Source: Saccharopolyspora elongata
GTDB lineage: Bacteria > Actinomycetota > Actinomycetes > Mycobacteriales > Pseudonocardiaceae
Direction of reading: 5' to 3'
DNA: 64,000 nt
Assembly: GCF_004348985.1 (NCBI RefSeq)
Contig: NZ_SMKW01000005.1
Span: forward strand, 1 to 64,000
This document shows, piece after piece, positions 1 to 64,000 of this stretch. The position numbers were made by a program, and so were the translations under genes. Below the pieces are notes generated by a model that worked only from the letters and a program-made list of their open reading frames with translations, did no database searches and was not told the origin of the DNA. Numbering within the stretch: the first letter of the stretch is position 1; each line of letters starts with the position of its first letter.

Positions 1-101
1 CCAACCGACTCGTCGGCATCCTCCACGGATGCCTCAAAACCGGCACCCTCTACGACGAGACGACCGCCTGGTCGCATCACATCAACTCGGCTGCTGCTTG
101 A
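1..101 (+). pseudogene. IS110-family transposase, C-terminal end (cut by window edge)
   Basis: The first 101 bases read as 32 residues and a stop in the frame starting at base 3. The segment RLVGILHGCL, then YDE and AW, resembles the C-terminal end of IS110-type (DEDD) transposases. Only this tail is visible, so whether the element is complete cannot be judged. IS110 elements usually lack long terminal inverted repeats, so the right boundary cannot be placed. Confidence 0.7.
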
Positions 102-145
102 CATTCAAGCTCCTGGGATGTCTTTCGTGGCTTGGGGTGCGCCGT

Positions 146-199
146 TTTCGCGCGAAACCGGCGTTTCGCACGCGTGGCGGGCGCCGTTTTCGCGCGAAA
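146..199. repeat. Twin TTTCGCGCGAAA palindromes, copy A
   Basis: Two copies of the perfect 12-bp palindrome TTTCGCGCGAAA lie at 146-157 and 188-199, 42 bp apart. Each sits in a longer imperfect dyad with GCCG/CGGC-like flanks. The same paired arrangement recurs at 17464-17516 and 53453-53505, always between genes. The role is unknown; a protein-binding site or paired hairpins are both possible. Confidence 0.75.
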
Positions 200-228
200 A
201 CGCCACCTCCACCCGGACGTGTCAGGTG

Positions 229-441
229 TCAGGGGCGGGTGGTGAGGGCGTGCCAGCAGCGCATGCAGGTGTCTTCGCGGATCCAGTCCACTTCGGAGCG
301 ATCGTGTAGCTCTGCTGCGTCCGCTTCTGCTCCGCAGAACGCGACCGCCGGGGTACCGGCAGGGGTTTTCGTTGCTGTGATGGGGAATGCGTGGCGTCCT
401 CCCGTGACCGGGCGCCAGACGTAGGTCAAGTAGTCGAACAT
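229..441 (-). CDS. Small Cys-containing protein beside an XRE regulator
   Basis: A 70-residue protein whose ATG at 441 follows a GGGAG ribosome site. The C-terminal half contains FCGAEA and later CMRCWHAL, so three cysteines could bind a metal. It is transcribed away from the helix-turn-helix gene at 567 across a shared region with a perfect dyad. Small proteins of this kind often lie beside DUF397/XRE pairs in actinomycetes, but no biochemical role is known to me. A longer start at 492 would run through the dyad and is less likely. Confidence 0.55.
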   Translation of the reverse strand: MFDYLTYVWRPVTGGRHAFPITATKTPAGTPAVAFCGAEADAAELHDRSEVDWIREDTCMRCWHALTTRP

Positions 442-469
442 CCGGGCTCCCTTCGATGACAACATCAAC

Positions 470-511
470 TCGCATAAATGCTTGCATCGCATTTATGCGA
501 TCCACTAGATA
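470..511 (+). promoter_or_regulatory. Operator dyad and promoter before the XRE gene
   Basis: A perfect 12-bp inverted repeat, TCGCATAAATGC (470-481) and GCATTTATGCGA (489-500), is separated by 7 bp. A possible -35 TTGCAT (482-487) and -10 TAGATA (506-511), 18 bp apart, overlap it. The site lies between the divergent genes at 441 and 567. Autorepression by the XRE protein is an inference. Confidence 0.65.
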
Positions 512-566
512 TCGTTCGAGTGGACACGCTGGAGTGACAGCACGACCAGGCAGGAGACTGCCCAGC

Positions 567-1472
567 ATGGCGATCAGTCCAACCGTTCGAGGCAAGGTCC
601 TGGCCAAGCGGCTGCTCGAACTCCGCAAGGACTCCGGGTACACGCAGGCCGACGTCGCGAAGGGCCTCGACTGGCGGCAGTCGAAGGTCAGCAGGATCGA
701 AGCGCGCGAGCAGAGCGTCAGCGTTACCGACGCACACGCGCTTGCGTCGTTCTACGGCGTCGCCGCCGAGGAGCGGGACCTTCTGGTCATGCTCGCCCGC
801 GACTCGAAGAAGAAGGGCTGGTGGCAGTCGTACGGTGACCTGATCCCGGAGTGGTTCGACACCTTCGTCGGGATGGAGGCCGAAGCCTCGTCCGTGGTCA
901 CCTACGAATCGGACTTCGTCCCGGGACTGCTGCAGACCGAGTCGTACGCCCGGGCAACTACCAGGGCGACGTTCCTAGAAGCGACGCCGGAGGAAGTCGA
1001 GCGCAGCGTGGATCTTCGGATGCAGCGCCAGAAACGGCTCTTCGCGCCCGAGCCGCTCCGGCTGTGGGCGGTCATGAGCGAGACCACCCTCCGGCGCCCG
1101 GTTGGCGGCGAATCCGTTCTGCGCGAGCAGATCGACCACATCCTCGAACTGACCGAGCAGCCCAACATCGTCGTCCAGGTGATGCCCTTCACAGCAGGCG
1201 GCCACCCGGCACTTGGGCCTTTTGTTCTTCTCGGCTACGCGGAAGAGTGGCACCCGGACGTCGTGTACCTGGAGACCCAGGCCGGGGCGCAGTGGGTTGA
1301 GGAACCGCAGCAGGTCGGCAGGTTCAGGACCGTGATCGAGCACCTGCGGGCCCACGCGCTGGATCCTGGCGACTCAGTGCACGCCATGCGTAGCCGGGCA
1401 GGAGAACTTGATGGAAGCGTTCGCCAACTGGAGGAAGTCAAGCCGAAGCGCCGGGCAGGGAAACTGCGTTGA
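567..1472 (+). CDS. XRE-family regulator with DUF5753 domain
   Basis: A 301-residue protein with an N-terminal helix-turn-helix (about residues 20-60; TQADVAKGLDWRQSKVSRIE) followed by a DUF5753-type C-terminal region (about 95-275, with WFDTFVGMEAEA and FVPGLLQTESYAR). This architecture is one of the commonest regulator types in Streptomyces and its relatives. It is normally paired with a DUF397 protein, and one follows here, overlapping its end. The ATG at 567 is chosen because AGGAG lies 10 bases upstream; the frame stays open to 456, but those residues cross the operator. Confidence 0.85.
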   Translation: MAISPTVRGKVLAKRLLELRKDSGYTQADVAKGLDWRQSKVSRIEAREQSVSVTDAHALASFYGVAAEERDLLVMLARDSKKKGWWQSYGDLIPEWFDTFVGMEAEASSVVTYESDFVPGLLQTESYARATTRATFLEATPEEVERSVDLRMQRQKRLFAPEPLRLWAVMSETTLRRPVGGESVLREQIDHILELTEQPNIVVQVMPFTAGGHPALGPFVLLGYAEEWHPDVVYLETQAGAQWVEEPQQVGRFRTVIEHLRAHALDPGDSVHAMRSRAGELDGSVRQLEEVKPKRRAGKLR

Positions 1473-1593
1473 GGTGGCTTTGGTGTCTCGGGTGGTTGCC
1501 GTTCGGGATACCAAGGATCGGGATGGTGCCGTGTTGGTGTTTCCCCGGCGGCAGTGGGCGGCGTTCCTCTCGGGGTTGCGGGACCGCCGCTGA
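1411..1593 (+). CDS. DUF397 domain protein
   Basis: A 60-residue protein starting MEAFANWRKSSRS, the signature of DUF397, with the usual GNCVEVA and VAVRDTKD segments. Its ATG follows GGAG by six bases and lies inside the last 62 bases of the XRE gene, so the two are probably translationally coupled. DUF397 proteins act with their XRE partner in developmental or toxin-antitoxin-like regulation in some Streptomyces; the role here is not known. Confidence 0.85.
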   Translation: MEAFANWRKSSRSAGQGNCVEVALVSRVVAVRDTKDRDGAVLVFPRRQWAAFLSGLRDRR

Positions 1594-1789
1594 GCGGTGC
1601 GCTGACCCGGTCGTTCGTGGAAGGCTTTCACGAATTGTTGGGTCTGGGGCGGCTGGTCCGCCTGGGGCGTGGGCGCTTCTGATCGGCATCGCCGCAGGTG
1701 GCGGCGTGTGGTATCAGGTAGCGGTCAGGGCTCGTCGAGCCGGTTCCACGGCGCTCGGGCCTTCGCGGCACAGGGAGGAGGCCGTGATC

Positions 1790-2608
1790 GTGAGGACTCG
1801 TTCCGCTTCCTTGGTCTCGTTGGTCGCCGTTGCCGTTCTGACGGCCGGCGGGGTCGCTTCGGCTGAGCCGCGCTGGGCCGCCGCGTCCAGCGCGGCCGTG
1901 CATCCTGGCGTGCAGACCGTGACCAACTCCGCGCAGTGCACCTCGAACTTCGTGTTCCAGGGCGGGTCGAAGGTGTACCTCGGGCAGGCCGCGCACTGCG
2001 CCAGGACCGGCGGCGTCGAGCAGACCAACGGCTGCACTTCGCCGTCGCTGCCCATCGGCACCCAGGTCCAGATCACCGGCGCGAGCAAGCCGGGCGTGCT
2101 GGTCTACAGCTCGTGGCTGACGATGCAGGCGATCAAGGAGACGGACGCCAACACCTGCGCCTACAACGATTTCGCGCTGATCCAGCTCGACCCGGCCGAT
2201 GTCGGCAAGGTCAACCCGAGCTTGCCCGTGTGGGGTGGCCCCAGCGGCCTGAACACCGGCGGGCTGCAGCAGGGCGACGTCGTGGTGACCTACGGCAGTT
2301 CGAAGCTGCGGGCCAGTGCCAGCGACCTGAACGCGAAGGCGGGCACCTCGCTCGGCGATTCCGGCGGCGGCTGGAACCACACCATCCTCACGGTCACGCC
2401 GGGCATCCCCGGCGATTCCGGCAGCGGAGTCCTGGATTCGTCGGGGCGCGCGGTGGGCGTGCTGTCCACTTTGAACATTTCCGCGCAGAACTTCGGGAGC
2501 AACGGTGCCGGCGATCTCGCGCGTGAGCTGGACTACCTGCACGCGCACTCGTCGCTGCGGAACATCTCGTTGGTCACCGGAACCCAGGAATTTCGCACCA
2601 TCCAGTGA
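1790..2608 (+). CDS. Secreted chymotrypsin-like serine protease
   Basis: A 272-residue protein. GTG at 1790 is chosen because GGGAGGAG ends nine bases upstream. Residues 1-25 form a signal peptide ending ASA. The catalytic triad of the S1 fold can be read as His69 (GQAAHC), Asp127 (YNDFALIQL) and Ser210 (PGDSGSG). Four cysteines could form two disulfides, as expected for an extracellular enzyme. A second GDSGGG segment at about 189 resembles the active-site motif but lacks the usual spacing. Substrate unknown. Confidence 0.8.
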   Translation: MRTRSASLVSLVAVAVLTAGGVASAEPRWAAASSAAVHPGVQTVTNSAQCTSNFVFQGGSKVYLGQAAHCARTGGVEQTNGCTSPSLPIGTQVQITGASKPGVLVYSSWLTMQAIKETDANTCAYNDFALIQLDPADVGKVNPSLPVWGGPSGLNTGGLQQGDVVVTYGSSKLRASASDLNAKAGTSLGDSGGGWNHTILTVTPGIPGDSGSGVLDSSGRAVGVLSTLNISAQNFGSNGAGDLARELDYLHAHSSLRNISLVTGTQEFRTIQ

Positions 2609-2612
2609 TTCC

Positions 2613-3317
2613 TCAGATGGCCCGCCACCAGGGCTGGGCTTCGGTGGTCGGGAACATGCCGTCGCCGAGGACCACCCGGAACGGGTTCGGGCCGATCACC
2701 GCCCAGGCGTGCCGCGCCCGCTCCGCCGGGAAGTCCGGGCTGGTGACCAGCTCGAAGAGGTCGTCGAAGGCATCCGAGAACAGTTCGCTGAGGTGCTCGC
2801 CGAGCCGGTCGTACGCGCCGTTGCGCAGATGTGCGGCGAGCGCGTCGAGGTCGATCTCGTCGAGCATCCGGGCCGTGGCCGGGTCGTCGGCGAGGAGGTG
2901 CTCGGCCGCTGCCAGGCAGAGTTCGCGCAGCTCGCCGGAAACCTCGACGACGGACGGCATCGTGCTGAACGCCGCCATCAGGTCGCCCGGGTCCTGGTGC
3001 GGGAGGCCCTTTGCCTTGCCGTGGCAGTACGGCACGAACTCCGGGAACTCCATGGCGTGCGCCGCCTGCGCCACGCGCAACCAGAACTCGGTCGGCAGCT
3101 CGTCGGCCCGGCCCGCCTCGTCGGCCCAGTGCCCGACGAAGTGCAGCGCGTTCATCCAGAAGTGGTTGTACCCGTCGTCGATGCACTCCGCGATCTCGAC
3201 GGCCTGCCCGCTGTCGTCGAGCAGCGACTCCGGTACGAGTTCCGTCGCGGCGGTCAGGTGCTCCACCAGGTTCCCCTCCGGGAACACCAGGTCGGCGGTC
3301 AGCCAAGTCGGGTACAT
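2613..3317 (-). CDS. Hypothetical acidic protein
   Basis: A 234-residue protein that I do not recognise. It starts MYPTWLTADL; the ATG at 3317 has a GGGAGAGAGG ribosome site, so the longer frame to 3419 is not used. It is rich in Asp, Glu, Ala and Leu, has no signal peptide or membrane segment, and contains an aromatic stretch (HFWMNALHFVGHWADE) near residue 50. It is convergent with the protease gene, 4 bp away, and about 135 bp downstream of phoX on the same strand. Confidence 0.7.
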   Translation of the reverse strand: MYPTWLTADLVFPEGNLVEHLTAATELVPESLLDDSGQAVEIAECIDDGYNHFWMNALHFVGHWADEAGRADELPTEFWLRVAQAAHAMEFPEFVPYCHGKAKGLPHQDPGDLMAAFSTMPSVVEVSGELRELCLAAAEHLLADDPATARMLDEIDLDALAAHLRNGAYDRLGEHLSELFSDAFDDLFELVTSPDFPAERARHAWAVIGPNPFRVVLGDGMFPTTEAQPWWRAI

Positions 3318-3453
3318 CCGTCGCCTCTCTCCCGCTGCCGACCGCCCCGCGGGCCGGCATGCCGAGGTTGAGACGCGCCACCACGAGCCGCAGTTCCGCC
3401 GTCCTGCCGGCCGCGCCACACCGCCGGTCAGCGGCGCGGCGCGGCCGGGACGA

Positions 3454-5442
3454 TCAGCGCCAGACGGCTACCACGGAGGGGCGGGGTTGGCTGGTCCCGC
3501 CGTCCGGCCAGTGGGAGACCGGATTGTCGGCGTTGGCCCCGTCGACCTCTCCCGGGTGCTGGGCCGAGACCATGATCAGGTCGTCCTCGATGATCGGGCC
3601 GCAGGCTTCCGCGCCGCGCGGGACGCTGAGGAACTGCATCACGTGGCCTCGCTCCGGGCCTTCCAGCGGCACCGCGTAGAGGCCGTCGTTGGCGCCCAGG
3701 GCCTCCGACGAGTCAGTGGTGATCCAGAGGTTGCCGTGGCTGTCGAAGGCCACGTTGTCCGGGCAGGCGATCGGGCTGACCTGGGACTTGTCGAAGCCCG
3801 CGAAGTACGTCGCCGGGTCGTTCGGGTCGCCGCAGACCAGCAGCAGGCGCCAGGCGAAGCGGGTGCTCGCCGGGTCGTCGTCGAGCTCCAGGACCTGGCC
3901 GTACTTGTTGCCGTTGCGCGGGTTCGGCTCGTCGGCCGGTGCCTTGCCGGTCGCCCCGCGGTCCGAGTTGTTCGTCAGCGCCGCGTAGACGCGGCCGGTC
4001 TTCGGATGCGGCTGCACGTCCTCCGGGCGGTCCATCTTCGTGGCGCCCACCTTGTCGGCCGCGAGGCGCGTGAAGACGTAGACCTCTTCGGCGGTCATGC
4101 CGGGCACGAAGCTGGTGTCGTTGTGCGCCAGCGGAATCCACTCGCCGGAGCCGTCGAACTCGCCGTCCGCCGGGAGCTTGCCGGAGCCGTCGATCTCGTC
4201 CGGGCTGTCGCCGGTGAACTTCGCGACGTAGAGCGTGCCCGAGTCCAGCAGCGACATGTTGTGCCGCCGGGCGTGCTTGCTGCGGCCCGGTTTCATCCGC
4301 CGGTCCGAGACGAAGCGGTAGACGTACTCGAACTTCTCGTCGTCGCCCATGTACGCCACGACCCGGCCGTCGTCGGCGACCCGGATGTTGGCGCCTTCGT
4401 GCTTGAAGCGGCCGAGGGCGGTGTGCTTGACCGGCGTCGATTCGGGGTCGTGCGGGTCGAGTTCGATGATCCAGCCGAACCGGTTCGGCTCGTTGACCTG
4501 CTTGGCCAGGTCCCAGCGGGAGTCGAAGCGCTCCCACTTCCGCTCGCTGGCGGCGCCCTTGATCCCGTAGCGCGCCAGCCGCTCCTTGGTCGCCGGGTCG
4601 GTGATCGAGTCGGCGTTGGCGAAGTAGAAGTGGATGTTCTCCTCGCCCGAGAGGATCGTGCCCCACGGGGTCACACCGCCGGAGCAGTTGTTCATGGTGC
4701 CGAACGATCGCGTGCCGGTCGGATCCGCCGGAGTTCTCAGCAGTTCGCTGCCCGCCGCCGGGCCGCGCAGCTCGAACGGGGTGTTGAGGGTGATCCGCCG
4801 GTTCAGCGGGTCGAGCACCGGTTTCGGCGCGCCGTCGCCGGTTTCGAGCACCACGACCGACAACCCGTGCGCGGCCCAGGCGACCCGGACCTGCTGCTCG
4901 GTGGGGTTCTCCGGGTCGTAGCCGCGGAACAGGAACTCCTCGGAGGTGTACTCGTGGTTGTTCACCATCAGCCGTCGGTCGTCGCCCAGCGGCAGCAGCG
5001 CGCAGAAGTCGTTGTTGTAGCCGAACTGCCGCTCCTGGGCTTCCGGGGTCTGGTCGTCGAAGTCGAACTCCGGGGCACCGGGCAGGATCGGGTCGCCCCA
5101 CCTGATCACGACCTGCTGCTGGTAGCCCTCCGGCACGACGACGGCGTCTTCGCTGTTCGGCCGCACCGGGGTGAAGTCCAGCCCCGGCGGCCGGCCGGGC
5201 GCGGCGACGGCGGGCCGTCCGGCGAGGCCGGGCAGCACCGCGGCGGAGGCCGCGACCACCGCGCCGGCACGCAGCAAACCCCGGCGGGACAGCACGTTCT
5301 GCAGCAGGTCGCCGAAGTACTGGTTCTCCGTCGGGTTCGGCGGGTGCTCCGCGCACTGGTCGCCGCAGCGGTACCGGCAGGTCACCCGCGCCCGCCCGGC
5401 CGACAACAGCGGTAGTAGTCGACGTTCGCCCGGCTGTGCCAC
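3454..5442 (-). CDS. PhoX-type alkaline phosphatase (DUF839), Tat-exported
   Basis: A 662-residue protein with SRRGLL at residues 52-57 followed by a hydrophobic Ala-rich stretch, a twin-arginine signal inside the long N-terminus usual for PhoX proteins. The body matches the DUF839/PhoX family, including MNNCSGGVTPWGTILSGEEN, RFKHEGANI and VYVFTRLAADKVGATKMDRPED. Family members are calcium- and iron-dependent phosphomonoesterases acting outside the cytoplasm and often made under phosphate limitation; no clear PHO box was found upstream. The start at 5442 is the first ATG in frame. Confidence 0.85.
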   Translation of the reverse strand: MAQPGERRLLPLLSAGRARVTCRYRCGDQCAEHPPNPTENQYFGDLLQNVLSRRGLLRAGAVVAASAAVLPGLAGRPAVAAPGRPPGLDFTPVRPNSEDAVVVPEGYQQQVVIRWGDPILPGAPEFDFDDQTPEAQERQFGYNNDFCALLPLGDDRRLMVNNHEYTSEEFLFRGYDPENPTEQQVRVAWAAHGLSVVVLETGDGAPKPVLDPLNRRITLNTPFELRGPAAGSELLRTPADPTGTRSFGTMNNCSGGVTPWGTILSGEENIHFYFANADSITDPATKERLARYGIKGAASERKWERFDSRWDLAKQVNEPNRFGWIIELDPHDPESTPVKHTALGRFKHEGANIRVADDGRVVAYMGDDEKFEYVYRFVSDRRMKPGRSKHARRHNMSLLDSGTLYVAKFTGDSPDEIDGSGKLPADGEFDGSGEWIPLAHNDTSFVPGMTAEEVYVFTRLAADKVGATKMDRPEDVQPHPKTGRVYAALTNNSDRGATGKAPADEPNPRNGNKYGQVLELDDDPASTRFAWRLLLVCGDPNDPATYFAGFDKSQVSPIACPDNVAFDSHGNLWITTDSSEALGANDGLYAVPLEGPERGHVMQFLSVPRGAEACGPIIEDDLIMVSAQHPGEVDGANADNPVSHWPDGGTSQPRPSVVAVWR

Positions 5443-5506
5443 CGCAACCTCCCAAGCTTGATCGAGAAATGGCTAGGAGCGTATGACACCACCAAAAGAA
5501 GGCAAA

Positions 5507-5541
5507 CACTCTTCGAAAACTCGGCGAATTCTCGAAGAGTG
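5507..5541. promoter_or_regulatory. Inverted repeat upstream of the PhoX gene
   Basis: CACTCTTCGA (5507-5516) and TCGAAGAGTG (5532-5541) form a perfect 10-bp inverted repeat with a 15-bp spacer, 65 bp before the PhoX start. It could be an operator or a small terminator isolating phoX from the repeat element next to it. Confidence 0.45.
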
Positions 5542-5553
5542 CTTGCAAGCAAG

Positions 5554-5738
5554 CCTGTTTCCAGGCTCGTTTTGGGTGGCGGTGCGGGTGGCGGAACCTC
5601 AGAGGCCTTCTCGCTGTGGGATCCCCGACTCATGAATGACCAATTCACCACGTCGGGGCTGTCCTCGCGAGAAGACCTCTGAGAACCCGCGGCGGTGCGA
5701 GTTGCGAGGGTGGGCTAAGCGGCTGCGCCGCTTCAAAG
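5554..5738. repeat. Structured dispersed repeat, copy 1
   Basis: About 185 bp shared with 16324-16560 and 20031-20230. It begins near CTCGTTTTG (5566), contains nested inverted repeats (CTCAGAGG 5598-5605 with CCTCTGAG 5676-5683, TTCTCGC 5608-5614 with GCGAGAA 5667-5673, CCCCGAC 5623-5629 with GTCGGGG 5652-5658), and ends in a 7-bp hairpin with a TGC loop at 5717-5733. It fills the gap between phoX and the MFS gene. No protein is proposed; the pattern suggests a mobile element or structured RNA. Confidence 0.8.
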
Positions 5739-5786
5739 GCAACAACCCGCGTCGCCCATCCCACGCCACCACATCTGAACAGCCGG

Positions 5787-7010
5787 TCAGAACTCTTCGC
5801 CGACCAGTGCGGCTTCGGCGGGAACCGAGCGCGTGTTGGCCTGGGTGCGCAGCTCCGCGAACAGCAGGCCCGCGGCGATCACGCACAGGATCGCGCCGGC
5901 CGCGAACGGGGCGTGCTGCGAGCCGAACCACTGGGCCACGTGTCCGACCAGCGTGGCCGCGGCCGCCCCGCCGAGCCAGCGCAGGAAGTTGTAGCCCGCG
6001 CTGGCGACCGGGCGCGGCGCGTCGCTGATGCTCATCGCGGTTCCCGTGAACAGGGTGTTGAGCAGGCCGGAGGCCAAGCCGCTGAGGATCACCGCGACGA
6101 CCACCACGGGCTTCGAGCCGAACGTCATGACACCGAGCAGCACCGCGAAGATCAGCACCGCGAAGATGGTGCCGCCGACCTCGCCGAGCCGGCCCGCGAG
6201 CCGCGGGGCCAGGAACACGCCGGCGAGGGCGACGCACAGACCCCAGCCGAAGAACACCAGGCCGACCGCGATCGCGCCGAACTCCAGGACGAACGGCGAC
6301 CAGGCCAGGACGATGAAGAACGCCGCGGTGTAGAGGGCGGCGCCGAGCGAGGTGCGCAGCAGGCCGCCGTGGCGGAGCGCCCGGATCGGGTCGAGCAGCC
6401 GGACCTTGGTCCGGTCGGCCCGGTCGCCGTCCTTGGGCAGGAAGCCCGCCGAGAGGATCAGCGCGATCGCCATCAGCACCGCGGTGCCGGCGAACGGTCC
6501 GCGCCAGGAGATGTTGCCCAGCAGGGCGCCCAGCAGCGGGCCGGTGGACAGGCCGATGCCCAGCGCCGCCTCGTAGAGCATGATGGCGGCCCCCTGGCCG
6601 CCGCTGGCGGCGCCGACGATCACCGACAGCGCGGTGGCGATGAAGAACGCGTTGCCGAGGCCCCACACCGCGCGCAGCGCGACGAGCTCGCCGATCGAGC
6701 CGGCCATCGCGCACGCGAGCGTCGCGATCACGATCAGCACCAGCCCGGTGACCACGGTCCGCTTCGCACCGAAGCGCGCGCTGAACGCGCCGGTGATCAG
6801 CATCGCCAGCACCTGCACGCCCAGGTAGGACGAGAACAGCAGGGTGACCTGCTCGGGGCCGGCGTTCAGCGCTTCTGCGATCGAGAGCAGGATCGGGTCG
6901 ACCAGGCCGATGCCCATGAAGGCGATCACGGCCGCGAACGCGGTGATCCACACCGCCTTCGGTTGTCCCTTGAAAACGTCGAGTAACCGAACGTCGTGCC
7001 CGGCGCTCAT
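5787..7010 (-). CDS. MFS drug-type efflux transporter
   Basis: A 407-residue protein with about 12 hydrophobic segments. It has the motif A-like loop ARFGAKR after the second helix and a DPILLSIAEAL segment near the first helix, typical of the DHA1 drug:H+ antiporter group. Substrate cannot be predicted. A 20-bp palindrome 43 bp upstream (7053-7072) suggests control by a TetR- or MarR-type repressor, but no such gene is adjacent. Confidence 0.85.
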   Translation of the reverse strand: MSAGHDVRLLDVFKGQPKAVWITAFAAVIAFMGIGLVDPILLSIAEALNAGPEQVTLLFSSYLGVQVLAMLITGAFSARFGAKRTVVTGLVLIVIATLACAMAGSIGELVALRAVWGLGNAFFIATALSVIVGAASGGQGAAIMLYEAALGIGLSTGPLLGALLGNISWRGPFAGTAVLMAIALILSAGFLPKDGDRADRTKVRLLDPIRALRHGGLLRTSLGAALYTAAFFIVLAWSPFVLEFGAIAVGLVFFGWGLCVALAGVFLAPRLAGRLGEVGGTIFAVLIFAVLLGVMTFGSKPVVVVAVILSGLASGLLNTLFTGTAMSISDAPRPVASAGYNFLRWLGGAAAATLVGHVAQWFGSQHAPFAAGAILCVIAAGLLFAELRTQANTRSVPAEAALVGEEF

Positions 7011-7052
7011 CGGTCGCCACCCCTCGCTGGACGAAAGTAATTCGTTCGCAAT

Positions 7053-7072
7053 GCTAACAAGTTTTTGTTAGC
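7053..7072. promoter_or_regulatory. Operator palindrome upstream of MFS gene
   Basis: GCTAACAA (7053-7060) and TTGTTAGC (7065-7072) form a perfect 8-bp dyad with a 4-bp centre, 43 bp before the MFS start. Its size and A/T-rich character stand out from the GC-rich surroundings and suit a TetR/MarR operator. The binding protein is not encoded next to it. Confidence 0.6.
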
Positions 7073-7136
7073 GGGACAAACGACGATGAGCGAGCTCACT
7101 ATCGGTGGAGGCCCGGCCGGGCCGGAATCGCGGTGC

Positions 7137-8936
7137 TCAGGAGCTCAGGGCCGCCTGCGCTGCCGCCGCGATCACCTCCTCCTCGTGGTGCGCGGCGAGG
7201 ACCGCGAGGATCTCGCCTGCGCTGTTGTGCTCCGTCGCGGCGATTTCCGCGATCAGCTCGACCTGCGCGGGCCCCGGCTGCCTGCTGAACTCCGCGAGGA
7301 ACAGGTCGACGTCCTCGTCCAGCGCCGCCGCCATGCCGTCCAGGGAGAACAGCAGCTCATCGCCGGGGCGGACCACGTTCTCGGTGCTCGCCGGGCGGGA
7401 CTGCAGCCACATCCGCGCCGCCGGGCCGGCCACCGGATCCTCGGCCAGCTCGCGCACCGCCGACACGCCCTCGGCGCCGGTGTGCTCCAGCAAGCCCAGC
7501 GCCGCCAGGCGGATCGCCGGATCGTCCACGCGCCGGAGCAGCTCCGCCAGCTCCGCGCTGGCCCGCTTCGCACCGCGCTGCTCGACCCACCGCGGGATCA
7601 GGACCTGCTGCACGTCGGCCGGGGTGTCCGCGGCCACCAGCGCCAGCAACTCGGCCGGGTACTGCGCCAGGTCGTCCACAGTGGGCACCTGGAAGCCGAA
7701 GGCGCGCAACGATTCCCGCGCCGCCCACAGGCCCGGTGGCATCAACTCGATCATGGTGCGATCGGGGGCGACGCCTACGGGCACGGCGGCTTCCAGCGCC
7801 TCGATCTCCTCCGGGGCGGTGGTGACGTGGCAGCGGACCGCCAGCATCGCCTCCCACTGGGCGAGCATCCGGCGAACGACGCCGCGCACGGCCTCCCGGT
7901 CGCTCGGTTCTCCCGCGTCCAGGAGATCGCAGGCCATCGACACCACGAGCTCCAGCGGCACCGCGTCGGTCCGCGAGTACAGCACGCTCAGCGCGGCCTG
8001 GACGATCTCCGGCAGTGCGTCCTCGTCCTCGGCTATCCCGTCCAGCTCGGCGTGGAACACGTCGTCGATCAGCACGAAGCACTGCCAGAGCCGGGTCCAC
8101 AGCAGTTCCGGTTCCGCCAGCAGAGGCTCCGCGATCAGCGCGGGCACCAGCAGGTCTCCGGCCGGCCGGACCAGGCCCGCCCGCTCGGCCCACTCCAGCA
8201 GCAGGTCGGCCTCCTCGGCGCCGGACGCCTCGCCGAGGGCGGCGACCAGATCGTCCACATCGGACGGATCGCGGCCGGTGCCGAGCCACTCCAGGACGGC
8301 GCGCATCTTCCGGATGACCGGCGAATTCGCCGCGATGGCCCGGTGCGGCTCCACGTGGACGAGATCGACCGGCGGCAACCAGAGCGCGGGCTCGTCCGGA
8401 GCCTCCTGCGCGTCGCGGCGCTCGATCTCCTCCAGGATCTCGCCGTCGAAGTCGATCTCACCGGCGTCCACCGCGTCGAAGAACTCCGCCGCCGACCCCG
8501 GATCCTCCGGATCGAAGCCGAGTTCGCGCATCGTCGCGTCCCAGAACTTCGCCGCCGCCCACTCGGTCGGCTCCGCCATCGCCGCCAGGTAGTCCGGCAC
8601 GGCCCGCTCCACCGCCCCGTGCAGCTCGGCGAGCGAACCGGGCGAGGTGAGCAGGCCCGCCGCGGCCAGGAAATCCAGCCACTGGTGCAGGAAATCCGGC
8701 ACCAGCGACCACTTCGGCACGAGCAACCGGCGGGGCACCACTTCGACCAGGAATCGCACCAGGTCTTCTTCGGTCCAGCGGGCCAGCAGCCCGTCCCTGG
8801 TGAACTTGTCGTCCAGCAGGCACCCGGCCAACCAGCCGGCGTCGGACTCCGGCCGGCTGCGGGTGAACGCCGCGACCAACTCGCCGCGCGCCGCCTCGAA
8901 CCGGCCGACCTCGCCGTGGATGAAAGCAGTTCGCAT
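7137..8936 (-). CDS. Hypothetical large acidic helical protein
   Basis: A 599-residue protein that I do not recognise. ATG at 8936 follows GAGGAG. It is very rich in Leu, Ala, Glu and Asp and has no signal or membrane segment. The C-terminal third (around residues 470-599) looks like repeated amphipathic helices (for example LAALGLLEHTGAEGVSAV and LAVLAAHHEEEVIAAAAQAA), reminiscent of HEAT/ARM repeats. It stands alone between divergent regions, so context gives no function. Confidence 0.7.
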   Translation of the reverse strand: MRTAFIHGEVGRFEAARGELVAAFTRSRPESDAGWLAGCLLDDKFTRDGLLARWTEEDLVRFLVEVVPRRLLVPKWSLVPDFLHQWLDFLAAAGLLTSPGSLAELHGAVERAVPDYLAAMAEPTEWAAAKFWDATMRELGFDPEDPGSAAEFFDAVDAGEIDFDGEILEEIERRDAQEAPDEPALWLPPVDLVHVEPHRAIAANSPVIRKMRAVLEWLGTGRDPSDVDDLVAALGEASGAEEADLLLEWAERAGLVRPAGDLLVPALIAEPLLAEPELLWTRLWQCFVLIDDVFHAELDGIAEDEDALPEIVQAALSVLYSRTDAVPLELVVSMACDLLDAGEPSDREAVRGVVRRMLAQWEAMLAVRCHVTTAPEEIEALEAAVPVGVAPDRTMIELMPPGLWAARESLRAFGFQVPTVDDLAQYPAELLALVAADTPADVQQVLIPRWVEQRGAKRASAELAELLRRVDDPAIRLAALGLLEHTGAEGVSAVRELAEDPVAGPAARMWLQSRPASTENVVRPGDELLFSLDGMAAALDEDVDLFLAEFSRQPGPAQVELIAEIAATEHNSAGEILAVLAAHHEEEVIAAAAQAALSS

Positions 8937-9254
8937 CACGTGCTCCTCTCGCTCAGGTGTGCGGATCAGGTTAGGTAGCACGCCGAGCGGCGGCGGGGAG
9001 CCAAGCGAGTTGGGTGCGCGTGTCGTGATCCCCTGAACGGGCGGTATCTAGGTATGGCCCTCGGTACATGTCCCGCTTCGGCACCAGGGTCTTTCGGCCC
9101 ATGCTTTCGACACGTCCGGAAACGGACGTACCGCTCGGGAAACCGGTGGTCGAACGGCGATGAGCCGCCGGAGCGACCGAGGCCCACCCGTTCGTTCCGG
9201 CCAGGGTCGACCCCGGATCCCCAGCGGCGTTCCCACACCAGGGAGGAGGTTGCA
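8937..9254. other. Intergenic region, no confident gene
   Basis: About 320 bp between the divergent genes ending at 8936 and starting at 9255/9413. Frames here show no family resemblance. It ends in a very strong GGGAGGAGG ribosome site at 9241-9249 that serves the small frame starting at 9255. Promoters for both sides must lie here, but I could not fix them. Confidence 0.5.
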
Positions 9255-9416
9255 TTGACCGGACAGCAGCTACTTGCCCCAGCTGCCTGTTGTTCGGCCC
9301 TCCCACCGGCGAGGCGGGTGCCACCCGTCCGACTAGGCGGCAACGGAGCCGCCGCACCCACCTCGCCGGTTCACCATCCCCCCGATCTCCCGAAGGCCCG
9401 CGAAAAGTCGAGATGA
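9255..9416 (+). CDS. Possible 53-residue leader peptide
   Basis: TTG at 9255 lies 5 bases after GGGAGGAGG, the best ribosome site in this neighbourhood, and opens a 53-codon frame rich in Pro, Ala and Arg. Its TGA overlaps the ATG of the next gene as ATGA at 9413-9416, which would couple their translation. No family is recognised. The alternative is that the ribosome site is fortuitous. Confidence 0.4.
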   Translation: MTGQQLLAPAACCSALPPARRVPPVRLGGNGAAAPTSPVHHPPDLPKAREKSR

Positions 9417-9820
9417 ACAGTTCTTCCGAATACCGCTCCTACGGTTGGTGGGTCGAGCACGACCCGAACTCCGACCGCACCACACTCATCGTCGGCGGCC
9501 GCATCGGCGCGCTGCGGATGCCCGCCGAATTCGCCGCCCGCGTGCACCAGGTGCTCGCCATCCACCTCCAGGCCGGACCCGTGCTGGTCGACGGCGCCGA
9601 CTGGGTGCTGCTCACCCAGCCCGGCGGCCGCGTCGAACTGCCCGAGGACCTCGACGAGGTCGTCGGAGTGCCGCCCGGCGCCCGCTTGGCCCTGCCGCCG
9701 CTGGACGACCCGAGCTGGATCAGCCCGCCGCGCGCGGACCGCCCGGCGCCGAGCCGGCAGGTCGTCATCTCGGCGGCCCGCCGCGCCCGCGCCCACGCCG
9801 AGCTCGCCATGACGGCCTGA
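9413..9820 (+). CDS. Conserved-looking hypothetical protein
   Basis: A 135-residue protein starting MNSSSEYRSYGWWVEHDP. It has a compact core (RTTLIVGGRIGALRMPAEFAARVHQVL, residues about 22-48, split by no gap) and a basic C-terminus. No family is assigned. The start overlaps the stop of the 53-residue frame upstream; no separate ribosome site is seen, supporting coupled translation. Confidence 0.6.
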   Translation: MNSSSEYRSYGWWVEHDPNSDRTTLIVGGRIGALRMPAEFAARVHQVLAIHLQAGPVLVDGADWVLLTQPGGRVELPEDLDEVVGVPPGARLALPPLDDPSWISPPRADRPAPSRQVVISAARRARAHAELAMTA

Positions 9821-9851
9821 GCTCGGACCGCCATGAGCGGCTGAGCGCGGA

Positions 9852-9987
9852 GTGAACGACGTAATCGCCTCGGTAGGAGAGGTGAACGGCCTGTTCGCCT
9901 CATTCGCCCGGCTTCGGTGGATGCCCGATGGGATGGAGTGAACGGACCGTTCGTCTCGATAGGCGCGGTGAACAGGCCGTTCACTTC
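9852..9987. repeat. Four GTGAAC-NNNN-GTTC repeats
   Basis: Four 20-bp units start at 9852, 9882, 9938 and 9968, so the spacing is 30, 56 and 30 bp. The best unit (9968) is close to the palindrome GTGAACGGCCGTTCAC. The array lies between convergent genes ending at 9820 and 10002. It may be a terminator region or a binding array. Confidence 0.65.
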
Positions 9988-10001
9988 AGCTGCCCCTCGC
10001 G

Positions 10002-12299
10002 TCACGGCTGTTCGGCCACCCAGACCGCGATCTGCGCGCGCGAGGTGGCGCCCAGCTTGGCGAGGATGTGCTCGATGTGGCTGTCCGAGGTCCGCTTCGA
10101 GATCACCAGCTGCTCGGCGATCTGCCGGTTCGACAACCCCTGCGCGACCAGCCGCGCCACCTCGCGCTCCCGCGGCGTCAGCCGCACCGGGTCTTCCTCG
10201 GAAGGCGCGGGCGGGCGCTCGCCGAGCGCGAACATGATCAGTTCGTCCAGCGCGTACTCCGCGCCACGGCTGCGCTCAGCGCGGAGTTCCGCCGTCGGCA
10301 GGGCGTTTCGGATGCGCGCGTCGGCTTCCGCGTGCCAGCCGAGGTGGCGCTCCAGGCCGAACAGGTAGCGGCCCAGCGGCCGCCACAGGTGCGCCACCGC
10401 CGAGCTCAGCCGGGCCGCCCGCGCCACCCGGCCTTGGGCCGCGGATACCCACGCCTCGAGCTCGATCGCCATCAGCATCCCGGGCACGTCGTTGAACAGC
10501 TGCTTGATCTGCAGGCATTCGTGCACGTGCGCCAGCGCGGCCGGGAAGTCGCCCTGCCGCCAGCGGGCCAGCCCGAGCACCAGCTCGGCCCACGAGCGGC
10601 CCCACAGCTCGCCGTGCTCCTCGCAGATCTCCCTGCATTCCTCGCACAGCTCGACGGCTCGCTCGTAGTCGCCGCGGAACACCGCCAGCAGCGCCAGGTT
10701 CGGCAGGCTGAGCAGCGCGACCCCGTCGTGCTGCAGCATCTCCCGCCGTTCCAGCGCTTCGGCCAGCCGGGAGGTCGCCGCCGCGTTCTCGTTGCGCAGC
10801 AGGTCGACCAGCCCGGCGATGTGCGCGGTCAGCACCAGCACCGAGCCGTACTCCGCCCGCCGCGCCGCGTCCCGTGCCTCGGCGAGCAGCGCGCGGGCGG
10901 CTTCGGTGTCTCCCTGCATGGCGCTGACCAGGCCGTTCGTCGTCAGCGCCCGGGTTCGCTGCTGATCCGGCTCGGACACCGCCCGGAGCATTTCGTCCAG
11001 CCAGTACCGGCCTTCCCGCAGCGAACCGCCGGCCGCCCAGAAGAACCGCAGGGCCGCCGCCATCCGCAGGCCCTCGTGCCCCTCGCCGGGCTCGGCGCGG
11101 CAGAAGTCCAGGGCGGCGCGCAGGTTCGACCGGTCCTGCCGCAGCCGGGTCAGCCACTCCACCTGGTGCGGGCCGAGCCATTCCGCGTCGACGTGCTCGG
11201 CGAGCAGTAGGAAGTGGTCGCGGTGCCGCCGCCGCAGCGCGGCCTCCTTCGCGCCGCCGCCGAGCCGCTCGCGCCCGTACTCCTGGATCGTCTTCAGCAG
11301 CCGGTAGCGGGTCCGGGTGGCGGGCTGGTCCTCCTTGACCAGCACGGACTTCTCCACCAGGCCCGCGACTCCGATGAACACGTCCTCGACGGTCACGCCG
11401 TCGCCGACGCAGACCGCCTCCGCCGCGTCCAGCTCGAAACCGCCGGCGAACACCGACAGCCGCGCCCACACGGCCTGCTCGGTCGGCGAGCACAGGTCGA
11501 AGCTCCACTCGATCGCCGCGCGCAGCGAGCGGTGGTGCGGGAGGCCGCTGCGATCGCCCAAGGTCAGCAAGCGGTACCGGTCGCTGAGCCGGTCGAGGAT
11601 CTCCTCCACCGACAGCGACCGCATCCACACCGCGGCCAGCTCGATGGCCAGCGGCAGGCCGTCGAGCTGCCGGCACAGCCGGACCACCAGCGCCTCGTTC
11701 GCCGGGCCGATGGCGAATCCCGGCAGCACCGCGGAGGCCCGGTCGGCGAACAGCTCCAGCACCTCGAAGCCGGTGGCGCGCTGCACCACGTGGCCTTCCC
11801 GGTCCACCCGCGGCATGCCCATCGGCAGCACCGGCCACACCCGCTCCGCGGCGAGCGCCAGCGGAGCGCGGGAGGTGGCGAGGACGCGCACCTCGGGGGC
11901 GGTGGCGAGCAGGTCCCCGACCAGCGGCACGCACTCGTCCAGCAGGTGCTCGCAGCCGTCGAGCAGGATCAGCATCCGCTTGTCGGCGAGCTGATCGGCG
12001 AGCACCGCCTCCGGCGGCAGGTCCGAGGGTTCGAGCCCGAGGCTGGTGACCAGCACCTGGGCGAGGTCGTCGCCGGGCAGGACCTTGCCCAGTTCCACCA
12101 GCCAGATGCCGTCCGGGAAGGCGCGGCGCAGATCGCGCGCGACGCGGATCGCCAGGCGCGACTTGCCGACCCCGGCCACCCCGGTCAGGGTCACCAGCCG
12201 CGAGGCCGAGACCAGCCGCTTCACCTGCGTGATCGCCCCGCGGCGGCCGACGAAGCTCGTCAGGTCGTCGGGAAGTCTGCCCACCCGCCGGGTTGTCAT
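10002..12299 (-). CDS. LuxR-family regulator with NB-ARC-like ATPase
   Basis: A 765-residue regulator. The N-terminus holds an ATPase with Walker A GVAGVGKS (about 40-47) and Walker B MLILLDGCEHLL (about 109-120), followed by the PLAIELAA winged-helix segment of AfsR/NB-ARC-type proteins. The middle is helical and TPR-like. The last 60 residues form a LuxR helix-turn-helix (LTPREREVARLVAQGLSNRQIAEQL, split here as LTPREREVARLV then AQGLSNRQIAEQL). ATG at 12299 begins MTTRRVGRLP; the open frame upstream lacks family similarity. Signal and targets are unknown. Confidence 0.85.
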   Translation of the reverse strand: MTTRRVGRLPDDLTSFVGRRGAITQVKRLVSASRLVTLTGVAGVGKSRLAIRVARDLRRAFPDGIWLVELGKVLPGDDLAQVLVTSLGLEPSDLPPEAVLADQLADKRMLILLDGCEHLLDECVPLVGDLLATAPEVRVLATSRAPLALAAERVWPVLPMGMPRVDREGHVVQRATGFEVLELFADRASAVLPGFAIGPANEALVVRLCRQLDGLPLAIELAAVWMRSLSVEEILDRLSDRYRLLTLGDRSGLPHHRSLRAAIEWSFDLCSPTEQAVWARLSVFAGGFELDAAEAVCVGDGVTVEDVFIGVAGLVEKSVLVKEDQPATRTRYRLLKTIQEYGRERLGGGAKEAALRRRHRDHFLLLAEHVDAEWLGPHQVEWLTRLRQDRSNLRAALDFCRAEPGEGHEGLRMAAALRFFWAAGGSLREGRYWLDEMLRAVSEPDQQRTRALTTNGLVSAMQGDTEAARALLAEARDAARRAEYGSVLVLTAHIAGLVDLLRNENAAATSRLAEALERREMLQHDGVALLSLPNLALLAVFRGDYERAVELCEECREICEEHGELWGRSWAELVLGLARWRQGDFPAALAHVHECLQIKQLFNDVPGMLMAIELEAWVSAAQGRVARAARLSSAVAHLWRPLGRYLFGLERHLGWHAEADARIRNALPTAELRAERSRGAEYALDELIMFALGERPPAPSEEDPVRLTPREREVARLVAQGLSNRQIAEQLVISKRTSDSHIEHILAKLGATSRAQIAVWVAEQP

Positions 12300-12370
12300 G
12301 GCGGCCACCCGTGCTCGCCGAACGCCTTGTCGACACCGAGTGTAGGCCCGGGCTCCCCCGAACGACGGCG

Positions 12371-13234
12371 TCAGAAGTGCAGCACAGCCCAGGTCATGAT
12401 GCCGCCGACCGCGCTGAACAGGCCGCCGAACAGCAGGAACGCGAAGCCGGCCAGCTCCGGCCCGTCGCCGGCCAGCAGGATCCGGTACGGGTCGTGCGGG
12501 TGCTGGCGGACGGTGATCCCGGTGCCCACCGGGATGCGGCGGATCAGCCGCCCGCGCCCGCTGGGCGCCTCCAGCACCTCGCCGGTCGGGGCGGTCCAGC
12601 GGACCACCGCGTGGTGCCGCGTCATGCCCTGCGGGCCGGTGCTGGTGGTTTCGCCGATCACGACGCCGTGGGAGCGCGGGCCGGTCTTGATGCGCAGCGT
12701 GGCGAGGATCCCGGCGACGCCGATGGCCAGCACGCTGCCGCCGACGCACAGGAACGCCGCCCCGAACAGGACGCCGTTGTCCATCAGGTCGTCGGCGGTC
12801 ACGCCTCGCCAGAACGCCCAGAGCGCCGCCAGGCCGACGGCCAGCACGACCGCGCCGATCAGCGCGAAGATCACCGCAGGCCCGCCGTCGTGGCCGGGGA
12901 GGAAGATCTTCGACGGGTCGGCGCGGTCGTAGTGCACCAGGACGCGCCGACCGGGGATGAACGACGTGTGGGTCTTCGAGATCTCCGACTTCGCCCGGTG
13001 GGTCCGGCCGTCCTCGGCGACGAACTCGATCATCGGCGCGTGCTGGTAGCTGCCGCCCGAGCCGTCGTTCGACGACGACCACCTGCTGTCCTGGGCGACC
13101 ACGATCCCGTGCGCCCGGCCGCCGTGGCGGACCAGCCGCCGGTTCCGCCGGACCTGCCGCGCGCCGCCCACCAGGAAGATCGCGCCGAGCACCACCGGCA
13201 CGAGCACGGGCAGCACGCCGAAGTCGAAGTCCAC
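12371..13234 (-). CDS. DUF3592-type membrane protein
   Basis: A 287-residue protein with an N-terminal membrane helix (residues 5-24), two central ones (about 118-140 and 155-182) and a C-terminal one (about 260-285). Two soluble stretches show the DUF3592 pattern (GIVVAQDSRW then VHYDRADPSKIFLPG; GVVIGETTS then VRQHPHDPYRILLAG), so it looks like an internal duplication. DUF3592 proteins have no established activity. It lies 35 bp before the MBL gene end on the same strand. Confidence 0.75.
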   Translation of the reverse strand: MDFDFGVLPVLVPVVLGAIFLVGGARQVRRNRRLVRHGGRAHGIVVAQDSRWSSSNDGSGGSYQHAPMIEFVAEDGRTHRAKSEISKTHTSFIPGRRVLVHYDRADPSKIFLPGHDGGPAVIFALIGAVVLAVGLAALWAFWRGVTADDLMDNGVLFGAAFLCVGGSVLAIGVAGILATLRIKTGPRSHGVVIGETTSTGPQGMTRHHAVVRWTAPTGEVLEAPSGRGRLIRRIPVGTGITVRQHPHDPYRILLAGDGPELAGFAFLLFGGLFSAVGGIMTWAVLHF

Positions 13235-13269
13235 GCCCGATCAGACTCGCGCCGGGCGCCGGCGGTTCC

Positions 13270-14625
13270 TCAGCGGTCGGACACCAGCGGCAGACCGGCC
13301 TGGTGCGCGGCGGTGAACTCCTCGTCGACCAGCACCACCTCGCGGCCCGCGCGCGCCAGCAGCGACGCCGCCGCGGCGGCCCGGTACCCGGCGCTGCAAT
13401 GCACCCACACGACCCCGTCCGGGAGCTCGTGCGTCCGGTCGCGCAGCTCGAAGAGCGGGATGTGCACGGCGTTCTTGAGGTGGCAGGCCCGCCACTCGCG
13501 GCGCATCCGCACGTCCAGCACGACCGTTCCCGGGCCGGCTTCGGCGAGGTCGTCGAACGTCGCGGACGGCAGGTTGCGGACCAGGCTCGGGTCCGCGGCG
13601 AGCTCGTGCGGATGCCCGACCGCCGCCATCGGCCGCTCGATGCCGATGCGCGCCAGCTCGCGTTGCGCGGCGGCGACCTGCTCCGGCGATTCGCCGACCA
13701 GCGTCAGCGGCGCGCCCCGGTCGGCCAGCCAGCCGAGCCAGGTGGCCAGCGGCCCGTCCAGGCCGAGGCTGATCGTGCCCGCCAGGTGCGCGTGCGCGAA
13801 CGCCCGGCGGGACCGCAGGTCCACCACCCAGTCGCCGACGCGCAGCCGCCGGGCCAGCTCCGCCGGTCGCACCCGGGCCGGTTCCCGCAGGTCGACCGGT
13901 TCCGGACCGGCCGCGTTCCGCGCGCCCATCTGCGCGTAGTACGCGGGGAACGCGTCCAGCGCGGACAAGGCGTGGTCGACGAATTCGTCCTCGCCGAGCC
14001 GGAACGCGGCGTTGACCTTCTTCTGCTGGCCGACGGTCGCGGAGCCGCCGGTCACGGCGTCGGCCGAGCAGTAGCTGCCGAAGCCGTGCGTCGGCCATAT
14101 CGCCGCGTCGTCCGGCAGCACCTCGGCGAGCTTGCGCACCGACGCGTGCTGCTGCCGGGCGAGCTCCTCGCTGTGCTGCTGGCCGAGCAGATCGGTGCGC
14201 CCGGTCGAGCCGAACAGCAGCGACCCGCCGGTGAACACCCCGACCACGCCGCCGGGCTCTTCGAGCACGTACGACAGGTGGTGGAAGGTGTGCCCGGGCG
14301 TCGCCAGCACGCGCAGCCGCAGCCCGGGCGACACCGCCACCACGTCTCCTTCGGCCAGCGGGCGCCGCGCGAACGACACCACGTCCGACGCCGACACCCC
14401 GTACTCCGCACCGGTCAGCCGGCACAGATCCAAGCCGCCGGAGAGGTAGTCGTTGTGGATGTGCGTCTCCAGCACGTGGGTGATGCGGGCCCCTCGGCTA
14501 CCGGCGACGGCGAGCATCCGGTCGACGTCGCGCTGCGGATCCACCACGGCCGCCACCGCGCCGTCGGTGACGAGGTAGCTGCGGTCGCCGAGCGATGAGG
14601 TCTCGACGACTTCCACCGCGACCAT
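13270..14625 (-). CDS. MBL-fold persulfide dioxygenase-like protein with rhodanese domains
   Basis: A 451-residue protein. Residues 1-220 are a metallo-beta-lactamase fold with THIHNDY at 54-60 (the ETHE1/CstB-like variant with Tyr after Asp) and TPGHTFHHLSY near 110. Two rhodanese domains follow: the first (about 275-355) has no cysteine in the active loop; the second ends with HCSAGYRA and has the catalytic Cys. Such fusions oxidise persulfides and move sulfane sulfur. It is co-oriented with a cupin gene 15 bp upstream, suggesting a small sulfur-handling operon. Confidence 0.8.
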   Translation of the reverse strand: MVAVEVVETSSLGDRSYLVTDGAVAAVVDPQRDVDRMLAVAGSRGARITHVLETHIHNDYLSGGLDLCRLTGAEYGVSASDVVSFARRPLAEGDVVAVSPGLRLRVLATPGHTFHHLSYVLEEPGGVVGVFTGGSLLFGSTGRTDLLGQQHSEELARQQHASVRKLAEVLPDDAAIWPTHGFGSYCSADAVTGGSATVGQQKKVNAAFRLGEDEFVDHALSALDAFPAYYAQMGARNAAGPEPVDLREPARVRPAELARRLRVGDWVVDLRSRRAFAHAHLAGTISLGLDGPLATWLGWLADRGAPLTLVGESPEQVAAAQRELARIGIERPMAAVGHPHELAADPSLVRNLPSATFDDLAEAGPGTVVLDVRMRREWRACHLKNAVHIPLFELRDRTHELPDGVVWVHCSAGYRAAAAASLLARAGREVVLVDEEFTAAHQAGLPLVSDR

Positions 14626-14640
14626 GACACCACCCGCTGG

Positions 14641-14988
14641 TCAGCCGGACTTCTCGTCGCGGCCGTGGACCTGGGCCGGCGGGTGCGTGGCCTCGACGGC
14701 GGTGAACGTTTCGAGGATCTTGTAGCGGTGCTCGGCGCCCTTCGGGATGATCCACGAGTCGCCCGGCTCGAGCAGCACCGTCTGGCCCTCGCTCTGCAGC
14801 TCCGCGCGGCCGCTGATCACGTATCCGGCCGTCTCGTAGTCGCGGGCCGCCGACTGCTTGTCCACGCCCGGCGGCTCGTCGCGCCACAGCCGCATCGCCA
14901 GGCCGACGCCTTCGGCGAGGTAGTACTGGCCGAGGGCGCCGCGCGGTGAGTGCGCGCCGTCCACCTTGATGATCGTGGTGTCGCTCAT
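14641..14988 (-). CDS. Cupin-domain protein
   Basis: A 115-residue single cupin: the segment GYVISGRAELQSEGQTVLLEPGDSWIIP forms the first motif (given here in part as GYVISGRAEL and EPGDSWIIP) and HRYKILETFTAVEATHP the second. The canonical metal-binding His residues of motif 1 are only partly present. It lies directly upstream of the MBL/rhodanese gene with a 15-bp gap, so both are probably on one transcript. Confidence 0.75.
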   Translation of the reverse strand: MSDTTIIKVDGAHSPRGALGQYYLAEGVGLAMRLWRDEPPGVDKQSAARDYETAGYVISGRAELQSEGQTVLLEPGDSWIIPKGAEHRYKILETFTAVEATHPPAQVHGRDEKSG

Positions 14989-15057
14989 CGGATCCCCCTC
15001 CCGTGCCCGTTTCGCCTCGATTCTCCCGCCGCCGGGGCAGTCGGGCAGCGCGGCGGG

Positions 15058-15432
15058 TCAGCCCCAGATCGCGGCGGCCAGCACCACGCCGAGCACGCCC
15101 GAACCGATCCCGGCGAGCGTCGTGACGACCACGTTGAGCACCGCGAACAGCCGTGCGCCGTCGAGCAGCAGCCGGACGGTTTCGTAGCTGAACGTGCTGA
15201 AGGTGGTCAGCGCGCCGCAGAAGCCGACGCCGATGAAGGCCTGGAGCACCGGGATCGGCACGCCGAAGAGCGCGACGCCGGCGAGGAAGCCGAGGATCAG
15301 CGAGCCGATCGCGTTGACGGTCACCGTGCCCCACGGGAAGCCGGTGTCGTGCCGCGCCTGCACCCAGCGATCGGTGTGGAACCGGAGGCACGCGCCCAGC
15401 GCCCCACCGACCGCGACCAGCACGAACGTCAC
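15058..15432 (-). CDS. crcB: CrcB/FluC fluoride channel subunit
   Basis: A 124-residue, four-helix membrane protein with the CrcB signature [15 protein letters not shown] and the [10 protein letters not shown] helix. GTG at 15432 overlaps the stop of the DUF190 gene as GTGA. FluC proteins form dual-topology dimers that export fluoride; in Gram-positive bacteria two homologous subunits encoded side by side form heterodimers, and the second is at 15770-16213. No fluoride riboswitch was recognised upstream. Confidence 0.9.
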
Positions 15433-15770
15433 CGCGGCTCGTTGCCGGCGTAGCGGATCACCTCGACCTCGTCGAGCAGCACCAGGCCGTTGGTGACCAG
15501 TCCGTCGAGCTCCGGCAGGAAGCTCCGCACCCGCTGCTCGTCGTCGACGATCACCACCGCGACCGGCAGGTCCTCGCTCAGCGACAGCAGCCGCGCGGTG
15601 TGGATCGCCGCGGTCGCGCCGAAGCCCTCGACGCCGCGGAACACCGAGGCGCCGGCCAGCCCGGCGTGCCTGGCCCGCAGCACGATCTCGTGGTACAGCG
15701 GTTTGTGCTGGTAGGTGTCGCCTTCGCCGACGATCGCGGTGAGCCGGAACGCCTCGCCCTGCAGCCGCAT
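15429..15770 (-). CDS. DUF190 protein in fluoride-channel cluster
   Basis: A 113-residue protein with the DUF190 pattern: [30 protein letters not shown] and [17 protein letters not shown]190 genes are commonly found with crcB, and the fold resembles PII-like proteins, so a regulatory role in fluoride export has been supposed but is not proven. It overlaps both neighbours by one to four bases. ATG at 15770 is taken; GTG at 15773 is an equal alternative. Confidence 0.88.
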
Positions 15771-16213
15771 CACCGATCACCCCGCCCGAACAGGCGCGCC
15801 ACCGAGCGCGCCGCCAACACCCCGACGAGCACCGCGAGCAGGCAGCTCAGCACGGTCCCGACCAGGTAGGCCAGGGCGAGCGCGGGCTGGTGGTCGAGCA
15901 CGAGGTGCAGCGCGTCGACGACGTAGGTGGAGAACGTGGTGAACCCGCCGAGCACGCCGACGCCGAGGAACGGCCGGACCAGCCGGTGCGCGACGACGAG
16001 CTCGGTGATCACGTGCATCAGCACCCCGATGGCCACGCAGCCGATCACGTTGACCAGCAACGTCGACAACGGCCCCGGCCAGGCCAGGGACGCGCCGTAG
16101 CGCAGCAGCGAGCCCAGCGTGCCGCCGACCGAGACCACCGCGTACACGTCCCACGCGGCCCTGGTCCGGGGCTTGCTCTGCGGCTGCAGCTCAGCCGGGA
16201 ATGCCGAACCCAT
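15770..16213 (-). CDS. crcB: CrcB/FluC fluoride channel subunit
   Basis: A 147-residue protein with four membrane helices, the segments [11 protein letters not shown] and [17 protein letters not shown] of the FluC family and an N-terminal extension of about 20 polar residues. It is the first gene of the crcB-DUF190-crcB operon. ATG at 16213 follows AGGAG by four bases; GTG at 16225 is possible. Confidence 0.88.
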
Positions 16214-16307
16214 CACGCTCCTCACCTGTTCCGGTGCGAAACGCTACCCCGCTCCTCAGCGGGCGTCGCCGTGGCCAGGTGATCACCGTTGGCAGGGTGG
16301 GTGATGG

Positions 16308-16598
16308 CCGCAATTTCCATTGAGGTTTTTCCAACCTCGTTTTGCGTGGCGGTGCGGGTAGCGGAACCTCAGAGGCTCCCTGGACTGTGGGTGCCCTGGT
16401 CCAATTACACGGCGTCAGGGCCGTCCTCGCCAGGAAGCCTCTGAGAACCCGCGGCGGTGCAGGTGTCGTAGGTGGGTTATGCGCCTGCGGCGCATGCGGC
16501 ACCCCATCGACGTGCAGCTTTGCGACCCGCGGCTGCGGGCCGACCAGGATGAAAAACGCTCATTGAAATCGGACCTTCGATTTCAATGGAAATTGCGG
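16308..16598. other. Perfect hairpin split by an inserted repeat
   Basis: Bases 16308-16323 and 16561-16598 together would make a hairpin with a 21-bp perfect stem and GACCTT loop (CCGCAATTTCC... paired with ...GGAAATTGCGG). The same loop and stem ends occur intact at 29113-29164. Here the left arm is interrupted after CATTGA by 237 bp, and CATTGA is repeated at 16561-16566. Confidence 0.8.
16324..16560. mobile_element. Structured dispersed repeat, copy 2, with 6-bp target duplication
   Basis: This 237-bp segment is flanked by CATTGA at 16318-16323 and 16561-16566 and splits an otherwise perfect hairpin, as expected for an insertion. It shares the CTCGTTTTG start, the nested stems and the final TGC-loop hairpin (16479-16495) with copies near 5554 and 20031. 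The ends carry short inverted GTTTTTC / GAAAAAC. It codes for no protein that I can support, so any movement would need enzymes supplied in trans. Confidence 0.75.
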
Positions 16599-16616
16599 TG
16601 ATCTGGGACGGGCCGC

Positions 16617-17372
16617 CTACGCGCCGGCTCGGGTGGCGTTGGCGTTGATCGCCGTCCGGACGTACTCGGCGAGGCCGGGCACGAGCTTCTCGTAGTTCGC
16701 CGCGAACCGCTCGTCCGCCACGTACATCTCGCCGAGACCGCGGTGGATCTCGTAGGTGCAGTCGTAGCACCAGCGCGTGATGTGCCCGCGGTGCTCCTCG
16801 GCGAGGTCCATCGCCGCCTCGCCGTCCGGCGCGTGCCCGGCCCGCATCGCCTCGGCGAGCCGGCGGCCGATGTCCTCCTGCTCGGCCATGAACCGCTTCC
16901 AGTCCGCCTTGGTGAAGCCGGACATCTTCTGCTGGGACTGCCGGTAGGCGTCGGTGCCGCCCCAGCGCTGCTCGGCCTCCGCGGCGTAGTCGTCCGGGTC
17001 GAAGTCGCCGAACAGCTCGAACTTCTCCTCCTGCGTCAGGTCGATCCCCATCGTGTTCGCCTCCATCTCGCGTTCCACCGCCGCGACCATCCGCTGCAAC
17101 CGCTCGATGCGGGCCAGCAGCAGCTCGTGCTGCCGCTTCAGGTGCGCGTGCGCGCCACCGTCGGCGAGGATGCTCGCGATGTCGTCGAGGCCGAGGTCGA
17201 GCTCCCGGTAGAACAGGATGCGGCGCAGCCGGTCCAGGTCCGGGTCGGAGTAGCTGCGGTAGCCCGCCGCCGTCCGGCCGCTGGGGGTCAGCAGGCCGAT
17301 CTCGTCGTAGTGGTGCAGCGTCCGCACGGTCACCCCGGCGATCCGGGCCGCCTCGCCGACCGAGTAGCTCAT
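16617..17372 (-). CDS. TipA-like MerR-family regulator
   Basis: A 251-residue protein with an N-terminal MerR helix-turn-helix (YSVGEAARIAGVTVRTLHHY at residues 3-22), a long coiled-coil linker (about 75-115) and a C-terminal TipAS domain (about 120-245, with RWCYDCTYEIHRGLGEMY). TipAS domains capture thiopeptide-type antibiotics, in TipAL through a cysteine; Cys residues are present here. A promoter with the long 19-bp spacer typical of MerR activation lies upstream (17412-17434), so autoregulation is likely. The DHA2 pump next to it is a candidate target. Confidence 0.85.
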   Translation of the reverse strand: MSYSVGEAARIAGVTVRTLHHYDEIGLLTPSGRTAAGYRSYSDPDLDRLRRILFYRELDLGLDDIASILADGGAHAHLKRQHELLLARIERLQRMVAAVEREMEANTMGIDLTQEEKFELFGDFDPDDYAAEAEQRWGGTDAYRQSQQKMSGFTKADWKRFMAEQEDIGRRLAEAMRAGHAPDGEAAMDLAEEHRGHITRWCYDCTYEIHRGLGEMYVADERFAANYEKLVPGLAEYVRTAINANATRAGA

Positions 17373-17411
17373 GGTCCTCGCCTCCTCGCCTCCTCGGCAC
17401 CGAGCATGCGG

Positions 17412-17434
17412 CCTCACGTGACGTGAGGGTCAAC
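17412..17434 (-). promoter_or_regulatory. MerR-type promoter with dyad
   Basis: CCTCACGT (17412-17419) and ACGTGAGG (17421-17428) form a perfect dyad around one base. On the minus strand TTGACC (17434-17429) would be the -35 and CATGCT, 19 bp further, the -10, so the dyad fills the spacer. This is the classical arrangement for MerR-family control of the gene starting at 17372. Confidence 0.7.
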
Positions 17435-17463
17435 CCGGATTCTCTGCGGGGAGGGTGTGCCGG

Positions 17464-17516
17464 TTTCGCGCGAAACCGGCGTTCGCCACGCCTGGCGGCG
17501 CCGCTTTCGCGCGAAA
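17464..17516. repeat. Twin TTTCGCGCGAAA palindromes, copy B
   Basis: The 12-bp palindrome occurs at 17464-17475 and 17505-17516, 41 bp apart; both lie in wider CCGG/CCGG-flanked dyads. It lies between the MerR gene and the end of the DHA2 transporter gene. Confidence 0.75.
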
Positions 17517-17544
17517 CCGGCGCCCCGCCTGAGGGGCGAACGCC

Positions 17545-18933
17545 CTAGATGTTCTCGCCTTCGATCGTCGACGGGGGCTTGATGAGGAACGACGCGACCA
17601 GCGCCAGCGCCGTCACGGCCACCGAGATCCACAGCGCCGTGTGGTAGTCGCCGCCGTCGACGGTCGGCGCGACGATGCCGATGCCCAGCGAGGCACCGAT
17701 GCCGAACGCCGCGCCGTTCATGCCTGGCAGCGCCCCCGGGCTCTCCTTCGGCGAGAGCACCACGCCGAGCCCGCTGAGCGTCGTCATGACCAGGCCGTTG
17801 TAGCCGATGCCGAGCCCGATGAACGCGGCGAAGACCAGCCACCGCGAGTCGGCGAAGGCCGCGGCGAAGACCAGCGAGGCGATGCTCAGCGCGAGCCCCA
17901 CCCGTAGTACCAGCCGCCAGCCGACGCGCGGCGCGAGCCAGCCGGCCACCGGCCCGGACGCCAGCCCGATCACCGCGGGCGGTGCCAGGAACATCAGGGC
18001 CGACAGCGTCGCGTTCATGCCGTAGCCGAGCTGCTCGTCCTGGCTGAGCAGCACGACGGTGAAGTTGATCGCGCAGAACACGCCGGTGAGGGCGAGCAGC
18101 GTGGTCGCCACCAGCGGCCACACCTGCCGGGACCGCAGGTGGCGGGCGGCCATCAGCGGTTCGCCGACGCGGTTCTCGACCCGCCAGAACACGGCCAGCA
18201 GCACGGCGCCGCCGATCAGCAGGCCGAGCGCGAGCGGGCTGAGCCAGCCCTGGTCATTGCCCTGGCTGATGCCGAGGTTGAGGGCCGCGAGCGCGCCGGT
18301 CAGCGCGACCGCACCGGCCCAGTCCATCCGGCCGCCGGTGCCGGCGTGGGTCTCGGGCACGAACCTGCCCGCCATCAGCGCGGCGATCACGCCCAGGCCG
18401 AGGATCACCGCGAACACCGCGCGGAAGCCGACGGTGTCGGCCAGCGCGCCGCCGGCCAGCCCGTCGAGGCCGCCGACGCCGCCGTTGATCGCGGTGACCA
18501 GGCCGAGGGCCTGGCCGAACTGCTTCGGCGACAGGACGTCGCGCAGGATCAGGTAGGTGAGCTGGAACGTCGCGCCGGACGCGCCCTGCAGCACCCGGGC
18601 CGCGATCAGCACGCCGATGTTCGGCGCGAGCATCGCGATCAGCGAGCCTGCGGACATCACCAGCAGCGAGATCACCAGGACCTTGCGCCGCCCGACGTGG
18701 TCGCTCAGCCGCGACAGCACGACGCCCGCGAGGCCGCCGATCAGCAGGAACATGGTCTGCGACAGGCCGACCAGGTCGGTGGTGGTGCCCAGGGTGCGGG
18801 CGATGTCCGGCATGGCCGGGGTGACCATGGTGGCGTTGAGCTGGAAGCTCACCACACCGATGATCAGCGCTGTGAGCACCAGCCCGGTGCGTTGCCGCGT
18901 TGCCGCGGGCCGATCCACGACGGACCCGACCAT
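17545..18933 (-). CDS. DHA2-type MFS multidrug transporter
   Basis: A 462-residue protein with about 14 hydrophobic helices, DHVGRRKVLV as the motif A loop and QGASGATFQLTYLILRD near helix 4-5, fitting the 14-helix DHA2 drug:H+ antiporters. ATG at 18933 follows GGGAG by five bases; an upstream GTG at 18939 has worse spacing. It lies head-to-tail upstream of the TipA-like regulator (about 170 bp apart), which makes a drug-sensing and export pair plausible. Confidence 0.85.
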   Translation of the reverse strand: MVGSVVDRPAATRQRTGLVLTALIIGVVSFQLNATMVTPAMPDIARTLGTTTDLVGLSQTMFLLIGGLAGVVLSRLSDHVGRRKVLVISLLVMSAGSLIAMLAPNIGVLIAARVLQGASGATFQLTYLILRDVLSPKQFGQALGLVTAINGGVGGLDGLAGGALADTVGFRAVFAVILGLGVIAALMAGRFVPETHAGTGGRMDWAGAVALTGALAALNLGISQGNDQGWLSPLALGLLIGGAVLLAVFWRVENRVGEPLMAARHLRSRQVWPLVATTLLALTGVFCAINFTVVLLSQDEQLGYGMNATLSALMFLAPPAVIGLASGPVAGWLAPRVGWRLVLRVGLALSIASLVFAAAFADSRWLVFAAFIGLGIGYNGLVMTTLSGLGVVLSPKESPGALPGMNGAAFGIGASLGIGIVAPTVDGGDYHTALWISVAVTALALVASFLIKPPSTIEGENI

Positions 18934-19091
18934 GATCACTCCCGTAGTGATGGAATCGATTTCCGTAGAAGGTAGGCATCGGTCACCGGATCGTCAACGA
19001 TTCGCCTAACTTTTTGTTGAAACAGCTGATAGAACTAGATCCAACTGTGTGGATAACGATTGCCGTGATTCGACCCGAGTGAGGTGGCGAT

Positions 19092-20027
19092 TTGGCCAAG
19101 ATCATCTTTGATGGCGACTACGGGATCGACGACGCGCTCGCGACGCTGTTCCTCCTGGGTCGGGACGAGGTCGAGCTCGTCGCGGTCGGCACGGTGCACG
19201 GCAACGCGCCGGCCGACGCTGCCGCCGCCAACGCCCTGCAGGTGCTCGACGTCGCCGGCCGGCGGGACATCCCGGTCGCGGTCGGCGCGCAGCGCCCGCT
19301 GGCGCAACCGCTGGACATCTCCGCGCTCGTGCACGGCGAGGACGGCCTCGGCGGACACGCGAGCCCCATGTCCGAGCTGCGCCCCGAGCCGGTGTCGGCG
19401 GCCGAGCAGCTCGTCCGGATCGCGCGGGAGCTGCCCGGCGAGTGCACCGTCGTGGCCACCGGACCGCTGACGAACCTGGCGCTGGCGCTGCTGCTCGAGC
19501 CGCGGCTGCCGGAAGTCGTGCGCAACGTGGTCATCATGGGCGGCACGACGCGGGAACCCGGCAACATCAGCCCGTTCGCCGAGGCCAACATCTGGCACGA
19601 CCCGGAGGCCGCCGCGCTGGTGCTCGGCGCGGGCTGGCCCCTGACGCTGGTCGGCCTGGACGTCACGATGCGCACCTGGCTCGACCAGTCCGATGTGGAC
19701 CGGATCGCCGCGGCGCCCGGTCGCAAGGCCGAGTTCGCGCACGCGATCCTCCAGCACTACCTGCAGTTCTACCGCGGCAGGCACGCCCGGCCCGGCTGCC
19801 CGCTGCACGACCCGAGCGCCGCCGTGCTCGCGGTGCGGCCCGATCTCGCGCGCTGCGAGAAGACCCCGGTCCGGGTGGAGCTCCGCGGCGAGCACACCCG
19901 CGGCATGCTCGTCGTCGACCGCCGCGAGTTCGCCGAACCCGAAGGCCCGCTGATCGACGTAGCGGCCGAGATCGACCGGGACGGCCTCGTCACGGAGTTC
20001 CTCGCCGGCCTGCTCGAGCTCGTTTGA
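19092..20027 (+). CDS. Inosine-uridine-type nucleoside hydrolase
   Basis: A 311-residue protein starting MAKIIFDGDYGIDDALATL; the DxDxGxDDA cluster that binds calcium is present as DGDYGIDDA. Further family segments are TGPLTNLALAL, VIMGG and the His region LHDPSAAVLAV. The TTG start is supported by GAGGTGG four bases upstream. The enzyme hydrolyses nucleosides to base and ribose for salvage; substrate range cannot be read from sequence. It is divergent from the DHA2 gene. Confidence 0.88.
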   Translation: MAKIIFDGDYGIDDALATLFLLGRDEVELVAVGTVHGNAPADAAAANALQVLDVAGRRDIPVAVGAQRPLAQPLDISALVHGEDGLGGHASPMSELRPEPVSAAEQLVRIARELPGECTVVATGPLTNLALALLLEPRLPEVVRNVVIMGGTTREPGNISPFAEANIWHDPEAAALVLGAGWPLTLVGLDVTMRTWLDQSDVDRIAAAPGRKAEFAHAILQHYLQFYRGRHARPGCPLHDPSAAVLAVRPDLARCEKTPVRVELRGEHTRGMLVVDRREFAEPEGPLIDVAAEIDRDGLVTEFLAGLLELV

Positions 20028-20030
20028 GGA

Positions 20031-20230
20031 CTCGTTTTGCTTGGCGGTGCGGGTGGCGGCCCCCCTGCGGGAGTTGCTGCGGTCTTCTCGCTGTGGGATC
20101 CCCGACTCATGAATGGCCAATTCACCACGTCGGGGCTGTCCTCGCTGGGAGAACCCCGGAGGGGTGGGCACCGTGAACCCGCGGCGGTGCGAGTTGCGAG
20201 GGTGGGCTAAGCGACTGCGCCGCTTCAAAG
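20031..20230. repeat. Structured dispersed repeat, copy 3
   Basis: About 200 bp starting four bases after the nucleoside hydrolase stop. The central 70 bp (from TTCTCGCTGTGG through GTCGGGGCTGTCC) and the last 50 bp are nearly identical to copy 1, while the outer stem has different bases that still partly pair. The final hairpin (20209-20225) has one mismatch. It separates two convergent genes. Confidence 0.8.
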
Positions 20231-20257
20231 ACAGCCTCTCTAAGGATTCGTGAGCGG

Positions 20258-21058
20258 TCAGCGGCTGGCGACGCGGCGGTAGCGGGCGACCGCGAGCGGC
20301 ATGAAGATCGCCAGGATGACCAGCGCGGATCCGATCGAGTAGAGCACCGCGTGCTGCGCCGGCCAGCTGTCCGGCGGCGGGCCGGTGACCCGCAGCGGGT
20401 TGCCGTAGAGCTGGCGCAGCGCGTCTGCGGTGACGGTGATCGGGTTCCACTCCGCGAAGGCGCGCAGCGGCGCGGGCATCGCCTCCGCCGGCACGAACGC
20501 CGACGAGACGAAGGTGACCGGGAACAGCCAGAGCAGCCCGGCGCTCTGCGCCACCTCGACGCTGCGCGAGATCAGCCCGATGAACGCGCCGACCCAGGAC
20601 ATCGCGAACGAGAACAGCAGCAGGATGAAGAACGCGAGCAGCGCCTCGAACAGGCTGCCGCGGATCCGCCAGCCCACCAGCAGCCCGCACGCCGACATGA
20701 TCACCACGGTCAGCACGCTGATCACGAGGTCCGACGAGGTGCGGCCCAGCAGCACCGCGATCCGCGACATCGGCAGCGACCGGAACCGGTCCACGATGCC
20801 CTTGTTCAGGTCGTTGGCCAGCCCGATCACGGTGAACGCGCTGTTGAAAGCGACGGTCTGCACGAAGATCCCGCCGATCAGGAACTCCCGGTACGCCTCG
20901 CCGCCGAGGCTGCCGCCGAAGACGTAGGCGAACAGCAGCACGAACATGATCGGCTGCGCGGTGCTGGACAGCAGCCAGTCCGGGTTGCGCTTGATGTTCA
21001 TCAGGTTCCGCCACGCGACGACACTGCTGTCGCGGATGCTGGCGGCGAGCGCGCTCAT
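20258..21058 (-). CDS. ABC-2 type exporter permease (DrrB-like)
   Basis: A 266-residue membrane protein with six predicted helices, the family start AWRNLMNIKRNPDWLL and the helix 5 segment FVSSAFVPAEAMP. DrrB-like permeases pair with an ATPase to export drugs or lipids. The partner ATPase gene lies upstream, but a 144-nt cassette encoding a 47-residue peptide lies between them, overlapping both by ATGA. Confidence 0.88.
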   Translation of the reverse strand: MSALAASIRDSSVVAWRNLMNIKRNPDWLLSSTAQPIMFVLLFAYVFGGSLGGEAYREFLIGGIFVQTVAFNSAFTVIGLANDLNKGIVDRFRSLPMSRIAVLLGRTSSDLVISVLTVVIMSACGLLVGWRIRGSLFEALLAFFILLLFSFAMSWVGAFIGLISRSVEVAQSAGLLWLFPVTFVSSAFVPAEAMPAPLRAFAEWNPITVTADALRQLYGNPLRVTGPPPDSWPAQHAVLYSIGSALVILAIFMPLAVARYRRVASR

Positions 21059-21198
21059 GGCCGTTCCGCCTCTCCGTGCTTCACAGTTGTGGCCGCGTCC
21101 GGCTCGATCTCGCGTTTCGCGGTTTCTTGTGGCTGGTTTGCGTCACGTTCCCCTGAGGTGCGGTTGAGCAGGACTGGGGTTGACACAGGGCTACTCAT
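21055..21198 (-). CDS. 47-residue ORF in MIRU-like cassette, copy 1
   Basis: ATG at 21198 overlaps the ATPase stop (ATGA), and its own TGA overlaps the permease ATG (ATGA), so all three genes would be translationally coupled. The peptide starts MSSPVST and contains [12 protein letters not shown], is polar and has no membrane segment or signal. A second copy with the same length and both overlaps is at 48283-48426; they differ at 12 of 144 positions (7 amino-acid changes, 5 silent), with no gaps. The design matches the MIRU elements of M. tuberculosis, but the sequence is different. Confidence 0.7.
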
Positions 21199-22151
21199 GG
21201 CTGCCCCTCCTGCTCCTCGGTGCGGCGGCCGGTCAGGCCCAGGAACACGTCGTCCAGCGTCGGCCGGTGCAGCGCGACGTCGTGCACCGCGACATCTTCG
21301 GCGTCCAGCCGGCGCAGCGCCTCGATCAGCGACTTCGGCCCGCTGTCCACGGCGACGAACGCCTTCCGCAGGTTTTCCTCGACCTCCGGTTCCCCGGCGC
21401 CGACCTCGCCGAGCACCCGCGCGACGACCGGCAGGTCGGCCGCGTCCTGCGCGACCAGTTCGAGGCGCTCGCCGCCGACCTGCGACTTGAGCTCGTCGGC
21501 GGTGCCGCTGGCGATCACCCGGCCGCGGTCGATCACCGCGATGCCGTCGGCCAGCTGGTCGGCCTCCTCCAGGTATTGCGTGGTCAGCAGCACGGTGGTG
21601 CCGTCGGCGACGAGTTCGCCGATGACCTGCCAGGTGTCCATCCGGCCGCGCGGGTCCAGGCCGGTGGTGGGCTCGTCGAGCACCACGACGGCAGGGGCGG
21701 CGACCAGCGCGCCGGCCAGGTCGAGCCGTCGCCGCATCCCGCCGGAGTAGCCCTTCGACGGCCGGTCGGCGGCGTCCTGCAGGCGGAACCGGTCCAGCAG
21801 CCGCCGGGCTCGCGCGCTCGCGTCGGCGCGGGTCATGCCGTACAGTCGGCCGACCATGTAGAGGTTCTCGTAGCCGGTGAGGTTCTCGTCGACCGCCGCG
21901 TACTGCCCGGACAGGCCGATCGAGCGGCGGACCGCCTGCGGGTCGGCGAGCACGTCGTGCCCGGCCACGAAGGCCCGCCCGGAGTCCGGCTTGAGCAGGG
22001 TGGTGAGGATCCGCACGACGGTGGTCTTGCCCGCGCCGTTGGGGCCGAGCAGGCCGAGCACCTGTCCGGTCGGGATCTCCAGGTCCACGCCGTCGAGCGC
22101 GCGGTTCGCGCCGAAGGTCTTCGCCAGGGCTTCCGCGCGCACCGCCGTCAT
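21195..22151 (-). CDS. ABC exporter ATPase (DrrA-like)
   Basis: A 318-residue ATPase with Walker A GPNGAGKT (about 36-43), signature [12 protein letters not shown], Walker [13 protein letters not shown] and an H-loop-type region ([19 protein letters not shown], Gln in place of His as in DrrA-type proteins). The C-terminal 90 residues match the DrrA accessory region ending [14 protein letters not shown]. It would power the permease at 20258 for export of drugs or other hydrophobic compounds. Confidence 0.92.
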
Positions 22152-22324
22152 CGGGGCCTCCGCTGGGGTAGTCGCCGGAATGTGAGCGCAACTCTAGGTG
22201 TCCGGTCCGACACGCCGCTGCTGCTTTTGGGCGATCGACCTCCCGTGATCGGGATTTTTCCGGCGGAATGCCCCTGGTCACGGCCCGGTTCAGGGAAGCC
22301 GTCCGGAAGGCCGCTTGGCAGAAG

Positions 22325-22362
22325 TTACCGTCAGGTAATACCCTCTTGTTACCGACGAGTAA
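22325..22362. promoter_or_regulatory. Two TTAC-N6-GTAA operators before the acyl-CoA dehydrogenase
   Basis: TTAC-CGTCAG-GTAA at 22325-22338 and TTAC-CGACGA-GTAA at 22349-22362 are two identical-spacing dyads whose centres are 24 bp apart, 48 bp before the start codon. Such sites suit a TetR-type regulator of fatty-acid metabolism. The regulator is not encoded next to it. Confidence 0.65.
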
Positions 22363-22409
22363 GGGCCGGGCCGGGCCCGCCCGCAGCAGCGCGCAAGAGG
22401 GAGCCTTCG

Positions 22410-24254
22410 ATGGGCCACTACAAGAGCAACGTCCGAGACCTGGAGTTCAACCTCTTCGAGGTCTTCAAGGTGCAGGAACGGCTGGGCAAGGGCGCCTTCG
22501 AGCAGTCCGACGAGGACACCGTGCGGGGCGTGCTCAGCGAACTCAACGAGCTGGCCACCGGACCGCTGGCCGACTCCTTCGTCGAAGGCGACCGCACCCC
22601 CGCCAAGTTCGACCCGGCCACCCACTCGGTGACGCTGCCCGAGGCGTTCAAGAAGTCCTACCAGCAGGTCATGGACGGCGAATGGTGGCGGCTGAGCCTG
22701 CCGGACGAGCTCGGCGGCTACGGCACCCCGCCCAGCGTCATCTGGTCCGCCGCCGAACTCATGCTCGGCGCCAACCCGGCCGTCTACATGTACATGGCGG
22801 GCCCGAACTTCGCGACGATCCTGTGGCGCAACGGCACCGAGGAGCAGCGCCGCTGGGCCGAGCTGATGATCGAGCGCGGCTGGGGCGCCACCATGGTGCT
22901 CACCGAGCCGGACGCGGGCTCCGACGTCGGCGCCGGCCGCACCAAGGCCATCAAGCAGGAGGACGGCTCCTGGCACCTGGACGGCGTGAAGCGGTTCATC
23001 ACCTCCGCCGACCAGGACATGACCGAGAACATCATGCACCTGGTGCTGGCCCGCCCCGAAGGTCCCGGCATCGAGGCCAAGCCCGGCACCAAGGGCCTGA
23101 GCCTGTTCCTGGTGCCCAAGTTCCACTTCGACGGCACCACCGGCGAGCCCGGCGAGCGCAACGGCGCCTTCGTCACCAACGTCGAGCACAAGATGGGCCT
23201 GAACGCCTCGGCCACCTGCGAGCTGACCTTCGGCCAGCACGGCGTACCGGCCAAGGGCTGGCTGCTCGGCGAGGTGCACGACGGCATCGCGCAGATGTTC
23301 CAGGTCATCGAGTACGCCCGGATGATGGTCGGCACCAAGGCCATCGGCACCCTGTCCACCGGCTACCTCAACGCGCTGGACTACGCCAAGGAGCGCGTGC
23401 AGGGCGCCGACCTGACCAGGGCCGCCGACAAGACCGCGCCGCGCGTGGCCATCACCAACCACCCGGACGTGCGCCGTATCCTGATGCTGCAGAAGGCCTA
23501 CGCCGAAGGCCTGCGCTCGGTCTACCTCTACACCGCGACCTTCCAGGACCAGGTCTTCCAGGGCCAGCACGAGGGCACCGACTTCAGCGTCGCCGAGCAG
23601 GTCAACGACCTGCTGCTGCCCATCGTCAAGGGCGTCGGCTCGGAGCGGGCCTACGAGATGCTGACCCTGTCGCTGCAGACCCTCGGCGGCTCCGGCTTCC
23701 TGCAGGACTACCCGATCGAGCAGTACATCCGCGACTCCAAGATCGACAGCCTGTACGAGGGCACCACCGCGATCCAGGCCCAGGACTTCTTCTTCCGCAA
23801 GATCGTCCGCAACAACGGCGCGGCCATCGGCCACATCGCCGCCGAGATCCAGGCGACGCTGGAGGCCGAGGGCGCCGACGAGCGGCTCAAGGAGGAGCGC
23901 GCGCTGGTCGCCCGGGCGCTGCAGGACGCCCAGGGCATGCTCGGCACGCTGATCGAGTTCCTGACCTCCTCGCAGGAGGACGTCAAGAACATCTACAAGG
24001 TCGGCCAGCACGCGGTGTCGTTCCTGATGAGCATGGGCGACGTGCTGATCGGCTGGCTGCTGCTGCGCCAGGCCGAGATCGCCCTCGCCGCGCTGGACGC
24101 GGGCGCCTCGGCCAAGGACCAGCCGTTCTACCAGGGCAAGGTGGCGGTGGCCCGGTTCTTCGCCAAGAACGTGCTGCCGGAGCTCACCGGTCGCCGCAAG
24201 ATCATCGAGGCGGCGGACAACTCCCTGATGGAGCTGGACGAGTCCGTCTTCTGA
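22410..24254 (+). CDS. FadE5-like acyl-CoA dehydrogenase
   Basis: A 614-residue protein, longer than typical 380-residue dehydrogenases, that begins [18 protein letters not shown] as in the FadE5 group of mycobacteria (about 611 residues). Visible family segments are [15 protein letters not shown] (FAD/substrate region), [31 protein letters not shown] and the catalytic-base region [23 protein letters not shown] at 22410 follows AGAGGGAG. It catalyses the first step of beta-oxidation, with broad chain length in FadE5. Two operator-like dyads lie upstream. Confidence 0.9.
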
Positions 24255-24274
24255 TCTGACGTTTCCGCAGTTGA

Positions 24275-24325
24275 CGGGCCGTGTGCGTTTGTGTCGCCAT
24301 AGCAGCACAAAACGCACACGGCCCG
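24275..24325. terminator. Bidirectional hairpin between convergent genes
   Basis: Arms 24275-24293 and 24306-24325 pair over about 19 bp (CGGGCCGTGTGCG... with ...CGCACACGGCCCG), with one extra base in the right arm and a loop containing CATAGCAG. There is no T tract. It lies between two convergent genes. A related hairpin with the loop TATAGCAG is at 55071-55118. Confidence 0.7.
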
Positions 24326-24331
24326 ATCCGT

Positions 24332-24730
24332 CTAGTCCAGCGCGTAGTCGAACTCGTAAGGCACCGTGAGCTCGCCGCTGGTGGCCGTGTAGCGGCCGGT
24401 TCCGCGCAGCCCGGACAGCTCGCCGGTGCCCGAGCTCGGCACCACCTCGAAGGTCGAGTGGATCGAGCCGTCGCCGCCGAAGTGACCGCGCTCCTCGATG
24501 GCGAAGGTGCCCTCGCGCCCGTCCAGCGTCCCGCGGATCAGCTGCATCCCGGTGAACGAACCGGTCAGCTCGGTGCTGTACACGAGGGTGTACTCGCAGG
24601 CGACCTCGGCAGCCTCGATGCCACCGGTGAACTTGTTGGTGATCGCGGCGCGCGCGAGCTTCGGGTGCTGCTCGCCGTCGCCGATGACGCTCTCGTCCCA
24701 GCGGACGACGGTGAAACTGCCGGTGGTCAT
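24332..24730 (-). CDS. DUF3224 protein
   Basis: A 132-residue protein with the DUF3224 layout: RAAITNKFTGGIEAAEVACEY near residue 28, GREGTFAIEERGHF at 70 and a GELSGLRGTGRY segment. The family adopts an allene-oxide-cyclase-like barrel of unknown use. ATG at 24730 follows GAAGGG by six bases. It is divergent from a WYL regulator, and a perfect dyad lies between them. Confidence 0.85.
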   Translation of the reverse strand: MTTGSFTVVRWDESVIGDGEQHPKLARAAITNKFTGGIEAAEVACEYTLVYSTELTGSFTGMQLIRGTLDGREGTFAIEERGHFGGDGSIHSTFEVVPSSGTGELSGLRGTGRYTATSGELTVPYEFDYALD

Positions 24731-24770
24731 GGACATCCCTTCGATCGGTCTTGCGGCCAGCCTGAACGCC

Positions 24771-24795
24771 GTACCTGACATCTCCTGTCAGGTAC
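24771..24795. promoter_or_regulatory. Operator dyad between DUF3224 and WYL genes
   Basis: GTACCTGACA (24771-24780) and TGTCAGGTAC (24786-24795) form a perfect 10-bp inverted repeat with a 5-bp centre. It lies 20 bp before the WYL regulator start and 41 bp before the DUF3224 start, so it is the probable binding site of that regulator. Confidence 0.7.
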
Positions 24796-24814
24796 ACCGG
24801 GCAGAATCCGGCAC

Positions 24815-25780
24815 ATGCGCGCCGACCGGCTCCTCTCCGTGCTCCTGCTGCTGCAGAACCGCGGCCGGATGACCGCGACCGAACTCGCCGAGGCGCTGGA
24901 GGTGTCGGTCCGCACCGTCTACCGCGACATCGAGGCCCTCGGCGCGGCCGGCGTCCCGGTCTGCGCCGACCGCGGACCCGACGGCGGCTACCGCCTGATG
25001 GACGGCTACCGCACCCGGCTGACCGGCCTCACCGACGCCGAAGCCGGCTCCCTCTTCCTCGCCGGCGCGCCCGGACCGGCCCGGGAACTCGGCCTCGGCG
25101 CGGTCCTGGCCACCGCGCAGCTGAAGGTCCAAGCCGCGCTGCCCGCCGAACTGGCCGAGCGGGCCCGCCGCATCCAGGACCGGTTCCACCTCGACGCCAA
25201 GGGCTGGTTCCGGGACGCCGACGACGTGCCGCACCTGGCCGAGATCGCCCAGGCGGTGTGGGAACAACGCGTCCTGCGCGTGCACTACCGCCGGTGGCGT
25301 GGCGAGGTGCACCGAGAGCTCAACCCGCTGGGCATCGTCCTGAAAGGCGGGATCTGGTACCTCGTGGCCCAGGCCGGCGAAGCCATCCGCACCTACCGGA
25401 TCTCCCGCTTCCTGGCCGTGGAGATCACCCCGGAGGCCTTCGCCCGGCCCGCGGGCTTCGACCTCGCCGCCAGCTGGGCGGAATCCGCCCGGCGCATGGA
25501 AGCCGAGATGTACCGCGGAACAGCGCGCCTGAGGATCTCGCCGCTCGCGCAGAAACTGCTGCCCGCGAAGTTCGGCTCTCTCGGCACCGGCGCCCTCGCC
25601 GCCGCCGGGCCGCCCGACGAGCACGGCTGGGTCGAGGTCGACCTGCTCGTCGAACGGCAGGACGTCGCCGTCCACGACGTGCTCCGCCTCGGCGCCGAAG
25701 CCGAGGTGCTCGGCCCGCCCGAACTCCGCGCCGCGGTCGCCGAAACCGTTACCGCGCTGGCGACTCGCTACGCAACCTGA
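24815..25780 (+). CDS. WYL-domain transcription regulator
   Basis: A 321-residue protein with an N-terminal winged helix (LLLLQNRGRMTATELAEALE then VSVRTVYRDIEALGAAGVPV, about residues 8-50), a WYL domain (about 140-210, with LVAQAGEAIRTYRISRF) and a WCX extension. WYL proteins sense nucleic-acid or small ligands and often control a divergent gene, here the DUF3224 gene. Its end overlaps the end of the convergent mannosyltransferase gene by 32 bp. Confidence 0.88.
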   Translation: MRADRLLSVLLLLQNRGRMTATELAEALEVSVRTVYRDIEALGAAGVPVCADRGPDGGYRLMDGYRTRLTGLTDAEAGSLFLAGAPGPARELGLGAVLATAQLKVQAALPAELAERARRIQDRFHLDAKGWFRDADDVPHLAEIAQAVWEQRVLRVHYRRWRGEVHRELNPLGIVLKGGIWYLVAQAGEAIRTYRISRFLAVEITPEAFARPAGFDLAASWAESARRMEAEMYRGTARLRISPLAQKLLPAKFGSLGTGALAAAGPPDEHGWVEVDLLVERQDVAVHDVLRLGAEAEVLGPPELRAAVAETVTALATRYAT

Positions 25781-27104
25781 ACGCGCTCCGCACCGGGCCG
25801 AAATCGTCCACAGTGGAGCGCGCGGCGAGGAACGCCACGAACAGGCCCACCAGCAGCGCCGCCCGGCCCCAGACGCCGATCATCAGCGCCTGCGACGTGA
25901 AGCCGTCGTGGATGCCGTTCGGCTCGCCCGCCATGTTCAGGTAGAACCAGCGGAAGATGCTGATGCCCATCGCCAGGTCCGCCACCAGGTACGCCACGAT
26001 CCAGCCCCAGCGCACCGCCACCAGCACGAAGAACGGCAGCAGCCACAGCGTGTACTGCGGCGAATGCACCTTGTGCAGCAACAGGAAACCGCACAACATC
26101 GCCGCCGACACCTGGATCCACGGGTACGTCCCGGTGCGCTCGTAGCGCAACCAGCCGACCGCGCAAGCCACCGCGAACGACAACAGCATCAGCAGCGGCG
26201 ACACCACGCCCATCGCCGACTGGAAACCCTCGTACTCGGTCCAATGCCGGAAACCCCAGTACCAGATCGAGTTCGTGCTGATGTCCACCTGCCGCCGGGA
26301 CTGGAAGTCGAACGACGCCAACCAGCCGCCGAACCCGGCCAGCATGAACGGCACGTTCGCCAGCACCGCAGTCCCGACCGCGGCCCCCACCACCTGCAGA
26401 GCGCCGCGCACGTCGAACCGCCGCTCGTCGCGGCCCTCGGTCAGCACGTACAACGCCAGCGGCAGCACGAAAAGCGCCGGGTAAAGCTTCAGCGCGAAAC
26501 CCAAGCCCAGCAGCACCGCGGCCGCCGTCGCCCGCCTGCGCAACGACGCCGACGTCCACCGGTGCACGACGAACACCGCGGCCACCGCGCACGCCACCAC
26601 CGGCAGATCCCAGTTGTGGAAGGCGTAAAGCACCAGCGGCGGGCTCAACGCCCATAACAGTGCCCGCCAGCCGCTCAACCGGCCCAGCCACCACGCGACG
26701 GCCAACCCGAACGGCGCCATCAACAACGCCGACGAGGCCAGGAAACCCGCATCCGTGTCGGCGAACAACGCGCCCACCCAGATCAGCACGCCGGTCAGCA
26801 CCGGGTACTCGACCACGCCGCCGTACAACGTCCCGTCAGGCTCGATCCCGCCGTGCACGTAGGGGAAGACGTGCCGGTCGATGTCCCGGCCGATCCACAG
26901 GTTCTGGATGTCGGAGTAGCACACGTCGCCGTACGCCCGCTCCTGGTAAGCGGGCTCCGAACGCCCCCACTCGTCGAAGAGCGGGCCGGTGCACCGCGCC
27001 TTGTTGGCATACCCCAGCGCCAACGCCAACGCGGTGAACATGCACAGCGCGACCAAGCCGGAGATCGTCAACCTGCGGGCCGTCTTGACGCCGATGCCGA
27101 TCAC
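25749..27104 (-). CDS. GT87-type polyprenol-dependent mannosyltransferase
   Basis: A 451-residue membrane protein with about ten helices. It resembles the DUF2029/GT87 family (PimE, MptC-like), with YEWGRSEPAYQERAYGDVCYSDI-like N-terminal loop (partly WGRSEPAYQERAYGDVCYSD), LGFALKLYPALFVLPL and KVHSPQYTLWLLPF segments. Such enzymes use polyprenyl-phosphate-mannose on the outer membrane face to build lipomannan or related glycans. GTG at 27104 is uncertain: the ribosome site is weak and the frame is open further upstream. Confidence 0.75.
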   Translation of the reverse strand: MIGIGVKTARRLTISGLVALCMFTALALALGYANKARCTGPLFDEWGRSEPAYQERAYGDVCYSDIQNLWIGRDIDRHVFPYVHGGIEPDGTLYGGVVEYPVLTGVLIWVGALFADTDAGFLASSALLMAPFGLAVAWWLGRLSGWRALLWALSPPLVLYAFHNWDLPVVACAVAAVFVVHRWTSASLRRRATAAAVLLGLGFALKLYPALFVLPLALYVLTEGRDERRFDVRGALQVVGAAVGTAVLANVPFMLAGFGGWLASFDFQSRRQVDISTNSIWYWGFRHWTEYEGFQSAMGVVSPLLMLLSFAVACAVGWLRYERTGTYPWIQVSAAMLCGFLLLHKVHSPQYTLWLLPFFVLVAVRWGWIVAYLVADLAMGISIFRWFYLNMAGEPNGIHDGFTSQALMIGVWGRAALLVGLFVAFLAARSTVDDFGPVRSAFRLRSESPAR

Positions 27105-27136
27105 TCCCGTTCGATACCGCGAAGAAGTCGATGCGC

Positions 27137-27904
27137 TCAAGCGACCTTGCCGCGGAGGAACGCGATGTCGTCGGCCTGGCCCTCGTCCGGCGTCTCCACC
27201 ACCACCGGCGCCCCGGCGCTCGCGCACACCGCGACCAGCAGATCCGGATCGATGTTGCCCGTGCCGATGTTGGCGTGCCGGTCCCGCGAGGAGCCGAACT
27301 CGTCCCGCGAATCGTTGAGGTGCACCAGATCGATCCGCCCGGTGATCGCCTTCACCCGGTCGACGATGTCCAGCAGCTCCTCGCCCGCGGCGTGCGCGTG
27401 GCAGGTGTCCAGGCAGAAACCCGCGCCGAACTCGCCGACCGCATCCCACAACCGCGCCAGCGCATCGAACCGCCGCGCCATCGCGTTGGCGCCGCCCGCG
27501 GTGTTCTCGATCAGGATCGGCACGTCGAAACCGCCGTCCGCGGCCTGCCGCTCGAACAGCTTCCGCCAGTTCGACACGCCCTCGGCCGGCGCATCGTCCT
27601 TGGTCACGTGCCCGCCGTGCACGATCAGGCCCGTCGCGCCCACCGCGGCCGCCGCCGTCGCCTGCTGCGCCACGGCCTTGCGGGACGGGATCCGGATCCG
27701 GTTGTTCAGCGAGGCCACGTTGATCACGTACGGCGCATGGATGAACACCTCGACGTCGCTGTCGCGCAACTGCTCCGCCTGCGGATGCGGCTTCGGGACC
27801 TTCCAGCCCTGCGGGTCCGACAGGAAGAACTGCACGACCTCCGCGCCGCGCTCGGCGGCGGCGGCCAACGGGTCATCATCGCGAACGTGGGCGCCGATAC
27901 GCAT
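27137..27904 (-). CDS. nfo: Endonuclease IV (apurinic/apyrimidinic repair)
   Basis: A 255-residue TIM-barrel protein. The zinc-binding family segments are present: [52 protein letters not shown] and VVVETPDEG. Endonuclease IV cuts DNA 5' of abasic sites. ATG at 27904 begins MRIGAHV, the usual start. It lies 32 bp upstream of the mannosyltransferase gene on the same strand. Confidence 0.92.
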
Positions 27905-28073
27905 ACCCGAAGTCTAGGCGGCCGACCGGATCGCCTCCCGGCGGCGTGAACGGCCCGATCCCACAGCGCGGGAAGCCACGGGTTTTCCCCCGGGCCGTCA
28001 CCAATGGCGGTGTTCGGGCGTTATTAATCTTGAGAGAGTGATCGGCATTCGCACGGCCGTGGGGAGACGAGAC

Positions 28074-29012
28074 ATGGGAGCACGGGGGAAACCCAATCCG
28101 CTGGTCCGGCCGAACGCGCTCGGCCGGACCGTGTCCGCGGGGCTGGTCGGCTTAGCGATCACGGCGAGCACCTTCCTCGGCGCCGGCGCCGCCTACGCGG
28201 CCGACCCGCTGGTCGTCGACCAGCCCCTGGCCATCGTCGACGCGGAACCCGGCCAGCAGATCACCATCGCGCCGTCCACGCTCGACTTCAAGGTCCGCGA
28301 GGCCGTGCTGCTCGCCATGCCGCTGGCCTTCGGCCCGGCCGACGACGCCGCCAAGAAGTTCGCCGCCTTGACGCCGATCCCGCTCGGGCCCGCTCGGGAG
28401 GGCCGCACCTTTTACTCCGGCAAGGACATCGCCGACGCCGCCGCGCCGCGGCTCGCCGAGATCGGCCTGCCCGAGAAGAAGGTCGACGCGGTCACCTGGC
28501 ACTTCACCAACCTCGTCAGCCTCGGCAACGCCCTCACGGTGAAGGTCGCGAAGCCCGCCGTCGAACCGCCGCCGACCACGCAGCAGCCGACGCCCGAGCA
28601 GCCCAAGCCGACGCCGAACCCGCCACCCAGCACGAACCCGGCGCCGCCGAGCCCCACCCTGCCGGCGCCCACGACGCCGCCGCCGGCCCTGACGCCCAGC
28701 GGCGGGGCGCCGGGAGCGCTCAGCGTCCTGCCGCCCAGCCTGCGGGACCTCCAGGGCGGCTCGCTCCCGTGGGGGCAGGCCCGCTACGGCCAGGTGCCGG
28801 GCCTGACGCCGGACATCGGCGACCTCCAGAAGCAGTCCCAGGAGCAGCAGAAGGCACGTGAGCAGCAGGAGGAGATCCGCGCCGCGGGCAAGGCGGAGGC
28901 GTTGCCGACGGAGGTGACGGACCGGGTGGCGGCCCCGGTGCTGCTCGCCGCGATCTCGCTGGCGGTGGTCACGGCGACCCTCGTCCGCAGCTGGGTCCTC
29001 CGCCGCCACTGA
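28074..29012 (+). CDS. Membrane-anchored surface protein with Pro-rich linker
   Basis: A 312-residue protein. A signal peptide covers about residues 1-42 (hydrophobic stretch ending AAYAA). Residues 43-165 form a globular region of unknown fold, residues 168-220 a Pro/Thr-rich linker with repeated QPTPEQPKPTP-type units, followed by a Gln/Glu-rich helical part and a C-terminal membrane helix ending RRH. No LPXTG sorting signal is present. ATG at 28074 is chosen; GTG at 28038 would add 12 residues. Function unknown. Confidence 0.7.
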   Translation: MGARGKPNPLVRPNALGRTVSAGLVGLAITASTFLGAGAAYAADPLVVDQPLAIVDAEPGQQITIAPSTLDFKVREAVLLAMPLAFGPADDAAKKFAALTPIPLGPAREGRTFYSGKDIADAAAPRLAEIGLPEKKVDAVTWHFTNLVSLGNALTVKVAKPAVEPPPTTQQPTPEQPKPTPNPPPSTNPAPPSPTLPAPTTPPPALTPSGGAPGALSVLPPSLRDLQGGSLPWGQARYGQVPGLTPDIGDLQKQSQEQQKAREQQEEIRAAGKAEALPTEVTDRVAAPVLLAAISLAVVTATLVRSWVLRRH

Positions 29013-29038
29013 CCCCGAGCCTCCCCCGACCCCACCCG

Positions 29039-29072
29039 GTGTCCCGCATTTTCAATTGAAACTGCGGGACAC
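29039..29072. terminator. Hairpin terminator after the surface protein
   Basis: GTGTCCCGCA... (29039-) pairs with ...TGCGGGACAC (to 29072) over about 15 bp with one mismatch around a central AATT. It starts 26 bp after the stop codon. No T tract follows. Confidence 0.7.
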
Positions 29073-29112
29073 GGGCGTGTCGCGCCCCGACACGCCGACG
29101 GCTGTGGACAAC

Positions 29113-29164
29113 TTCCGCAATTTCAATGGAAATCGGACCTTCGATTTCCATTGAAATTGCGGAA
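29113..29164. repeat. Perfect 23-bp-stem hairpin upstream of rpsF
   Basis: Arms 29113-29135 and 29142-29164 are perfectly complementary around the loop GACCTT. Ends (TTCCGCAATTTC / GAAATTGCGGAA) and loop match the split hairpin at 16308-16598, while internal bases differ in pairs that keep the stem. It probably insulates the rpsF operon from upstream transcription. Confidence 0.75.
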
Positions 29165-29306
29165 CCACGAACGTCGTCGGGGGTGGGGTGGGGTGATGGC
29201 GGCGGTGTCGGTGCCGCTTGCTAGCCTTGTTCAGTTCGTCGACGCGAACGACCCTCCTGCCACGGAAAGCCCGTGGCCGTGAGTCCACAGGAGGTGAATG
29301 GTCTTC

Positions 29307-29648
29307 ATGCGTCACTACGAGCTCATGGTCATCCTGGACCCGAGCCTGGACGAGCGCACCGTCGCTCCGTCCCTGGAGAACTTCCTCAACGTTGTCCGCA
29401 ACGACGGTGGCACCGTCGAGAAGGTCGACGTCTGGGGCCGCCGGCGTCTCTCGTTCGAGATCGAGAAGAACGCCGAGGGCATCTACGTCGTCCTGGACCT
29501 CAACAGCGAGCCGGCCACCATCAAGGAACTGGACCGGCAGCTGAACCTCAATGAGTCGATCCTGCGGACGAAGGTCATCCGCAAGATCGTCGAGCCCCGC
29601 AAGGCCGCGCGCGCCGCCAAGGCCCGCGCCGCTCAGGCGTCCGCCTGA
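29307..29648 (+). CDS. rpsF: 30S ribosomal protein S6
   Basis: A 113-residue protein beginning [18 protein letters not shown], the usual S6 start, followed by [20 protein letters not shown] and a basic Ala-rich tail. S6 binds S18 on the 30S platform, and the rpsR gene is two genes downstream. AGGAGG lies 12 bases before the chosen ATG; an ATG at 29298 has spacing that is too short. First gene of rpsF-ssb-rpsR-rplI. Confidence 0.95.
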
Positions 29649-29690
29649 CCGGCCCGATTCCGCTAACGACCAGACTGGAGTCCCCAGGTC

Positions 29691-30173
29691 ATGGCTGGTG
29701 AAACGGTAATCACGGTGGTCGGCAACCTGACCGCCGACCCGGAGCTGCGGTTCACGCCTTCCGGTGCCGCGGTCGCGAACTTCACGGTCGCGTCCACGCC
29801 CCGGACCTTCGATCGCCAGTCCGGCGAGTGGAAGGACGGCGAGGCCCTGTTCCTGCGCTGCAACATCTGGCGGCAGGCCGCGGAGAACGTGGCCGAGTCG
29901 CTGACCCGCGGCATGCGGGTGGTCGTGCAGGGCAGGCTGCGGCAGCGTTCCTTCGAGACGAAGGAAGGCGAGAAGCGCACGGTCGTCGAGCTCGAGGTCG
30001 ATGAGATCGGGCCGTCCCTGCGCTACGCGACCGCCAAGGTGAACAAGGTCAGCCGCGGCGGCAGTGGCTTCAGCGGTGGCGGGGGCCCGTCCGGTCCCCC
30101 GGCCGACGACCCGTGGGGTTCCGCGCCGCCCGCCGGCTCCGGCGGTGGGTTCAGCGACGAGCCGCCGTTCTAA
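29691..30173 (+). CDS. ssb: Single-stranded DNA-binding protein
   Basis: A 160-residue SSB: an N-terminal OB fold (about residues 1-110, [19 protein letters not shown]) followed by a Gly/Pro/Ser-rich linker and the acidic tip SDEPPF used to recruit replication and repair proteins. It lies between rpsF and rpsR, as in most actinobacteria. Confidence 0.96.
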
Positions 30174-30218
30174 ACGGCGCAGCAACGCTTACGAAGTTTT
30201 CGCTCAGGAGGAAGACCG

Positions 30219-30455
30219 ATGGCCAAGGCGCCCGTGCGCAAGCCGAAGAAGAAGGTCTGCGTGTTCTGCAAGGACAAGGCGGCGCAGATCGACTACAAGG
30301 ACACGACGCTGCTGCGGAAGTACATCTCCGACCGCGGCAAGATCCGTGCCCGTCGCGTGACCGGCAACTGCAGCCAGCACCAGCGCGACGTCGCCATCGC
30401 GGTGAAGAACGCCCGCGAGATGGCCCTGCTGCCCTACACCTCGACCGCTCGCTGA
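30219..30455 (+). CDS. rpsR: 30S ribosomal protein S18 (zinc-binding type)
   Basis: A 78-residue S18 with CVFC near residue 14 and NCSQH near residue 50, giving the four-ligand zinc pattern of the C+ form. Actinobacteria often carry a second, zinc-free S18 elsewhere, made under zinc shortage. The ribosome site is AGGAGG before the ATG at 30219. Confidence 0.95.
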
Positions 30456-30473
30456 CCCGGAAGGAGACACGTC

Positions 30474-30926
30474 GTGAAGATCATCCTCACTGCTGACGTG
30501 ACCGGTCTCGGCGAGTCTGGCGACATCGTCGAGGTCAAGGACGGTTACGCGCGCAACTACCTGCTGCCCCGCAGCCTGGCCATCGTGGCCACCAAGGGCG
30601 CGCAGAAGCAGATCGAAACGATCCGCCGCGTGCAGGAGAACCGCCGGGTGCGCAACCTGGAGCACGCCCACGAGCTCAAGCAGCAGCTGAAGGACCTCGG
30701 CGCGGTCACGCTGACCGCGAAGGTGTCCTCGCAGGGCAAGCTGTTCGGCTCGATCACCAGCGGCGACATCGTCGCCGCGGTCCGCAAGGCCGGTGGCCCG
30801 AACCTGGACAAGCGCTCCGTCGAGCTGCGCGGCCACATCAAGTCGCTCGGCAAGCACGTCGTCGACGTGCAGCTGCACCCGGACGTGACGGCCAACGTCA
30901 GCGTCCAGGTCGCCGGCGAGCAGTGA
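30474..30926 (+). CDS. rplI: 50S ribosomal protein L9
   Basis: A 150-residue L9 with the N-terminal rRNA-binding domain ([33 protein letters not shown]), the long connecting helix (about 45-80) and the C-terminal domain ([13 protein letters not shown]). GTG at 30474 follows AAGGAGA. It ends the rpsF operon; a 417-bp region with DnaA-box-like sites separates it from dnaB. Confidence 0.95.
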
Positions 30927-31079
30927 CCCGGTAGTACCGGTTTCCACAACGCGGCATCGTCCACTCCGGCATTCGTGTGACGGGTGGACGATGCTGCGTC
31001 CGGTGCGCGCCCCGGTTGTCACGGCGGTGGCCGAGCCCCGCCGAGTCCCGACACGCCGACGAGAGCGACACACCGGGAC

Positions 31080-31244
31080 TTTTCCACGGATTTCTTCCAC
31101 AGCCTTCACACAGGGGCTGAACTGGGGTTTTTTGTCGATCATGCCGACTTGTCCCCAAGTTGTCCCCAGCTGCGTGGAAGGCTGCCGCGAGTTATCCCCA
31201 GCTCGATTCGATCTATCCACAGGTTGTCCCGAGCTTTGTCCACA
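31080..31244 (+). promoter_or_regulatory. Cluster of DnaA-box-like sites upstream of dnaB
   Basis: Sites all in the same orientation: TTGTCCCCA at 31149 and 31160, TTATCCCCA at 31192, CTATCCACA at 31213, TTGTCCCGA at 31224 and TTGTCCACA at 31236, with a weaker TTTTCCACG at 31080. TTGTCCACA is the consensus in high-GC actinobacteria. The cluster lies 100-260 bp before dnaB. It may let DnaA regulate dnaB or titrate DnaA; an origin is less likely because dnaA and dnaN are not here. Confidence 0.65.
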
Positions 31245-31343
31245 GCTTGACTTGCCTGCTCCAGGCGGGCGATCTAGCTTCGCGCGCGGGCGTTCACGCA
31301 CACCACGCGTGAACGCCCTGTGCCGGAGGAGGTGACGGGTCCG

Positions 31344-32735
31344 GTGGCGGTGCCCGACGAGCAGGAAGATCCGTACTTCGACAGCGACGGCGGGTCGAGC
31401 AGCAGCACCACCTTCGAACGGCAGCCCCCGCAGGACCTCGCCGCGGAGCAATCGGTGCTCGGCGGCATGATGCTGAGCAAGGACGCCATCGCCGACGTCG
31501 TCGAGGTGCTCAGCCCCAACGACTTCTACCGCCCGGCGCACCAGGCGATCTACGACTGCGTCCTCGACCTCTACGGCCGCGGCGAACCGGCGGACGCGAT
31601 CACCGTGTCGGCCGAGCTGGAACGCCGCCAGGAACTGCTCAAGGTCGGCGGCGCGCCGTACCTGCACACCCTGATCGCCACGGTGCCCACGGCGGCGAAC
31701 GCCGGCTACTACGCGGAGATCGTCTCGGAGAAGGCGATCCTGCGCCGCCTGGTGGAGGCGGGCACCCGGATCGTCCAGCTCGGCTACCACGGCTCCGAGG
31801 GTGCGGCGATCGAGGAGGTCGTCGACCGGGCCCAGTCCGCGATCTACGACGTGACGGAGCGCAAGGCCAGCGAGGACTACCACGTCCTCGAAGAACTCCT
31901 CCAACCGACGATGGACGAGATCGACGCCATCGCCTCGCGAGGTGGAGAATCCCAAGGCATCCCAACGGGTTTCGCGGACCTCGACGCCCTGACCAACGGC
32001 CTCCACGCGGGCCAGATGATCATCATCGCGGCCCGGCCTGGTGTGGGCAAATCGACTCTGGGACTGGATATTGCCAGGTCGGTGTCGGTGAAGCACGGGC
32101 TCGGCAGCGTCATCTTCTCGCTGGAAATGGGGCGCACCGAGATCGTCATGCGCATGCTCTCCGCCGAGGCCCGGATCCGGCTCGGCGACATGCGCGGTGG
32201 CCGGATGACCGACGACGACTGGACGCGGTTGGCGCGGCGGATGAGCGAGATCAGCGAGGCGCCGCTGTTCGTCGACGACTCGCCGAACCTCACCATGATG
32301 GAGATCCGCGCGAAGGCCCGGCGGCTCAAGCAGCGCCACGACATCCAGCTGATCGTGCTGGACTACATGCAGCTGATGACCTCCGGCAAGCGCGTCGAGT
32401 CCCGGCAGCAGGAGGTCTCGGAGTTCTCCCGAAACCTCAAGCTGCTGGCCAAGGAGCTCGAAGTGCCGCTGATCGCGATCTCCCAGCTGAACCGAGGCCC
32501 GGAACAGCGCACGGACAAGCGCCCGCAGCTCTCGGACCTCCGCGAATCCGGTTCACTGGAGCAGGACGCGGACATGGTGATCCTGATCCACCGGCCGGAC
32601 GCGTTCGAGCGGGACGACCCGCGGATGGGCGAGGCGGACCTGATCCTGGCGAAGCACCGTGCGGGCCCGACGGCCACGATCACGGTCGCCCACCAGCTGC
32701 ACTACAGCCGCTTCGTCGACATGGCCCAGGAGTAG
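31344..32735 (+). CDS. dnaB: Replicative DNA helicase DnaB
   Basis: A 463-residue helicase with the N-terminal domain (QDLAAEQSVLGGMMLSKDAI), a linker and the RecA-like C-terminal domain: Walker A ARPGVGKSTLG, DYMQLM (Walker B), AISQLNRGPE and LAKHRAGPT. Inteins, frequent at the Walker A and DYMQ positions in actinobacterial DnaB, are absent. Of several in-frame GTG codons after GGAGGAGG (31325-31332), 31344 has workable spacing; 31320 and 31332 precede or overlap that site. Confidence 0.93.
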   Translation: MAVPDEQEDPYFDSDGGSSSSTTFERQPPQDLAAEQSVLGGMMLSKDAIADVVEVLSPNDFYRPAHQAIYDCVLDLYGRGEPADAITVSAELERRQELLKVGGAPYLHTLIATVPTAANAGYYAEIVSEKAILRRLVEAGTRIVQLGYHGSEGAAIEEVVDRAQSAIYDVTERKASEDYHVLEELLQPTMDEIDAIASRGGESQGIPTGFADLDALTNGLHAGQMIIIAARPGVGKSTLGLDIARSVSVKHGLGSVIFSLEMGRTEIVMRMLSAEARIRLGDMRGGRMTDDDWTRLARRMSEISEAPLFVDDSPNLTMMEIRAKARRLKQRHDIQLIVLDYMQLMTSGKRVESRQQEVSEFSRNLKLLAKELEVPLIAISQLNRGPEQRTDKRPQLSDLRESGSLEQDADMVILIHRPDAFERDDPRMGEADLILAKHRAGPTATITVAHQLHYSRFVDMAQE

Positions 32736-33097
32736 TTCCGTGTAGGTGCAGGGTCTCATTTTCGGCTGCACTTTCTCGTGTGCGACTGCATTTCGACTGC
32801 ACTTGTGCGGTGGGTTGTGAGCCTCCGGCGCTCGCCGAGCTGGCCGCCGCGGGATCGGATGCTCGGACAAAGCTGTCCAGCTGCACCGGACCACCACGTC
32901 TCAACCACGAAGAAATACCACCGAAGTGAGACGGAACCCGAGTGGCTACCCAGCGAGACGCCGGCAAAGACGCAGGTCAAATGAGATCAAGATGTCACGC
33001 GGTTTGAGACCCTGCAGTTCTGCAGGTCTCAAATCTGGTGTCCAACTCTCAGTCGTGATGCCAGTGTCCGGCCAACTGGCCATCGCCTGAGCCAGCA
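32736..33097. other. Intergenic region after dnaB with a hairpin
   Basis: About 360 bp with no gene I can support. TTTGAGACC... (33003) pairs with ...GGTCTCAAA (33033) as a 14-bp hairpin between the convergent dnaB and acetyltransferase genes and may terminate both. Several TGCAGGGTCTC-like words repeat at 32746 and 33012. Confidence 0.5.
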
Positions 33098-33586
33098 TCA
33101 GTCGTCGGCGAGGATGGCGTACAGGTCCGAGTCGCGCCAGCCATCGCGAATGTACGCGGTGCCGCGCATCCGGCCCTCGTATCGCATGCCGATCTTGCGC
33201 GACACCGCTGCCGAGGCGAGGTTGCGCGGGTCGCACGTGCCGGATATGCGGTGGAGCCCATGCTCGCTGAAGCCCATGCGCAGCAGTTCCCGCGCCGCAG
33301 CCGTAGCTATGCCTTGCCCCCACAGCCGTGGATGCACCGCGTACGCGATCTCGCCGGTGCTCGGGCCGCGCAGCTTCAGCTGGGCGCTGCCCACAACGTC
33401 GCCATCGACGAGCACCGCGAACACCAGCCGGTCTGGGGATGCCTCCACCGCGGCCCGCACATAGGCCTGCGTCTGCTCGTAAGTGTTGGGTCCCCACGCC
33501 TGGTAGCGGCACGATTCCGGCAAGCAGGCCCAGCCGTGGACGGCAGTGACGTCGTCGAGCGCGAGCGGCCGGAGCTTGAGCGTCAT
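33098..33586 (-). CDS. GNAT-family N-acetyltransferase (RimJ/RimL type)
   Basis: A 162-residue acetyltransferase with GEIAYAVHPRLWGQGIATAAARELL, whose HPRLWGQGIA is the acetyl-CoA pyrophosphate loop, and HRISGTCDPRNLASAAVSRKIGM before the C-terminal strand, as in the RimJ/RimL group that modifies N-terminal amines. The substrate is unknown. Start ATG at 33586. Confidence 0.87.
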   Translation of the reverse strand: MTLKLRPLALDDVTAVHGWACLPESCRYQAWGPNTYEQTQAYVRAAVEASPDRLVFAVLVDGDVVGSAQLKLRGPSTGEIAYAVHPRLWGQGIATAAARELLRMGFSEHGLHRISGTCDPRNLASAAVSRKIGMRYEGRMRGTAYIRDGWRDSDLYAILADD

Positions 33587-33689
33587 GGCGGCACCTTAGA
33601 TCAGCACGCAACGCTGCCTGAACGCTGTGAGGCCGGCGCGAACCCGACCGGCTGCGCCGGGGCGAAGAAATGCCACGAGCTTGAGGCTG

Positions 33690-33875
33690 ATCATGGCCGC
33701 AATCCCCGTGAGGACAGCCCGGCCGACCTGATCAACGTCGCGCTGGAGGAGCTGGTCCGGGCTCGGCGCGAGCTGCCCGGTTTCACCACGCTGGACAAGA
33801 TGGTCTCCGCGATCCGCACCGAGACGAACACCGAGTTGTTCGCGCTGGTGCTGGACGCGGTGGAGTTCCTGCGCT
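33690..33875 (+). pseudogene. Tn3-family transposase fragment (DUF4158 region)
   Basis: About 60 codons in one frame read NPREDSPADLINVALEELV, then ELPGFTTLDKMVSAIRTETN, which is the conserved N-terminal DUF4158 segment of Tn3-family TnpA proteins. No start and no catalytic core follow, so it is a remnant. It lies 2.3 kb from a resolvase fragment at 36171 with the same orientation. Confidence 0.65.
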
Positions 33876-34159
33876 TCGGGCCGGCGTCCGGGTCGGACCC
33901 GAAGATCCGAGGCCCACCGCAGTCGGTGCCTCGGAGATCGGTTCCCACGGCGAGCAGGAGAAGTCCGGCGCGGTCGGCTGACGGGGGGACCGCGCCGGAC
34001 GAGGCACCGGCCATCTGCTTGACACAGAACGCCTTGCGCTGATGAGCGGACGTGTGGCGTTTCGTTGATCATGTGTCGGATGTGGCGCTGTCGCTGTCTC
34101 CGGGTGGGTCGGTAGCCACAGTGCCGTTACCGGCCGCTGTCTTGGTGAATTGTCCAGTG

Positions 34160-35011
34160 TCAGGCGACTGTTACTCCGCCTTCGGTGGAGTCGGTGGAGC
34201 GGGTGAGTTCCTCCCAGGCGTCGAAGTCGTCCTGGACGCGTTGGCGCCCGGCGGTGACCAGGCGTAGCGCGTCCGAGCCGAGCAGGACATGCACGGGAGG
34301 CTTCTCCGCGTCTAGGAGGGTGAGGATGGCGTCGCCCGCGCGATCGGGGTCACCGATGCCCTGACCCGCGAGGGCCTGGCGGCGGGCCCGGATCGGGTCG
34401 AACAGTGCGTCGTAGTCGGCGATGCTGCGTGGTGCGCGGACCAGTGACCTACCTGCCCAGTCGGTTTTGAACGCGCCGGGAGCTACGGCGGTGACCCGCA
34501 CGCCGAACTGGGTGACCTCTTGGGCGAGGGTGTCGGTGATGCCTTCCAGGGCGTGTTTGCTGCCTTCGTAGAACGCCAGTCCGGGGAAGGTGGTGTGCCC
34601 GCCCATCGAGGTGATGACGAAGATGTGGCCGCCGCGCCGTTCCCGCATGCCGGGCAGGACCGCTTTCACGGTCGCTACCGTGCCGAATACGTTGACCTCG
34701 AACTGGTGGCGCAGATCGGCCATCGATGACTCTTCGAAGGTGCCTTCGAGCCCGTAGCCGGCGTTGGCCACGAGCACTTCGATCGGGCCCAGTTCCGCTT
34801 CGGCGGCCCGCACCGTGGGGTCGATCCGGTCCGCGTCGGACAGGTCGAGGATGAAGGCCCGGGCGCGGTCGGGGTCCAGTGCCTGGAAGGCGGCCGCGTG
34901 CTGCTCGGTGCGCACGGTGCCCGCAACCCGGTGTCCGGCCGCCAGGGCTCGTCGGGCGATGGCCAGTCCGAGGCCGGTGCTGACGCCGGTGATCAGGAAT
35001 GTCTTGCTCAC
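34160..35011 (-). CDS. Short-chain dehydrogenase/reductase
   Basis: A 283-residue classical SDR with TGVSTGLG at residues 8-15 (NAD(P) binding), NAGYG, the catalytic Ser (ITSMGG) and YEGSK (Tyr and Lys). It matches oxidoreductases of the type often annotated simply as SDR, with no clear substrate. GTG at 35011 follows AAGGA. It is 130 bp downstream of an XRE-type regulator gene on the same strand, a very common regulator/SDR pair. Confidence 0.85.
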   Translation of the reverse strand: MSKTFLITGVSTGLGLAIARRALAAGHRVAGTVRTEQHAAAFQALDPDRARAFILDLSDADRIDPTVRAAEAELGPIEVLVANAGYGLEGTFEESSMADLRHQFEVNVFGTVATVKAVLPGMRERRGGHIFVITSMGGHTTFPGLAFYEGSKHALEGITDTLAQEVTQFGVRVTAVAPGAFKTDWAGRSLVRAPRSIADYDALFDPIRARRQALAGQGIGDPDRAGDAILTLLDAEKPPVHVLLGSDALRLVTAGRQRVQDDFDAWEELTRSTDSTEGGVTVA

Positions 35012-35141
35012 TACGGGTGTCCTTTCGTGGATGAGTGTCAGGCCGCGGGATTGTGCGTGGGCACGGCGGCATCGACCCCGCGGGTATGGCGGGGTCGTGT
35101 CTGGGTGGTGTTGGTGCTGGATCGCCCGGTTCGGGCGGTGG

Positions 35142-36017
35142 TCAGGACTCGGCGGCGGTGTCCCGGGTAGTCGCGGTGGCGGGTTCGCTGCCCCAGCTGG
35201 CCAGCAGTCGCAGGCGCTCCTGAGATGGCGAGCCGGACGGCGCGCAGTAGACGACGAGCGATTGGCCCGGGTCGGCGACCGAGGTGAAGATCTCGTACTG
35301 CAGTTCCAGGTCACCGGCGACAGGGTGGTGGAGGCGTTTGAGGCCGGTGCTGCGTTCCTGGACGCGGTGTTCTGACCACCACGCCGGGAACTCGGGTGAG
35401 CGCATCATCAGCTCACCGATCAGGTTGGCGATGCGCTGGTTTCGCGGCTGGGCGGCGGCGGCCAGCCGCAACCCGTGCACGTAGTCGCGGGCGACGCGTT
35501 CCCAGTCGCACCACACCAGGCGAGCACGCGGATCCAGCAGCGTCCAGCGCGCCATGCTGCGTTCCCGGCGCGGCAGCTCGGCCACATCGGGAAACAGCAA
35601 CGCCCACAACGTGTTCCCGCCGACGACAGTGAGGTTCCGGTCGCTGACAAAAGCAGAAGCCAGATCCATCGACTCCAGCACCTGTCGCAGCGCCGGTCGT
35701 AGCTGTGACGAGTGCTCGGCCCGGTCCTTGCGCCCGGCTGTGGTGCCCGCGAGGGCGAACAGATGCCGCCGCTCGATGTCATCGAACCGCAGCGCGTCGC
35801 AGAGGGCATGCAGTACCTGTTCGGACGGCTGCCGGGCGCGGCCTTGTTCCAGACGGGTGTAGTACTCGGTACTCACCCCGGCCAGCTGCGCGACCTCACC
35901 GCGCCGCAGACCGGCGACCCGGCGACCGGCGCCGAACTCGACCGGCAGACCGATCTCATCCGGTGTGAGTCCAGCACGGCGGGCCCGCAGGAAGTCGCCC
36001 AAGTCGTTATTGCCCAT
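35142..36017 (-). CDS. Helix-turn-helix regulator with MmyB-like ligand domain
   Basis: A 291-residue protein with an N-terminal HTH (LRRGEVAQLAGVSTEYYTRLEQGRARQPS, partly given as VAQLAGVSTEYYTRLEQGR, about residues 38-60) and a C-terminal MmyB-like domain (about 105-275), a PAS-like fold thought to bind fatty acids in MmyB proteins. Proteins of this type usually control an adjacent oxidoreductase, here the SDR. ATG at 36017 begins MGNNDLGDFL. Confidence 0.87.
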   Translation of the reverse strand: MGNNDLGDFLRARRAGLTPDEIGLPVEFGAGRRVAGLRRGEVAQLAGVSTEYYTRLEQGRARQPSEQVLHALCDALRFDDIERRHLFALAGTTAGRKDRAEHSSQLRPALRQVLESMDLASAFVSDRNLTVVGGNTLWALLFPDVAELPRRERSMARWTLLDPRARLVWCDWERVARDYVHGLRLAAAAQPRNQRIANLIGELMMRSPEFPAWWSEHRVQERSTGLKRLHHPVAGDLELQYEIFTSVADPGQSLVVYCAPSGSPSQERLRLLASWGSEPATATTRDTAAES

Positions 36018-36170
36018 GCCCTGAGTCTGCTTGTCACCCAGCCGATCACCAAGGGCATAGCTGGCCCTGCCAGTACTACACACCAGGTCGTGCGAGGCCG
36101 CGAGACTCGGCAAGGTCCGCCGAAAACGGGCATAGGTTAGCCAATCCCGTCACTGCGCGACGAACTCACC

Positions 36171-36596
36171 GTGCCCGTCCCGGCCGACCGCGGACCGGGC
36201 AAGAAATGGACGCAAGGGCCGGAGGACGCTCCGCCGGCGCCGGAGACGAACGGGGTGCCGATCCGGATCGGCTACGCACGCTGCTCCACGGCCACCCAGG
36301 AGCTGCAAAGCCAGCTCGACGCGCTCGCGGCGGCGAAGTGCACGCGGGTGTTCTCCGAGAAGATCAGCACCAGGATCCGGGTGCGCCCGGAGTTCGAGGC
36401 CGCGCTCGCCCTGGCTCGCGAGATCGAGACCGCGGCGCCGGATCAGCCGGTGATCCTGACCGTGCACGAGATGAAACGCTTGGCGCGCAATGCCGCCGAG
36501 CTGATGACGCTCTCGGCGACATTGCAGGCCACGGGGATTCAGCTGGAGTTGTTCTGGGCGCTGCTGCCCGCCCCGGCGAATGGGTTCCGCGGGGCG
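36171..36596 (+). pseudogene. Truncated serine resolvase/recombinase (Tn3 type)
   Basis: The frame contains IRIGYARCSTATQELQSQLD with the catalytic-Ser region of serine resolvases, then FSEKISTRIRVRPEFEAALA, HEMKRLARNAAELMTLSATL and TGIQLELF. It breaks off there: the segments that normally follow (helix E and the DNA-binding domain) are missing and the frame runs antisense into the next gene. A start near 36255 (VPIRIGYARC) is likely. Confidence 0.75.
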
Positions 36597-36611
36597 GGTG
36601 CGCGCCCCTCT

Positions 36612-37487
36612 CTAGGCCGCCGGCTTCTTCAGCAGCTTCACGAGGCTGGAGAAGCTGTCGGCCGCGTGTCCGGCGTCCATTCCGCGCCGGAACAGGTCGA
36701 CGACGGCAGCTGGAAGAGCGGTGTCCACGCCCGCGTCGGCGTTGGTGTGCAGGACGTGCTCGACGCTGGCCATGCCCATGGCCAGGCGGTCCACGTCGCC
36801 GCCGTGCTCGCCGGCGTCGATGCGTTCGGCGTAGAAGGACAGGAAGTCCGGCATCGACGTCATGGTCTCGATGGCGTGCGGCAGGACGTCGGCCGCGGTG
36901 AGGCCGTTGGCTTCGCCGAGTGCGATCGCCTGCCAGTAGCTGAGCATCGACGTCCAGAACATGACCATGCCGATCTGGTAGAACAGCGCGGCCAGTCCGG
37001 GGTCCTCGCCCCGGAATTCGGTGCTGGTCAGTGCTTCGAGGGTGGGCCGGTGCGTCTCGAAGCAGGCGCGGGGGCCGCTGTAGAAGATGGACGACCCCGG
37101 TCGTCCGATGCCCGACGGCGGCACGGTGACCCCGCCGGCGAGTTGCGTCCCGCCGTGCTCGGCAACCCACCGCGCCCCCGCACGGGTCATCTCCGGTGTG
37201 TCGGAGCTGAGGTTGACCAGCACGCGACCGGACAGGGCGTGCGCCGCGGGTTCCAGGACCGCGTACATCGCGTTGTAGTCGGTGAGGCTCACTATCACCA
37301 GCTCGTTGGAGGCCAGCGCCTCCTCGACGCTGCCGGCGCGCACGGCTCCACGTTCGACCAGGGCGTCTGCGCGGGACGCGGTGCGGTTCCAGACGGTGAC
37401 CCGGTGGCCTTCGTCGAGGAAGGCGTGGACCATGGCCTGCCCCATCGGGCCCAGTCCGATCATGGTCACGGGCTGCTTGCTGTTCAC
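36612..37487 (-). CDS. Imine reductase-like NAD(P)-binding protein
   Basis: A 291-residue protein with the IRED/6-phosphogluconate-dehydrogenase-like Rossmann start VTMIGLGPMGQAMVHAFLD and VWNRTASRADAL (NADPH preference), and an all-helical C-terminal dimerisation half. Imine reductases reduce cyclic imines. A second protein of the group is encoded at 46444. It is divergent from a TetR gene with two matching operator-like words between. Confidence 0.8.
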   Translation of the reverse strand: MNSKQPVTMIGLGPMGQAMVHAFLDEGHRVTVWNRTASRADALVERGAVRAGSVEEALASNELVIVSLTDYNAMYAVLEPAAHALSGRVLVNLSSDTPEMTRAGARWVAEHGGTQLAGGVTVPPSGIGRPGSSIFYSGPRACFETHRPTLEALTSTEFRGEDPGLAALFYQIGMVMFWTSMLSYWQAIALGEANGLTAADVLPHAIETMTSMPDFLSFYAERIDAGEHGGDVDRLAMGMASVEHVLHTNADAGVDTALPAAVVDLFRRGMDAGHAADSFSSLVKLLKKPAA

Positions 37488-37524
37488 GGTGAAGACCTCC
37501 GCTGTCGACGTGACAGGACTAGAA

Positions 37525-37593
37525 AGAACGCTCTATTTAGGGCGCGGCTGCAAGCTAGCACATCGCTAAAACGAACGTTCTAACCAGTAGGCT
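37525..37593. promoter_or_regulatory. Operator words and possible leaderless promoter for TetR gene
   Basis: AGAACGCTCTA (37525-37535) and CGAACGTTCTA (37572-37582) are matching words in the 112-bp divergent region. TAGGCT at 37588-37593 lies six bases before the TetR ATG at 37600, the spacing of leaderless actinobacterial transcripts. The TetR protein probably represses both directions. Confidence 0.5.
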
Positions 37594-37599
37594 GTGCGC

Positions 37600-38190
37600 A
37601 TGGGCCAGACCAGCACCCGGGACCGGATCGTCACCGCCGCCGCGCGCCTCCTGCAGCGCCAGGGCTACGTAGGCACGGGTATCAAGCAGATCGCCAGGGA
37701 GGCGCAGGCCACCCTCGGCTCGGTCTACCACTTCTTCCCGGATGGCAAGGGGGCTGTCGCCGCCGCCGCTATCGAGCACAGCGGTCAGGAGTTCGCGGCC
37801 TTCCTGCGTGCGGCGCTGGACAGTGAGGAGAGCCCGAGCGCGGCGATGATCGCCTGCACCCACCAGCTCGCCGAAGCGCTACGTGATTCGGACTGGGTCG
37901 ACGGCTGCCCGATCACCGCGGCGGCGCTGGAGACGCTAGGCACCGACTCCGAGATCCAGCGAGTTTGCGCAGCCGCACTGCGCGGCTGGGAGCAGCTGGT
38001 CCACGACAAGCTGCTGCGCTCGGGCCTCCGCGCGGAAGACGCCCGAGATCTGGCAACCACGATCATCAGCACCCTGGAAGGCGCCGAAGTGACGGCCCAG
38101 GTCAACCGCAGCGAAGAACCCTTGCGGGCGGCGGGCCGGCAGCTGGCCCGGCTGGTCGACTCGTACGAAACAACCCGCTCAGCCGTCTAG
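37600..38190 (+). CDS. TetR-family repressor beside imine reductase
   Basis: A 196-residue TetR protein; the N-terminal HTH covers DRIVTAAARLLQRQGYVG, GIKQIAREAQATLGSVYHFF. The C-terminal domain (DSDWVDGCPITAAALETL) resembles the YxaF/LmrA group (TetR_C_33-like). The ATG at 37600 lacks a ribosome site and suits leaderless translation; GTG at 37594 is the alternative. Confidence 0.87.
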   Translation: MGQTSTRDRIVTAAARLLQRQGYVGTGIKQIAREAQATLGSVYHFFPDGKGAVAAAAIEHSGQEFAAFLRAALDSEESPSAAMIACTHQLAEALRDSDWVDGCPITAAALETLGTDSEIQRVCAAALRGWEQLVHDKLLRSGLRAEDARDLATTIISTLEGAEVTAQVNRSEEPLRAAGRQLARLVDSYETTRSAV

Positions 38191-38359
38191 GTTCTGTTTC
38201 GCTGACCATGTCGCGCGGTCGCCCGGGGGTAGCTTCCGGGCGTTCAGGTCTGCCGTTTCCTTGGGAGGAGATGCAGGCCGGGCAGCTCAGGGGTTGAACG
38301 GGGCCAGGAGAAGGCTTGTGAGGCTCTGCTCGGCGCCGTCGTGGTCGGTCGTCCTTGGG

Positions 38360-39016
38360 TCACGGTCGCTGCGCGGCGGCGCACGTCTCGATCCACGTCG
38401 CGAGGTCGGGCACGTCATCGATCGTGAGCAAGGAGTACGGCGGGCAGCCCCGCAGGGGTGTTACTCCGGTGAACGCGTGGTCCTGCGCGAAGAGCAGGAG
38501 CTGACCGCTCTGGCGGTGGGCCAGCGTCAGGTTTCCGTTGGCTTCGATCGCGACGACGTAGTACTCGTCAGGCTGAATGGGGAGGTCCAGCCCCTCGTCG
38601 TCCCAAAGCCAGGTACAGGCGGCGAGTACTTCTGAAAGCTGCATGTCCGCAGCGGAAGCGGTGAGCACCTCGTCCTGGTTGAGCCACCAGGCGCCGGGCT
38701 CGCCGAACCACGCGGTGATCCCGCCGCAGACGGTCCAGAAAGCCTGGTGAGCCGGGTGGACCTCCTCGCCTCCCTCTTGCCGGGGAGGGTGGCAGAGCCA
38801 TCCTCGCCGATCGTCGCGTGATTCCCACGCCAGTAGCTCGTATGTCTCTCCGTCCACGGAGACCGGCGTGACAGTCGCCGATTCGAGCAAGGCTGAGAGC
38901 ACGGGCAACCCCGGGATCGGCCCGCGCCTCCACGGTTGCGCTTCGCCTACGACCGCGGTCTCGTCGCCTTGGACGAACCAGGGGACTTGATCGAGGAACT
39001 GCTCCCAGTCGGACAC
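38360..39016 (-). CDS. Hypothetical protein, possibly SUKH-like
   Basis: A 218-residue cytoplasmic protein that I do not firmly recognise. It starts MSDWEQFLDQVPWF, has paired aromatic segments (VCGGITAWFGEPGAWW; LDLPIQPDEYYVVAIEANGN) and an acidic surface. The mixture of W, G and acidic residues is reminiscent of SMI1/KNR4 (SUKH) proteins, many of which are immunity proteins or stress regulators, but this is a loose resemblance. No partner toxin gene is adjacent. Confidence 0.6.
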   Translation of the reverse strand: MSDWEQFLDQVPWFVQGDETAVVGEAQPWRRGPIPGLPVLSALLESATVTPVSVDGETYELLAWESRDDRRGWLCHPPRQEGGEEVHPAHQAFWTVCGGITAWFGEPGAWWLNQDEVLTASAADMQLSEVLAACTWLWDDEGLDLPIQPDEYYVVAIEANGNLTLAHRQSGQLLLFAQDHAFTGVTPLRGCPPYSLLTIDDVPDLATWIETCAAAQRP

Positions 39017-39147
39017 GGGCCGACCCTAGTGGCGGTCCCGTACTCCGCGGTGGGCTTCCGAGCGGAATCGAAGTCCACGCCCGGTGGTATGACAGGTCCG
39101 CCGACGAACTGATCTTGCGAAGTCTCACCGCGTCGCGGACCGGCCGC

Positions 39148-39942
39148 TCATGCCGAGGTCGAGTCCGCGTGGTGTGGCTGGCGTTGGGTGAGCACCAGGG
39201 GGCCGTCTTCGGTGATCGCGACCGTGTGCTCGGAGTGGGCGGTGCGCGAGCCGTCGGCCGAGCGGATGGTCCAGCCATCGGGGTCGAAGACGATCCGGTC
39301 GGTGGTGCGGGCGAACCAGGGTTCGAGTGCCAGGGTCATGCCCGCTCGGAGCTTGAGGCCGCGGCCGGCGCGGCCCGTGTTGGGGACGTGGGGATCCTCG
39401 TGCATTGTCCGTCCGAGCCCGTGGCCGCCGAACTCCGTGTTGATCGGGTAGCCGTAGCCGGTGGCGACCGCCTCGATCGCCGCTGAGATATCGCCCAGCC
39501 GGTTGCCCGGCCGCGCGGCCTCGATGCCGACGGCGAGCGCTTCTTCGGTCGCGCGGAGGAGTCGCAGGTCATCGTCGGCCGGCGTGCCCACGATGATGGT
39601 GCGGGCGGCGTCCGCGACCCAGCCGTCGATCCCGACCGCGAGGTCCGTGGTGAGGATGTCCCCGTCGCGCAGCGCGTAGTCGTGGGGCAGTCCGTGGAGC
39701 ACCGCGTCGTTGACCGACAGGCAGGTGACGTTGCGGAACGGGCCGTTGCCGAAGGACGGGGCGTAGTCCCAATAGCAGGATTGCGCGCCGCGTTGGCGGA
39801 TCCGGTTGCGGACGTGGTGTTCCAGGTCGAGGAGGTTGACGCCCACGTCGGCGAGTTCGCTGAGCTCGGACAGGATCTGGGCGATGAACTGCCCGGTGGT
39901 GTGCATCCGTTCGATCTCTGCGGGCGACTTCAACTCGATCAT
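39148..39942 (-). CDS. map: Type I methionine aminopeptidase (extra copy)
   Basis: A 264-residue MetAP. All five metal ligands are readable: two Asp in TTDLAVGIDGWVADAART, His in GHGLGRTMHEDPH, Glu in ALEPWF and Glu in SEHTVAI. ATG at 39942 begins MIELKSPAEIERM. In actinobacteria the housekeeping copy normally lies in the adk-infA ribosomal region, so this is probably a second copy. It is divergent from a small XRE gene and shares two 14-bp operators with it. Confidence 0.9.
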   Translation of the reverse strand: MIELKSPAEIERMHTTGQFIAQILSELSELADVGVNLLDLEHHVRNRIRQRGAQSCYWDYAPSFGNGPFRNVTCLSVNDAVLHGLPHDYALRDGDILTTDLAVGIDGWVADAARTIIVGTPADDDLRLLRATEEALAVGIEAARPGNRLGDISAAIEAVATGYGYPINTEFGGHGLGRTMHEDPHVPNTGRAGRGLKLRAGMTLALEPWFARTTDRIVFDPDGWTIRSADGSRTAHSEHTVAITEDGPLVLTQRQPHHADSTSA

Positions 39943-39964
39943 GGGTACCCTCACGTCGTGTATC

Positions 39965-40018
39965 GGTATAATAATACCAACGTAGCATCGTGCGGTATTG
40001 AAATACCACTCGTACCCT
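39965..40018. promoter_or_regulatory. Two GGTATT-type operators and leaderless -10
   Basis: GGTAT-AATA-ATACC (39965-39978) and GGTATT-GA-AATACC (39994-40007) are 14-bp palindromes 29 bp apart. TACCCT (40013-40018) lies six bases before the XRE GTG start at 40025, a leaderless arrangement, so a repressor on the second site would block that promoter. The first lies 22 bp before map. Confidence 0.7.
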
Positions 40019-40024
40019 GGTGTC

Positions 40025-40291
40025 GTGGTCCGCAATCCGCTCACGCTCGAACAGATCGAGGCCGGCAGGCGTCTCGGGAGGCTGCTGCGTGAAGCGCGAG
40101 CAGGCCGCGATCTCGGTGACGTGGCGCGCGCGGCCGGCATGTCACCGGAGACGTTGCGCAAGATCGAGACCGGTCGGCTCCCGACTCCCGCGTTCGGCAC
40201 GATCGTCTGCCTGAGCGAGGTGCTCGACCTGCCGATACAAGACCTGGCCGCCGTGTGGCGCAATGGCCTGCGGCTCGAGGCGGCGTCATGA
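40025..40291 (+). CDS. Small XRE-family repressor
   Basis: An 88-residue protein that is essentially one helix-turn-helix domain: LGRLLREARAGRDLGDVARA, AGMSPETLRKIETGRLPTP. GTG at 40025 is chosen because TACCCT lies six bases upstream; a start at 39998 would lie inside the operator. It is divergent from map and probably represses both genes. Confidence 0.87.
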   Translation: MVRNPLTLEQIEAGRRLGRLLREARAGRDLGDVARAAGMSPETLRKIETGRLPTPAFGTIVCLSEVLDLPIQDLAAVWRNGLRLEAAS

Positions 40292-40398
40292 CGACCGCCT
40301 CCGCCCGGGCGCTCGATGCGGTCGACCGGCTTCGGGAAGAAGGCTGCCGCCGCATCCCGCCCGGCGACGAAACCGAGACTGATCAAAGACGGAGTTGA
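40288..40398 (+). CDS. Possible 36-residue coupled ORF
   Basis: ATG at 40288 overlaps the XRE stop as ATGA and opens a 36-codon frame (starts MTTASARALDAVDRLREEG) ending at 40398. It is polar and charged. It may be a small partner of the repressor or the remnant of a longer gene; no family is recognised. Confidence 0.3.
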   Translation: MTTASARALDAVDRLREEGCRRIPPGDETETDQRRS

Positions 40399-40462
40399 TC
40401 GCACTCCGCGCCGAACTCGGCCAAGCAACGTCGCTACCGCAGCCTGCGACCAGAGTTCTCGC

Positions 40463-41317
40463 CTACAGCGCGAGCATCGCCGTGGCGACCTCATCGGCGG
40501 CCGCGTCGGGGATCGCGGTCGCTGCCTGTTCGAGCACGAGCAGCCGCGCGCCAGGGATCTCGCGCGCGAGCGCCTCGCCGTTGCCGACTGGGAAGAACAT
40601 GTTGCGACGGCCGTGCACCACGAGCGTTGGCATCGCGAGCTCGGGCAGGCGCTCGCGCCAGCGCGGCTTGCAGTCGAGCCTGGAGAAAACCATGCCCATC
40701 TGGTTGGCCAGCTGGACCGCGGGCTCCGTGCCCGGCGTGCGGTCGAAGATGCGTTCGGCGGTCGCGCGTGCCGCGGCAGGGTCGTTGCCGAGGATCTCCG
40801 CGCTGGCGGCGGCGAACTCCGCCACGGCAGCGCGGTCGGACCAGTCGGGCATCGGGAGCGCGAAGCACCGGTCCATCGTCGCCGCGTCGTGGTCTGGCAG
40901 GTCGTCGTCGACCGGGCCCGGTGCGACGGGCCGCGTCCCGGCGAGGGTGAGTGCCGAGAACGCGTCCGGGTGGTCGAGCGCGGCGACCTGGGCAACCATC
41001 CCGCCGACGCCGATGCCCGCCAGGTGCACCGGACGGTCGTCGAGTCCGCGGGCGAGTGCGGCGGCGTCGGCGGCGAGGTCGCGCAGCGTGTACGCCGGTG
41101 CCTCGGGGGCAACGGTCGTCGATGCGCCGGAGTCGCGCAGGTCGTAGCGCACGACGTGACGTCCGCCGCGGGCGAGCGCCTCGCAGAGTGCGTCGGGCCA
41201 GGAGAGCATGGTCGTGCCGCCCGCGAGCAGCACGAGCGGCGCCGCCGCATCGCCGAAGTGCTCGACCCCGAGCGTGACGCCGTCGGGCGTGCGGAACGAG
41301 TGGACCGTCGAAGACAT
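40463..41317 (-). CDS. Alpha/beta-hydrolase fold protein lacking its catalytic triad
   Basis: A 284-residue alpha/beta hydrolase related to the RdmC/aclacinomycin methylesterase group. At the nucleophile elbow it reads GIGVGG where GxSxG is usual, so Ser is Gly; the acid position reads HGRRNMFFP (Asp to Asn), and the His position reads EQAATAIP (usually GxGHxxP, His to Thr). All three residues are lost although the frame is intact. It may bind ligands or have a non-hydrolytic role. ATG at 41317 follows GGAGG. Confidence 0.8.
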   Translation of the reverse strand: MSSTVHSFRTPDGVTLGVEHFGDAAAPLVLLAGGTTMLSWPDALCEALARGGRHVVRYDLRDSGASTTVAPEAPAYTLRDLAADAAALARGLDDRPVHLAGIGVGGMVAQVAALDHPDAFSALTLAGTRPVAPGPVDDDLPDHDAATMDRCFALPMPDWSDRAAVAEFAAASAEILGNDPAAARATAERIFDRTPGTEPAVQLANQMGMVFSRLDCKPRWRERLPELAMPTLVVHGRRNMFFPVGNGEALAREIPGARLLVLEQAATAIPDAAADEVATAMLAL

Positions 41318-41605
41318 CGTCAACCTCCAGGGCGGCTGCGTGACCGCGGCACACGCTACGCGCGAAACGTCGCCCGCCGCCTCGGAACCAGCACCGAATA
41401 CCGCGGAAACATCCACGGAAACAGCATGGGGAGCCCGATCCGGGAAAGGCCGCCGGCAGCCGAACGACTCGGAACCACGAGGAATAGCGCCGGGAACGCG
41501 GAGAAGATGCCCGCCGCAAGACGATCCGTGCCGGGGTTTTCCAATTTTAGGCAAAATCGGAACCCTCCTCCGCGCCGACATGTCGCGGCCAGCAGCTGGT
41601 GGCCT

Positions 41606-42763
41606 TCACGGCGGTGGTGATTTCCGCTCGGCGTGGCGCACGCGTGCTGCTTCGCGGGTGAGGTGGTCGCGTTCCGCCAGGCTGGTGGCGGCGCGGGCGG
41701 CTTCGGCGTACAGGTCGGCTGCGGGACCGAGATCTCCTGCGCGTTCGCGGAGGTATGCCGCCACCGCGGTGTAGCGGGGCAGGGTGGGGTCGATTTCGGC
41801 GAGCTCCGCGAGGCCGGCCTGCGGCCCGTCGGCTTCGCCGACCGCCACGGCGCGGTTGAGCCGCACGATCGGGCTGCCGGTGAGGAGCAGCAGTTCGTCG
41901 TACCACTCCACGATCTGCACCCAGTCCGTCTCGGACGCGGTGGGGGCGTCGGCGTGCAGGGCGGCGATCGCGGCCTGGGCCTGGTACTCGCCGAGCCGAT
42001 CGCGGGCCAGTGCGGTCTGCAAGATCGCCACTCCTTCCGTGATCAGCTCGGTGTCCCAGCACGAGCGGTCCTGCTCCGCCAGCGGCACCAGGCGACCGTC
42101 GGGCCCGGTGCGGGAAGTCCGGCGCGCGTGGTGCAGCAGCATGAGCGCGAGCAACCCGGCCGCTTCGGGCTCGTCGGAGAGGGTGGCGAGTTGGCGGGCG
42201 AGCCGGATCGCCTCGGCCGCCAGGTCGACATCCCCGCTGTACCCCTCGTTGAACACCAGGTAGAGCACTCGCAACACGGTCGCGAGGTCGCCGGGCTCGT
42301 CGAGCCGGACCTCGGCGATGCGCCGTTTGGCCCGGCTGATCCGCTGGGCCATCGTCGCTTCCGGGACCAGGTATGCCGCCGCGATCTGCCTGGTCGTCAG
42401 GCCGCCGACCGCGCGCAGGGTCAGCGCGACAGCCGAACTCGGCGGCAAGGTGGGATGCGCGCACAGGAAGTACAGGCGCAGCGTGTCGTCCGCGGCGGGC
42501 ACCGGGCCGCCGGGCGGTTCGGCCTCCACTGCGAGCTCTCGTTCGCGCCGGGCCTTCTCGGCTCGGGCGGCGTCGAGGAATTTGCGCCACGCGACCGAGA
42601 TCAGCCACGCCTTCAGGTCGCGTGGCTGCTCCCCCGGACCGGCTTCGAGCGCCCGGATCAGGGCCTCCTGCACGGCGTCCTCGGCCGCGGCGAAGTCGGC
42701 TCCGCGACGGACGAGGACGCCGATCACCGCGGGCACGAGCTCCCGCAGCTGCGGCTCGTTCAT
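41606..42763 (-). CDS. ECF sigma factor of the ECF42 type
   Basis: A 385-residue sigma factor with region 2 (FAAAEDAVQEALIRALEAGP), region 4 (LTTRQIAAAYLVPEATMAQR) and a long C-terminal TPR-like extension (about 185-380) rather than an anti-sigma factor, as in ECF42. ECF42 genes sit beside DGPF proteins, and here a DGPF gene overlaps its start by ATGA. In known ECF42 pairs the sigma factor transcribes the DGPF gene and both affect stress or antibiotic tolerance. Confidence 0.88.
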   Translation of the reverse strand: MNEPQLRELVPAVIGVLVRRGADFAAAEDAVQEALIRALEAGPGEQPRDLKAWLISVAWRKFLDAARAEKARRERELAVEAEPPGGPVPAADDTLRLYFLCAHPTLPPSSAVALTLRAVGGLTTRQIAAAYLVPEATMAQRISRAKRRIAEVRLDEPGDLATVLRVLYLVFNEGYSGDVDLAAEAIRLARQLATLSDEPEAAGLLALMLLHHARRTSRTGPDGRLVPLAEQDRSCWDTELITEGVAILQTALARDRLGEYQAQAAIAALHADAPTASETDWVQIVEWYDELLLLTGSPIVRLNRAVAVGEADGPQAGLAELAEIDPTLPRYTAVAAYLRERAGDLGPAADLYAEAARAATSLAERDHLTREAARVRHAERKSPPP

Positions 42764-43167
42764 TCGGCCACCGCGGGCGGCTCGGTGAGGAACGGCCGCA
42801 CTTCGAGCCATTCGTGAATCGGTTCGCCACCAGGCCCGGGCGCCGCGGACAGCTCGCCGGCCAGTTCGACCGCGCGATCCCAGGACTCCACGTCGATGAT
42901 CATCCAGCCCGCGACGAGATCCTTGGTCTCGGCGAACGGGCCGTCGGTCACCGGCGGGCGTCCCGCGCCGTCGTGTCGCACGAAGGCGCCCTCGGGGGCC
43001 AACGCCTGGGCGTCCACGAACTCGCCGGTCTCCTCCAGGCGGGCGGCGAAGTCGTTCATGTACTGGATGTGTGCGTCGACTTCCTGCGGAGTCCACTGAT
43101 CCATCGGCGGGTAGTCCACAGCCGGTGCCGGTCCGCCTCGGTAGTGCTTGAGCAGCAGGTACTTCAT
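42760..43167 (-). CDS. YCII/DGPF-family protein
   Basis: A 135-residue protein starting MKYLLLKHYRGG with the defining motif VTDGPFAETKDLVAGW. The fold is ferredoxin-like (YCII-related); its biochemical role is unknown. ATG at 43167 follows GGGAG. It is the first gene of a two-gene operon with the ECF42 sigma factor, overlapping it by four bases. Confidence 0.9.
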   Translation of the reverse strand: MKYLLLKHYRGGPAPAVDYPPMDQWTPQEVDAHIQYMNDFAARLEETGEFVDAQALAPEGAFVRHDGAGRPPVTDGPFAETKDLVAGWMIIDVESWDRAVELAGELSAAPGPGGEPIHEWLEVRPFLTEPPAVAE

Positions 43168-43319
43168 GGTGAGCTCCCTCTCGGTGGTACGGCCCGTTGA
43201 GGCCGATCGTGCACCAGGGACGGAGCCGGCGTGCTGTTCTCGACAGCTGCACCGGAAATCCGCACAACTTTTTTGATGTGATGCGGACCACTGTTCACCG
43301 GAGGGGAACCCCAGCGCGC

Positions 43320-43778
43320 CTAGCCGGCCGGGTCTTGGCGCGCCTGCTCCGCCGCGTGGGAGGCGAGGCCGTCGGCCATCTGCTGCATGACCCGCCGCAT
43401 GACGCGCTTCATCAACCAGCCCATTCCCCATCGGGTGGAGTAGGTGCCGTGCCAGTGGATGGCCGTGCCCCCGCCGGGTGCGGGCGTGAGGTCGATGACC
43501 GCCCGGTAGTCGTGGATGGCCGAGTTGAAGGCGTCCTCGTACGTCAGCTGCTTCTCCTCGACGAGCCCGGTCAGCCGTTCCCCGGTGACCGTCCGCCCGG
43601 TGCGGAACGCGCGGACCGCGCCGACGGGATCGCGGCCGTCGGGGTCGAGGCCGCTGGAACGTTCGGTGACCAGGCTGTCGACGGTCGACCAGGTGGGCCA
43701 GGTGCGTGCGTCGACGAGCAGGCGCCAGACGACGGCCGGAGACGCTGTCGCGGTCGCGGTCGCGTCGTAGCGGAGCAT
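43320..43778 (-). CDS. SRPBCC-fold (polyketide cyclase-like) protein
   Basis: A 152-residue protein of the START/SRPBCC fold: the first strand MLRYDATATATASPAVVWRL, the segment WPTWSTVDS, and the C-terminal helix RVMRRVMQQMADGLASHAA. Such proteins bind hydrophobic ligands. ATG at 43778 follows AAGGAT. It lies about 150 bp upstream of the DGPF gene on the same strand and may be independently transcribed. Confidence 0.82.
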   Translation of the reverse strand: MLRYDATATATASPAVVWRLLVDARTWPTWSTVDSLVTERSSGLDPDGRDPVGAVRAFRTGRTVTGERLTGLVEEKQLTYEDAFNSAIHDYRAVIDLTPAPGGGTAIHWHGTYSTRWGMGWLMKRVMRRVMQQMADGLASHAAEQARQDPAG

Positions 43779-43930
43779 GGTCGGAATCCTTTCGTTCGCC
43801 GCCGCACCCACCGTTCTCATCGCGGGAACCGCGTCCGGGGTGAGCGCGCGGCAACGCCGAAGCTGCTTGGCACGGCCGAAATTAGGTGACGCGGGCCGCC
43901 GGGTACATGCGCTGGATTGCCGACCTTCGA

Positions 43931-44809
43931 TCAGATCTTGCGGTACGCCGACGGCCGGACGCCGACATGGCTCAGGAAGGCCGTCGACAGCGCACCAGGA
44001 CTGGCGAACCCGCAACGCTCGGCGATCTGCGCGACGGTGAGGGCGTCGTCGGAAAGCAGCCGCTTCGCCCGCTCGATCCGCAGCCGGGTGAGGAACCGGT
44101 GGGGCGTTTCACCGGTCGCCGCCCGGAAGACGCGGATGAAGTGGTACACGCTGAGGTGCACTTCGGCGGCGATGTCGGCCAGCGTCAGCGGCTCGGCCAG
44201 CCGGTCCCGCATGACGGCGATGCCCGCGCGGACGGCGGCGTGTTCGGGCCCTGGCAGGCGACCGTGCCGGCCCTGGGTCAGCAGGTGCGTCGCGAGGAAC
44301 GCCCCGGCGGATTCCGCGTAGAGATCGTTCGAGCCACCGGCGGCGGGCAGTGCGCGGATGATCTGCTCGACGACCGGATCGCCCGTGTCCACCGCGGCGG
44401 ACAGCGCTTCGAAGTCCGGCCCCGAACCGCCCAGTTGCGCTGCGGCCCGCTGGACGGTCGCCGATGGAATGTGCACCTGGATGGTGCGCATCGCGGACGT
44501 CGCCCGGTAGTCGCGCACGCTCGTCCGGCCGGGAACCATGAGCTCCAGATCGCCGGGAACCCAGCGGCGGCGGACCGGTTTTCCGTCGGCGCGCGTCCGC
44601 GTGGCCACGTCCCCGGCCACGAAGAGCACGAGATGCAGGTCGGACACCCCGGGCATCGGGACGTGGTGGGCCTCGGGCGCGTGGTCGAAGCACTGCACGA
44701 GCAGCGACCGCCAGCCCGCGTCGCCCCAGCTGCAGTAGGTGCGCCGCACCAGCTCCGACGTGTCGAACTCCGCGTACGGCGCCAGATCGAAGTCAGGCGA
44801 GTCGAACAC
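43931..44809 (-). CDS. AraC-family regulator
   Basis: A 292-residue protein with an N-terminal cupin-like domain (about 15-155; MVPGRTSVRDYRATSAMRT) and a C-terminal AraC DNA-binding domain (about 190-290) containing LADIAAEVHLSVYHFIRVFR and QIAERCGFASPGALSTAF. GTG at 44809 is the start. It is followed on the same strand by the SRPBCC gene; its stimulus is unknown. Confidence 0.85.
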   Translation of the reverse strand: MFDSPDFDLAPYAEFDTSELVRRTYCSWGDAGWRSLLVQCFDHAPEAHHVPMPGVSDLHLVLFVAGDVATRTRADGKPVRRRWVPGDLELMVPGRTSVRDYRATSAMRTIQVHIPSATVQRAAAQLGGSGPDFEALSAAVDTGDPVVEQIIRALPAAGGSNDLYAESAGAFLATHLLTQGRHGRLPGPEHAAVRAGIAVMRDRLAEPLTLADIAAEVHLSVYHFIRVFRAATGETPHRFLTRLRIERAKRLLSDDALTVAQIAERCGFASPGALSTAFLSHVGVRPSAYRKI

Positions 44810-44818
44810 CGCACAAGG

Positions 44819-45670
44819 CTAGTCGATCGACGTGTCGCGCCCGTGCCACGCGATGTCGTCCACCGCCAGCCACGTCTCGCCGGCCACGGTCGCCGGGGTC
44901 ACCCCGGTGAACGCCAGGACGTCCCGATGCAGGTGGGACTGGTCGGCGTAGCCGGACTCCGCCGCGATCCGGGCCGCGTTCCCGCCCGCCGCCAGGCGGT
45001 GCGCGGCGTGGTCGAAGCGGACCAGCTTCGCGGCTCGCTTGGGAGGGAGGCCGATCTGCGCCCGGAACCGGGACCACAGGCGCTTGCGGCTCCACCCGAT
45101 CTCGGCCGCCAGCCCGTCGACCCGGACCCGGCCGCGGCTGCCGGCGATCTGCTGCCAGACCCAGGCCACCTGGGGATCCACGGGCCGCCCCGCCTCGCGG
45201 CGACGGGCGAGCAGGGCGTCCGCCAGCGCGAAGCGGTCCTGCCACGACCGGGCTTCGCCGAGCTGCTCCCGGATCCGCGCCGCGTCGCGGCCCCACAGGT
45301 CGTCGAGGGTCACCACCACGTGGTCCAGCTCCGCCGGGGAGATGCCCAGCACCTCGTGCGCGACCACCGGGGACAGGCGCACCTGCACGCACTCGACCTT
45401 CTCGCCCCGCACGCGAACAGCGCCGTGCATGAACCCGGTGACGAGATTTCCCCGCCGCTGCCGACCGGTTTCGGCATCCACGACGAGCGGGCCGTCACCG
45501 AATTCCAGCGCCAGCGTGACGGCCGGGTGCGGGACCACCCGCACGTCGACCGGGCCCGCGCCGCGGTCGCGGAACCCGGCCATGCTGACGCCGGCCAGCC
45601 GGCTGGGCCTCGGCGGCCTCGCGACGCACCACCTGGCCACCGCCTCGCGTTCGTTCCCGGCGGATCGCAT
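44819..45670 (-). CDS. AraC-family regulator with DUF6597-like sensor
   Basis: A 283-residue protein with an N-terminal sensor (VRVVPHPAVTLALEFGDGPL, PAELDHVVVTLDDLWG) and a C-terminal AraC domain (VDGLAAEIGWSRKRLWSRFR, IAAESGYADQSHLHRDVLAF). It precedes the other AraC gene by 10 bp on the same strand and is divergent from the SnoaL-like gene, which is its likely target. ATG at 45670 or GTG at 45673 could be used. Confidence 0.83.
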   Translation of the reverse strand: MRSAGNEREAVARWCVARPPRPSRLAGVSMAGFRDRGAGPVDVRVVPHPAVTLALEFGDGPLVVDAETGRQRRGNLVTGFMHGAVRVRGEKVECVQVRLSPVVAHEVLGISPAELDHVVVTLDDLWGRDAARIREQLGEARSWQDRFALADALLARRREAGRPVDPQVAWVWQQIAGSRGRVRVDGLAAEIGWSRKRLWSRFRAQIGLPPKRAAKLVRFDHAAHRLAAGGNAARIAAESGYADQSHLHRDVLAFTGVTPATVAGETWLAVDDIAWHGRDTSID

Positions 45671-45746
45671 CACCCCATGCTATGGGCGGATCGACGGGAA
45701 CATTCGTCCAAGACATCGGCCTGCGCCAAGGGAAACAGTGGGGCCC

Positions 45747-46157
45747 ATGAGCATCGTCCAGAACGCCTTCCAAGCGCTCGCCAGCAACGACCCCGACAAG
45801 ATCTCCGCAGTTCTCACCGAGGACGCCGAATGGCTGTCGCCACCCGGGAACGCCACTGCCGTCGCGCTCGGGGCGCCCGACCACATGGTGGGCAGGGAGG
45901 CGATCGTGCGCTTCTTCGCCGAGGACTTCCCCCGCTTGTACGCCCGTGACGTCGACGTCGTCTTCCACGGGCTGCACGCCGACGGCGAGCGGGTGGTCGT
46001 GGAGGCGACCATGACGGCGACCCTCGCCAACGGCAACCCCTACAGCAACGACCACTGCTTCGTCCTCGAACTCCGGGACGGGCTGATCCACCGGGTCCGC
46101 GAGTACGCGGACACGGCGCGCGGGCACTGCATGATCTTCGGCGAAGCGCCGCAGTAG
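45747..46157 (+). CDS. SnoaL-like (NTF2-fold) protein
   Basis: A 136-residue NTF2-like protein: NAFQALASNDPDKISAVLTE, EDAEWLSPPGNA, GREAIVRFFAEDFP, CFVLELRDGLIHRVREYAD. This pattern matches ketosteroid-isomerase-like SnoaL family proteins, often of unknown substrate. The start is the ATG at 45747, preceded by GTGGGG. It is divergent from an AraC regulator (77 bp gap). Confidence 0.85.
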   Translation: MSIVQNAFQALASNDPDKISAVLTEDAEWLSPPGNATAVALGAPDHMVGREAIVRFFAEDFPRLYARDVDVVFHGLHADGERVVVEATMTATLANGNPYSNDHCFVLELRDGLIHRVREYADTARGHCMIFGEAPQ

Positions 46158-46171
46158 TCAGCGGCGCCGCA

Positions 46172-46372
46172 GGGACGGGTCGAGCAGCGCGGGTGGGGTG
46201 CGCCCAACTGCTCGACGCCGCGGCCGGTTCCGGCGAGATCCGGTCCGATGTGGACGCTTGCGAGCTGATGTGCGGCGTCGGGAACCTCTGCATAGGCACG
46301 GACAGCGATCCCCGCTACGACGCGCGTCGACTGGTCGAGCTCCTCATCGCGGGGTTGCGCCGGCCGCGCTGA
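46172..46372 (+). pseudogene. TetR regulator C-terminal remnant
   Basis: A frame without a start codon reads GCAQLLDAAAGSGEIRSDVD, then ELMCGVGNLC and ARRLVELLIAGLRRP, ending at 46372. This is the typical last helix region of TetR proteins. The N-terminal DNA-binding part is missing, so it is a decayed gene. Confidence 0.6.
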
Positions 46373-46443
46373 TCATCTGCGGCGGCTTCAGGTTCGGGCG
46401 TGCGGCGAAAAGCGGGGTGCGGGCGTCCGCACCCCGCTGCGCG

Positions 46444-47331
46444 TCACCGGCGCTTCGGGAGCAACTCGAACAGGCTGGAGAAGCCCTGATCGCCGTGGCC
46501 TTCGGCGATCCGGCGGTCCATCAGCTCCTTGACCTCCCGCATCCGCACGGCCTCCACGCCGATGGATTCCCGGTGGTCGATCATGTCGTCCATCAGCGCG
46601 GCCTGGACGTTGAGCGGGCCGAGATCCGGCGCGTACTCGCCGCTCTTGATCGCCTTGCCCATCATGGTCAGCAGCGGCGGGTAGGCGGCCACCGAGCCGG
46701 CGACGCGCTCGGTGAACGCCACCACGTCGACCCCTTCGGCCTGGACCAGCTTGAGGGTGTGCAGGAAGCCGATGAGCATCTCGTAGCCCATCGCGACCTG
46801 GCCCATGAACTCCACGGCCGCCAGGCCGGCGTCCTCGCCGTGGTACGCGATGGTGCCCAGTTCCTGCAGCACCGGTTCGTGGGCCTGGAACGCGCTGCGG
46901 GAGCCGCTGAACGGGAACATGATGTTCGGCGTTCCGACGTACGGCGGATCTCCCATGATCTTGCCGTCGATGTACTCGGCGCCGCGCTCGGTCGCCCAGC
47001 GCTCGTTCTCCCGCGCCTGGGCGGGAGAACCGCTCGTGACGTTCACCAGCACCTTGCCCGCGACCGCGGTTTCGACGGCGCCCAGCACTTCGTCGACCGC
47101 CGTGCTGTCGAGCAGGCAGATCACGACCAACGGGCTCGCCGCCACCGCCTCCGCGGCCGTCGCGGCCGCCGTGGCACCGGCGGCGACCAGCGGCTCGCTC
47201 TTGCTCGCGGTCCGGTTCCAGACCGTCGTGCGGTAGCCGCGGTCGACGAGCGTCCTGGCGATCGCCGATCCCATGTCACCGAGGCCGAGCACGGTGACCT
47301 GGCGGGGGTCGTCGGTTGTCGTTGTCGTCAT
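46444..47331 (-). CDS. Imine reductase-like NAD(P)-binding protein
   Basis: A 295-residue paralogue-like protein of the one at 36612, with VTVLGLGDMGSAIARTLVD, TTVWNRTASKSEPL and a helical C-terminal half. IRED-type proteins use NADPH to reduce cyclic imines. ATG at 47331 follows AAGGAA. It is divergent from a TetR gene, repeating the arrangement at 36612-38190. Confidence 0.82.
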   Translation of the reverse strand: MTTTTTDDPRQVTVLGLGDMGSAIARTLVDRGYRTTVWNRTASKSEPLVAAGATAAATAAEAVAASPLVVICLLDSTAVDEVLGAVETAVAGKVLVNVTSGSPAQARENERWATERGAEYIDGKIMGDPPYVGTPNIMFPFSGSRSAFQAHEPVLQELGTIAYHGEDAGLAAVEFMGQVAMGYEMLIGFLHTLKLVQAEGVDVVAFTERVAGSVAAYPPLLTMMGKAIKSGEYAPDLGPLNVQAALMDDMIDHRESIGVEAVRMREVKELMDRRIAEGHGDQGFSSLFELLPKRR

Positions 47332-47521
47332 GGGGTTCCTTCCCAACCAATCGCTCCCGGTCTATCGCCGAGGCGAACATCGAGAGCTTGTAACTTCAAG
47401 TTAAGTCGAGGTCAATGCTCTGCGGACAAATCCGATCGGGAATCTGTGACGATCGTTCTGACCTGGCTCGATAGGGCCGCCATCTGGTCTTTCGGGCCAC
47501 CGGGGCGAGCGTCCGGAGTGG

Positions 47522-47548
47522 TTGACAATGTCAGGGTGACGCTGTCAC
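47522..47548. promoter_or_regulatory. Promoter and dyad before the TetR gene
   Basis: TTGACA at 47522-47527 is a consensus -35 and GTGAC-GCT-GTCAC (47536-47548) a perfect dyad just downstream, before the TetR start at 47558. TGTCA/TGACA words recur around it. Autorepression by the TetR protein is likely. Confidence 0.5.
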
Positions 47549-47557
47549 TGTGATCTC

Positions 47558-48286
47558 GTGTCAGATGGATGCGACCCGATGTCGGACCTGTGCGAACCGG
47601 TGCCGGGCAGGCGGGTGCGGGCCAACCCGGGCGAGGGCGGGCGGCTGCGCGAGGAGATCCTCCTCGTGGCCGAGCGGATGCTGGTCGAGGCCGGCACCGA
47701 GGAGGCGCTCACGCTGCGGGCCGTGGCCGAGCGCGCCGGCGTCACCACGCCGTCGGTGTACCGGCACTTCGCGAGCAAGGACCGGCTGGTCGAGGCGGTG
47801 TGCCTGCGGGCGTGGGACGGGCTGGGCAGCCGGATCCGCGAAGCCTGCGCGCGGCTGACGGATCCGTTCATCGCGCTGGGCCAATGTGGACGCGCCTACG
47901 TCCGGTTCGCCCTCGATCATCCGGTGCAGTACCGCGTTCTGATGCTGCACCGGCCCGGTGGTCCGGAGCTCTCGCCCGCGACGGAGGAGTGCTTCGCGCA
48001 CATGGTGGACGCGGTCACCGCGTGCGTGGACGGCGGAGTGCTGCGCGGAGACCCCCGCACGCTGGCGTTGAGCTTGTGGTCCGCGATGCACGGGTGCGTG
48101 TCGCTGCTGATCAACCAGCCTTCGCTGCCGTGGCCCGAGGATCTCGACGAGTTCGTCAACGACGTGGTGCGGATCGCCGGTTTCGGAGCGGCCGTGAGCA
48201 CCCGGCTGTCGCGGACCGCGGTGCCGCGCAGCGCGGACGTGGCCGCCGGCGCGGACGCGATGGTCATGCGGATGGAGAGGGCATGA
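47558..48286 (+). CDS. TetR-family regulator
   Basis: A 242-residue TetR protein with HTH segments REEILLVAERMLVEAGTEEA and LRAVAERAGVTTPSVYRHFA and a TetR_C_33-type ligand domain (HPVQYRVLMLHRPGGPE). GTG at 47558 or ATG at 47579 may be the start. Its stop overlaps the start of the MIRU-like cassette, which in turn overlaps an SDR gene, making a three-cistron coupled unit. Confidence 0.85.
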   Translation: MSDGCDPMSDLCEPVPGRRVRANPGEGGRLREEILLVAERMLVEAGTEEALTLRAVAERAGVTTPSVYRHFASKDRLVEAVCLRAWDGLGSRIREACARLTDPFIALGQCGRAYVRFALDHPVQYRVLMLHRPGGPELSPATEECFAHMVDAVTACVDGGVLRGDPRTLALSLWSAMHGCVSLLINQPSLPWPEDLDEFVNDVVRIAGFGAAVSTRLSRTAVPRSADVAAGADAMVMRMERA

Positions 48287-48426
48287 GTAGCCCTGTGTCA
48301 ACCCGAGTCCTCCTCAACCGCACCTCAGGGGAACGTGACGCAAACCAGCCACGAGAAACTGCGAAACGCGGGATTGAGCCGGACGCAACCACAACTGTGA
48401 AACGCGGAGAGGCGGAACCGGCATGA
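48283..48426 (+). CDS. 47-residue ORF in MIRU-like cassette, copy 2
   Basis: ATG at 48283 overlaps the TetR stop (ATGA) and the TGA overlaps the SDR ATG at 48423 (ATGA). The peptide differs from copy 1 (21055-21198) at seven residues (for example P8R, Q23R, E29G) and has the same length. The neighbours are unrelated to those of copy 1, so the cassette, and not the operon, was copied. Confidence 0.7.
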   Translation: MSSPVSTRVLLNRTSGERDANQPRETAKRGIEPDATTTVKRGEAEPA

Positions 48427-49175
48427 GCACGAGCCTCGCTGGGCGGATCGCGCTGGTGACGGGAGGATCTCGGGGGATCGGCGCCGAGACGGCTCGGTTG
48501 CTGGGGGCCGCGGGCGCCCGGGTCTTCGTGAACTACCGGGAGAAGGCCAGGCGCGCTCAACGAGTCGTCGACGAGATCGCCCGCGCGGGCGGTGCGGCCT
48601 CGGCCGTGCGCGCGGACCTCACCGACCGGGCCGAGGTCGCGGCCATGACCGGCGAGATCCGCGACCTGTGCGGCCGCCTGGACCTGCTGGTCCTCAACGC
48701 CTCCGGCGGGATGGAGCGCGACGTCCCGCCCGATTACGCGCTCCGGTTGAACCGCGACGCCCAAGTGTCCCTTGTGGACGCGGCAATGCCGTTGCTGCCG
48801 CCGTCGGCGCGGATCGTCTTCGTCACCAGCCACCAGGCGCACTTCCACGGCAGGCGGCCCACCTACGACGAGTACGAACCGGTGGCCGCGAGCAAGCGGG
48901 CCGGCGAGGACGCGCTGCGCGACCGGATCCCCGACCTGGCGGCCCGTGGGATCGGCCTGGTGGTCGTCTCGGGGGACATGATCGAGGGCACGATCACCCC
49001 GACGCTCCTGGAGCGCGCCCGCCCCGGCATCATCGACGCCCGCCGCGCGGAGGCCGGATCCCTGCCGACGGTCTCCGAGTTCGCCGCCGAAATCGCGTCC
49101 GCGGCAACCGCCCCGCTGGAGACCGGGCACACCGCCTACGTCGGCGGCGAGGACTACCTGGTCGACCGGAGCTGA
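48423..49175 (+). CDS. SDR-family oxidoreductase
   Basis: A 250-residue SDR with TGGSRGIGAETARLL at the cofactor site and LVLNASGG in place of the NAG motif. The catalytic region reads VTSHQAHF then YEPVAASKRAGEDAL, so Tyr and Lys are seven rather than four positions apart, a divergent form seen in some SDRs annotated without function. It is the last gene of the TetR-cassette-SDR unit. Confidence 0.82.
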   Translation: MSTSLAGRIALVTGGSRGIGAETARLLGAAGARVFVNYREKARRAQRVVDEIARAGGAASAVRADLTDRAEVAAMTGEIRDLCGRLDLLVLNASGGMERDVPPDYALRLNRDAQVSLVDAAMPLLPPSARIVFVTSHQAHFHGRRPTYDEYEPVAASKRAGEDALRDRIPDLAARGIGLVVVSGDMIEGTITPTLLERARPGIIDARRAEAGSLPTVSEFAAEIASAATAPLETGHTAYVGGEDYLVDRS

Positions 49176-49199
49176 ACCTCAGCCGACCGGGCGCCTGGT

Positions 49200-49850
49200 T
49201 CATGCGCGGTCGCGCAGGGTCGCGACGCCGTCGCCGTCGAGCTCGTCGAAGTAGGCCGTGCGCCCGGTCATGGCCATGGTCAGCGCCAGGGTGGTGCCGG
49301 ACACCAGCGGGCCCGAGCCGGTGGCGAAGGGGCCGTCGGTCGCGGCGAGCCGGAGCCCGGCGATCCGCTTCTTGACGGGAACGACGAGGTCGGAGCCCTG
49401 GTAGTACTCGGCCAGCCGCGTAAGTGTGTCGATCGGGTAGTCGCGGTGGATGCCCAGCGGTCGCCGGATGTCCTCGGCGTGCACGATCGCTTCGCCGAGC
49501 ATCGCCACGACCGGCAGCGGCGGCTTGGTGGTGCTGGTGGTGACCCGGCGGAACCGCGCGAGCGTCTCCGCCGGGGTGGCGCCCAGCTGCTCCGCCAGTC
49601 GCATGGCCACCTGCTTGTCGAAGTCGAACCGGCAGCGGATCACGCCCGCGAACCACCGTGCGGGGGTGAGGCTCGCGCCCGCGGTGAGGTGCGCCAGCAC
49701 CTCGCGCACCGTGAGCTCCGTGCACAGCGACGGCCTCGCCCACTGCTCGTCGGTCAGGTCGGCGAGGTCGGCGGCCAGGGCCGCCCGCTCGGCGTGCACC
49801 AGCGGCCAGATTCCGGGCGCGCGGCGGGTCGTCGGTTCTGCTCTGGTCAC
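49200..49850 (-). CDS. Mycothiol-dependent maleylpyruvate-isomerase-family protein
   Basis: A 216-residue DinB-fold protein: ERAALAADLADLTDEQWARP, SLCTELTVREVLAHLTAGAS with the metal-ligand His, and VAMLGEAIVHAEDIRRPLG with further His. The family uses mycothiol as thiol cofactor in actinobacteria. GTG at 49850 follows AGGAG. It converges with the SDR gene. Confidence 0.82.
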   Translation of the reverse strand: MTRAEPTTRRAPGIWPLVHAERAALAADLADLTDEQWARPSLCTELTVREVLAHLTAGASLTPARWFAGVIRCRFDFDKQVAMRLAEQLGATPAETLARFRRVTTSTTKPPLPVVAMLGEAIVHAEDIRRPLGIHRDYPIDTLTRLAEYYQGSDLVVPVKKRIAGLRLAATDGPFATGSGPLVSGTTLALTMAMTGRTAYFDELDGDGVATLRDRA

Positions 49851-49931
49851 GGCTGAATCTCCTGTGCTTCGGGTCGCTCACAGGTGGGACTGCGACGGTG
49901 GGGCCGAATCGTCGCTCGGGCGCGAACTTTT

Positions 49932-51425
49932 TCAGGGCATCCGCGACCAGAAGTCGAGGGCGTGCCCGGCCGCGTAACCCGTGCCGCCGATCCGTTCCGG
50001 AGCCAGGGACTGGACGTGGCCGGTGGCGGCGTCGGGCCAGGCTGGAAGGTCGGCGCAGGCGGGGTCGCCGTTGGCCGCGAAGGCGGTCCAGTAGCGGTTC
50101 ATCCGGTCGGCGAGCTCGCGCTGCGCCGCGGTCAGCTGCGGTGCGCCGGGGATGTCGAACTGGTACGCCAGCTCGCTGGAGTGCTGCGCGCCGGTCGGGG
50201 CTCCGGGGAGCGGCACGAGCGGCGGGGCGTCCCGGTCGGCGAACTCGTAGAACCAGGTGTCGGTGTGCGCGGCGAGGGCACGGCCCAGTTCCCAGGCCGG
50301 TCGCGACCACGCCCGGTCGGTGCAGATCTGCGCCCAGGCGAGGTTGGGCGTCGGGAAGCGGTCGAGCGCGTAGCGTGCGGCGACTTCCTCCGCCGAGTCG
50401 CCGAAGGCCTCCGCGAGCAGGCGCGGGTAGCTCTCGGCGGTGACCGGGTTTCCGGCGAGTCCGACGAAGAACCGGGCCTCGTCGAGCGTGGTGCCCAGCA
50501 CCACCGGCACCCGGTGGAAGCGCCCGGCGAGCAGTGCTTCCGCAGGTGATTCGGGCAGCGTGGTGCCGCCGAAGGCGGGCCGGATGAAGTTGCCCGACAC
50601 CTGCAGCAACTCCTCCGCCGGGACCCGCCGGAGCTGCGCGAGCGCAGATTCGGTATCGCTGCCGGGCGTGATCCAGCCGTGCTCGGCGGCGGTGGCGGCG
50701 CCGAGCCGGTCCAGCTCGGCCACCGGTGTCCACATTGGAGGAAGCGTCGGAAGGCCGGGCATGAAGGTGTGCGCCGGTGTCGGGCCCAGCACGCCGAACG
50801 CGCTCTGCAGGATCGCGCGGTGGAACAGCCCGGCCGAGGCGGGTGACGTCAGGTGCGCCGCCACCGCGAGGGCCCCGTTGGACTCCCCGATCAGCGTCAC
50901 GTTCGCCGGGTCGCCGCCGAATCCCGCGATCTCCCGCTGCACCCAGCGGAGTGCGGCCTGTTGGTCCTGCAGGCCGAAGGTGCCGCCGTCGGCGAGGCCC
51001 GGATGCCCGAAGCAGCCGAACACGCCGAGCCGGAAGTTCGGCGCCACGACGACGACGTCGCCGGAGATGGCGAGCCGCCGCGGGTCGTAGATGGCGGCGG
51101 TGCCGTTCGTCCCACCGCCGCCGTGCAGCCACACCAGCACCGGGCGTCCGGTGCCCGCGGTTGAGGGCGCGGTGACGTCGAGCGTCAGGCAGTCCTCGTC
51201 GACGGAGGTCACGTCCGCGAAGGACTGCGCCAGCTGCGGCGCGGGATTCCCGGGGACGGTCGCGTCGCGGATTCCGGACCACGGCTCGACCGGCGCGGGC
51301 GGCCGCCACCGCCGCTCGCCGACCGGTGGCGCGGCGTACGGGATGCCTCGGAATGAGAGGTGTTCGTCGAGCCTGCGGCCGCGGATGGCGCCGCTGCTCA
51401 GCTGCACGGTCACGTGTTCGGTCAT
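49932..51425 (-). CDS. Type-B carboxylesterase
   Basis: A 497-residue alpha/beta hydrolase of the carboxylesterase/lipase family: FRGIPYAAPPVGERRWRPP, EDCLTLDV, the oxyanion-hole WLHGGGG, and the nucleophile GESNGA (Ser present; Asn replaces the usual Ala). Catalytic Glu/His positions lie in the second half. ATG at 51425. It is separated by a short AT-rich region with a dyad from a TetR gene in the same strand. Confidence 0.85.
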   Translation of the reverse strand: MTEHVTVQLSSGAIRGRRLDEHLSFRGIPYAAPPVGERRWRPPAPVEPWSGIRDATVPGNPAPQLAQSFADVTSVDEDCLTLDVTAPSTAGTGRPVLVWLHGGGGTNGTAAIYDPRRLAISGDVVVVAPNFRLGVFGCFGHPGLADGGTFGLQDQQAALRWVQREIAGFGGDPANVTLIGESNGALAVAAHLTSPASAGLFHRAILQSAFGVLGPTPAHTFMPGLPTLPPMWTPVAELDRLGAATAAEHGWITPGSDTESALAQLRRVPAEELLQVSGNFIRPAFGGTTLPESPAEALLAGRFHRVPVVLGTTLDEARFFVGLAGNPVTAESYPRLLAEAFGDSAEEVAARYALDRFPTPNLAWAQICTDRAWSRPAWELGRALAAHTDTWFYEFADRDAPPLVPLPGAPTGAQHSSELAYQFDIPGAPQLTAAQRELADRMNRYWTAFAANGDPACADLPAWPDAATGHVQSLAPERIGGTGYAAGHALDFWSRMP

Positions 51426-51443
51426 CGTGTGCGCCCCTCGACG

Positions 51444-51469
51444 AGCAATAATAATACGAGCATATTGCT
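51444..51469. promoter_or_regulatory. AT-rich dyad before the carboxylesterase
   Basis: AGCAATA (51444-51450) and TATTGCT (51463-51469) form an inverted repeat with a 12-bp spacer, 19 bp before the esterase start. The AT-rich stretch stands out. It is a candidate site for the TetR protein encoded just upstream. Confidence 0.5.
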
Positions 51470-51523
51470 ACGATAGCCGCACGGCCATGTTGTCGTCGCG
51501 AGCTTTTGCCCGCGGTGAGGAGA

Positions 51524-52132
51524 TCAGCGATGCCCGGTGAACACCGCGGCGATGACCGGGCGCAACGCGTCCCGCGCCGAGAAGGCGTCCGCGCCCGAGA
51601 GCGCGACCTGATCGGCCAGGCCCTGCACGGTCGCGAGGATCGTGCGAGCAGCGAGCACAGCGTCGACACCCGGCTCGACCTCGCCGCGCTCCACGCCGTC
51701 CTGGACCGCCTTCGTGACGTAGTCGAGGATGGCGCCGCCCGACTGCCGGGCGACCTCGGCGAGGCCGGCGTGGTGCAGCGCCTGCGCCTGCAGGCCCTGC
51801 CGGACGCGGTACTCGACGTCCCGTTCCTCGTCGAGCGGCAGCAGTTCGACGAGGCTGTCGAGCAGCACCTCGGCGATCGGGAGGCGGGCGGCCTCGCCGT
51901 CGCGGACGCGAATCCGCACCCGCTCGCCCATGCGGCGCGTGGCGTCCTCGTAGGCGAAGTGCAGCAGCGCGTCCTTGCCCGCGAAGTAGTGCTGGATGAG
52001 CCCGACCGAGATCCCGGCCTCGGTCGCCACCCGCGAGAACGAGACGCCCGCGAAGCCCTCCGCGGCGAGCAGGCGCTGGAAGGCCCGCGCGATCTGGGCG
52101 CGACGCTGATCATGATCGGCAACCCGCGGCAC
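51524..52132 (-). CDS. TetR-family regulator
   Basis: A 202-residue TetR/BetI-like protein: AQIARAFQRLLAAEGFAGVS, FSRVATEAGISVGLIQHYFA (HTH) and a helical TetR_C_6-type domain. ATG at 52132. It lies upstream of the carboxylesterase on the same strand and is divergent from the YqeY-like gene, so either may be its target. Confidence 0.87.
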   Translation of the reverse strand: MPRVADHDQRRAQIARAFQRLLAAEGFAGVSFSRVATEAGISVGLIQHYFAGKDALLHFAYEDATRRMGERVRIRVRDGEAARLPIAEVLLDSLVELLPLDEERDVEYRVRQGLQAQALHHAGLAEVARQSGGAILDYVTKAVQDGVERGEVEPGVDAVLAARTILATVQGLADQVALSGADAFSARDALRPVIAAVFTGHR

Positions 52133-52194
52133 CCGAATATCGTACAGCCGTACTGCTATCGAAGGCAGCTCGGCGACACCCGGATTGGAGTCCC

Positions 52195-52545
52195 ATGCGC
52201 ACCAGCCTGCGTGACGACCTGAAAACGGCCCTCAAGGCCCGGAACAACGTCGCCGTCGCGGCGCTCCGCTCCGCCTTGGCGGCGATCGACAACGCCGAAG
52301 CCGTGCCCGCGGGCCGCTCGCTGAGCAGCGGGAACGAACACGTCGCGGGTGCGGCGCTGGGCGTTGGCGCGGCGGAGGCGCAACGCCGTCGGCTCACCGA
52401 GTCCGACATGCGGTCGATCGTGGCGAACGAGGTGCGGGAGCGAGCGGCCGCGGCGGAGGAGTACGAGCAGGCCGGGCGCGACGACCTCGCCGAACGGCTC
52501 CGCGCGGAGGCCGCGGTGCTGAGCCGCCACCTGGGAACTCCCTGA
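52195..52545 (+). CDS. GatB/YqeY-domain protein
   Basis: A 116-residue protein with the YqeY pattern: LRDDLKTALKARNNVAVAAL, SALAAIDNAEAV and DMRSIVANEVRERAAAAEEY. YqeY resembles the tail domain of GatB that binds tRNA; in single-domain form its role is unclear. It is shorter than typical (about 150 residues) because the C-terminal helix bundle is reduced. Confidence 0.8.
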   Translation: MRTSLRDDLKTALKARNNVAVAALRSALAAIDNAEAVPAGRSLSSGNEHVAGAALGVGAAEAQRRRLTESDMRSIVANEVRERAAAAEEYEQAGRDDLAERLRAEAAVLSRHLGTP

Positions 52546-52620
52546 TGCATTTGCTGTTCCCGCAAACAGCGTTGCCGGATTTTGGATCGCGGGGCCATGT
52601 TGGTGTCGGAGGTGGTCGAG

Positions 52621-52716
52621 ATGACCGAACGACAAGCCGCGCGGGATCCCTTCTCGAACGAACTGGAAGCGCGCATCTGCGAACTCGTCATGGGAGACAG
52701 GCGTCATGGCATCTGA
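52621..52716 (+). CDS. Possible 31-residue ORF overlapping methyltransferase start
   Basis: ATG at 52621 follows GGAGG by eight bases and opens a 31-codon frame (MTERQAARDPFSNELEARIC...) that overlaps the methyltransferase start by 11 bp. Coupled translation is possible; no family recognised. Confidence 0.35.
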   Translation: MTERQAARDPFSNELEARICELVMGDRRHGI

Positions 52717-53314
52717 GGTGACCGGGCAGGAGTTCTGGGACGAGCGCTACAGCAGCGAGGACCAGCTGTTCAGCGGCGAGCCGAACGGGGCGCTCGTCGC
52801 CGAAGCGGCCGACCTGCCGCCCGGGCAAGCGCTCGACGTGGGATGCGGCGAAGGCGCGGACGCGCTCTGGCTGGCCCGGCGCGGGTGGCAGGTCACCGCG
52901 GTGGACGTCTCGCAGGTCGCGCTGGAGCGCGCCGCCCGAGTCGCGGCGGGCGGTCCAGAAGTGGCCTGGACGCGCGCCGACCTGAACACCGCCGCGCCGC
53001 CGGCCCTCGCGTTCGACCTGGTGTCGGTGCACTACTTCCCGCTCGTGAAGCAGCCCGGGCACGCGGCCCTGCGCGGCTTGCTGGCCTCGGTCGCCCCGGG
53101 CGGCACGTTCCTGTTCGTCGGCCACGACATGACGGACATGCCACCGGAAGCCGCGTACGGCTTCGAGCCGAGCGAGTTCTACCAGCCCCACGAGATCGCC
53201 GAACTCCTCGACGGCGATTGGACCGTGCTGGTCGACGAATCCCGCCTGCGGAACCCCCCGTCGCCCGGCGGCCATACCCACGACACCGTCCTCCGGGCCC
53301 AACGTCTGCGGTGA
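52706..53314 (+). CDS. Class I SAM-dependent methyltransferase
   Basis: A 202-residue methyltransferase with motif I ALDVGCGEGADALWLARRGW, the acidic residue AVDVS at the end of strand 2, and PGGTFLFVGHD after strand 5; it resembles the tellurite-resistance/TehB-like group with a short N-terminus (FWDERYSSEDQLFSGEPN). Substrate unknown. A hairpin terminator follows at 53321. Confidence 0.87.
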   Translation: MASEVTGQEFWDERYSSEDQLFSGEPNGALVAEAADLPPGQALDVGCGEGADALWLARRGWQVTAVDVSQVALERAARVAAGGPEVAWTRADLNTAAPPALAFDLVSVHYFPLVKQPGHAALRGLLASVAPGGTFLFVGHDMTDMPPEAAYGFEPSEFYQPHEIAELLDGDWTVLVDESRLRNPPSPGGHTHDTVLRAQRLR

Positions 53315-53320
53315 GGTGCT

Positions 53321-53362
53321 CGTGAGTGTTCGTTCCGGTTCTTACCGGTACGAGCACTCACG
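53321..53362. terminator. Hairpin terminator after methyltransferase
   Basis: CGTGAGTG... (53321-) pairs with ...CACTCACG (to 53362) over 19 bp with two mismatches around a TCTT loop. It starts 7 bp after the stop codon. No T tract follows. Confidence 0.75.
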
Positions 53363-53452
53363 ACCCTCGACGCAGCGGGCACGGTCGTCCTATGTGGACT
53401 ATGGGCAGATGGCGGCGTCCGGGAACGCTCCTCCGAAGGCGCTAGGTGGCGG

Positions 53453-53505
53453 TTTCGCGCGAAATCGCCATCCCGCCCCACGCAGATCGCCGGTTTCGCG
53501 CGAAA
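53453..53505. repeat. Twin TTTCGCGCGAAA palindromes, copy C
   Basis: The 12-bp palindrome occurs at 53453-53464 and 53494-53505, 41 bp apart. The rest of 53515-53688 has no gene I can support. The pair lies between the methyltransferase terminator and the broken LCP gene. Confidence 0.75.
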
Positions 53506-53688
53506 TCTACGCCCTGTGCTCCCGCGCACCACTCTGAAACGCCCCTTACAGCTTGCGGGCGATGACGTGGGCCTGCGCGGCTGGAGGAGAGGCAAGAGGC
53601 TTCGGCCACGGCTGGGGAGTTTGGCCACGAGGCCGTCCATTTTTGTGGACAGGAGCAACTTTCCGGCGAGCGGAACGTCTTCGCGGAT

Positions 53689-54551
53689 ATGAACACCTAT
53701 CAGTTCCGGAACGACTGGGCCGCGCCGAACCGCGGTGCCGGAAGACCACGCCGGAGGGGCCGCAAGATCTTCGCGGTCGTGGTGGTCCTGGTGCTGTTAC
53801 CGGTGCTGTTCGGGGGATGGCTGTGGTTCCACGTCGACTCCTCGATCCGGCGGGTCGACGCCTTCCCGGACTACCCGGGCCGCCCGGCGGCGGGCGCGGG
53901 CACGAACTGGCTGATCGTGGGCTCGGACAGCCGCGAGGGGCTGGATCCGGAGACGGCGGCCGGGCTGCACGTCGGCGAGGCGGAGGGCCGGCGCACGGAC
54001 ACGATCATGATCGCCCACCTGCCGGACAACTCCACGGCCCCGACGCTGATCAGCCTTCCGCGCGACTCGCGGGTGCCGGTCCCCGGCCATGGGCGGACGA
54101 TGATCAACGCGGCCTTCGCGGAGGGCGGCCCGCAGCTGCTGGCGCAGACGGTCGAGCAGGCCACGGGCCTGCGCATCGACCACTACGCCGAGATCGGCTT
54201 CGGCGGGTTCGCGGAGATCGTCGAGGCGGTGGGCGGCGTCGAGATGTGCCTGGACCAGGAGATGCACGACACCCAGACCCGCCAGACGCTGCAGGCGGGC
54301 TGCCAGCGCTTGGACGGCGCGAACGCCCTGACCTTCGTCCGCATGCGCTACAGCGATGCGACCCCGCGTTCCTGAGCGACCTGCTGTCGCTGGCGTGGGC
54401 GATGCGCGGCATCTCGTCGGGCGAGGTGGTGACGACGACGGTTCCGGTGACCGACGGCACCGCGAAGAGCTGGGACAAGAAGAAGGCCATCGAACTCTTC
54501 GAGACCGTGAACGCCGACCAGCCCGTCCCGGAGGACCTGATCGTCGACTGA
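53689..54551 (+). pseudogene. LytR-CpsA-Psr (LCP) protein, broken by deletion and frameshift
   Basis: The intact frame (53689-54375) has a cytoplasmic start, one membrane helix (about 27-47) and the LCP core: NWLIVGSDSREG, RTDTIMIAHL, LISLPRDSRVPVPG, EIVEAVGGVEMC and ANALTFVRMRYSDATPRS, then a stop. The C-terminal part (FLSDLLSLAWAMRG... to a stop at 54551) continues in another frame. The region usually lying between them (about 40-60 residues after the Arg-rich RYSD motif) is missing, so a deletion fused and shifted the frame. LCP proteins attach glycopolymers to the wall. Confidence 0.75.
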
Positions 54552-54566
54552 GCGCATACTCGTCGG

Positions 54567-55067
54567 ATGTTCCCGGAACCCACGGATCCCGCGGCCTCGC
54601 GCGGCGAGGTGCTCCTCCGCTACCTCGACTTCTTCCGGGGCAGCGTGATCGACAAGGTGGCGGCCCTGCCGGATGCGGAGCTGCGATCCAGCCGGGTCCA
54701 GTCGGGGTGGACGCCGCTGGAACTGGTCAAGCACCTGACCTTCGCCGAACTGCGCTGGATCGAATGGGGATTCGAGGGTCGTCGGGTCGAAGACCCGTGG
54801 GGTGACAGGACGAACGGCCGCTGGCACGTGGCCCCGGAGGAAACCCGCGACGATCTGGCGGCGGCCCTCCGCGGCCAGGGACGGCGAACCTCCGAAGTCG
54901 TGGCGATCACGCCCCTGGAGAAGACGGGTGAGCCGGGACCGCGCTGGAAGGGCGCGGAACCGGCGACCCTGGAAAGGGTGCTGCTGCACCTCGTCCAGGA
55001 ATACGCCCGCCACCTGGGCCAGCTCGACATCGTCGTGGAACAGGCCGGCGGCCCGACCGGCGAGTGA
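54567..55067 (+). CDS. DinB-family protein (DUF664)
   Basis: A 166-residue DinB-like protein: GEVLLRYLDFFRGSVIDKVA, WTPLELVKHLTFAELRWIEW with the first His ligand, and LLHLVQEYARHLGQLDIV with two more. Such metal-binding four-helix proteins use mycothiol or related thiols in actinobacteria. It starts 15 bp after the end of the broken LCP gene. Confidence 0.85.
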   Translation: MFPEPTDPAASRGEVLLRYLDFFRGSVIDKVAALPDAELRSSRVQSGWTPLELVKHLTFAELRWIEWGFEGRRVEDPWGDRTNGRWHVAPEETRDDLAAALRGQGRRTSEVVAITPLEKTGEPGPRWKGAEPATLERVLLHLVQEYARHLGQLDIVVEQAGGPTGE

Positions 55068-55070
55068 AGT

Positions 55071-55118
55071 CCCCGTGTTCACTTTCTGTTGCTATAGCAG
55101 CAGAAAGTGCACACGGGG
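55071..55118. terminator. Bidirectional hairpin between convergent genes
   Basis: CCCCGTGTTCAC... (55071-55088) pairs with ...GTGCACACGGGG (55101-55118) over 18 bp with one mismatch; the loop TTGCTATAGCAG is itself self-complementary. It lies 3 bp after the DinB stop and 12 bp before the end of the convergent gene. Related to 24275-24325. Confidence 0.75.
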
Positions 55119-55129
55119 CTCTCACGGCG

Positions 55130-55567
55130 TCAGCGGCGCGGCGGCTTCATCTGCAGCGGGACACCGATGAGGTTCAGCGCGTTGATCAGCGCTACCTGGG
55201 CGACCAGGTGACCGAGCTCGGCCTCGTCCGGGAACGCCTTGCGCAGCGCCTCCCACTGGTCGTCGCCGATGTGCTCGCGGCGGGTGGCCGCCTCGGCGTA
55301 GCCCAGCGCGGCCCGCTCCCGCTCGTCGTAGAGCTCCGACTCCTGCCACACGGCCAGCTGGAGGAGCCGGTCCTCGGTCTCGCCGATCCGGCGCGCCTCC
55401 CGGCCGTGCATGTCGACGCAGAAGACGCAGCCGTTGATCTGCGAAACCCGGACCTTGACCAGCTCCCGCACCTTGTCGTCCAGCGGCCCCTTGCGGAGCG
55501 CGGCGTCGGCGTCCTTGAAGCCCTTGTAGGGCTCAGGTGCCGCTTCGCCGAGGTTCAGACGTGCCAT
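55130..55567 (-). CDS. Carboxymuconolactone decarboxylase/AhpD-family protein
   Basis: A 145-residue protein with the peroxidase-like CxxC motif CVFCVDMH. ATG at 55567 follows GGGAG. Genes of this kind are the usual partners of ECF41 sigma factors, and one lies directly upstream on the same strand, 47 bp away. In such pairs the sigma factor drives transcription of the partner; the enzymatic role of the partner is not known. Confidence 0.88.
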   Translation of the reverse strand: MARLNLGEAAPEPYKGFKDADAALRKGPLDDKVRELVKVRVSQINGCVFCVDMHGREARRIGETEDRLLQLAVWQESELYDERERAALGYAEAATRREHIGDDQWEALRKAFPDEAELGHLVAQVALINALNLIGVPLQMKPPRR

Positions 55568-55572
55568 CGTTG

Positions 55573-55605
55573 TCTCCCTGTGGTTCTGAGCTGTCACCAG
55601 GGAGA
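55573..55605. promoter_or_regulatory. Inverted repeat between sigma and partner gene
   Basis: TCTCCCTG (55573-55580) and CAGGGAGA (55598-55605) are perfect inverted repeats spanning the 47-bp gap. GGGAG of the left arm serves as ribosome site on the minus strand. The dyad may hide or expose the start region. A clear ECF41 -35/-10 promoter on the minus strand was not found. Confidence 0.4.
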
Positions 55606-55614
55606 CGAGCGGGC

Positions 55615-56502
55615 CTACTCGGATGTGACCGCCTTGAGGTGAGCGAGTTTCTGCGGGTTGAGCACCCGCCGGTAGGCGACGATCCGGCCATCGGCGAACC
55701 CGAACGTGTCGACGGAGTGGATCCCGCCTCCCCGGTGGAGCACCAGCGCCGGCTCGCCGCCGATCTCGACGATGTCGATGCGGTCGGCCCGCCACCGGCG
55801 AGCCACCCGGACCAGGACCTCGGCGATGCGCCGGCCGCCGAGGATGGGCACGCGGGCCGCGCTGACCTGCCCGCCGCCGTCGGTGAGGTAGACGGCATCG
55901 GGATGCATCAGCTCGACCAGTGCGGCGAGGTCCCCGGTCTCGTAGGCGGCGCGGAACGCGATGACCAGGCGATCCAGCTCGGCGCGCGGCACGTCCGGCG
56001 CGCTGCCCCTCGCCTCGGCCACCCGGTGCCGCGCCCGCGAGGCCAGCTTCCGGGCGGCGGGCACCGAGCCGCCCTGCACCTCGGCGATCCGCGCGAACTC
56101 CAGCCCGAACACGTCGTGCAGCACGAGGGCCACCCGCTCCGGCGGGCTCAGCTCCTCCATGATCAGCAGCATCGCGGAGCCGACCGACTCGTCGACGAGC
56201 ACCGGCTCGGCGGCGTCCGGCCCGGTCAGCAGGGGTTCCGGCAACCACGGCCCGAAGTAGCTCTCCCGCTGCACCCGGGCGGATTTGAGGATGTCGTAGG
56301 ACCGCCGCGCGGCGACGGTGACCAGCCAGGCCCGCAGGTCGTCGACGCCGCCCAGGTCCGCCGCGGCGGCTCGCAGCCACACGTCCTGCACGACGTCCTC
56401 GGCATCGGCGACGCTGCCGAGCAACCGGTAGGCCACGCCGAAGACGGCAGGCCGGTGCTCCTGCCACTCCGTCCCCAACCGGTCGCGGTGTCCGCCACCC
56501 AT
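55615..56502 (-). CDS. ECF41-type sigma factor (SigJ-like)
   Basis: A 295-residue sigma factor: region 2 (RPAVFGVAYRLLGSVADAED, VVQDVWLRA), region 4 (LSPPERVALVLHDVFGLEFA) and a C-terminal SnoaL-like (NTF2-fold) extension of about 110 residues that replaces an anti-sigma factor in ECF41. The carboxymuconolactone decarboxylase gene downstream confirms the class. ATG at 56502. Confidence 0.9.
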   Translation of the reverse strand: MGGGHRDRLGTEWQEHRPAVFGVAYRLLGSVADAEDVVQDVWLRAAAADLGGVDDLRAWLVTVAARRSYDILKSARVQRESYFGPWLPEPLLTGPDAAEPVLVDESVGSAMLLIMEELSPPERVALVLHDVFGLEFARIAEVQGGSVPAARKLASRARHRVAEARGSAPDVPRAELDRLVIAFRAAYETGDLAALVELMHPDAVYLTDGGGQVSAARVPILGGRRIAEVLVRVARRWRADRIDIVEIGGEPALVLHRGGGIHSVDTFGFADGRIVAYRRVLNPQKLAHLKAVTSE

Positions 56503-56540
56503 GCAGGTCCTCCTGAGCAGAGCCTTACCCGAACAAATTC

Positions 56541-56568
56541 AATCATTAACTCTTTTGGTCTAATGATT
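56541..56568. promoter_or_regulatory. AT-rich dyad upstream of ECF41 gene
   Basis: AATCATTA (56541-56548) and TAATGATT (56561-56568) form an 8-bp inverted repeat with a 12-bp centre, 39 bp before the sigma-factor start. Its AT content is unusual here. A binding protein is not identified. Confidence 0.5.
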
Positions 56569-56721
56569 ATTACGCCGAGTAGTCCAGTAATGTTCTCCGC
56601 ATCCGCTCCGGCGGACGTTCACCCGGAAACTTCCCGGATCTTATTGGGTAGGCGCACCTCGGCCTGCACTCCTCGATGCCCAGCGCGTTCGCGCACAGTT
56701 CTGATCGAAAGGTTGCGGAAG

Positions 56722-57123
56722 TTGTTGGCGAAACTCACCCGTCGCGTCCTGCTCGCCACTGCCCTGACCGCCGGAACGATGGCGACGGTCGCGGCGGTGG
56801 CCCCGGCACAGGGCGAAACCCCCAGCACGGTCCGGCTTTCGCTGGACAACGGCCGCGGAGCGGCGCTCGGCAACGCGGTCCTGACCTGCCACCCGGCGGG
56901 CGGCACGCACAAGAACGCGGCGAAGGCGTGCAGCGACCTGGACGCGGTCGGGGCGGATTTCCGCCTGATGACGGCGAAGCCGGCGATGGCGTGCACCCTC
57001 CAGTACCAGCCGGTCACGGCGAAGCTGGAGGGGAACTGGCGCGGGCGGACGGTGAGCTTCACCGAGACCTACCCGAACAGCTGCGCCCTGACGGTCGAGA
57101 CCGGGGTCGTCTTCGACTTCTGA
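56722..57123 (+). CDS. Subtilisin-inhibitor-like secreted protein
   Basis: A 133-residue SSI-type inhibitor. A signal peptide (about residues 1-30) precedes the mature part with the family cysteines in LTCHPAGGTHKNAAKAC (two), AMACTLQYQPV and NSCAL, and the ending VVFDF. By alignment to SSI (CPM-VYDPV) the reactive P1 residue would be Leu in CTL-QYQPV. SSI proteins block subtilisin-like proteases. The TTG start at 56722 is uncertain; several TTG codons lie together. Confidence 0.8.
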   Translation: MLAKLTRRVLLATALTAGTMATVAAVAPAQGETPSTVRLSLDNGRGAALGNAVLTCHPAGGTHKNAAKACSDLDAVGADFRLMTAKPAMACTLQYQPVTAKLEGNWRGRTVSFTETYPNSCALTVETGVVFDF

Positions 57124-57127
57124 GCCG

Positions 57128-57583
57128 CTAGCCGAAGTCCTTGGTCTGCCAGCGGTCCGGCCGGATCTCGACGTACTCAGGTTCGCCTGCGGTGTTCCCG
57201 CCGCTGAGTTCCCAGTCGGCCCAGCCGTCGATGGCATCGGCGGGGAGGTAGCGGCTGCCGATGGCGACGAGCTCGTCGCGAGTGGGCCGCTGCTGCTTGA
57301 CGACGGTGCCTTCGACGGTGACGTACCGGTACGGAACCTCCGCCCGCTGGACGGAAATCGAAACCTTCCCGGCGAGCCGGATGAGCCGTGACTTCCGCTT
57401 GTCCTTCCTGGTGACCACGGCGATGTTCCCGCCAGGCCGGTAGCTGTACCAGGTCGGCAGCGTCGACGGCGGCCGGTCGTCGTCGCTGCCGACGCTGAGC
57501 ACGGCGACGTGCGGCCGCGCGAGGAATTCCTCCCGCTCGGCGGCGCTGAGCTTCCGGTGCTGGCCAGGCCTGTCAGCAGACAT
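57128..57583 (-). CDS. Pyridoxamine 5'-phosphate oxidase-fold protein
   Basis: A 151-residue split-barrel protein: FLARPHVAVLSVGSDDDRPPS, TWYSYRPGGNIAVVTRKDKRKSRL, partly as TWYSYRPGGNIAVV, and RYVTVEGTVVKQQRPT. Such proteins bind FMN or F420; the actinobacterial ones of this length are often F420-dependent. ATG at 57583. It converges with the SSI gene 5 bp away. Confidence 0.82.
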   Translation of the reverse strand: MSADRPGQHRKLSAAEREEFLARPHVAVLSVGSDDDRPPSTLPTWYSYRPGGNIAVVTRKDKRKSRLIRLAGKVSISVQRAEVPYRYVTVEGTVVKQQRPTRDELVAIGSRYLPADAIDGWADWELSGGNTAGEPEYVEIRPDRWQTKDFG

Positions 57584-57723
57584 CTGAACTCCCAACGATG
57601 GTGGTGCAATCCCCAACCGACGCCGCAACGCGATCATTCCCGAATCCCGGCTGTGCTGTGCGTCATCCGGTCGCGTTGAGCCACCGGAGTACGCTGCCCA
57701 CTGTCCAAACAGGAGGGTGCGAG

Positions 57724-58059
57724 ATGTCGCTGATCGAGTGGGCCGACTTCGAGAAGGTGGAACTGCGCGTGGGCACGATCGTGCAGGCGAAGCCGAACGA
57801 GAAGGCACGCAAACCGGCGTACGTCCTGACCGTCGACCTCGGCGAGATGGGCCTGAAGACGTCGAGCGCGCAGATCACGGACCACTACGAACCAGAAGCC
57901 CTGATCGGCCGCCAAGTGCTGTGCGTGTGCAACTTCGAGCCGAAGCGAATCGCGGGAGTCAAGTCGGAAGTACTGGTAACGGGAGCCCACGACGAGCAGA
58001 ACAGCGTGGTCCTAGCGGGCTTCGACCACCAGGTCCCGAACGGCACCCGCCTCCTCTGA
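57724..58059 (+). CDS. csaA: CsaA-like tRNA-binding protein
   Basis: A 111-residue protein with the EMAP-II-like tRNA-binding fold: DFEKVELRVGTIVQAKPNEK, KPAYVLTVDLGEMGLKTSSA, LIGRQVLCVCNF. The KPAY...SSAQIT combination fits CsaA, a small chaperone-like tRNA-binding protein. ATG at 57724 follows AGGAGG. The downstream 250 bp contain no gene I can support. Confidence 0.85.
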   Translation: MSLIEWADFEKVELRVGTIVQAKPNEKARKPAYVLTVDLGEMGLKTSSAQITDHYEPEALIGRQVLCVCNFEPKRIAGVKSEVLVTGAHDEQNSVVLAGFDHQVPNGTRLL

Positions 58060-58307
58060 TCGCGACCTGCCGCTCAGTCCCCGGCGTCCCGAGCGACCCG
58101 CCGACCCCACAGAACAAGCGGAATCTGCAACGGCAGCCGCGCGAACCCGACCACCCTCCAAGGCAATGACCGACGCCGCCAGGCGAGGGCCATCGTCACG
58201 TTCGCAGGAAAGACGGCGGCGAAGGCAATCAAGACGAGGACGTGGCGCCGAAGCGGCGAGGTCGCTGGCAGTCGCTGCTCGGATGGATCCCGAGCCTCGT
58301 TGTCACG

Positions 58308-58751
58308 TCAGGCCAGGTCATTCGGGGCAAGTTGGTTCGGCTGGCCGTACTCGGGCTTTTGCCACTTGAGGTTGGTGGGGCGGTCCCCGCCACTGGAGAG
58401 GAAGGTCCGGGCGGCTTGCCGGGCAGTGGGGATTGGGATTGCGGAGTCGATCGGGGCGTCGGTCCAGGTTCCGCCGTAGTCGAATCCGGAGTCGTCGGGC
58501 ATTGGAACTGTGCCTTTGCTGGTTTCAAGGATGTCGGCGGGTTTGTCGCAGTAGATCAGCGAGCTGTAGTCAGGCTGGCCGAGCCCGATTTGCAGAATGT
58601 GCTGGCGGTCGGCGGTGACGATTTCGGCGTAGGTGGGAACATCTTCCTCGATGGCGTCGGCGGTCACGCGGTCGAGGAGAGCATCGAGTTCGGCAACCGT
58701 GGTGACCTCGGCGGGGGCTTCGTCGGGGTGGTACATAACGGTGAACGCCAT
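58308..58751 (-). CDS. Imm1-family immunity protein
   Basis: A 147-residue protein matching the Imm1 layout: VTTVAELDALLDRV, YAEIVTADRQHILQIGLG, SLIYCD, ASKG-like SKGTVPMP, and the C-terminal end IPIPTARQAARTFLSSGGDRP. Imm1 proteins neutralise polymorphic toxins, often deaminases. ATG at 58751 follows GAGAAGGA. The adjacent toxin gene is only a stub (58784-58951), so this is an orphan immunity gene. Confidence 0.8.
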   Translation of the reverse strand: MAFTVMYHPDEAPAEVTTVAELDALLDRVTADAIEEDVPTYAEIVTADRQHILQIGLGQPDYSSLIYCDKPADILETSKGTVPMPDDSGFDYGGTWTDAPIDSAIPIPTARQAARTFLSSGGDRPTNLKWQKPEYGQPNQLAPNDLA

Positions 58752-58783
58752 CGCTGGAGTCCTTCTCCCGTTCCCTCGTAGAC

Positions 58784-58951
58784 CTAGCACCGCTGGCAGT
58801 GCGCGCGTTGTCGTCGGCGGTGCCGCGGGCAGTGTGGCGTCGCATCTGCGGAGATCTCGTTCAGCCGTTGGGAAATCTCGGCAAGCTGGTCGGCGTAGAG
58901 GTCATCCGCGATCCCGGCGAGCCGAACCCGCAGCTCTTCGATGTGACTCAC
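58784..58951 (-). pseudogene. Truncated toxin N-terminus before Imm1
   Basis: GTG at 58951 follows AAGGGAG and opens a 55-codon frame beginning VSHIEELRVRLAGIADDLYA, a helical start like those of secreted toxins that precede Imm1 genes. After about 30 residues it turns into low-complexity His/Arg sequence and stops. The toxin domain is missing, and Imm1 starts 32 bp downstream. Confidence 0.55.
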
Positions 58952-59273
58952 ACAGACTCCCTTGCTGTGGGTGACAAGTACCAGACAGCTAGTGATGATC
59001 TCTCGTCTACCCGACAAAGCGAATGCTCTGGTCTGCTAACAAGCCGACCGGGGTCTGAGCGGCAACGAACGCCGTGAGGCCTTGGAAGCGAGGCCTTGAG
59101 GACCGGCAGGCCACCAGCACGGCCTCGCATCCCGCCTCGGTCGGCGGCCAGGCGGTGGCTGGCGCGCGAACGGCCGGCATGACCCGCACGGCACCGTCAG
59201 GTCTGAGCTCGCTTGCGCGAAGTTGAGCTGATGAGCGGATTCGTGCGACGGCCGGAAGGCCTAGCATCGGAAC
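58952..59273. other. Intergenic region, no confident gene
   Basis: About 320 bp. A minus-strand frame (59007-59267, 86 residues) ends LTAFVAAQTPVGLLADQSIR and could be a remnant, but has no clear start or family. The -10 for the next gene, TAGCAT at 59262-59267, lies at its right end. Confidence 0.4.
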
Positions 59274-59636
59274 ATGGGAGGCGGGCGCGACGAGGACGAG
59301 AGCGTCGAGAACGAGATTTCTGGGGGAACCTTCGAGGGGCCGGTGTCACAGATCGGTCGTGTCAGTGGCGACTACACGATCAACTGGAAATCGCCGAAAA
59401 CCGACGAAGAGGCCTCGTTCGACGCCGAGTACATGGCCTACATGCGGGCGCGGATGGCGGCTGAAGCAGCCGCGCAGCGCAGGCGCAGGGCCGCGGCCAC
59501 CACCCGGGCCCTGATCATCGTCGGAGCCGTCGTCACCGTGCTCGTCCTCGGGTGGGGAAACCCGACGGCGGGCATCGTCGCTGCGTTCTGCGCGATTGTC
59601 GTGATCGGCTGGATGCTGCCGTCCGGGAAAGGGTGA
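59274..59636 (+). CDS. Small two-helix membrane protein with NEISGG motif
   Basis: A 120-residue protein starting with an acidic stretch, then ENEISGGTFEGPVSQIGRVS, a motif shared with effector/NTPase-associated proteins of actinomycetes, a charged helix (about 50-70) and two membrane helices (about 75-95 and 98-115). TAGCAT lies six bases before the ATG, so the transcript is probably leaderless. A 53-residue membrane protein follows three bases after its stop. Confidence 0.65.
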   Translation: MGGGRDEDESVENEISGGTFEGPVSQIGRVSGDYTINWKSPKTDEEASFDAEYMAYMRARMAAEAAAQRRRRAAATTRALIIVGAVVTVLVLGWGNPTAGIVAAFCAIVVIGWMLPSGKG

Positions 59637-59639
59637 ACC

Positions 59640-59801
59640 GTGGCCGGAATGCTGTTCCTGCTCATCATCGTCGTGGGCGGCGTGGCGCTGGCTCGGCTGG
59701 GGAAGGCCGCAGGCTGCGGGCCGGTCGGGATCGGGCTGTTGGTGGTCTTCGGCCTAGCGGCGATCTTCGGATTCCTGGAGGCCGCCGACCTAATGGACTG
59801 A
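59640..59801 (+). CDS. 53-residue two-helix membrane protein
   Basis: GTG at 59640 is three bases after the previous stop, with AAAGGG upstream. The protein has a helix LFLLIIVVGGVALARL, a short cytoplasmic-type loop KAAGCGP and a second helix IGLLVVFGLAAIFGFL with an acidic end. It would be made together with the 120-residue protein. No family recognised. Confidence 0.55.
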   Translation: MAGMLFLLIIVVGGVALARLGKAAGCGPVGIGLLVVFGLAAIFGFLEAADLMD

Positions 59802-60014
59802 ACAGGCCCTCATGACCAAGGGAGCGGTGCTCCACCTCCAGCGCGGTTGGCCTGGTCTATTTGCTCCGCCGAATTCCTCGATGATCTTCAGCACTTCGGA
59901 CGAGCTGAAGCAAAACCTGGAGGCTTCGAACGAAAAGGCTGGTCGGCGAGCAGGCCGGGAACGCTCCATCCGCAAGGAGCCGGCGATTGGCGACCACCGC
60001 ACCGTGGGGGGTTT

Positions 60015-60080
60015 GGGGGGCTCGGCCCCCCATGCAAAGGCGAAGAGCCCCGGTCCACGCATTCCGTGGACACAGGGCTC
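60015..60080. terminator. Two hairpins downstream of tRNA-Gly
   Basis: GGGGGG/CCCCCC hairpin at 60015-60031 and a longer one at 60045-60080 (GAGCCC...GGGCTC outer stem, GTCCACG/CGTGGAC inner stem). The latter begins 10 bp after the tRNA 3' end on the minus strand and probably terminates its transcription. The bases 59802-60014 hold no supported gene. Confidence 0.65.
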
Positions 60081-60089
60081 CCAGCTCTG

Positions 60090-60160
60090 AGCGGATGACG
60101 GGAATCGAACCCGCGTTCTCAGCTTGGGAAGCTGATGTTCTACCATTGAACTACATCCGC
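60090..60160 (-). tRNA. tRNA-Gly (anticodon CCC)
   Basis: The minus strand from 60160 gives GCGGATG as 5' acceptor arm, a D arm with AGTTCAATGGTAGAAC, the anticodon stem TCAGC/GCTGA around loop TTCCCAA (anticodon CCC), the T arm GCGGGTTCGATTCCCGT and CATCCGC closing the acceptor, with discriminator T. CCA is not encoded. The tRNA-Gly/dcd neighbourhood is typical of actinobacteria. Confidence 0.93.
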
Positions 60161-60235
60161 GTACCTCATCGGCTCTCCCGAAGAGTGCCGTCAGCCTAAC
60201 ACGGTGGGGCGCGAAGATCATCACCGGGTTGCCGA

Positions 60236-60241
60236 TACGCT
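60236..60241 (+). promoter_or_regulatory. Leaderless -10 box of dcd
   Basis: TACGCT lies exactly six bases before the dcd GTG at 60248, and there is no ribosome site, the pattern of a leaderless transcript. The -35 is not clear. Confidence 0.5.
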
Positions 60242-60247
60242 GAGGGC

Positions 60248-60829
60248 GTGTTGCTGAGTGACCGGGACCTGCGCAAAGAGCTCGATGATGGCCGCCTCGA
60301 ACTTGATCCGTTCGAAGTCGCCATGATCCAGCCGTCGAGCATCGACGTCCGGCTGGATCGTTTCTTCCGGGTCTTCGACAACACCCGGTACACCCACATC
60401 GATCCGTCGAAGCAGCAGGACGAGCTGACGTCGCTGGTGGAGACGCCCGACGACGATCCGTTCGTGCTGCACCCGGGCGAGTTCGTGCTCGGGTCGACCT
60501 TCGAGTCGGTGCGGTTGCCCGATGACCTGGCCGGCCGGCTGGAGGGCAAGTCCTCGTTGGGCCGGCTGGGGTTGCTCACGCACTCCACCGCCGGGTTCAT
60601 CGATCCCGGGTTCACGGGTCACATCACCCTCGAATTGTCCAACGTGGCCAATCTGCCGATCACGTTGTGGCCGGGGATGAAGATCGGCCAGTTGTGCCTG
60701 TTCCGGTTGTCGAGCCCCGCGGACTTCCCGTACGGCTCGAAGGAGGCCGGGTCGCGCTACCAGGGGCAGCGCGGGCCGACGCCGTCGCGGGCGTACCTCA
60801 ACTTCCGGCGCACCGACACCCGGCGCTGA
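60248..60829 (+). CDS. dcd: dCTP deaminase (possibly bifunctional with dUTPase)
   Basis: A 193-residue enzyme: [50 protein letters not shown] (catalytic region with Glu) and [15 protein letters not shown]. Dcd converts dCTP to dUTP; the actinobacterial enzymes, studied in M. tuberculosis, also hydrolyse dUTP to dUMP. GTG start at 60248. Its end overlaps the convergent isochorismatase-like gene by 32 bp. Confidence 0.95.
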
Positions 60830-61487
60830 GCATCGCCACCACCTCGGCGGTGGCGCGAACATCGCCGAACGACCGGTAGATGGTGTGCAGCGTGGCGTTG
60901 TGGTCCGCGTCGCGGCCCGCCGCGTTGGCGTCCGCGACCGTGATCACGCGCAAGCCCAGGGTGCTCGCGTCGCGGGCCGAGGATTCGCAGCAGACGTTGG
61001 TGACCGTGCCTGCGATCAGGACCGTGTCGATTCCGCGTTGCTCCAGTCGTTCCGGCAGCGGGCACCGGCCGGGGAAGAAGGCGCTGGGCGCGGACTTCTC
61101 GACCAGCACGTCGTTGTCGTGGATCGTGAATTCCCGCCACAGGCGCTGCGCCAGCGGGCCCGTTCCGCCTGCGGTGCGGTACACCTCGGCCGCTTCCGGG
61201 CCGTAGAACTCCTGGGCCGTCTGCGTCGGCTCGATCGCCGCCGGTAGCACCCATGCCACCGTGCCGCCGGTCTTCCGGACGGTTCGCGCCAGGCGGCCGA
61301 TGTTCGGCACGATGCCTCGGCAGTAGGGGTTGCCGGTCACGAAGAACGGCACCATGTCGATGACCACCAGCGCCGTCCGGGGCGGATCGAGGGTGGGGAA
61401 CGCGAAGCGCCTGCCGCGGCGCTCCTCGTGCCGGGCGTATTCGCGGTCCTCGATCAGCCACGCGTGCAGCTTCTCCGGCGTGTCCAT
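60798..61487 (-). CDS. Isochorismatase-family hydrolase
   Basis: A 229-residue cysteine hydrolase with the triad of the family: Asp ([12 protein letters not shown]), Lys ([12 protein letters not shown]) and Cys ([14 protein letters not shown]). Substrates range from isochorismate to nicotinamide, so the activity is not fixed. ATG at 61487 begins [10 protein letters not shown]. Confidence 0.87.
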
Positions 61488-61729
61488 GTCGGGGCTCCTG
61501 AGTTGACACGTGATCACGACAGGTAATCATCTCAACACGCGCCGGGTGGCATTTTCCCTGGTTGTGTCTCTTTTGTGCCGCGTTGTCCTGGCTTGTGGTG
61601 ACCGTGAGCTAGTTCACCCTGAATCGAGTAAGCAAGATGGGGATTCAGAATTTACGATCCCCCTCGCCCGGCGTTCTGGAACGATCCCGCAACGGGGCGG
61701 GGTCGGCGAGCGGGCAGCAGGAGTACTCG

Positions 61730-63139
61730 ATGTCCGCATTGCAGTCGCGCGCCTCGGGCACTGCCAACGAGAACCTCGGGCACGTCGTGATGATCGCCGG
61801 GGCCGCGGCGCTCGGCGGGTTCCTCTTCGGCTACGACACCTCGGTGATCAACGGCGGCGTGGACGCCATCCAGCGGCACTTCAACGTCGGTTCCGCGTTG
61901 ACCGGCCTGACCGTTTCCTCGGCGCTGCTGGGTTCCGCGGTGGGCGCCGGGATCGCCGGCGGGTTGGCCGACCGGGTCGGCCGGATCCGGGTCATGCAGC
62001 TGGCCGCGGTCCTGTTCATCATCAGCGCCGTCGCTTCGGCCGTGCCCTTCGCGATCTGGGACCTCGCCATCTGGCGGGTCGTCGGCGGCGTCGCCATCGG
62101 CATCGCGTCGGTGATCGCGCCCGCCTACATCGCCGAGGTCGCGCCCGCCGCTTACCGCGGGCGGTTGGGGTCCTTGCAGCAGTTGGCGATCGTGCTGGGG
62201 ATCGCCGTTTCGCAGCTGGTCAACTACGCCCTGGCGCAGGCTGCCGGCGGCAGCGCTTCCGGGATGCTCGGGCCGTTGCAGGCCTGGCAGTGGATGCTCG
62301 GGGTGGCCGCGATCCCCGCGGTGATCTACCTGGTGGTGGCTTCGACGATTCCCGAGTCGCCGCGGTACCTGGTCGCGGTCGGCAAGGTCGACCGGGCGCG
62401 GGAGATCCTGGCGCAGGTCGACTCCGGTGAGCCGGATGCGAAGGTCGCCGAGATCAAGGCGGCGCTGGGCGGCGAGCGCAAGCCGCGGCTGAGCGATCTG
62501 CGGGGCCGGTTCGGGGTGCTGCCGATCGTGTGGGTCGGGATGGCCATCGCAGCGTTGCAGCAGTTCGTCGGGATCAACATCATCTTCTACTATTCGTCGT
62601 CGCTGTGGCACTCGGTGGGCATCGACGAGAGCAGTTCCCTGCTGCTGAGCCTGTTCACGTCGATCGTGAACATCGTCGGCACCTTCGTCGCGATCGCGCT
62701 GGTCGACAAGATCGGCCGCAAGCCGCTGCTGGTGATCGGTTCGCTCGGGATGGCCGTGTCGCTGGCCGTGACCGGGTGGGCGTTCAGCTTCGCCGAGGTC
62801 GTCGGCGACGAGGCGCACCTGCCCTTCCAGTGGGGCGCCGTGGCGCTGGTGTCGGCGAGCGCTTTCGTGCTGTTCTTCGCCGCCTCCTGGGGCGTGGTGA
62901 TGTGGGTGCTGCTGGGCGAGATGTTCCCGGCGCGCATCCGGGCCGCCGCGCTGGCGGTCGGCACCGCGACGAACTGGATCGCGAACTGGCTGGTGACGGT
63001 GAGCTTCCCGAGCATGCGGGATTGGAACCTGCCGGTCACCTACTTCATCTACGCCGCGTTCGCGCTGATCTCGGTGGTGTTCGTGGTGAAGTACCTGAAG
63101 GAGACCAAGGGGCGCTCGTTGGAGGAAATGGGCCGCTGA
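61730..63139 (+). CDS. Sugar porter-type MFS transporter
   Basis: A 469-residue, 12-helix transporter of the sugar porter family: GGFLFGYDTSVINGGVDAIQ, ADRVGRIRV, PAYIAEVAPAAYRGRLGSLQ, IPESPRYLVA and the closing ETKGRSLEEM. QQFVGINIIFYY carries the sugar-binding helix 7 segment. Imports a hexose, pentose or polyol by proton symport. ATG at 61730 follows AGGAG by six bases. A strong terminator follows. Confidence 0.92.
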   Translation: MSALQSRASGTANENLGHVVMIAGAAALGGFLFGYDTSVINGGVDAIQRHFNVGSALTGLTVSSALLGSAVGAGIAGGLADRVGRIRVMQLAAVLFIISAVASAVPFAIWDLAIWRVVGGVAIGIASVIAPAYIAEVAPAAYRGRLGSLQQLAIVLGIAVSQLVNYALAQAAGGSASGMLGPLQAWQWMLGVAAIPAVIYLVVASTIPESPRYLVAVGKVDRAREILAQVDSGEPDAKVAEIKAALGGERKPRLSDLRGRFGVLPIVWVGMAIAALQQFVGINIIFYYSSSLWHSVGIDESSSLLLSLFTSIVNIVGTFVAIALVDKIGRKPLLVIGSLGMAVSLAVTGWAFSFAEVVGDEAHLPFQWGAVALVSASAFVLFFAASWGVVMWVLLGEMFPARIRAAALAVGTATNWIANWLVTVSFPSMRDWNLPVTYFIYAAFALISVVFVVKYLKETKGRSLEEMGR

Positions 63140-63151
63140 CCTGGTCTGATG

Positions 63152-63192
63152 TTCGAGGGGCGTCCCCGTGGGGGCGCCCCTCGAAATTTTTT
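63152..63192 (+). terminator. Rho-independent terminator after sugar porter
   Basis: TTCGAGGGGCG... (63152-) pairs with ...CGCCCCTCGAA (to 63185), with inner TCCCC/GGGG pairs and a GTG loop, followed by ATTTTTT (63186-63192). It starts 13 bp after the stop codon. Confidence 0.9.
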
Positions 63193-63233
63193 CCGCGGGT
63201 TCGGGAACAAAGCCGGGGCGCTGCGCGTATCTA

Positions 63234-63249
63234 GTACCGTACAACGTAC
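63234..63249. promoter_or_regulatory. GTAC-repeat site before epoxide hydrolase
   Basis: Three GTAC words at 63234, 63239 and 63246 lie just before the ribosome site (AAGGAG) of the epoxide hydrolase. The arrangement suits a TetR-type operator; the upstream TATCTAG may be the -10. Confidence 0.35.
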
Positions 63250-63261
63250 GAAGGAGCGTGC

Positions 63262-64000
63262 ATGGCCTCTCGCGACATCACCCGGTTCCGCCTCGACATC
63301 CCGCAGTACGACCTGGACGACCTCCGGGAGCGGCTGGCCCGCGTCCGCTGGGCCGACGAGGTGCCCGGGCCGGGCTGGAGCTACGGCCCGCCGCTGGGTT
63401 ACCTGCGGGAGTTGGCGGAGTACTGGCGCAGCGGCTACGACTGGCGGGCGCAGGAGGCGCGGCTGAACGAATTCCCGCAGTACACCACCGAAATCGACGG
63501 CGAGAACATCCACTTCCTGCACGTCCGGTCGTCCCGGCCGGACGCGCTGCCGCTGCTGATCACGCACGGCTGGCCCAGTTCGATCGCCGAGTACCTGGAC
63601 GTCATCGGACCGCTCGGCGAGTCGTTCCACCTGGTCATCCCGTCGCTGCCGGGATACGGCCTGTCCGGGCCGACGCGCTCGGTCGGCTGGGGCGCCGGCC
63701 GGGTCGCGCGGGCCTGGGCCGAGCTGATGAGCCGGCTCGGATACGAGCGGTACGGCCTGCAGGGCGGCGACTGGGGCACGTGGATCTCCCGCGAGCTGGC
63801 GATCCTCGCGCCGGACAACGTGATCGGCCTGCACACCAACGGGATGATCACGTTCCCGGGCGGCGATCCGGCGGAGATGGCCGGGCTCACCGAGGCCGAC
63901 CACGCGCGGATGGGCGCGTGGCAGCGCTACACCGACGAGCTGTACGGCTACAAGCTGATCCAGTCGACGAAGCCGCAGGTGCTGGCGTACTCGCTGGCGG
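63262..64000 (+). CDS. Epoxide hydrolase, N-terminal part (cut by window edge)
   Basis: The first 246 residues of an alpha/beta hydrolase with the EHN domain: [20 protein letters not shown], then [20 protein letters not shown] and the [20 protein letters not shown] linker. The HGWPSS oxyanion region and QGGDWG (nucleophile Asp) follow. Epoxide hydrolases open epoxides to diols. The C-terminal part with acid and His is outside the window. ATG follows AAGGAG. Confidence 0.88.

Follow-up and report, generated by a model that had tools for sequence, protein, structure and literature searches.

A putative non-autonomous mobile element at stop/start overlaps in Saccharopolyspora and other Pseudonocardiaceae, whose open reading frame may relay ribosomes between neighboring genes

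The analyzed window is a stretch of 64,000 nt from the draft genome assembly of Saccharopolyspora elongata (10.3 Mb in 277 contigs), in which a short unit, here termed a coupling cassette, separates the two genes of an ABC transporter pair. Direct reading of the sequence placed this unit (copy 1) at positions 21055..21198 of the minus strand, where it consists of an ATGA, 136 nt, and a second ATGA, and holds a 47-codon ORF; the distance from ATGA to ATGA is 144 nt, or 48 codons, and the unit therefore carries an ORF from the first ATGA to the second. In the 5' ATGA (21195..21198, minus strand), the TGA is the stop of a DrrA-like gene and the ATG is the start of the 47-residue ORF, and in the 3' ATGA (21055..21058, minus strand) the TGA stops this ORF and the ATG starts a DrrB-like gene. 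The upstream gene (21195..22151, minus strand) encodes a DrrA-like ABC ATPase that matched TIGR01188 above its cut-off together with PF00005 and PF13732, and the downstream gene (20258..21058, minus strand) encodes a DrrB-like ABC-2 permease (PF01061, ABC2_membrane), matched by DrrB-family models, TIGR01247 among them, below their cut-offs. Within the unit lie a 41-nt core common to units of other genera (21126..21166, minus strand) and the Shine-Dalgarno-like purine block GGAGAGGCGG (21066..21075, minus strand) ahead of the 3' ATGA, the latter being invariant in 26 aligned units. Copy 2 (48283..48426, plus strand) is equal to copy 1 at 132 of 144 bases (92% identity), likewise has ATGA at either end, and stands between a TetR-family regulator gene (47558..48286, plus strand; PF00440, PF13305) and an SDR oxidoreductase gene (48423..49175, plus strand; NF005868, PF00106). 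Sequence reading and domain matches thus confirmed the preliminary description both in the anatomy that it gave for copy 1 and in its report of a second copy between unrelated genes. A third copy lies on the same contig outside the window (C216:135183-135326, locus L011), and no upstream partner was called for the gene that follows it. The antisense of the left end of copy 1 (21178-21198) contains TTGACA, a -35-like hexamer directed into the upstream gene.

The unit gave at least 19 BLAST matches in its own genome, where 40 of 63 initial candidates were scored, the weakest with an E-value of 2.2e-30, so that the repeat cannot be ascribed to chance. Within the genus, matches were found in 19 of 22 genomes, the own genome included, reaching at least 44 in a single genome by BLAST, with all per-genome counts to be taken as lower bounds, since ~39 candidates were scored in each. 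At the family level, 53 of 297 genomes and 19 of 46 genera had matches, many of which were 22-59-nt matches to the core alone, the weakest of these being possibly due to chance. Named genomes scanned with a sequence pattern yielded at least 116 stretches, and the hosts among the matches listed comprise Saccharopolyspora, Actinophytocola, Actinosynnema, Kibdelosporangium, Labedaea, and Amycolatopsis. Beyond the Pseudonocardiaceae nothing convincing emerged from profile searches run with strict filters and seven candidates scored per genome: the order sample (profile R1) had matches in 17 of 397 genomes, only three of them outside the family, these being weak and showing no clear anatomy, and the one match among the 394 genomes of the class sample was the own genome. 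Locus L359, from another family of the order, combines a weak profile match (E-value 2.4e-5) with an end in TTCGGAGAGGCGGGATAG ahead of the downstream gene, in a gap read as rpmA-obg, and is perhaps a distant relative or a chance match. The profile-based collection comprised 211 hits, reduced to 190 distinct units from 177 loci after removal of hits below 25 bits and of duplicate contexts, and a usable 5' start was present in 155 of the 190. By their coordinates, three tandem pairs of units have one ATGA in common. In S. shandongensis (G018), two units at 15615-15898 have an ATGA in common, and several end matches are clustered in the same genome at C127:160193-160485, apparently as adjacent units.

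The register of the units at gene junctions was examined with gene frames called from GC at codon positions, not from annotation, which gave a co-directional frame upstream of 102 and downstream of 155 of the 190 units; the opposite strand scored better in 53 of them upstream and in 24 downstream. Among the 86 units with a judgeable upstream frame and left end, 71 had the upstream stop exactly in their 5' NTGA, and the nearest downstream start was located exactly at the 3' ATGA in 64 of 132. In 87 units whose 5' NTGA holds the upstream stop, the ORF continues into an ATGA or GTGA overlap with the next gene in 48 and into a TRATG-type overlap in six, the remainder comprising 20 in-frame fusions, five early stops, seven units without an identified downstream frame, and one other. 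These 87 units are followed by genes of 64 different clusters, and the count of one unit per cluster was 64 in all (35 ATGA/GTGA, 4 TRATG-type, 16 fused, 4 with an early stop, 4 without a frame, and 1 other). The flanks also include basic biosynthetic operons, namely pyrBC, purSQ, carAB, and ilvBN (enrichment uncounted); all gene names except drrA, drrB, pyrC, TetR, and SDR were read from flanking protein ends rather than assigned by family search. An intergenic flavor of the unit occurs in S. hirsuta (L144, L140, and L062), being longer, preceded by a common stretch of ~90 nt with two hairpin-like repeats, and lacking the ATGA ends; for L144 and L140, the opposite strand gave the better score downstream. 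Since the core and the GGAGAGGCGG block persist in this flavor in the absence of ATGA ends, they may have a part in movement instead of in translation.

Comparison of occupied and empty sites bears on how the units came to lie at these junctions, which the preliminary description had ascribed to insertion into an ATGA overlap. Among 13 orthologues of drrB in the genus (at least 81% identity), the unit was present in two (G000 and G018), and all ten unit-free drrA-drrB pairs exhibited a bare NTGA overlap, with ATGA or GTGA ending the drrA tail; the orthologue in G015 starts with GTGA, and the drrA tail is absent before it. The near relatives carry GTGA at this site, and the unit of G018 has GTGA at its 5' end and ATGA at its 3' end. 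The presence of NTGA at both ends of a unit versus a single NTGA in the empty sites is compatible with either target duplication or an ATGA borne by the element. A broader view was offered by G014, for which 2.0 Mb were read, the unit was not found, and 13 orthologous places were recovered: nine of them have a single NTGA start, and the exceptions are TGATG (carAB), TGAATG (before a triosephosphate-isomerase-like gene), and two unclear cases. One of these nine places, corresponding to L013/L066, lacks a callable upstream frame, which raises the possibility that the unit targets ATGA as a start codon rather than as an overlap. Likewise, the site filled at L164 in S. hirsuta has one ATGA in S. 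soli (L116). An apparent empty site with ATGT (L005, against L176) does not fit. Of 49 candidate empty sites, most were repeats of drrAB or artefacts of tandem copies, and we accordingly used drrAB and L164/L116, counting L176/L005 as a misfit. No ancestral ATGA site was recovered for copy 2: in S. soli (G019), the genes at the close orthologue overlap over a longer stretch and the start is ATGG. Insertion into an ATGA overlap is thus supported by the empty sites at drrA-drrB, which holds copy 1, and did not find the same support at copy 2. The direct overlap anticipated for orthologous pairs lacking the unit was found in all ten cases at drrA-drrB and in all 13 empty pairs of the pyrB-pyrC tree described below.

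The pyrB-pyrC junction was read in all 22 genomes of the genus, and 11 of them were filled (one by a 101-nt remnant and one by a tandem) and 11 empty, S. hirsuta among the latter, with a 4-nt ATGA overlap kept in every empty pair. In neighboring genera, G033 and G066 are empty with the same 4-nt overlap and G072, the sister of G033, is filled; in more distant genera the pyrB-pyrC spacing is variable and was not counted, since the matches there do not begin at start codons. A tree of PyrB and PyrC sequences from 25 genomes, 13 empty (all with the 4-nt ATGA overlap) and 12 filled, from which three outgroup rows with other unit-free spacers (69, 27, and 145 nt) were omitted, required ten changes of the filled state on the best topology, no fewer than shuffled labels give (mean 8.6), and at least six gains or losses on well-supported branches. 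Filled and empty alleles group together in this tree, G072 (filled) with G033 (empty) and G011 (S. kobensis, filled) with G001 and G009 (S. indica, empty), which indicates a change in the unit and none in the genes. With the remnant omitted, nine of 11 pyrBC units resemble a unit at another locus more than any other pyrBC unit, a comparison in which the larger set of other-locus units (98 vs 10) favors such best matches. These mixed groups, together with the 64 flanking-gene clusters for 87 units, speak against the alternative that the units spread as copies recombined or as their flanking DNA was transferred, instead of by insertion of the unit alone; this alternative draws on the fact that no transposase was identified and on gene conversion, which could make the copies uniform, and we regard it as very unlikely.

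Of the 87 copies in register, 80 have an open frame when read from the 5' ATG, and 0 and 7 do so in the +1 and +2 frames; when each site was represented by its one most diverged copy (n = 64), the three frames were open in 59, 0, and 6, and in the 17 most diverged copies (profile score of at most 80) the first was open in 15 and the others in 0 and 2. An early stop was found in five of the 87. The ORF has a non-standard length in 52 copies, 46 of which remain linked downstream, through an overlap in 26 and a fusion in 20 (P = 3e-4 for copies that are not independent, against a null of about 2/3 and not 1/3, because two of the three frames count as linked). Of the 78 copies with a recognizable core, 68 have it in the consensus frame, nine in the second open frame, and one, which stops early, in the closed frame; in a tandem pair of the own genome a shifted frame reads through both units to end at the last ATGA.

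A rival possibility is an ordinary small gene whose functional 47-residue peptide has been copied beside many operons. The 47-codon ORF is intact in 43 distinct copies, and a 13-residue stretch of the peptide, or close variants of it, recurs across genera, as such a gene would have it. Against it, the dN/dS of 0.79 (for the other frames, 1.13 and 0.67) is the same as that of column shuffles (0.82, range 0.49-1.47), the ORF has a GC3 of 0.62 compared with 0.91-0.98 for the four genes next to the two window copies, the nine copies mentioned above have the core in the second open frame, and the peptide had no match in Pfam, NCBIfam, PHROGs, or PDB. No purifying selection on the residues was evident and the codons are unlike host usage, and we consider a small gene of this kind highly improbable. 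Two observations that would have marked the ORF as an ordinary gene according to the preliminary description, a constant operon or membership in a known family conserved with DrrAB, are excluded by the diversity of downstream clusters and by the lack of any family match. Taken together, a frame kept open, a dN/dS as in shuffles, and a low GC3 indicate that, within reach of these tests, it is the unbroken frame that seems to matter, and the peptide does not.

What an unbroken frame could provide is suggested by the arrangement of starts and stops. Termination-reinitiation, by which ribosomes that have ended one gene start on the next, is a known process of coupling in translation, and the anatomy of the unit points to its occurrence at each ATGA. 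The GGAGAGGCGG block precedes the second start by 8-17 nt, as a Shine-Dalgarno site would only loosely do, and its position is constant in 42 of 43 standard units. The folding around both starts (-22.8 and -21.1 kcal/mol) is like that of other ATGA sites preceded by a Shine-Dalgarno sequence (-22.3 kcal/mol). The RNA of the unit, which is T-poor (11.4%), folds less stably than random stretches taken from a congener (-42.9 vs -58.3 kcal/mol), a property explained in copy 1 by base composition (z 0.53). An RNA element was also considered and rejected, in view of the absence of Rfam matches for units in eight loci, the lack of excess stability in copy 1 given by that z, and a covariation that is nearly nil (term -0.13). 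The latter two results count equally against a unit useful to its host, for instance as a portable tuner of the ratio of coupled products or as a translation sensor, a role for which one may cite the strong conservation of the core and of GGAGAGGCGG and the occurrence in basic biosynthetic operons. Closely related species differ patchily in whether a given site is occupied, and the empty sites are exact, which is another point against it, and we judge a host-serving unit unlikely.

In up to 20 of the 87 units in register, the ORF continues without a frame change into the downstream protein, and in four of these no alternative start was found nearby; in the others, GTG, TTG, or ATG codons near the junction could serve as the start. 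Some copies therefore appear to be in-frame leaders of the downstream protein, in which the stop/start has been lost. One site was found in three states, coupled in S. indica (L076), fused in the own genome (L017), and as a bare ATGA in G014, and this series suggests a path from a relay peptide to an N-terminal extension of a host protein.

With regard to movement, the unit shares with MITEs and with units derived from IS200/IS605 the properties of being small, repeated, site-preferring, and devoid of a transposase. Unlike MITEs, terminal inverted repeats are absent, with no inverted pair of at least 8 bases in both window copies and their 10-nt flanks, and unlike IS200/IS605-derived units, a resident Y1 transposase was not found in G001, G007 (S. 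hirsuta), or G011, for each of which 40 or 41 unit matches were counted as a lower bound. The Y1 family itself was found in nine of the 22 genomes of the genus; the maximum, 19 matches, many of them fragments, is in G006, in which at least four units were found. Single-stranded hairpin ends of the IS200/IS605 kind were also rejected, since the fold of the unit is weaker than that of its shuffled versions (z 1.82). An autonomous parent with the same ends was sought in the own draft genome, and all 15 left-end and 16 right-end matches with up to three mismatches proved to lie within known copies or at their ends. As for a carrier, viral contigs had no exact match to the core, and plasmids and phages had no blastn match at 1e-5.

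Considering these lines of evidence jointly, we interpret the unit, at a probability of roughly 0.85, as a non-autonomous mobile element, present in Saccharopolyspora and further genera of the Pseudonocardiaceae, that inserts at NTGA starts and would be tolerated as a ribosome relay. As the empty sites show, insertion occurs at NTGA (mostly ATGA) starts, typically in overlaps of a TGA stop and an ATG start, leaving NTGA at both ends. A ribosome finishing the upstream gene would then reinitiate on the ORF of the unit, traverse it, and reinitiate at the downstream gene; it is because of this relaying that the element would be tolerated, and the relay would let it settle in operons, including those of basic metabolism, at little cost. 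Some copies would subsequently lose the stop/start and become leaders fused in frame to the downstream protein. The suggestion of the preliminary description that these are mobile coupling elements of a lineage other than the mycobacteria is consistent with the many loci, the empty sites, and the several genera of Pseudonocardiaceae found here.

The closest likeness is to the MIRUs (mycobacterial interspersed repetitive units), which are described as short, apparently mobile repeats at start codons, with an ORF of their own coupled to the gene at a spacing of -4 nt (PMC12548453), the class I MIRU measuring 77 nt (PMC4128351). Like a MIRU, the unit is a short interspersed repeat with many copies per genome, forms tandem copies in register, and, judging from its anatomy and the empty sites, inserts at a start codon with its ORF in a -4 nt overlap. 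Unlike the MIRUs as there described, its host family is not mycobacterial, its length is 144 nt versus 77 nt (PMC4128351), and it exhibits in-frame fusions and a core read in a second frame. The unit would thus work like a MIRU, a likeness of anatomy. The RPEs (Rickettsia palindromic elements), repeats of ~150 bp with an ORF able to join host proteins in frame (PMC10969869), are of similar size, and the ORF of the fused units may enter a host protein in a comparable way. Many RPEs lie inside genes, unlike the units, which lie at gene junctions, mostly with a separate ORF; even in the fused units (20 of 87) the insertion point is a junction and not a gene body as in RPEs, and the window copies have no inverted repeat of at least 8 bases.

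Our search of open PMC text found no description of such a family. To our knowledge, the MIRUs stood nearly alone as insertions that preserve coupling, and their way of moving is unknown. We lean toward the view that a family of ribosome-relay elements targeting start/stop overlaps arose outside the mycobacteria, probably independently, that it entered the 4-base site of the pyrimidine operon repeatedly, and that its members become N-terminal extensions. With close relatives that offer clean alleles of both kinds, empty and filled, the question of coupling-preserving insertion becomes testable, and a second, non-mycobacterial family would open target choice, movement, the ribosome relay, and the step from relay to extension to study in soil actinomycetes. 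If this view is correct, mobile DNA would give rise to novel protein sequence with no prior disruption of an operon.
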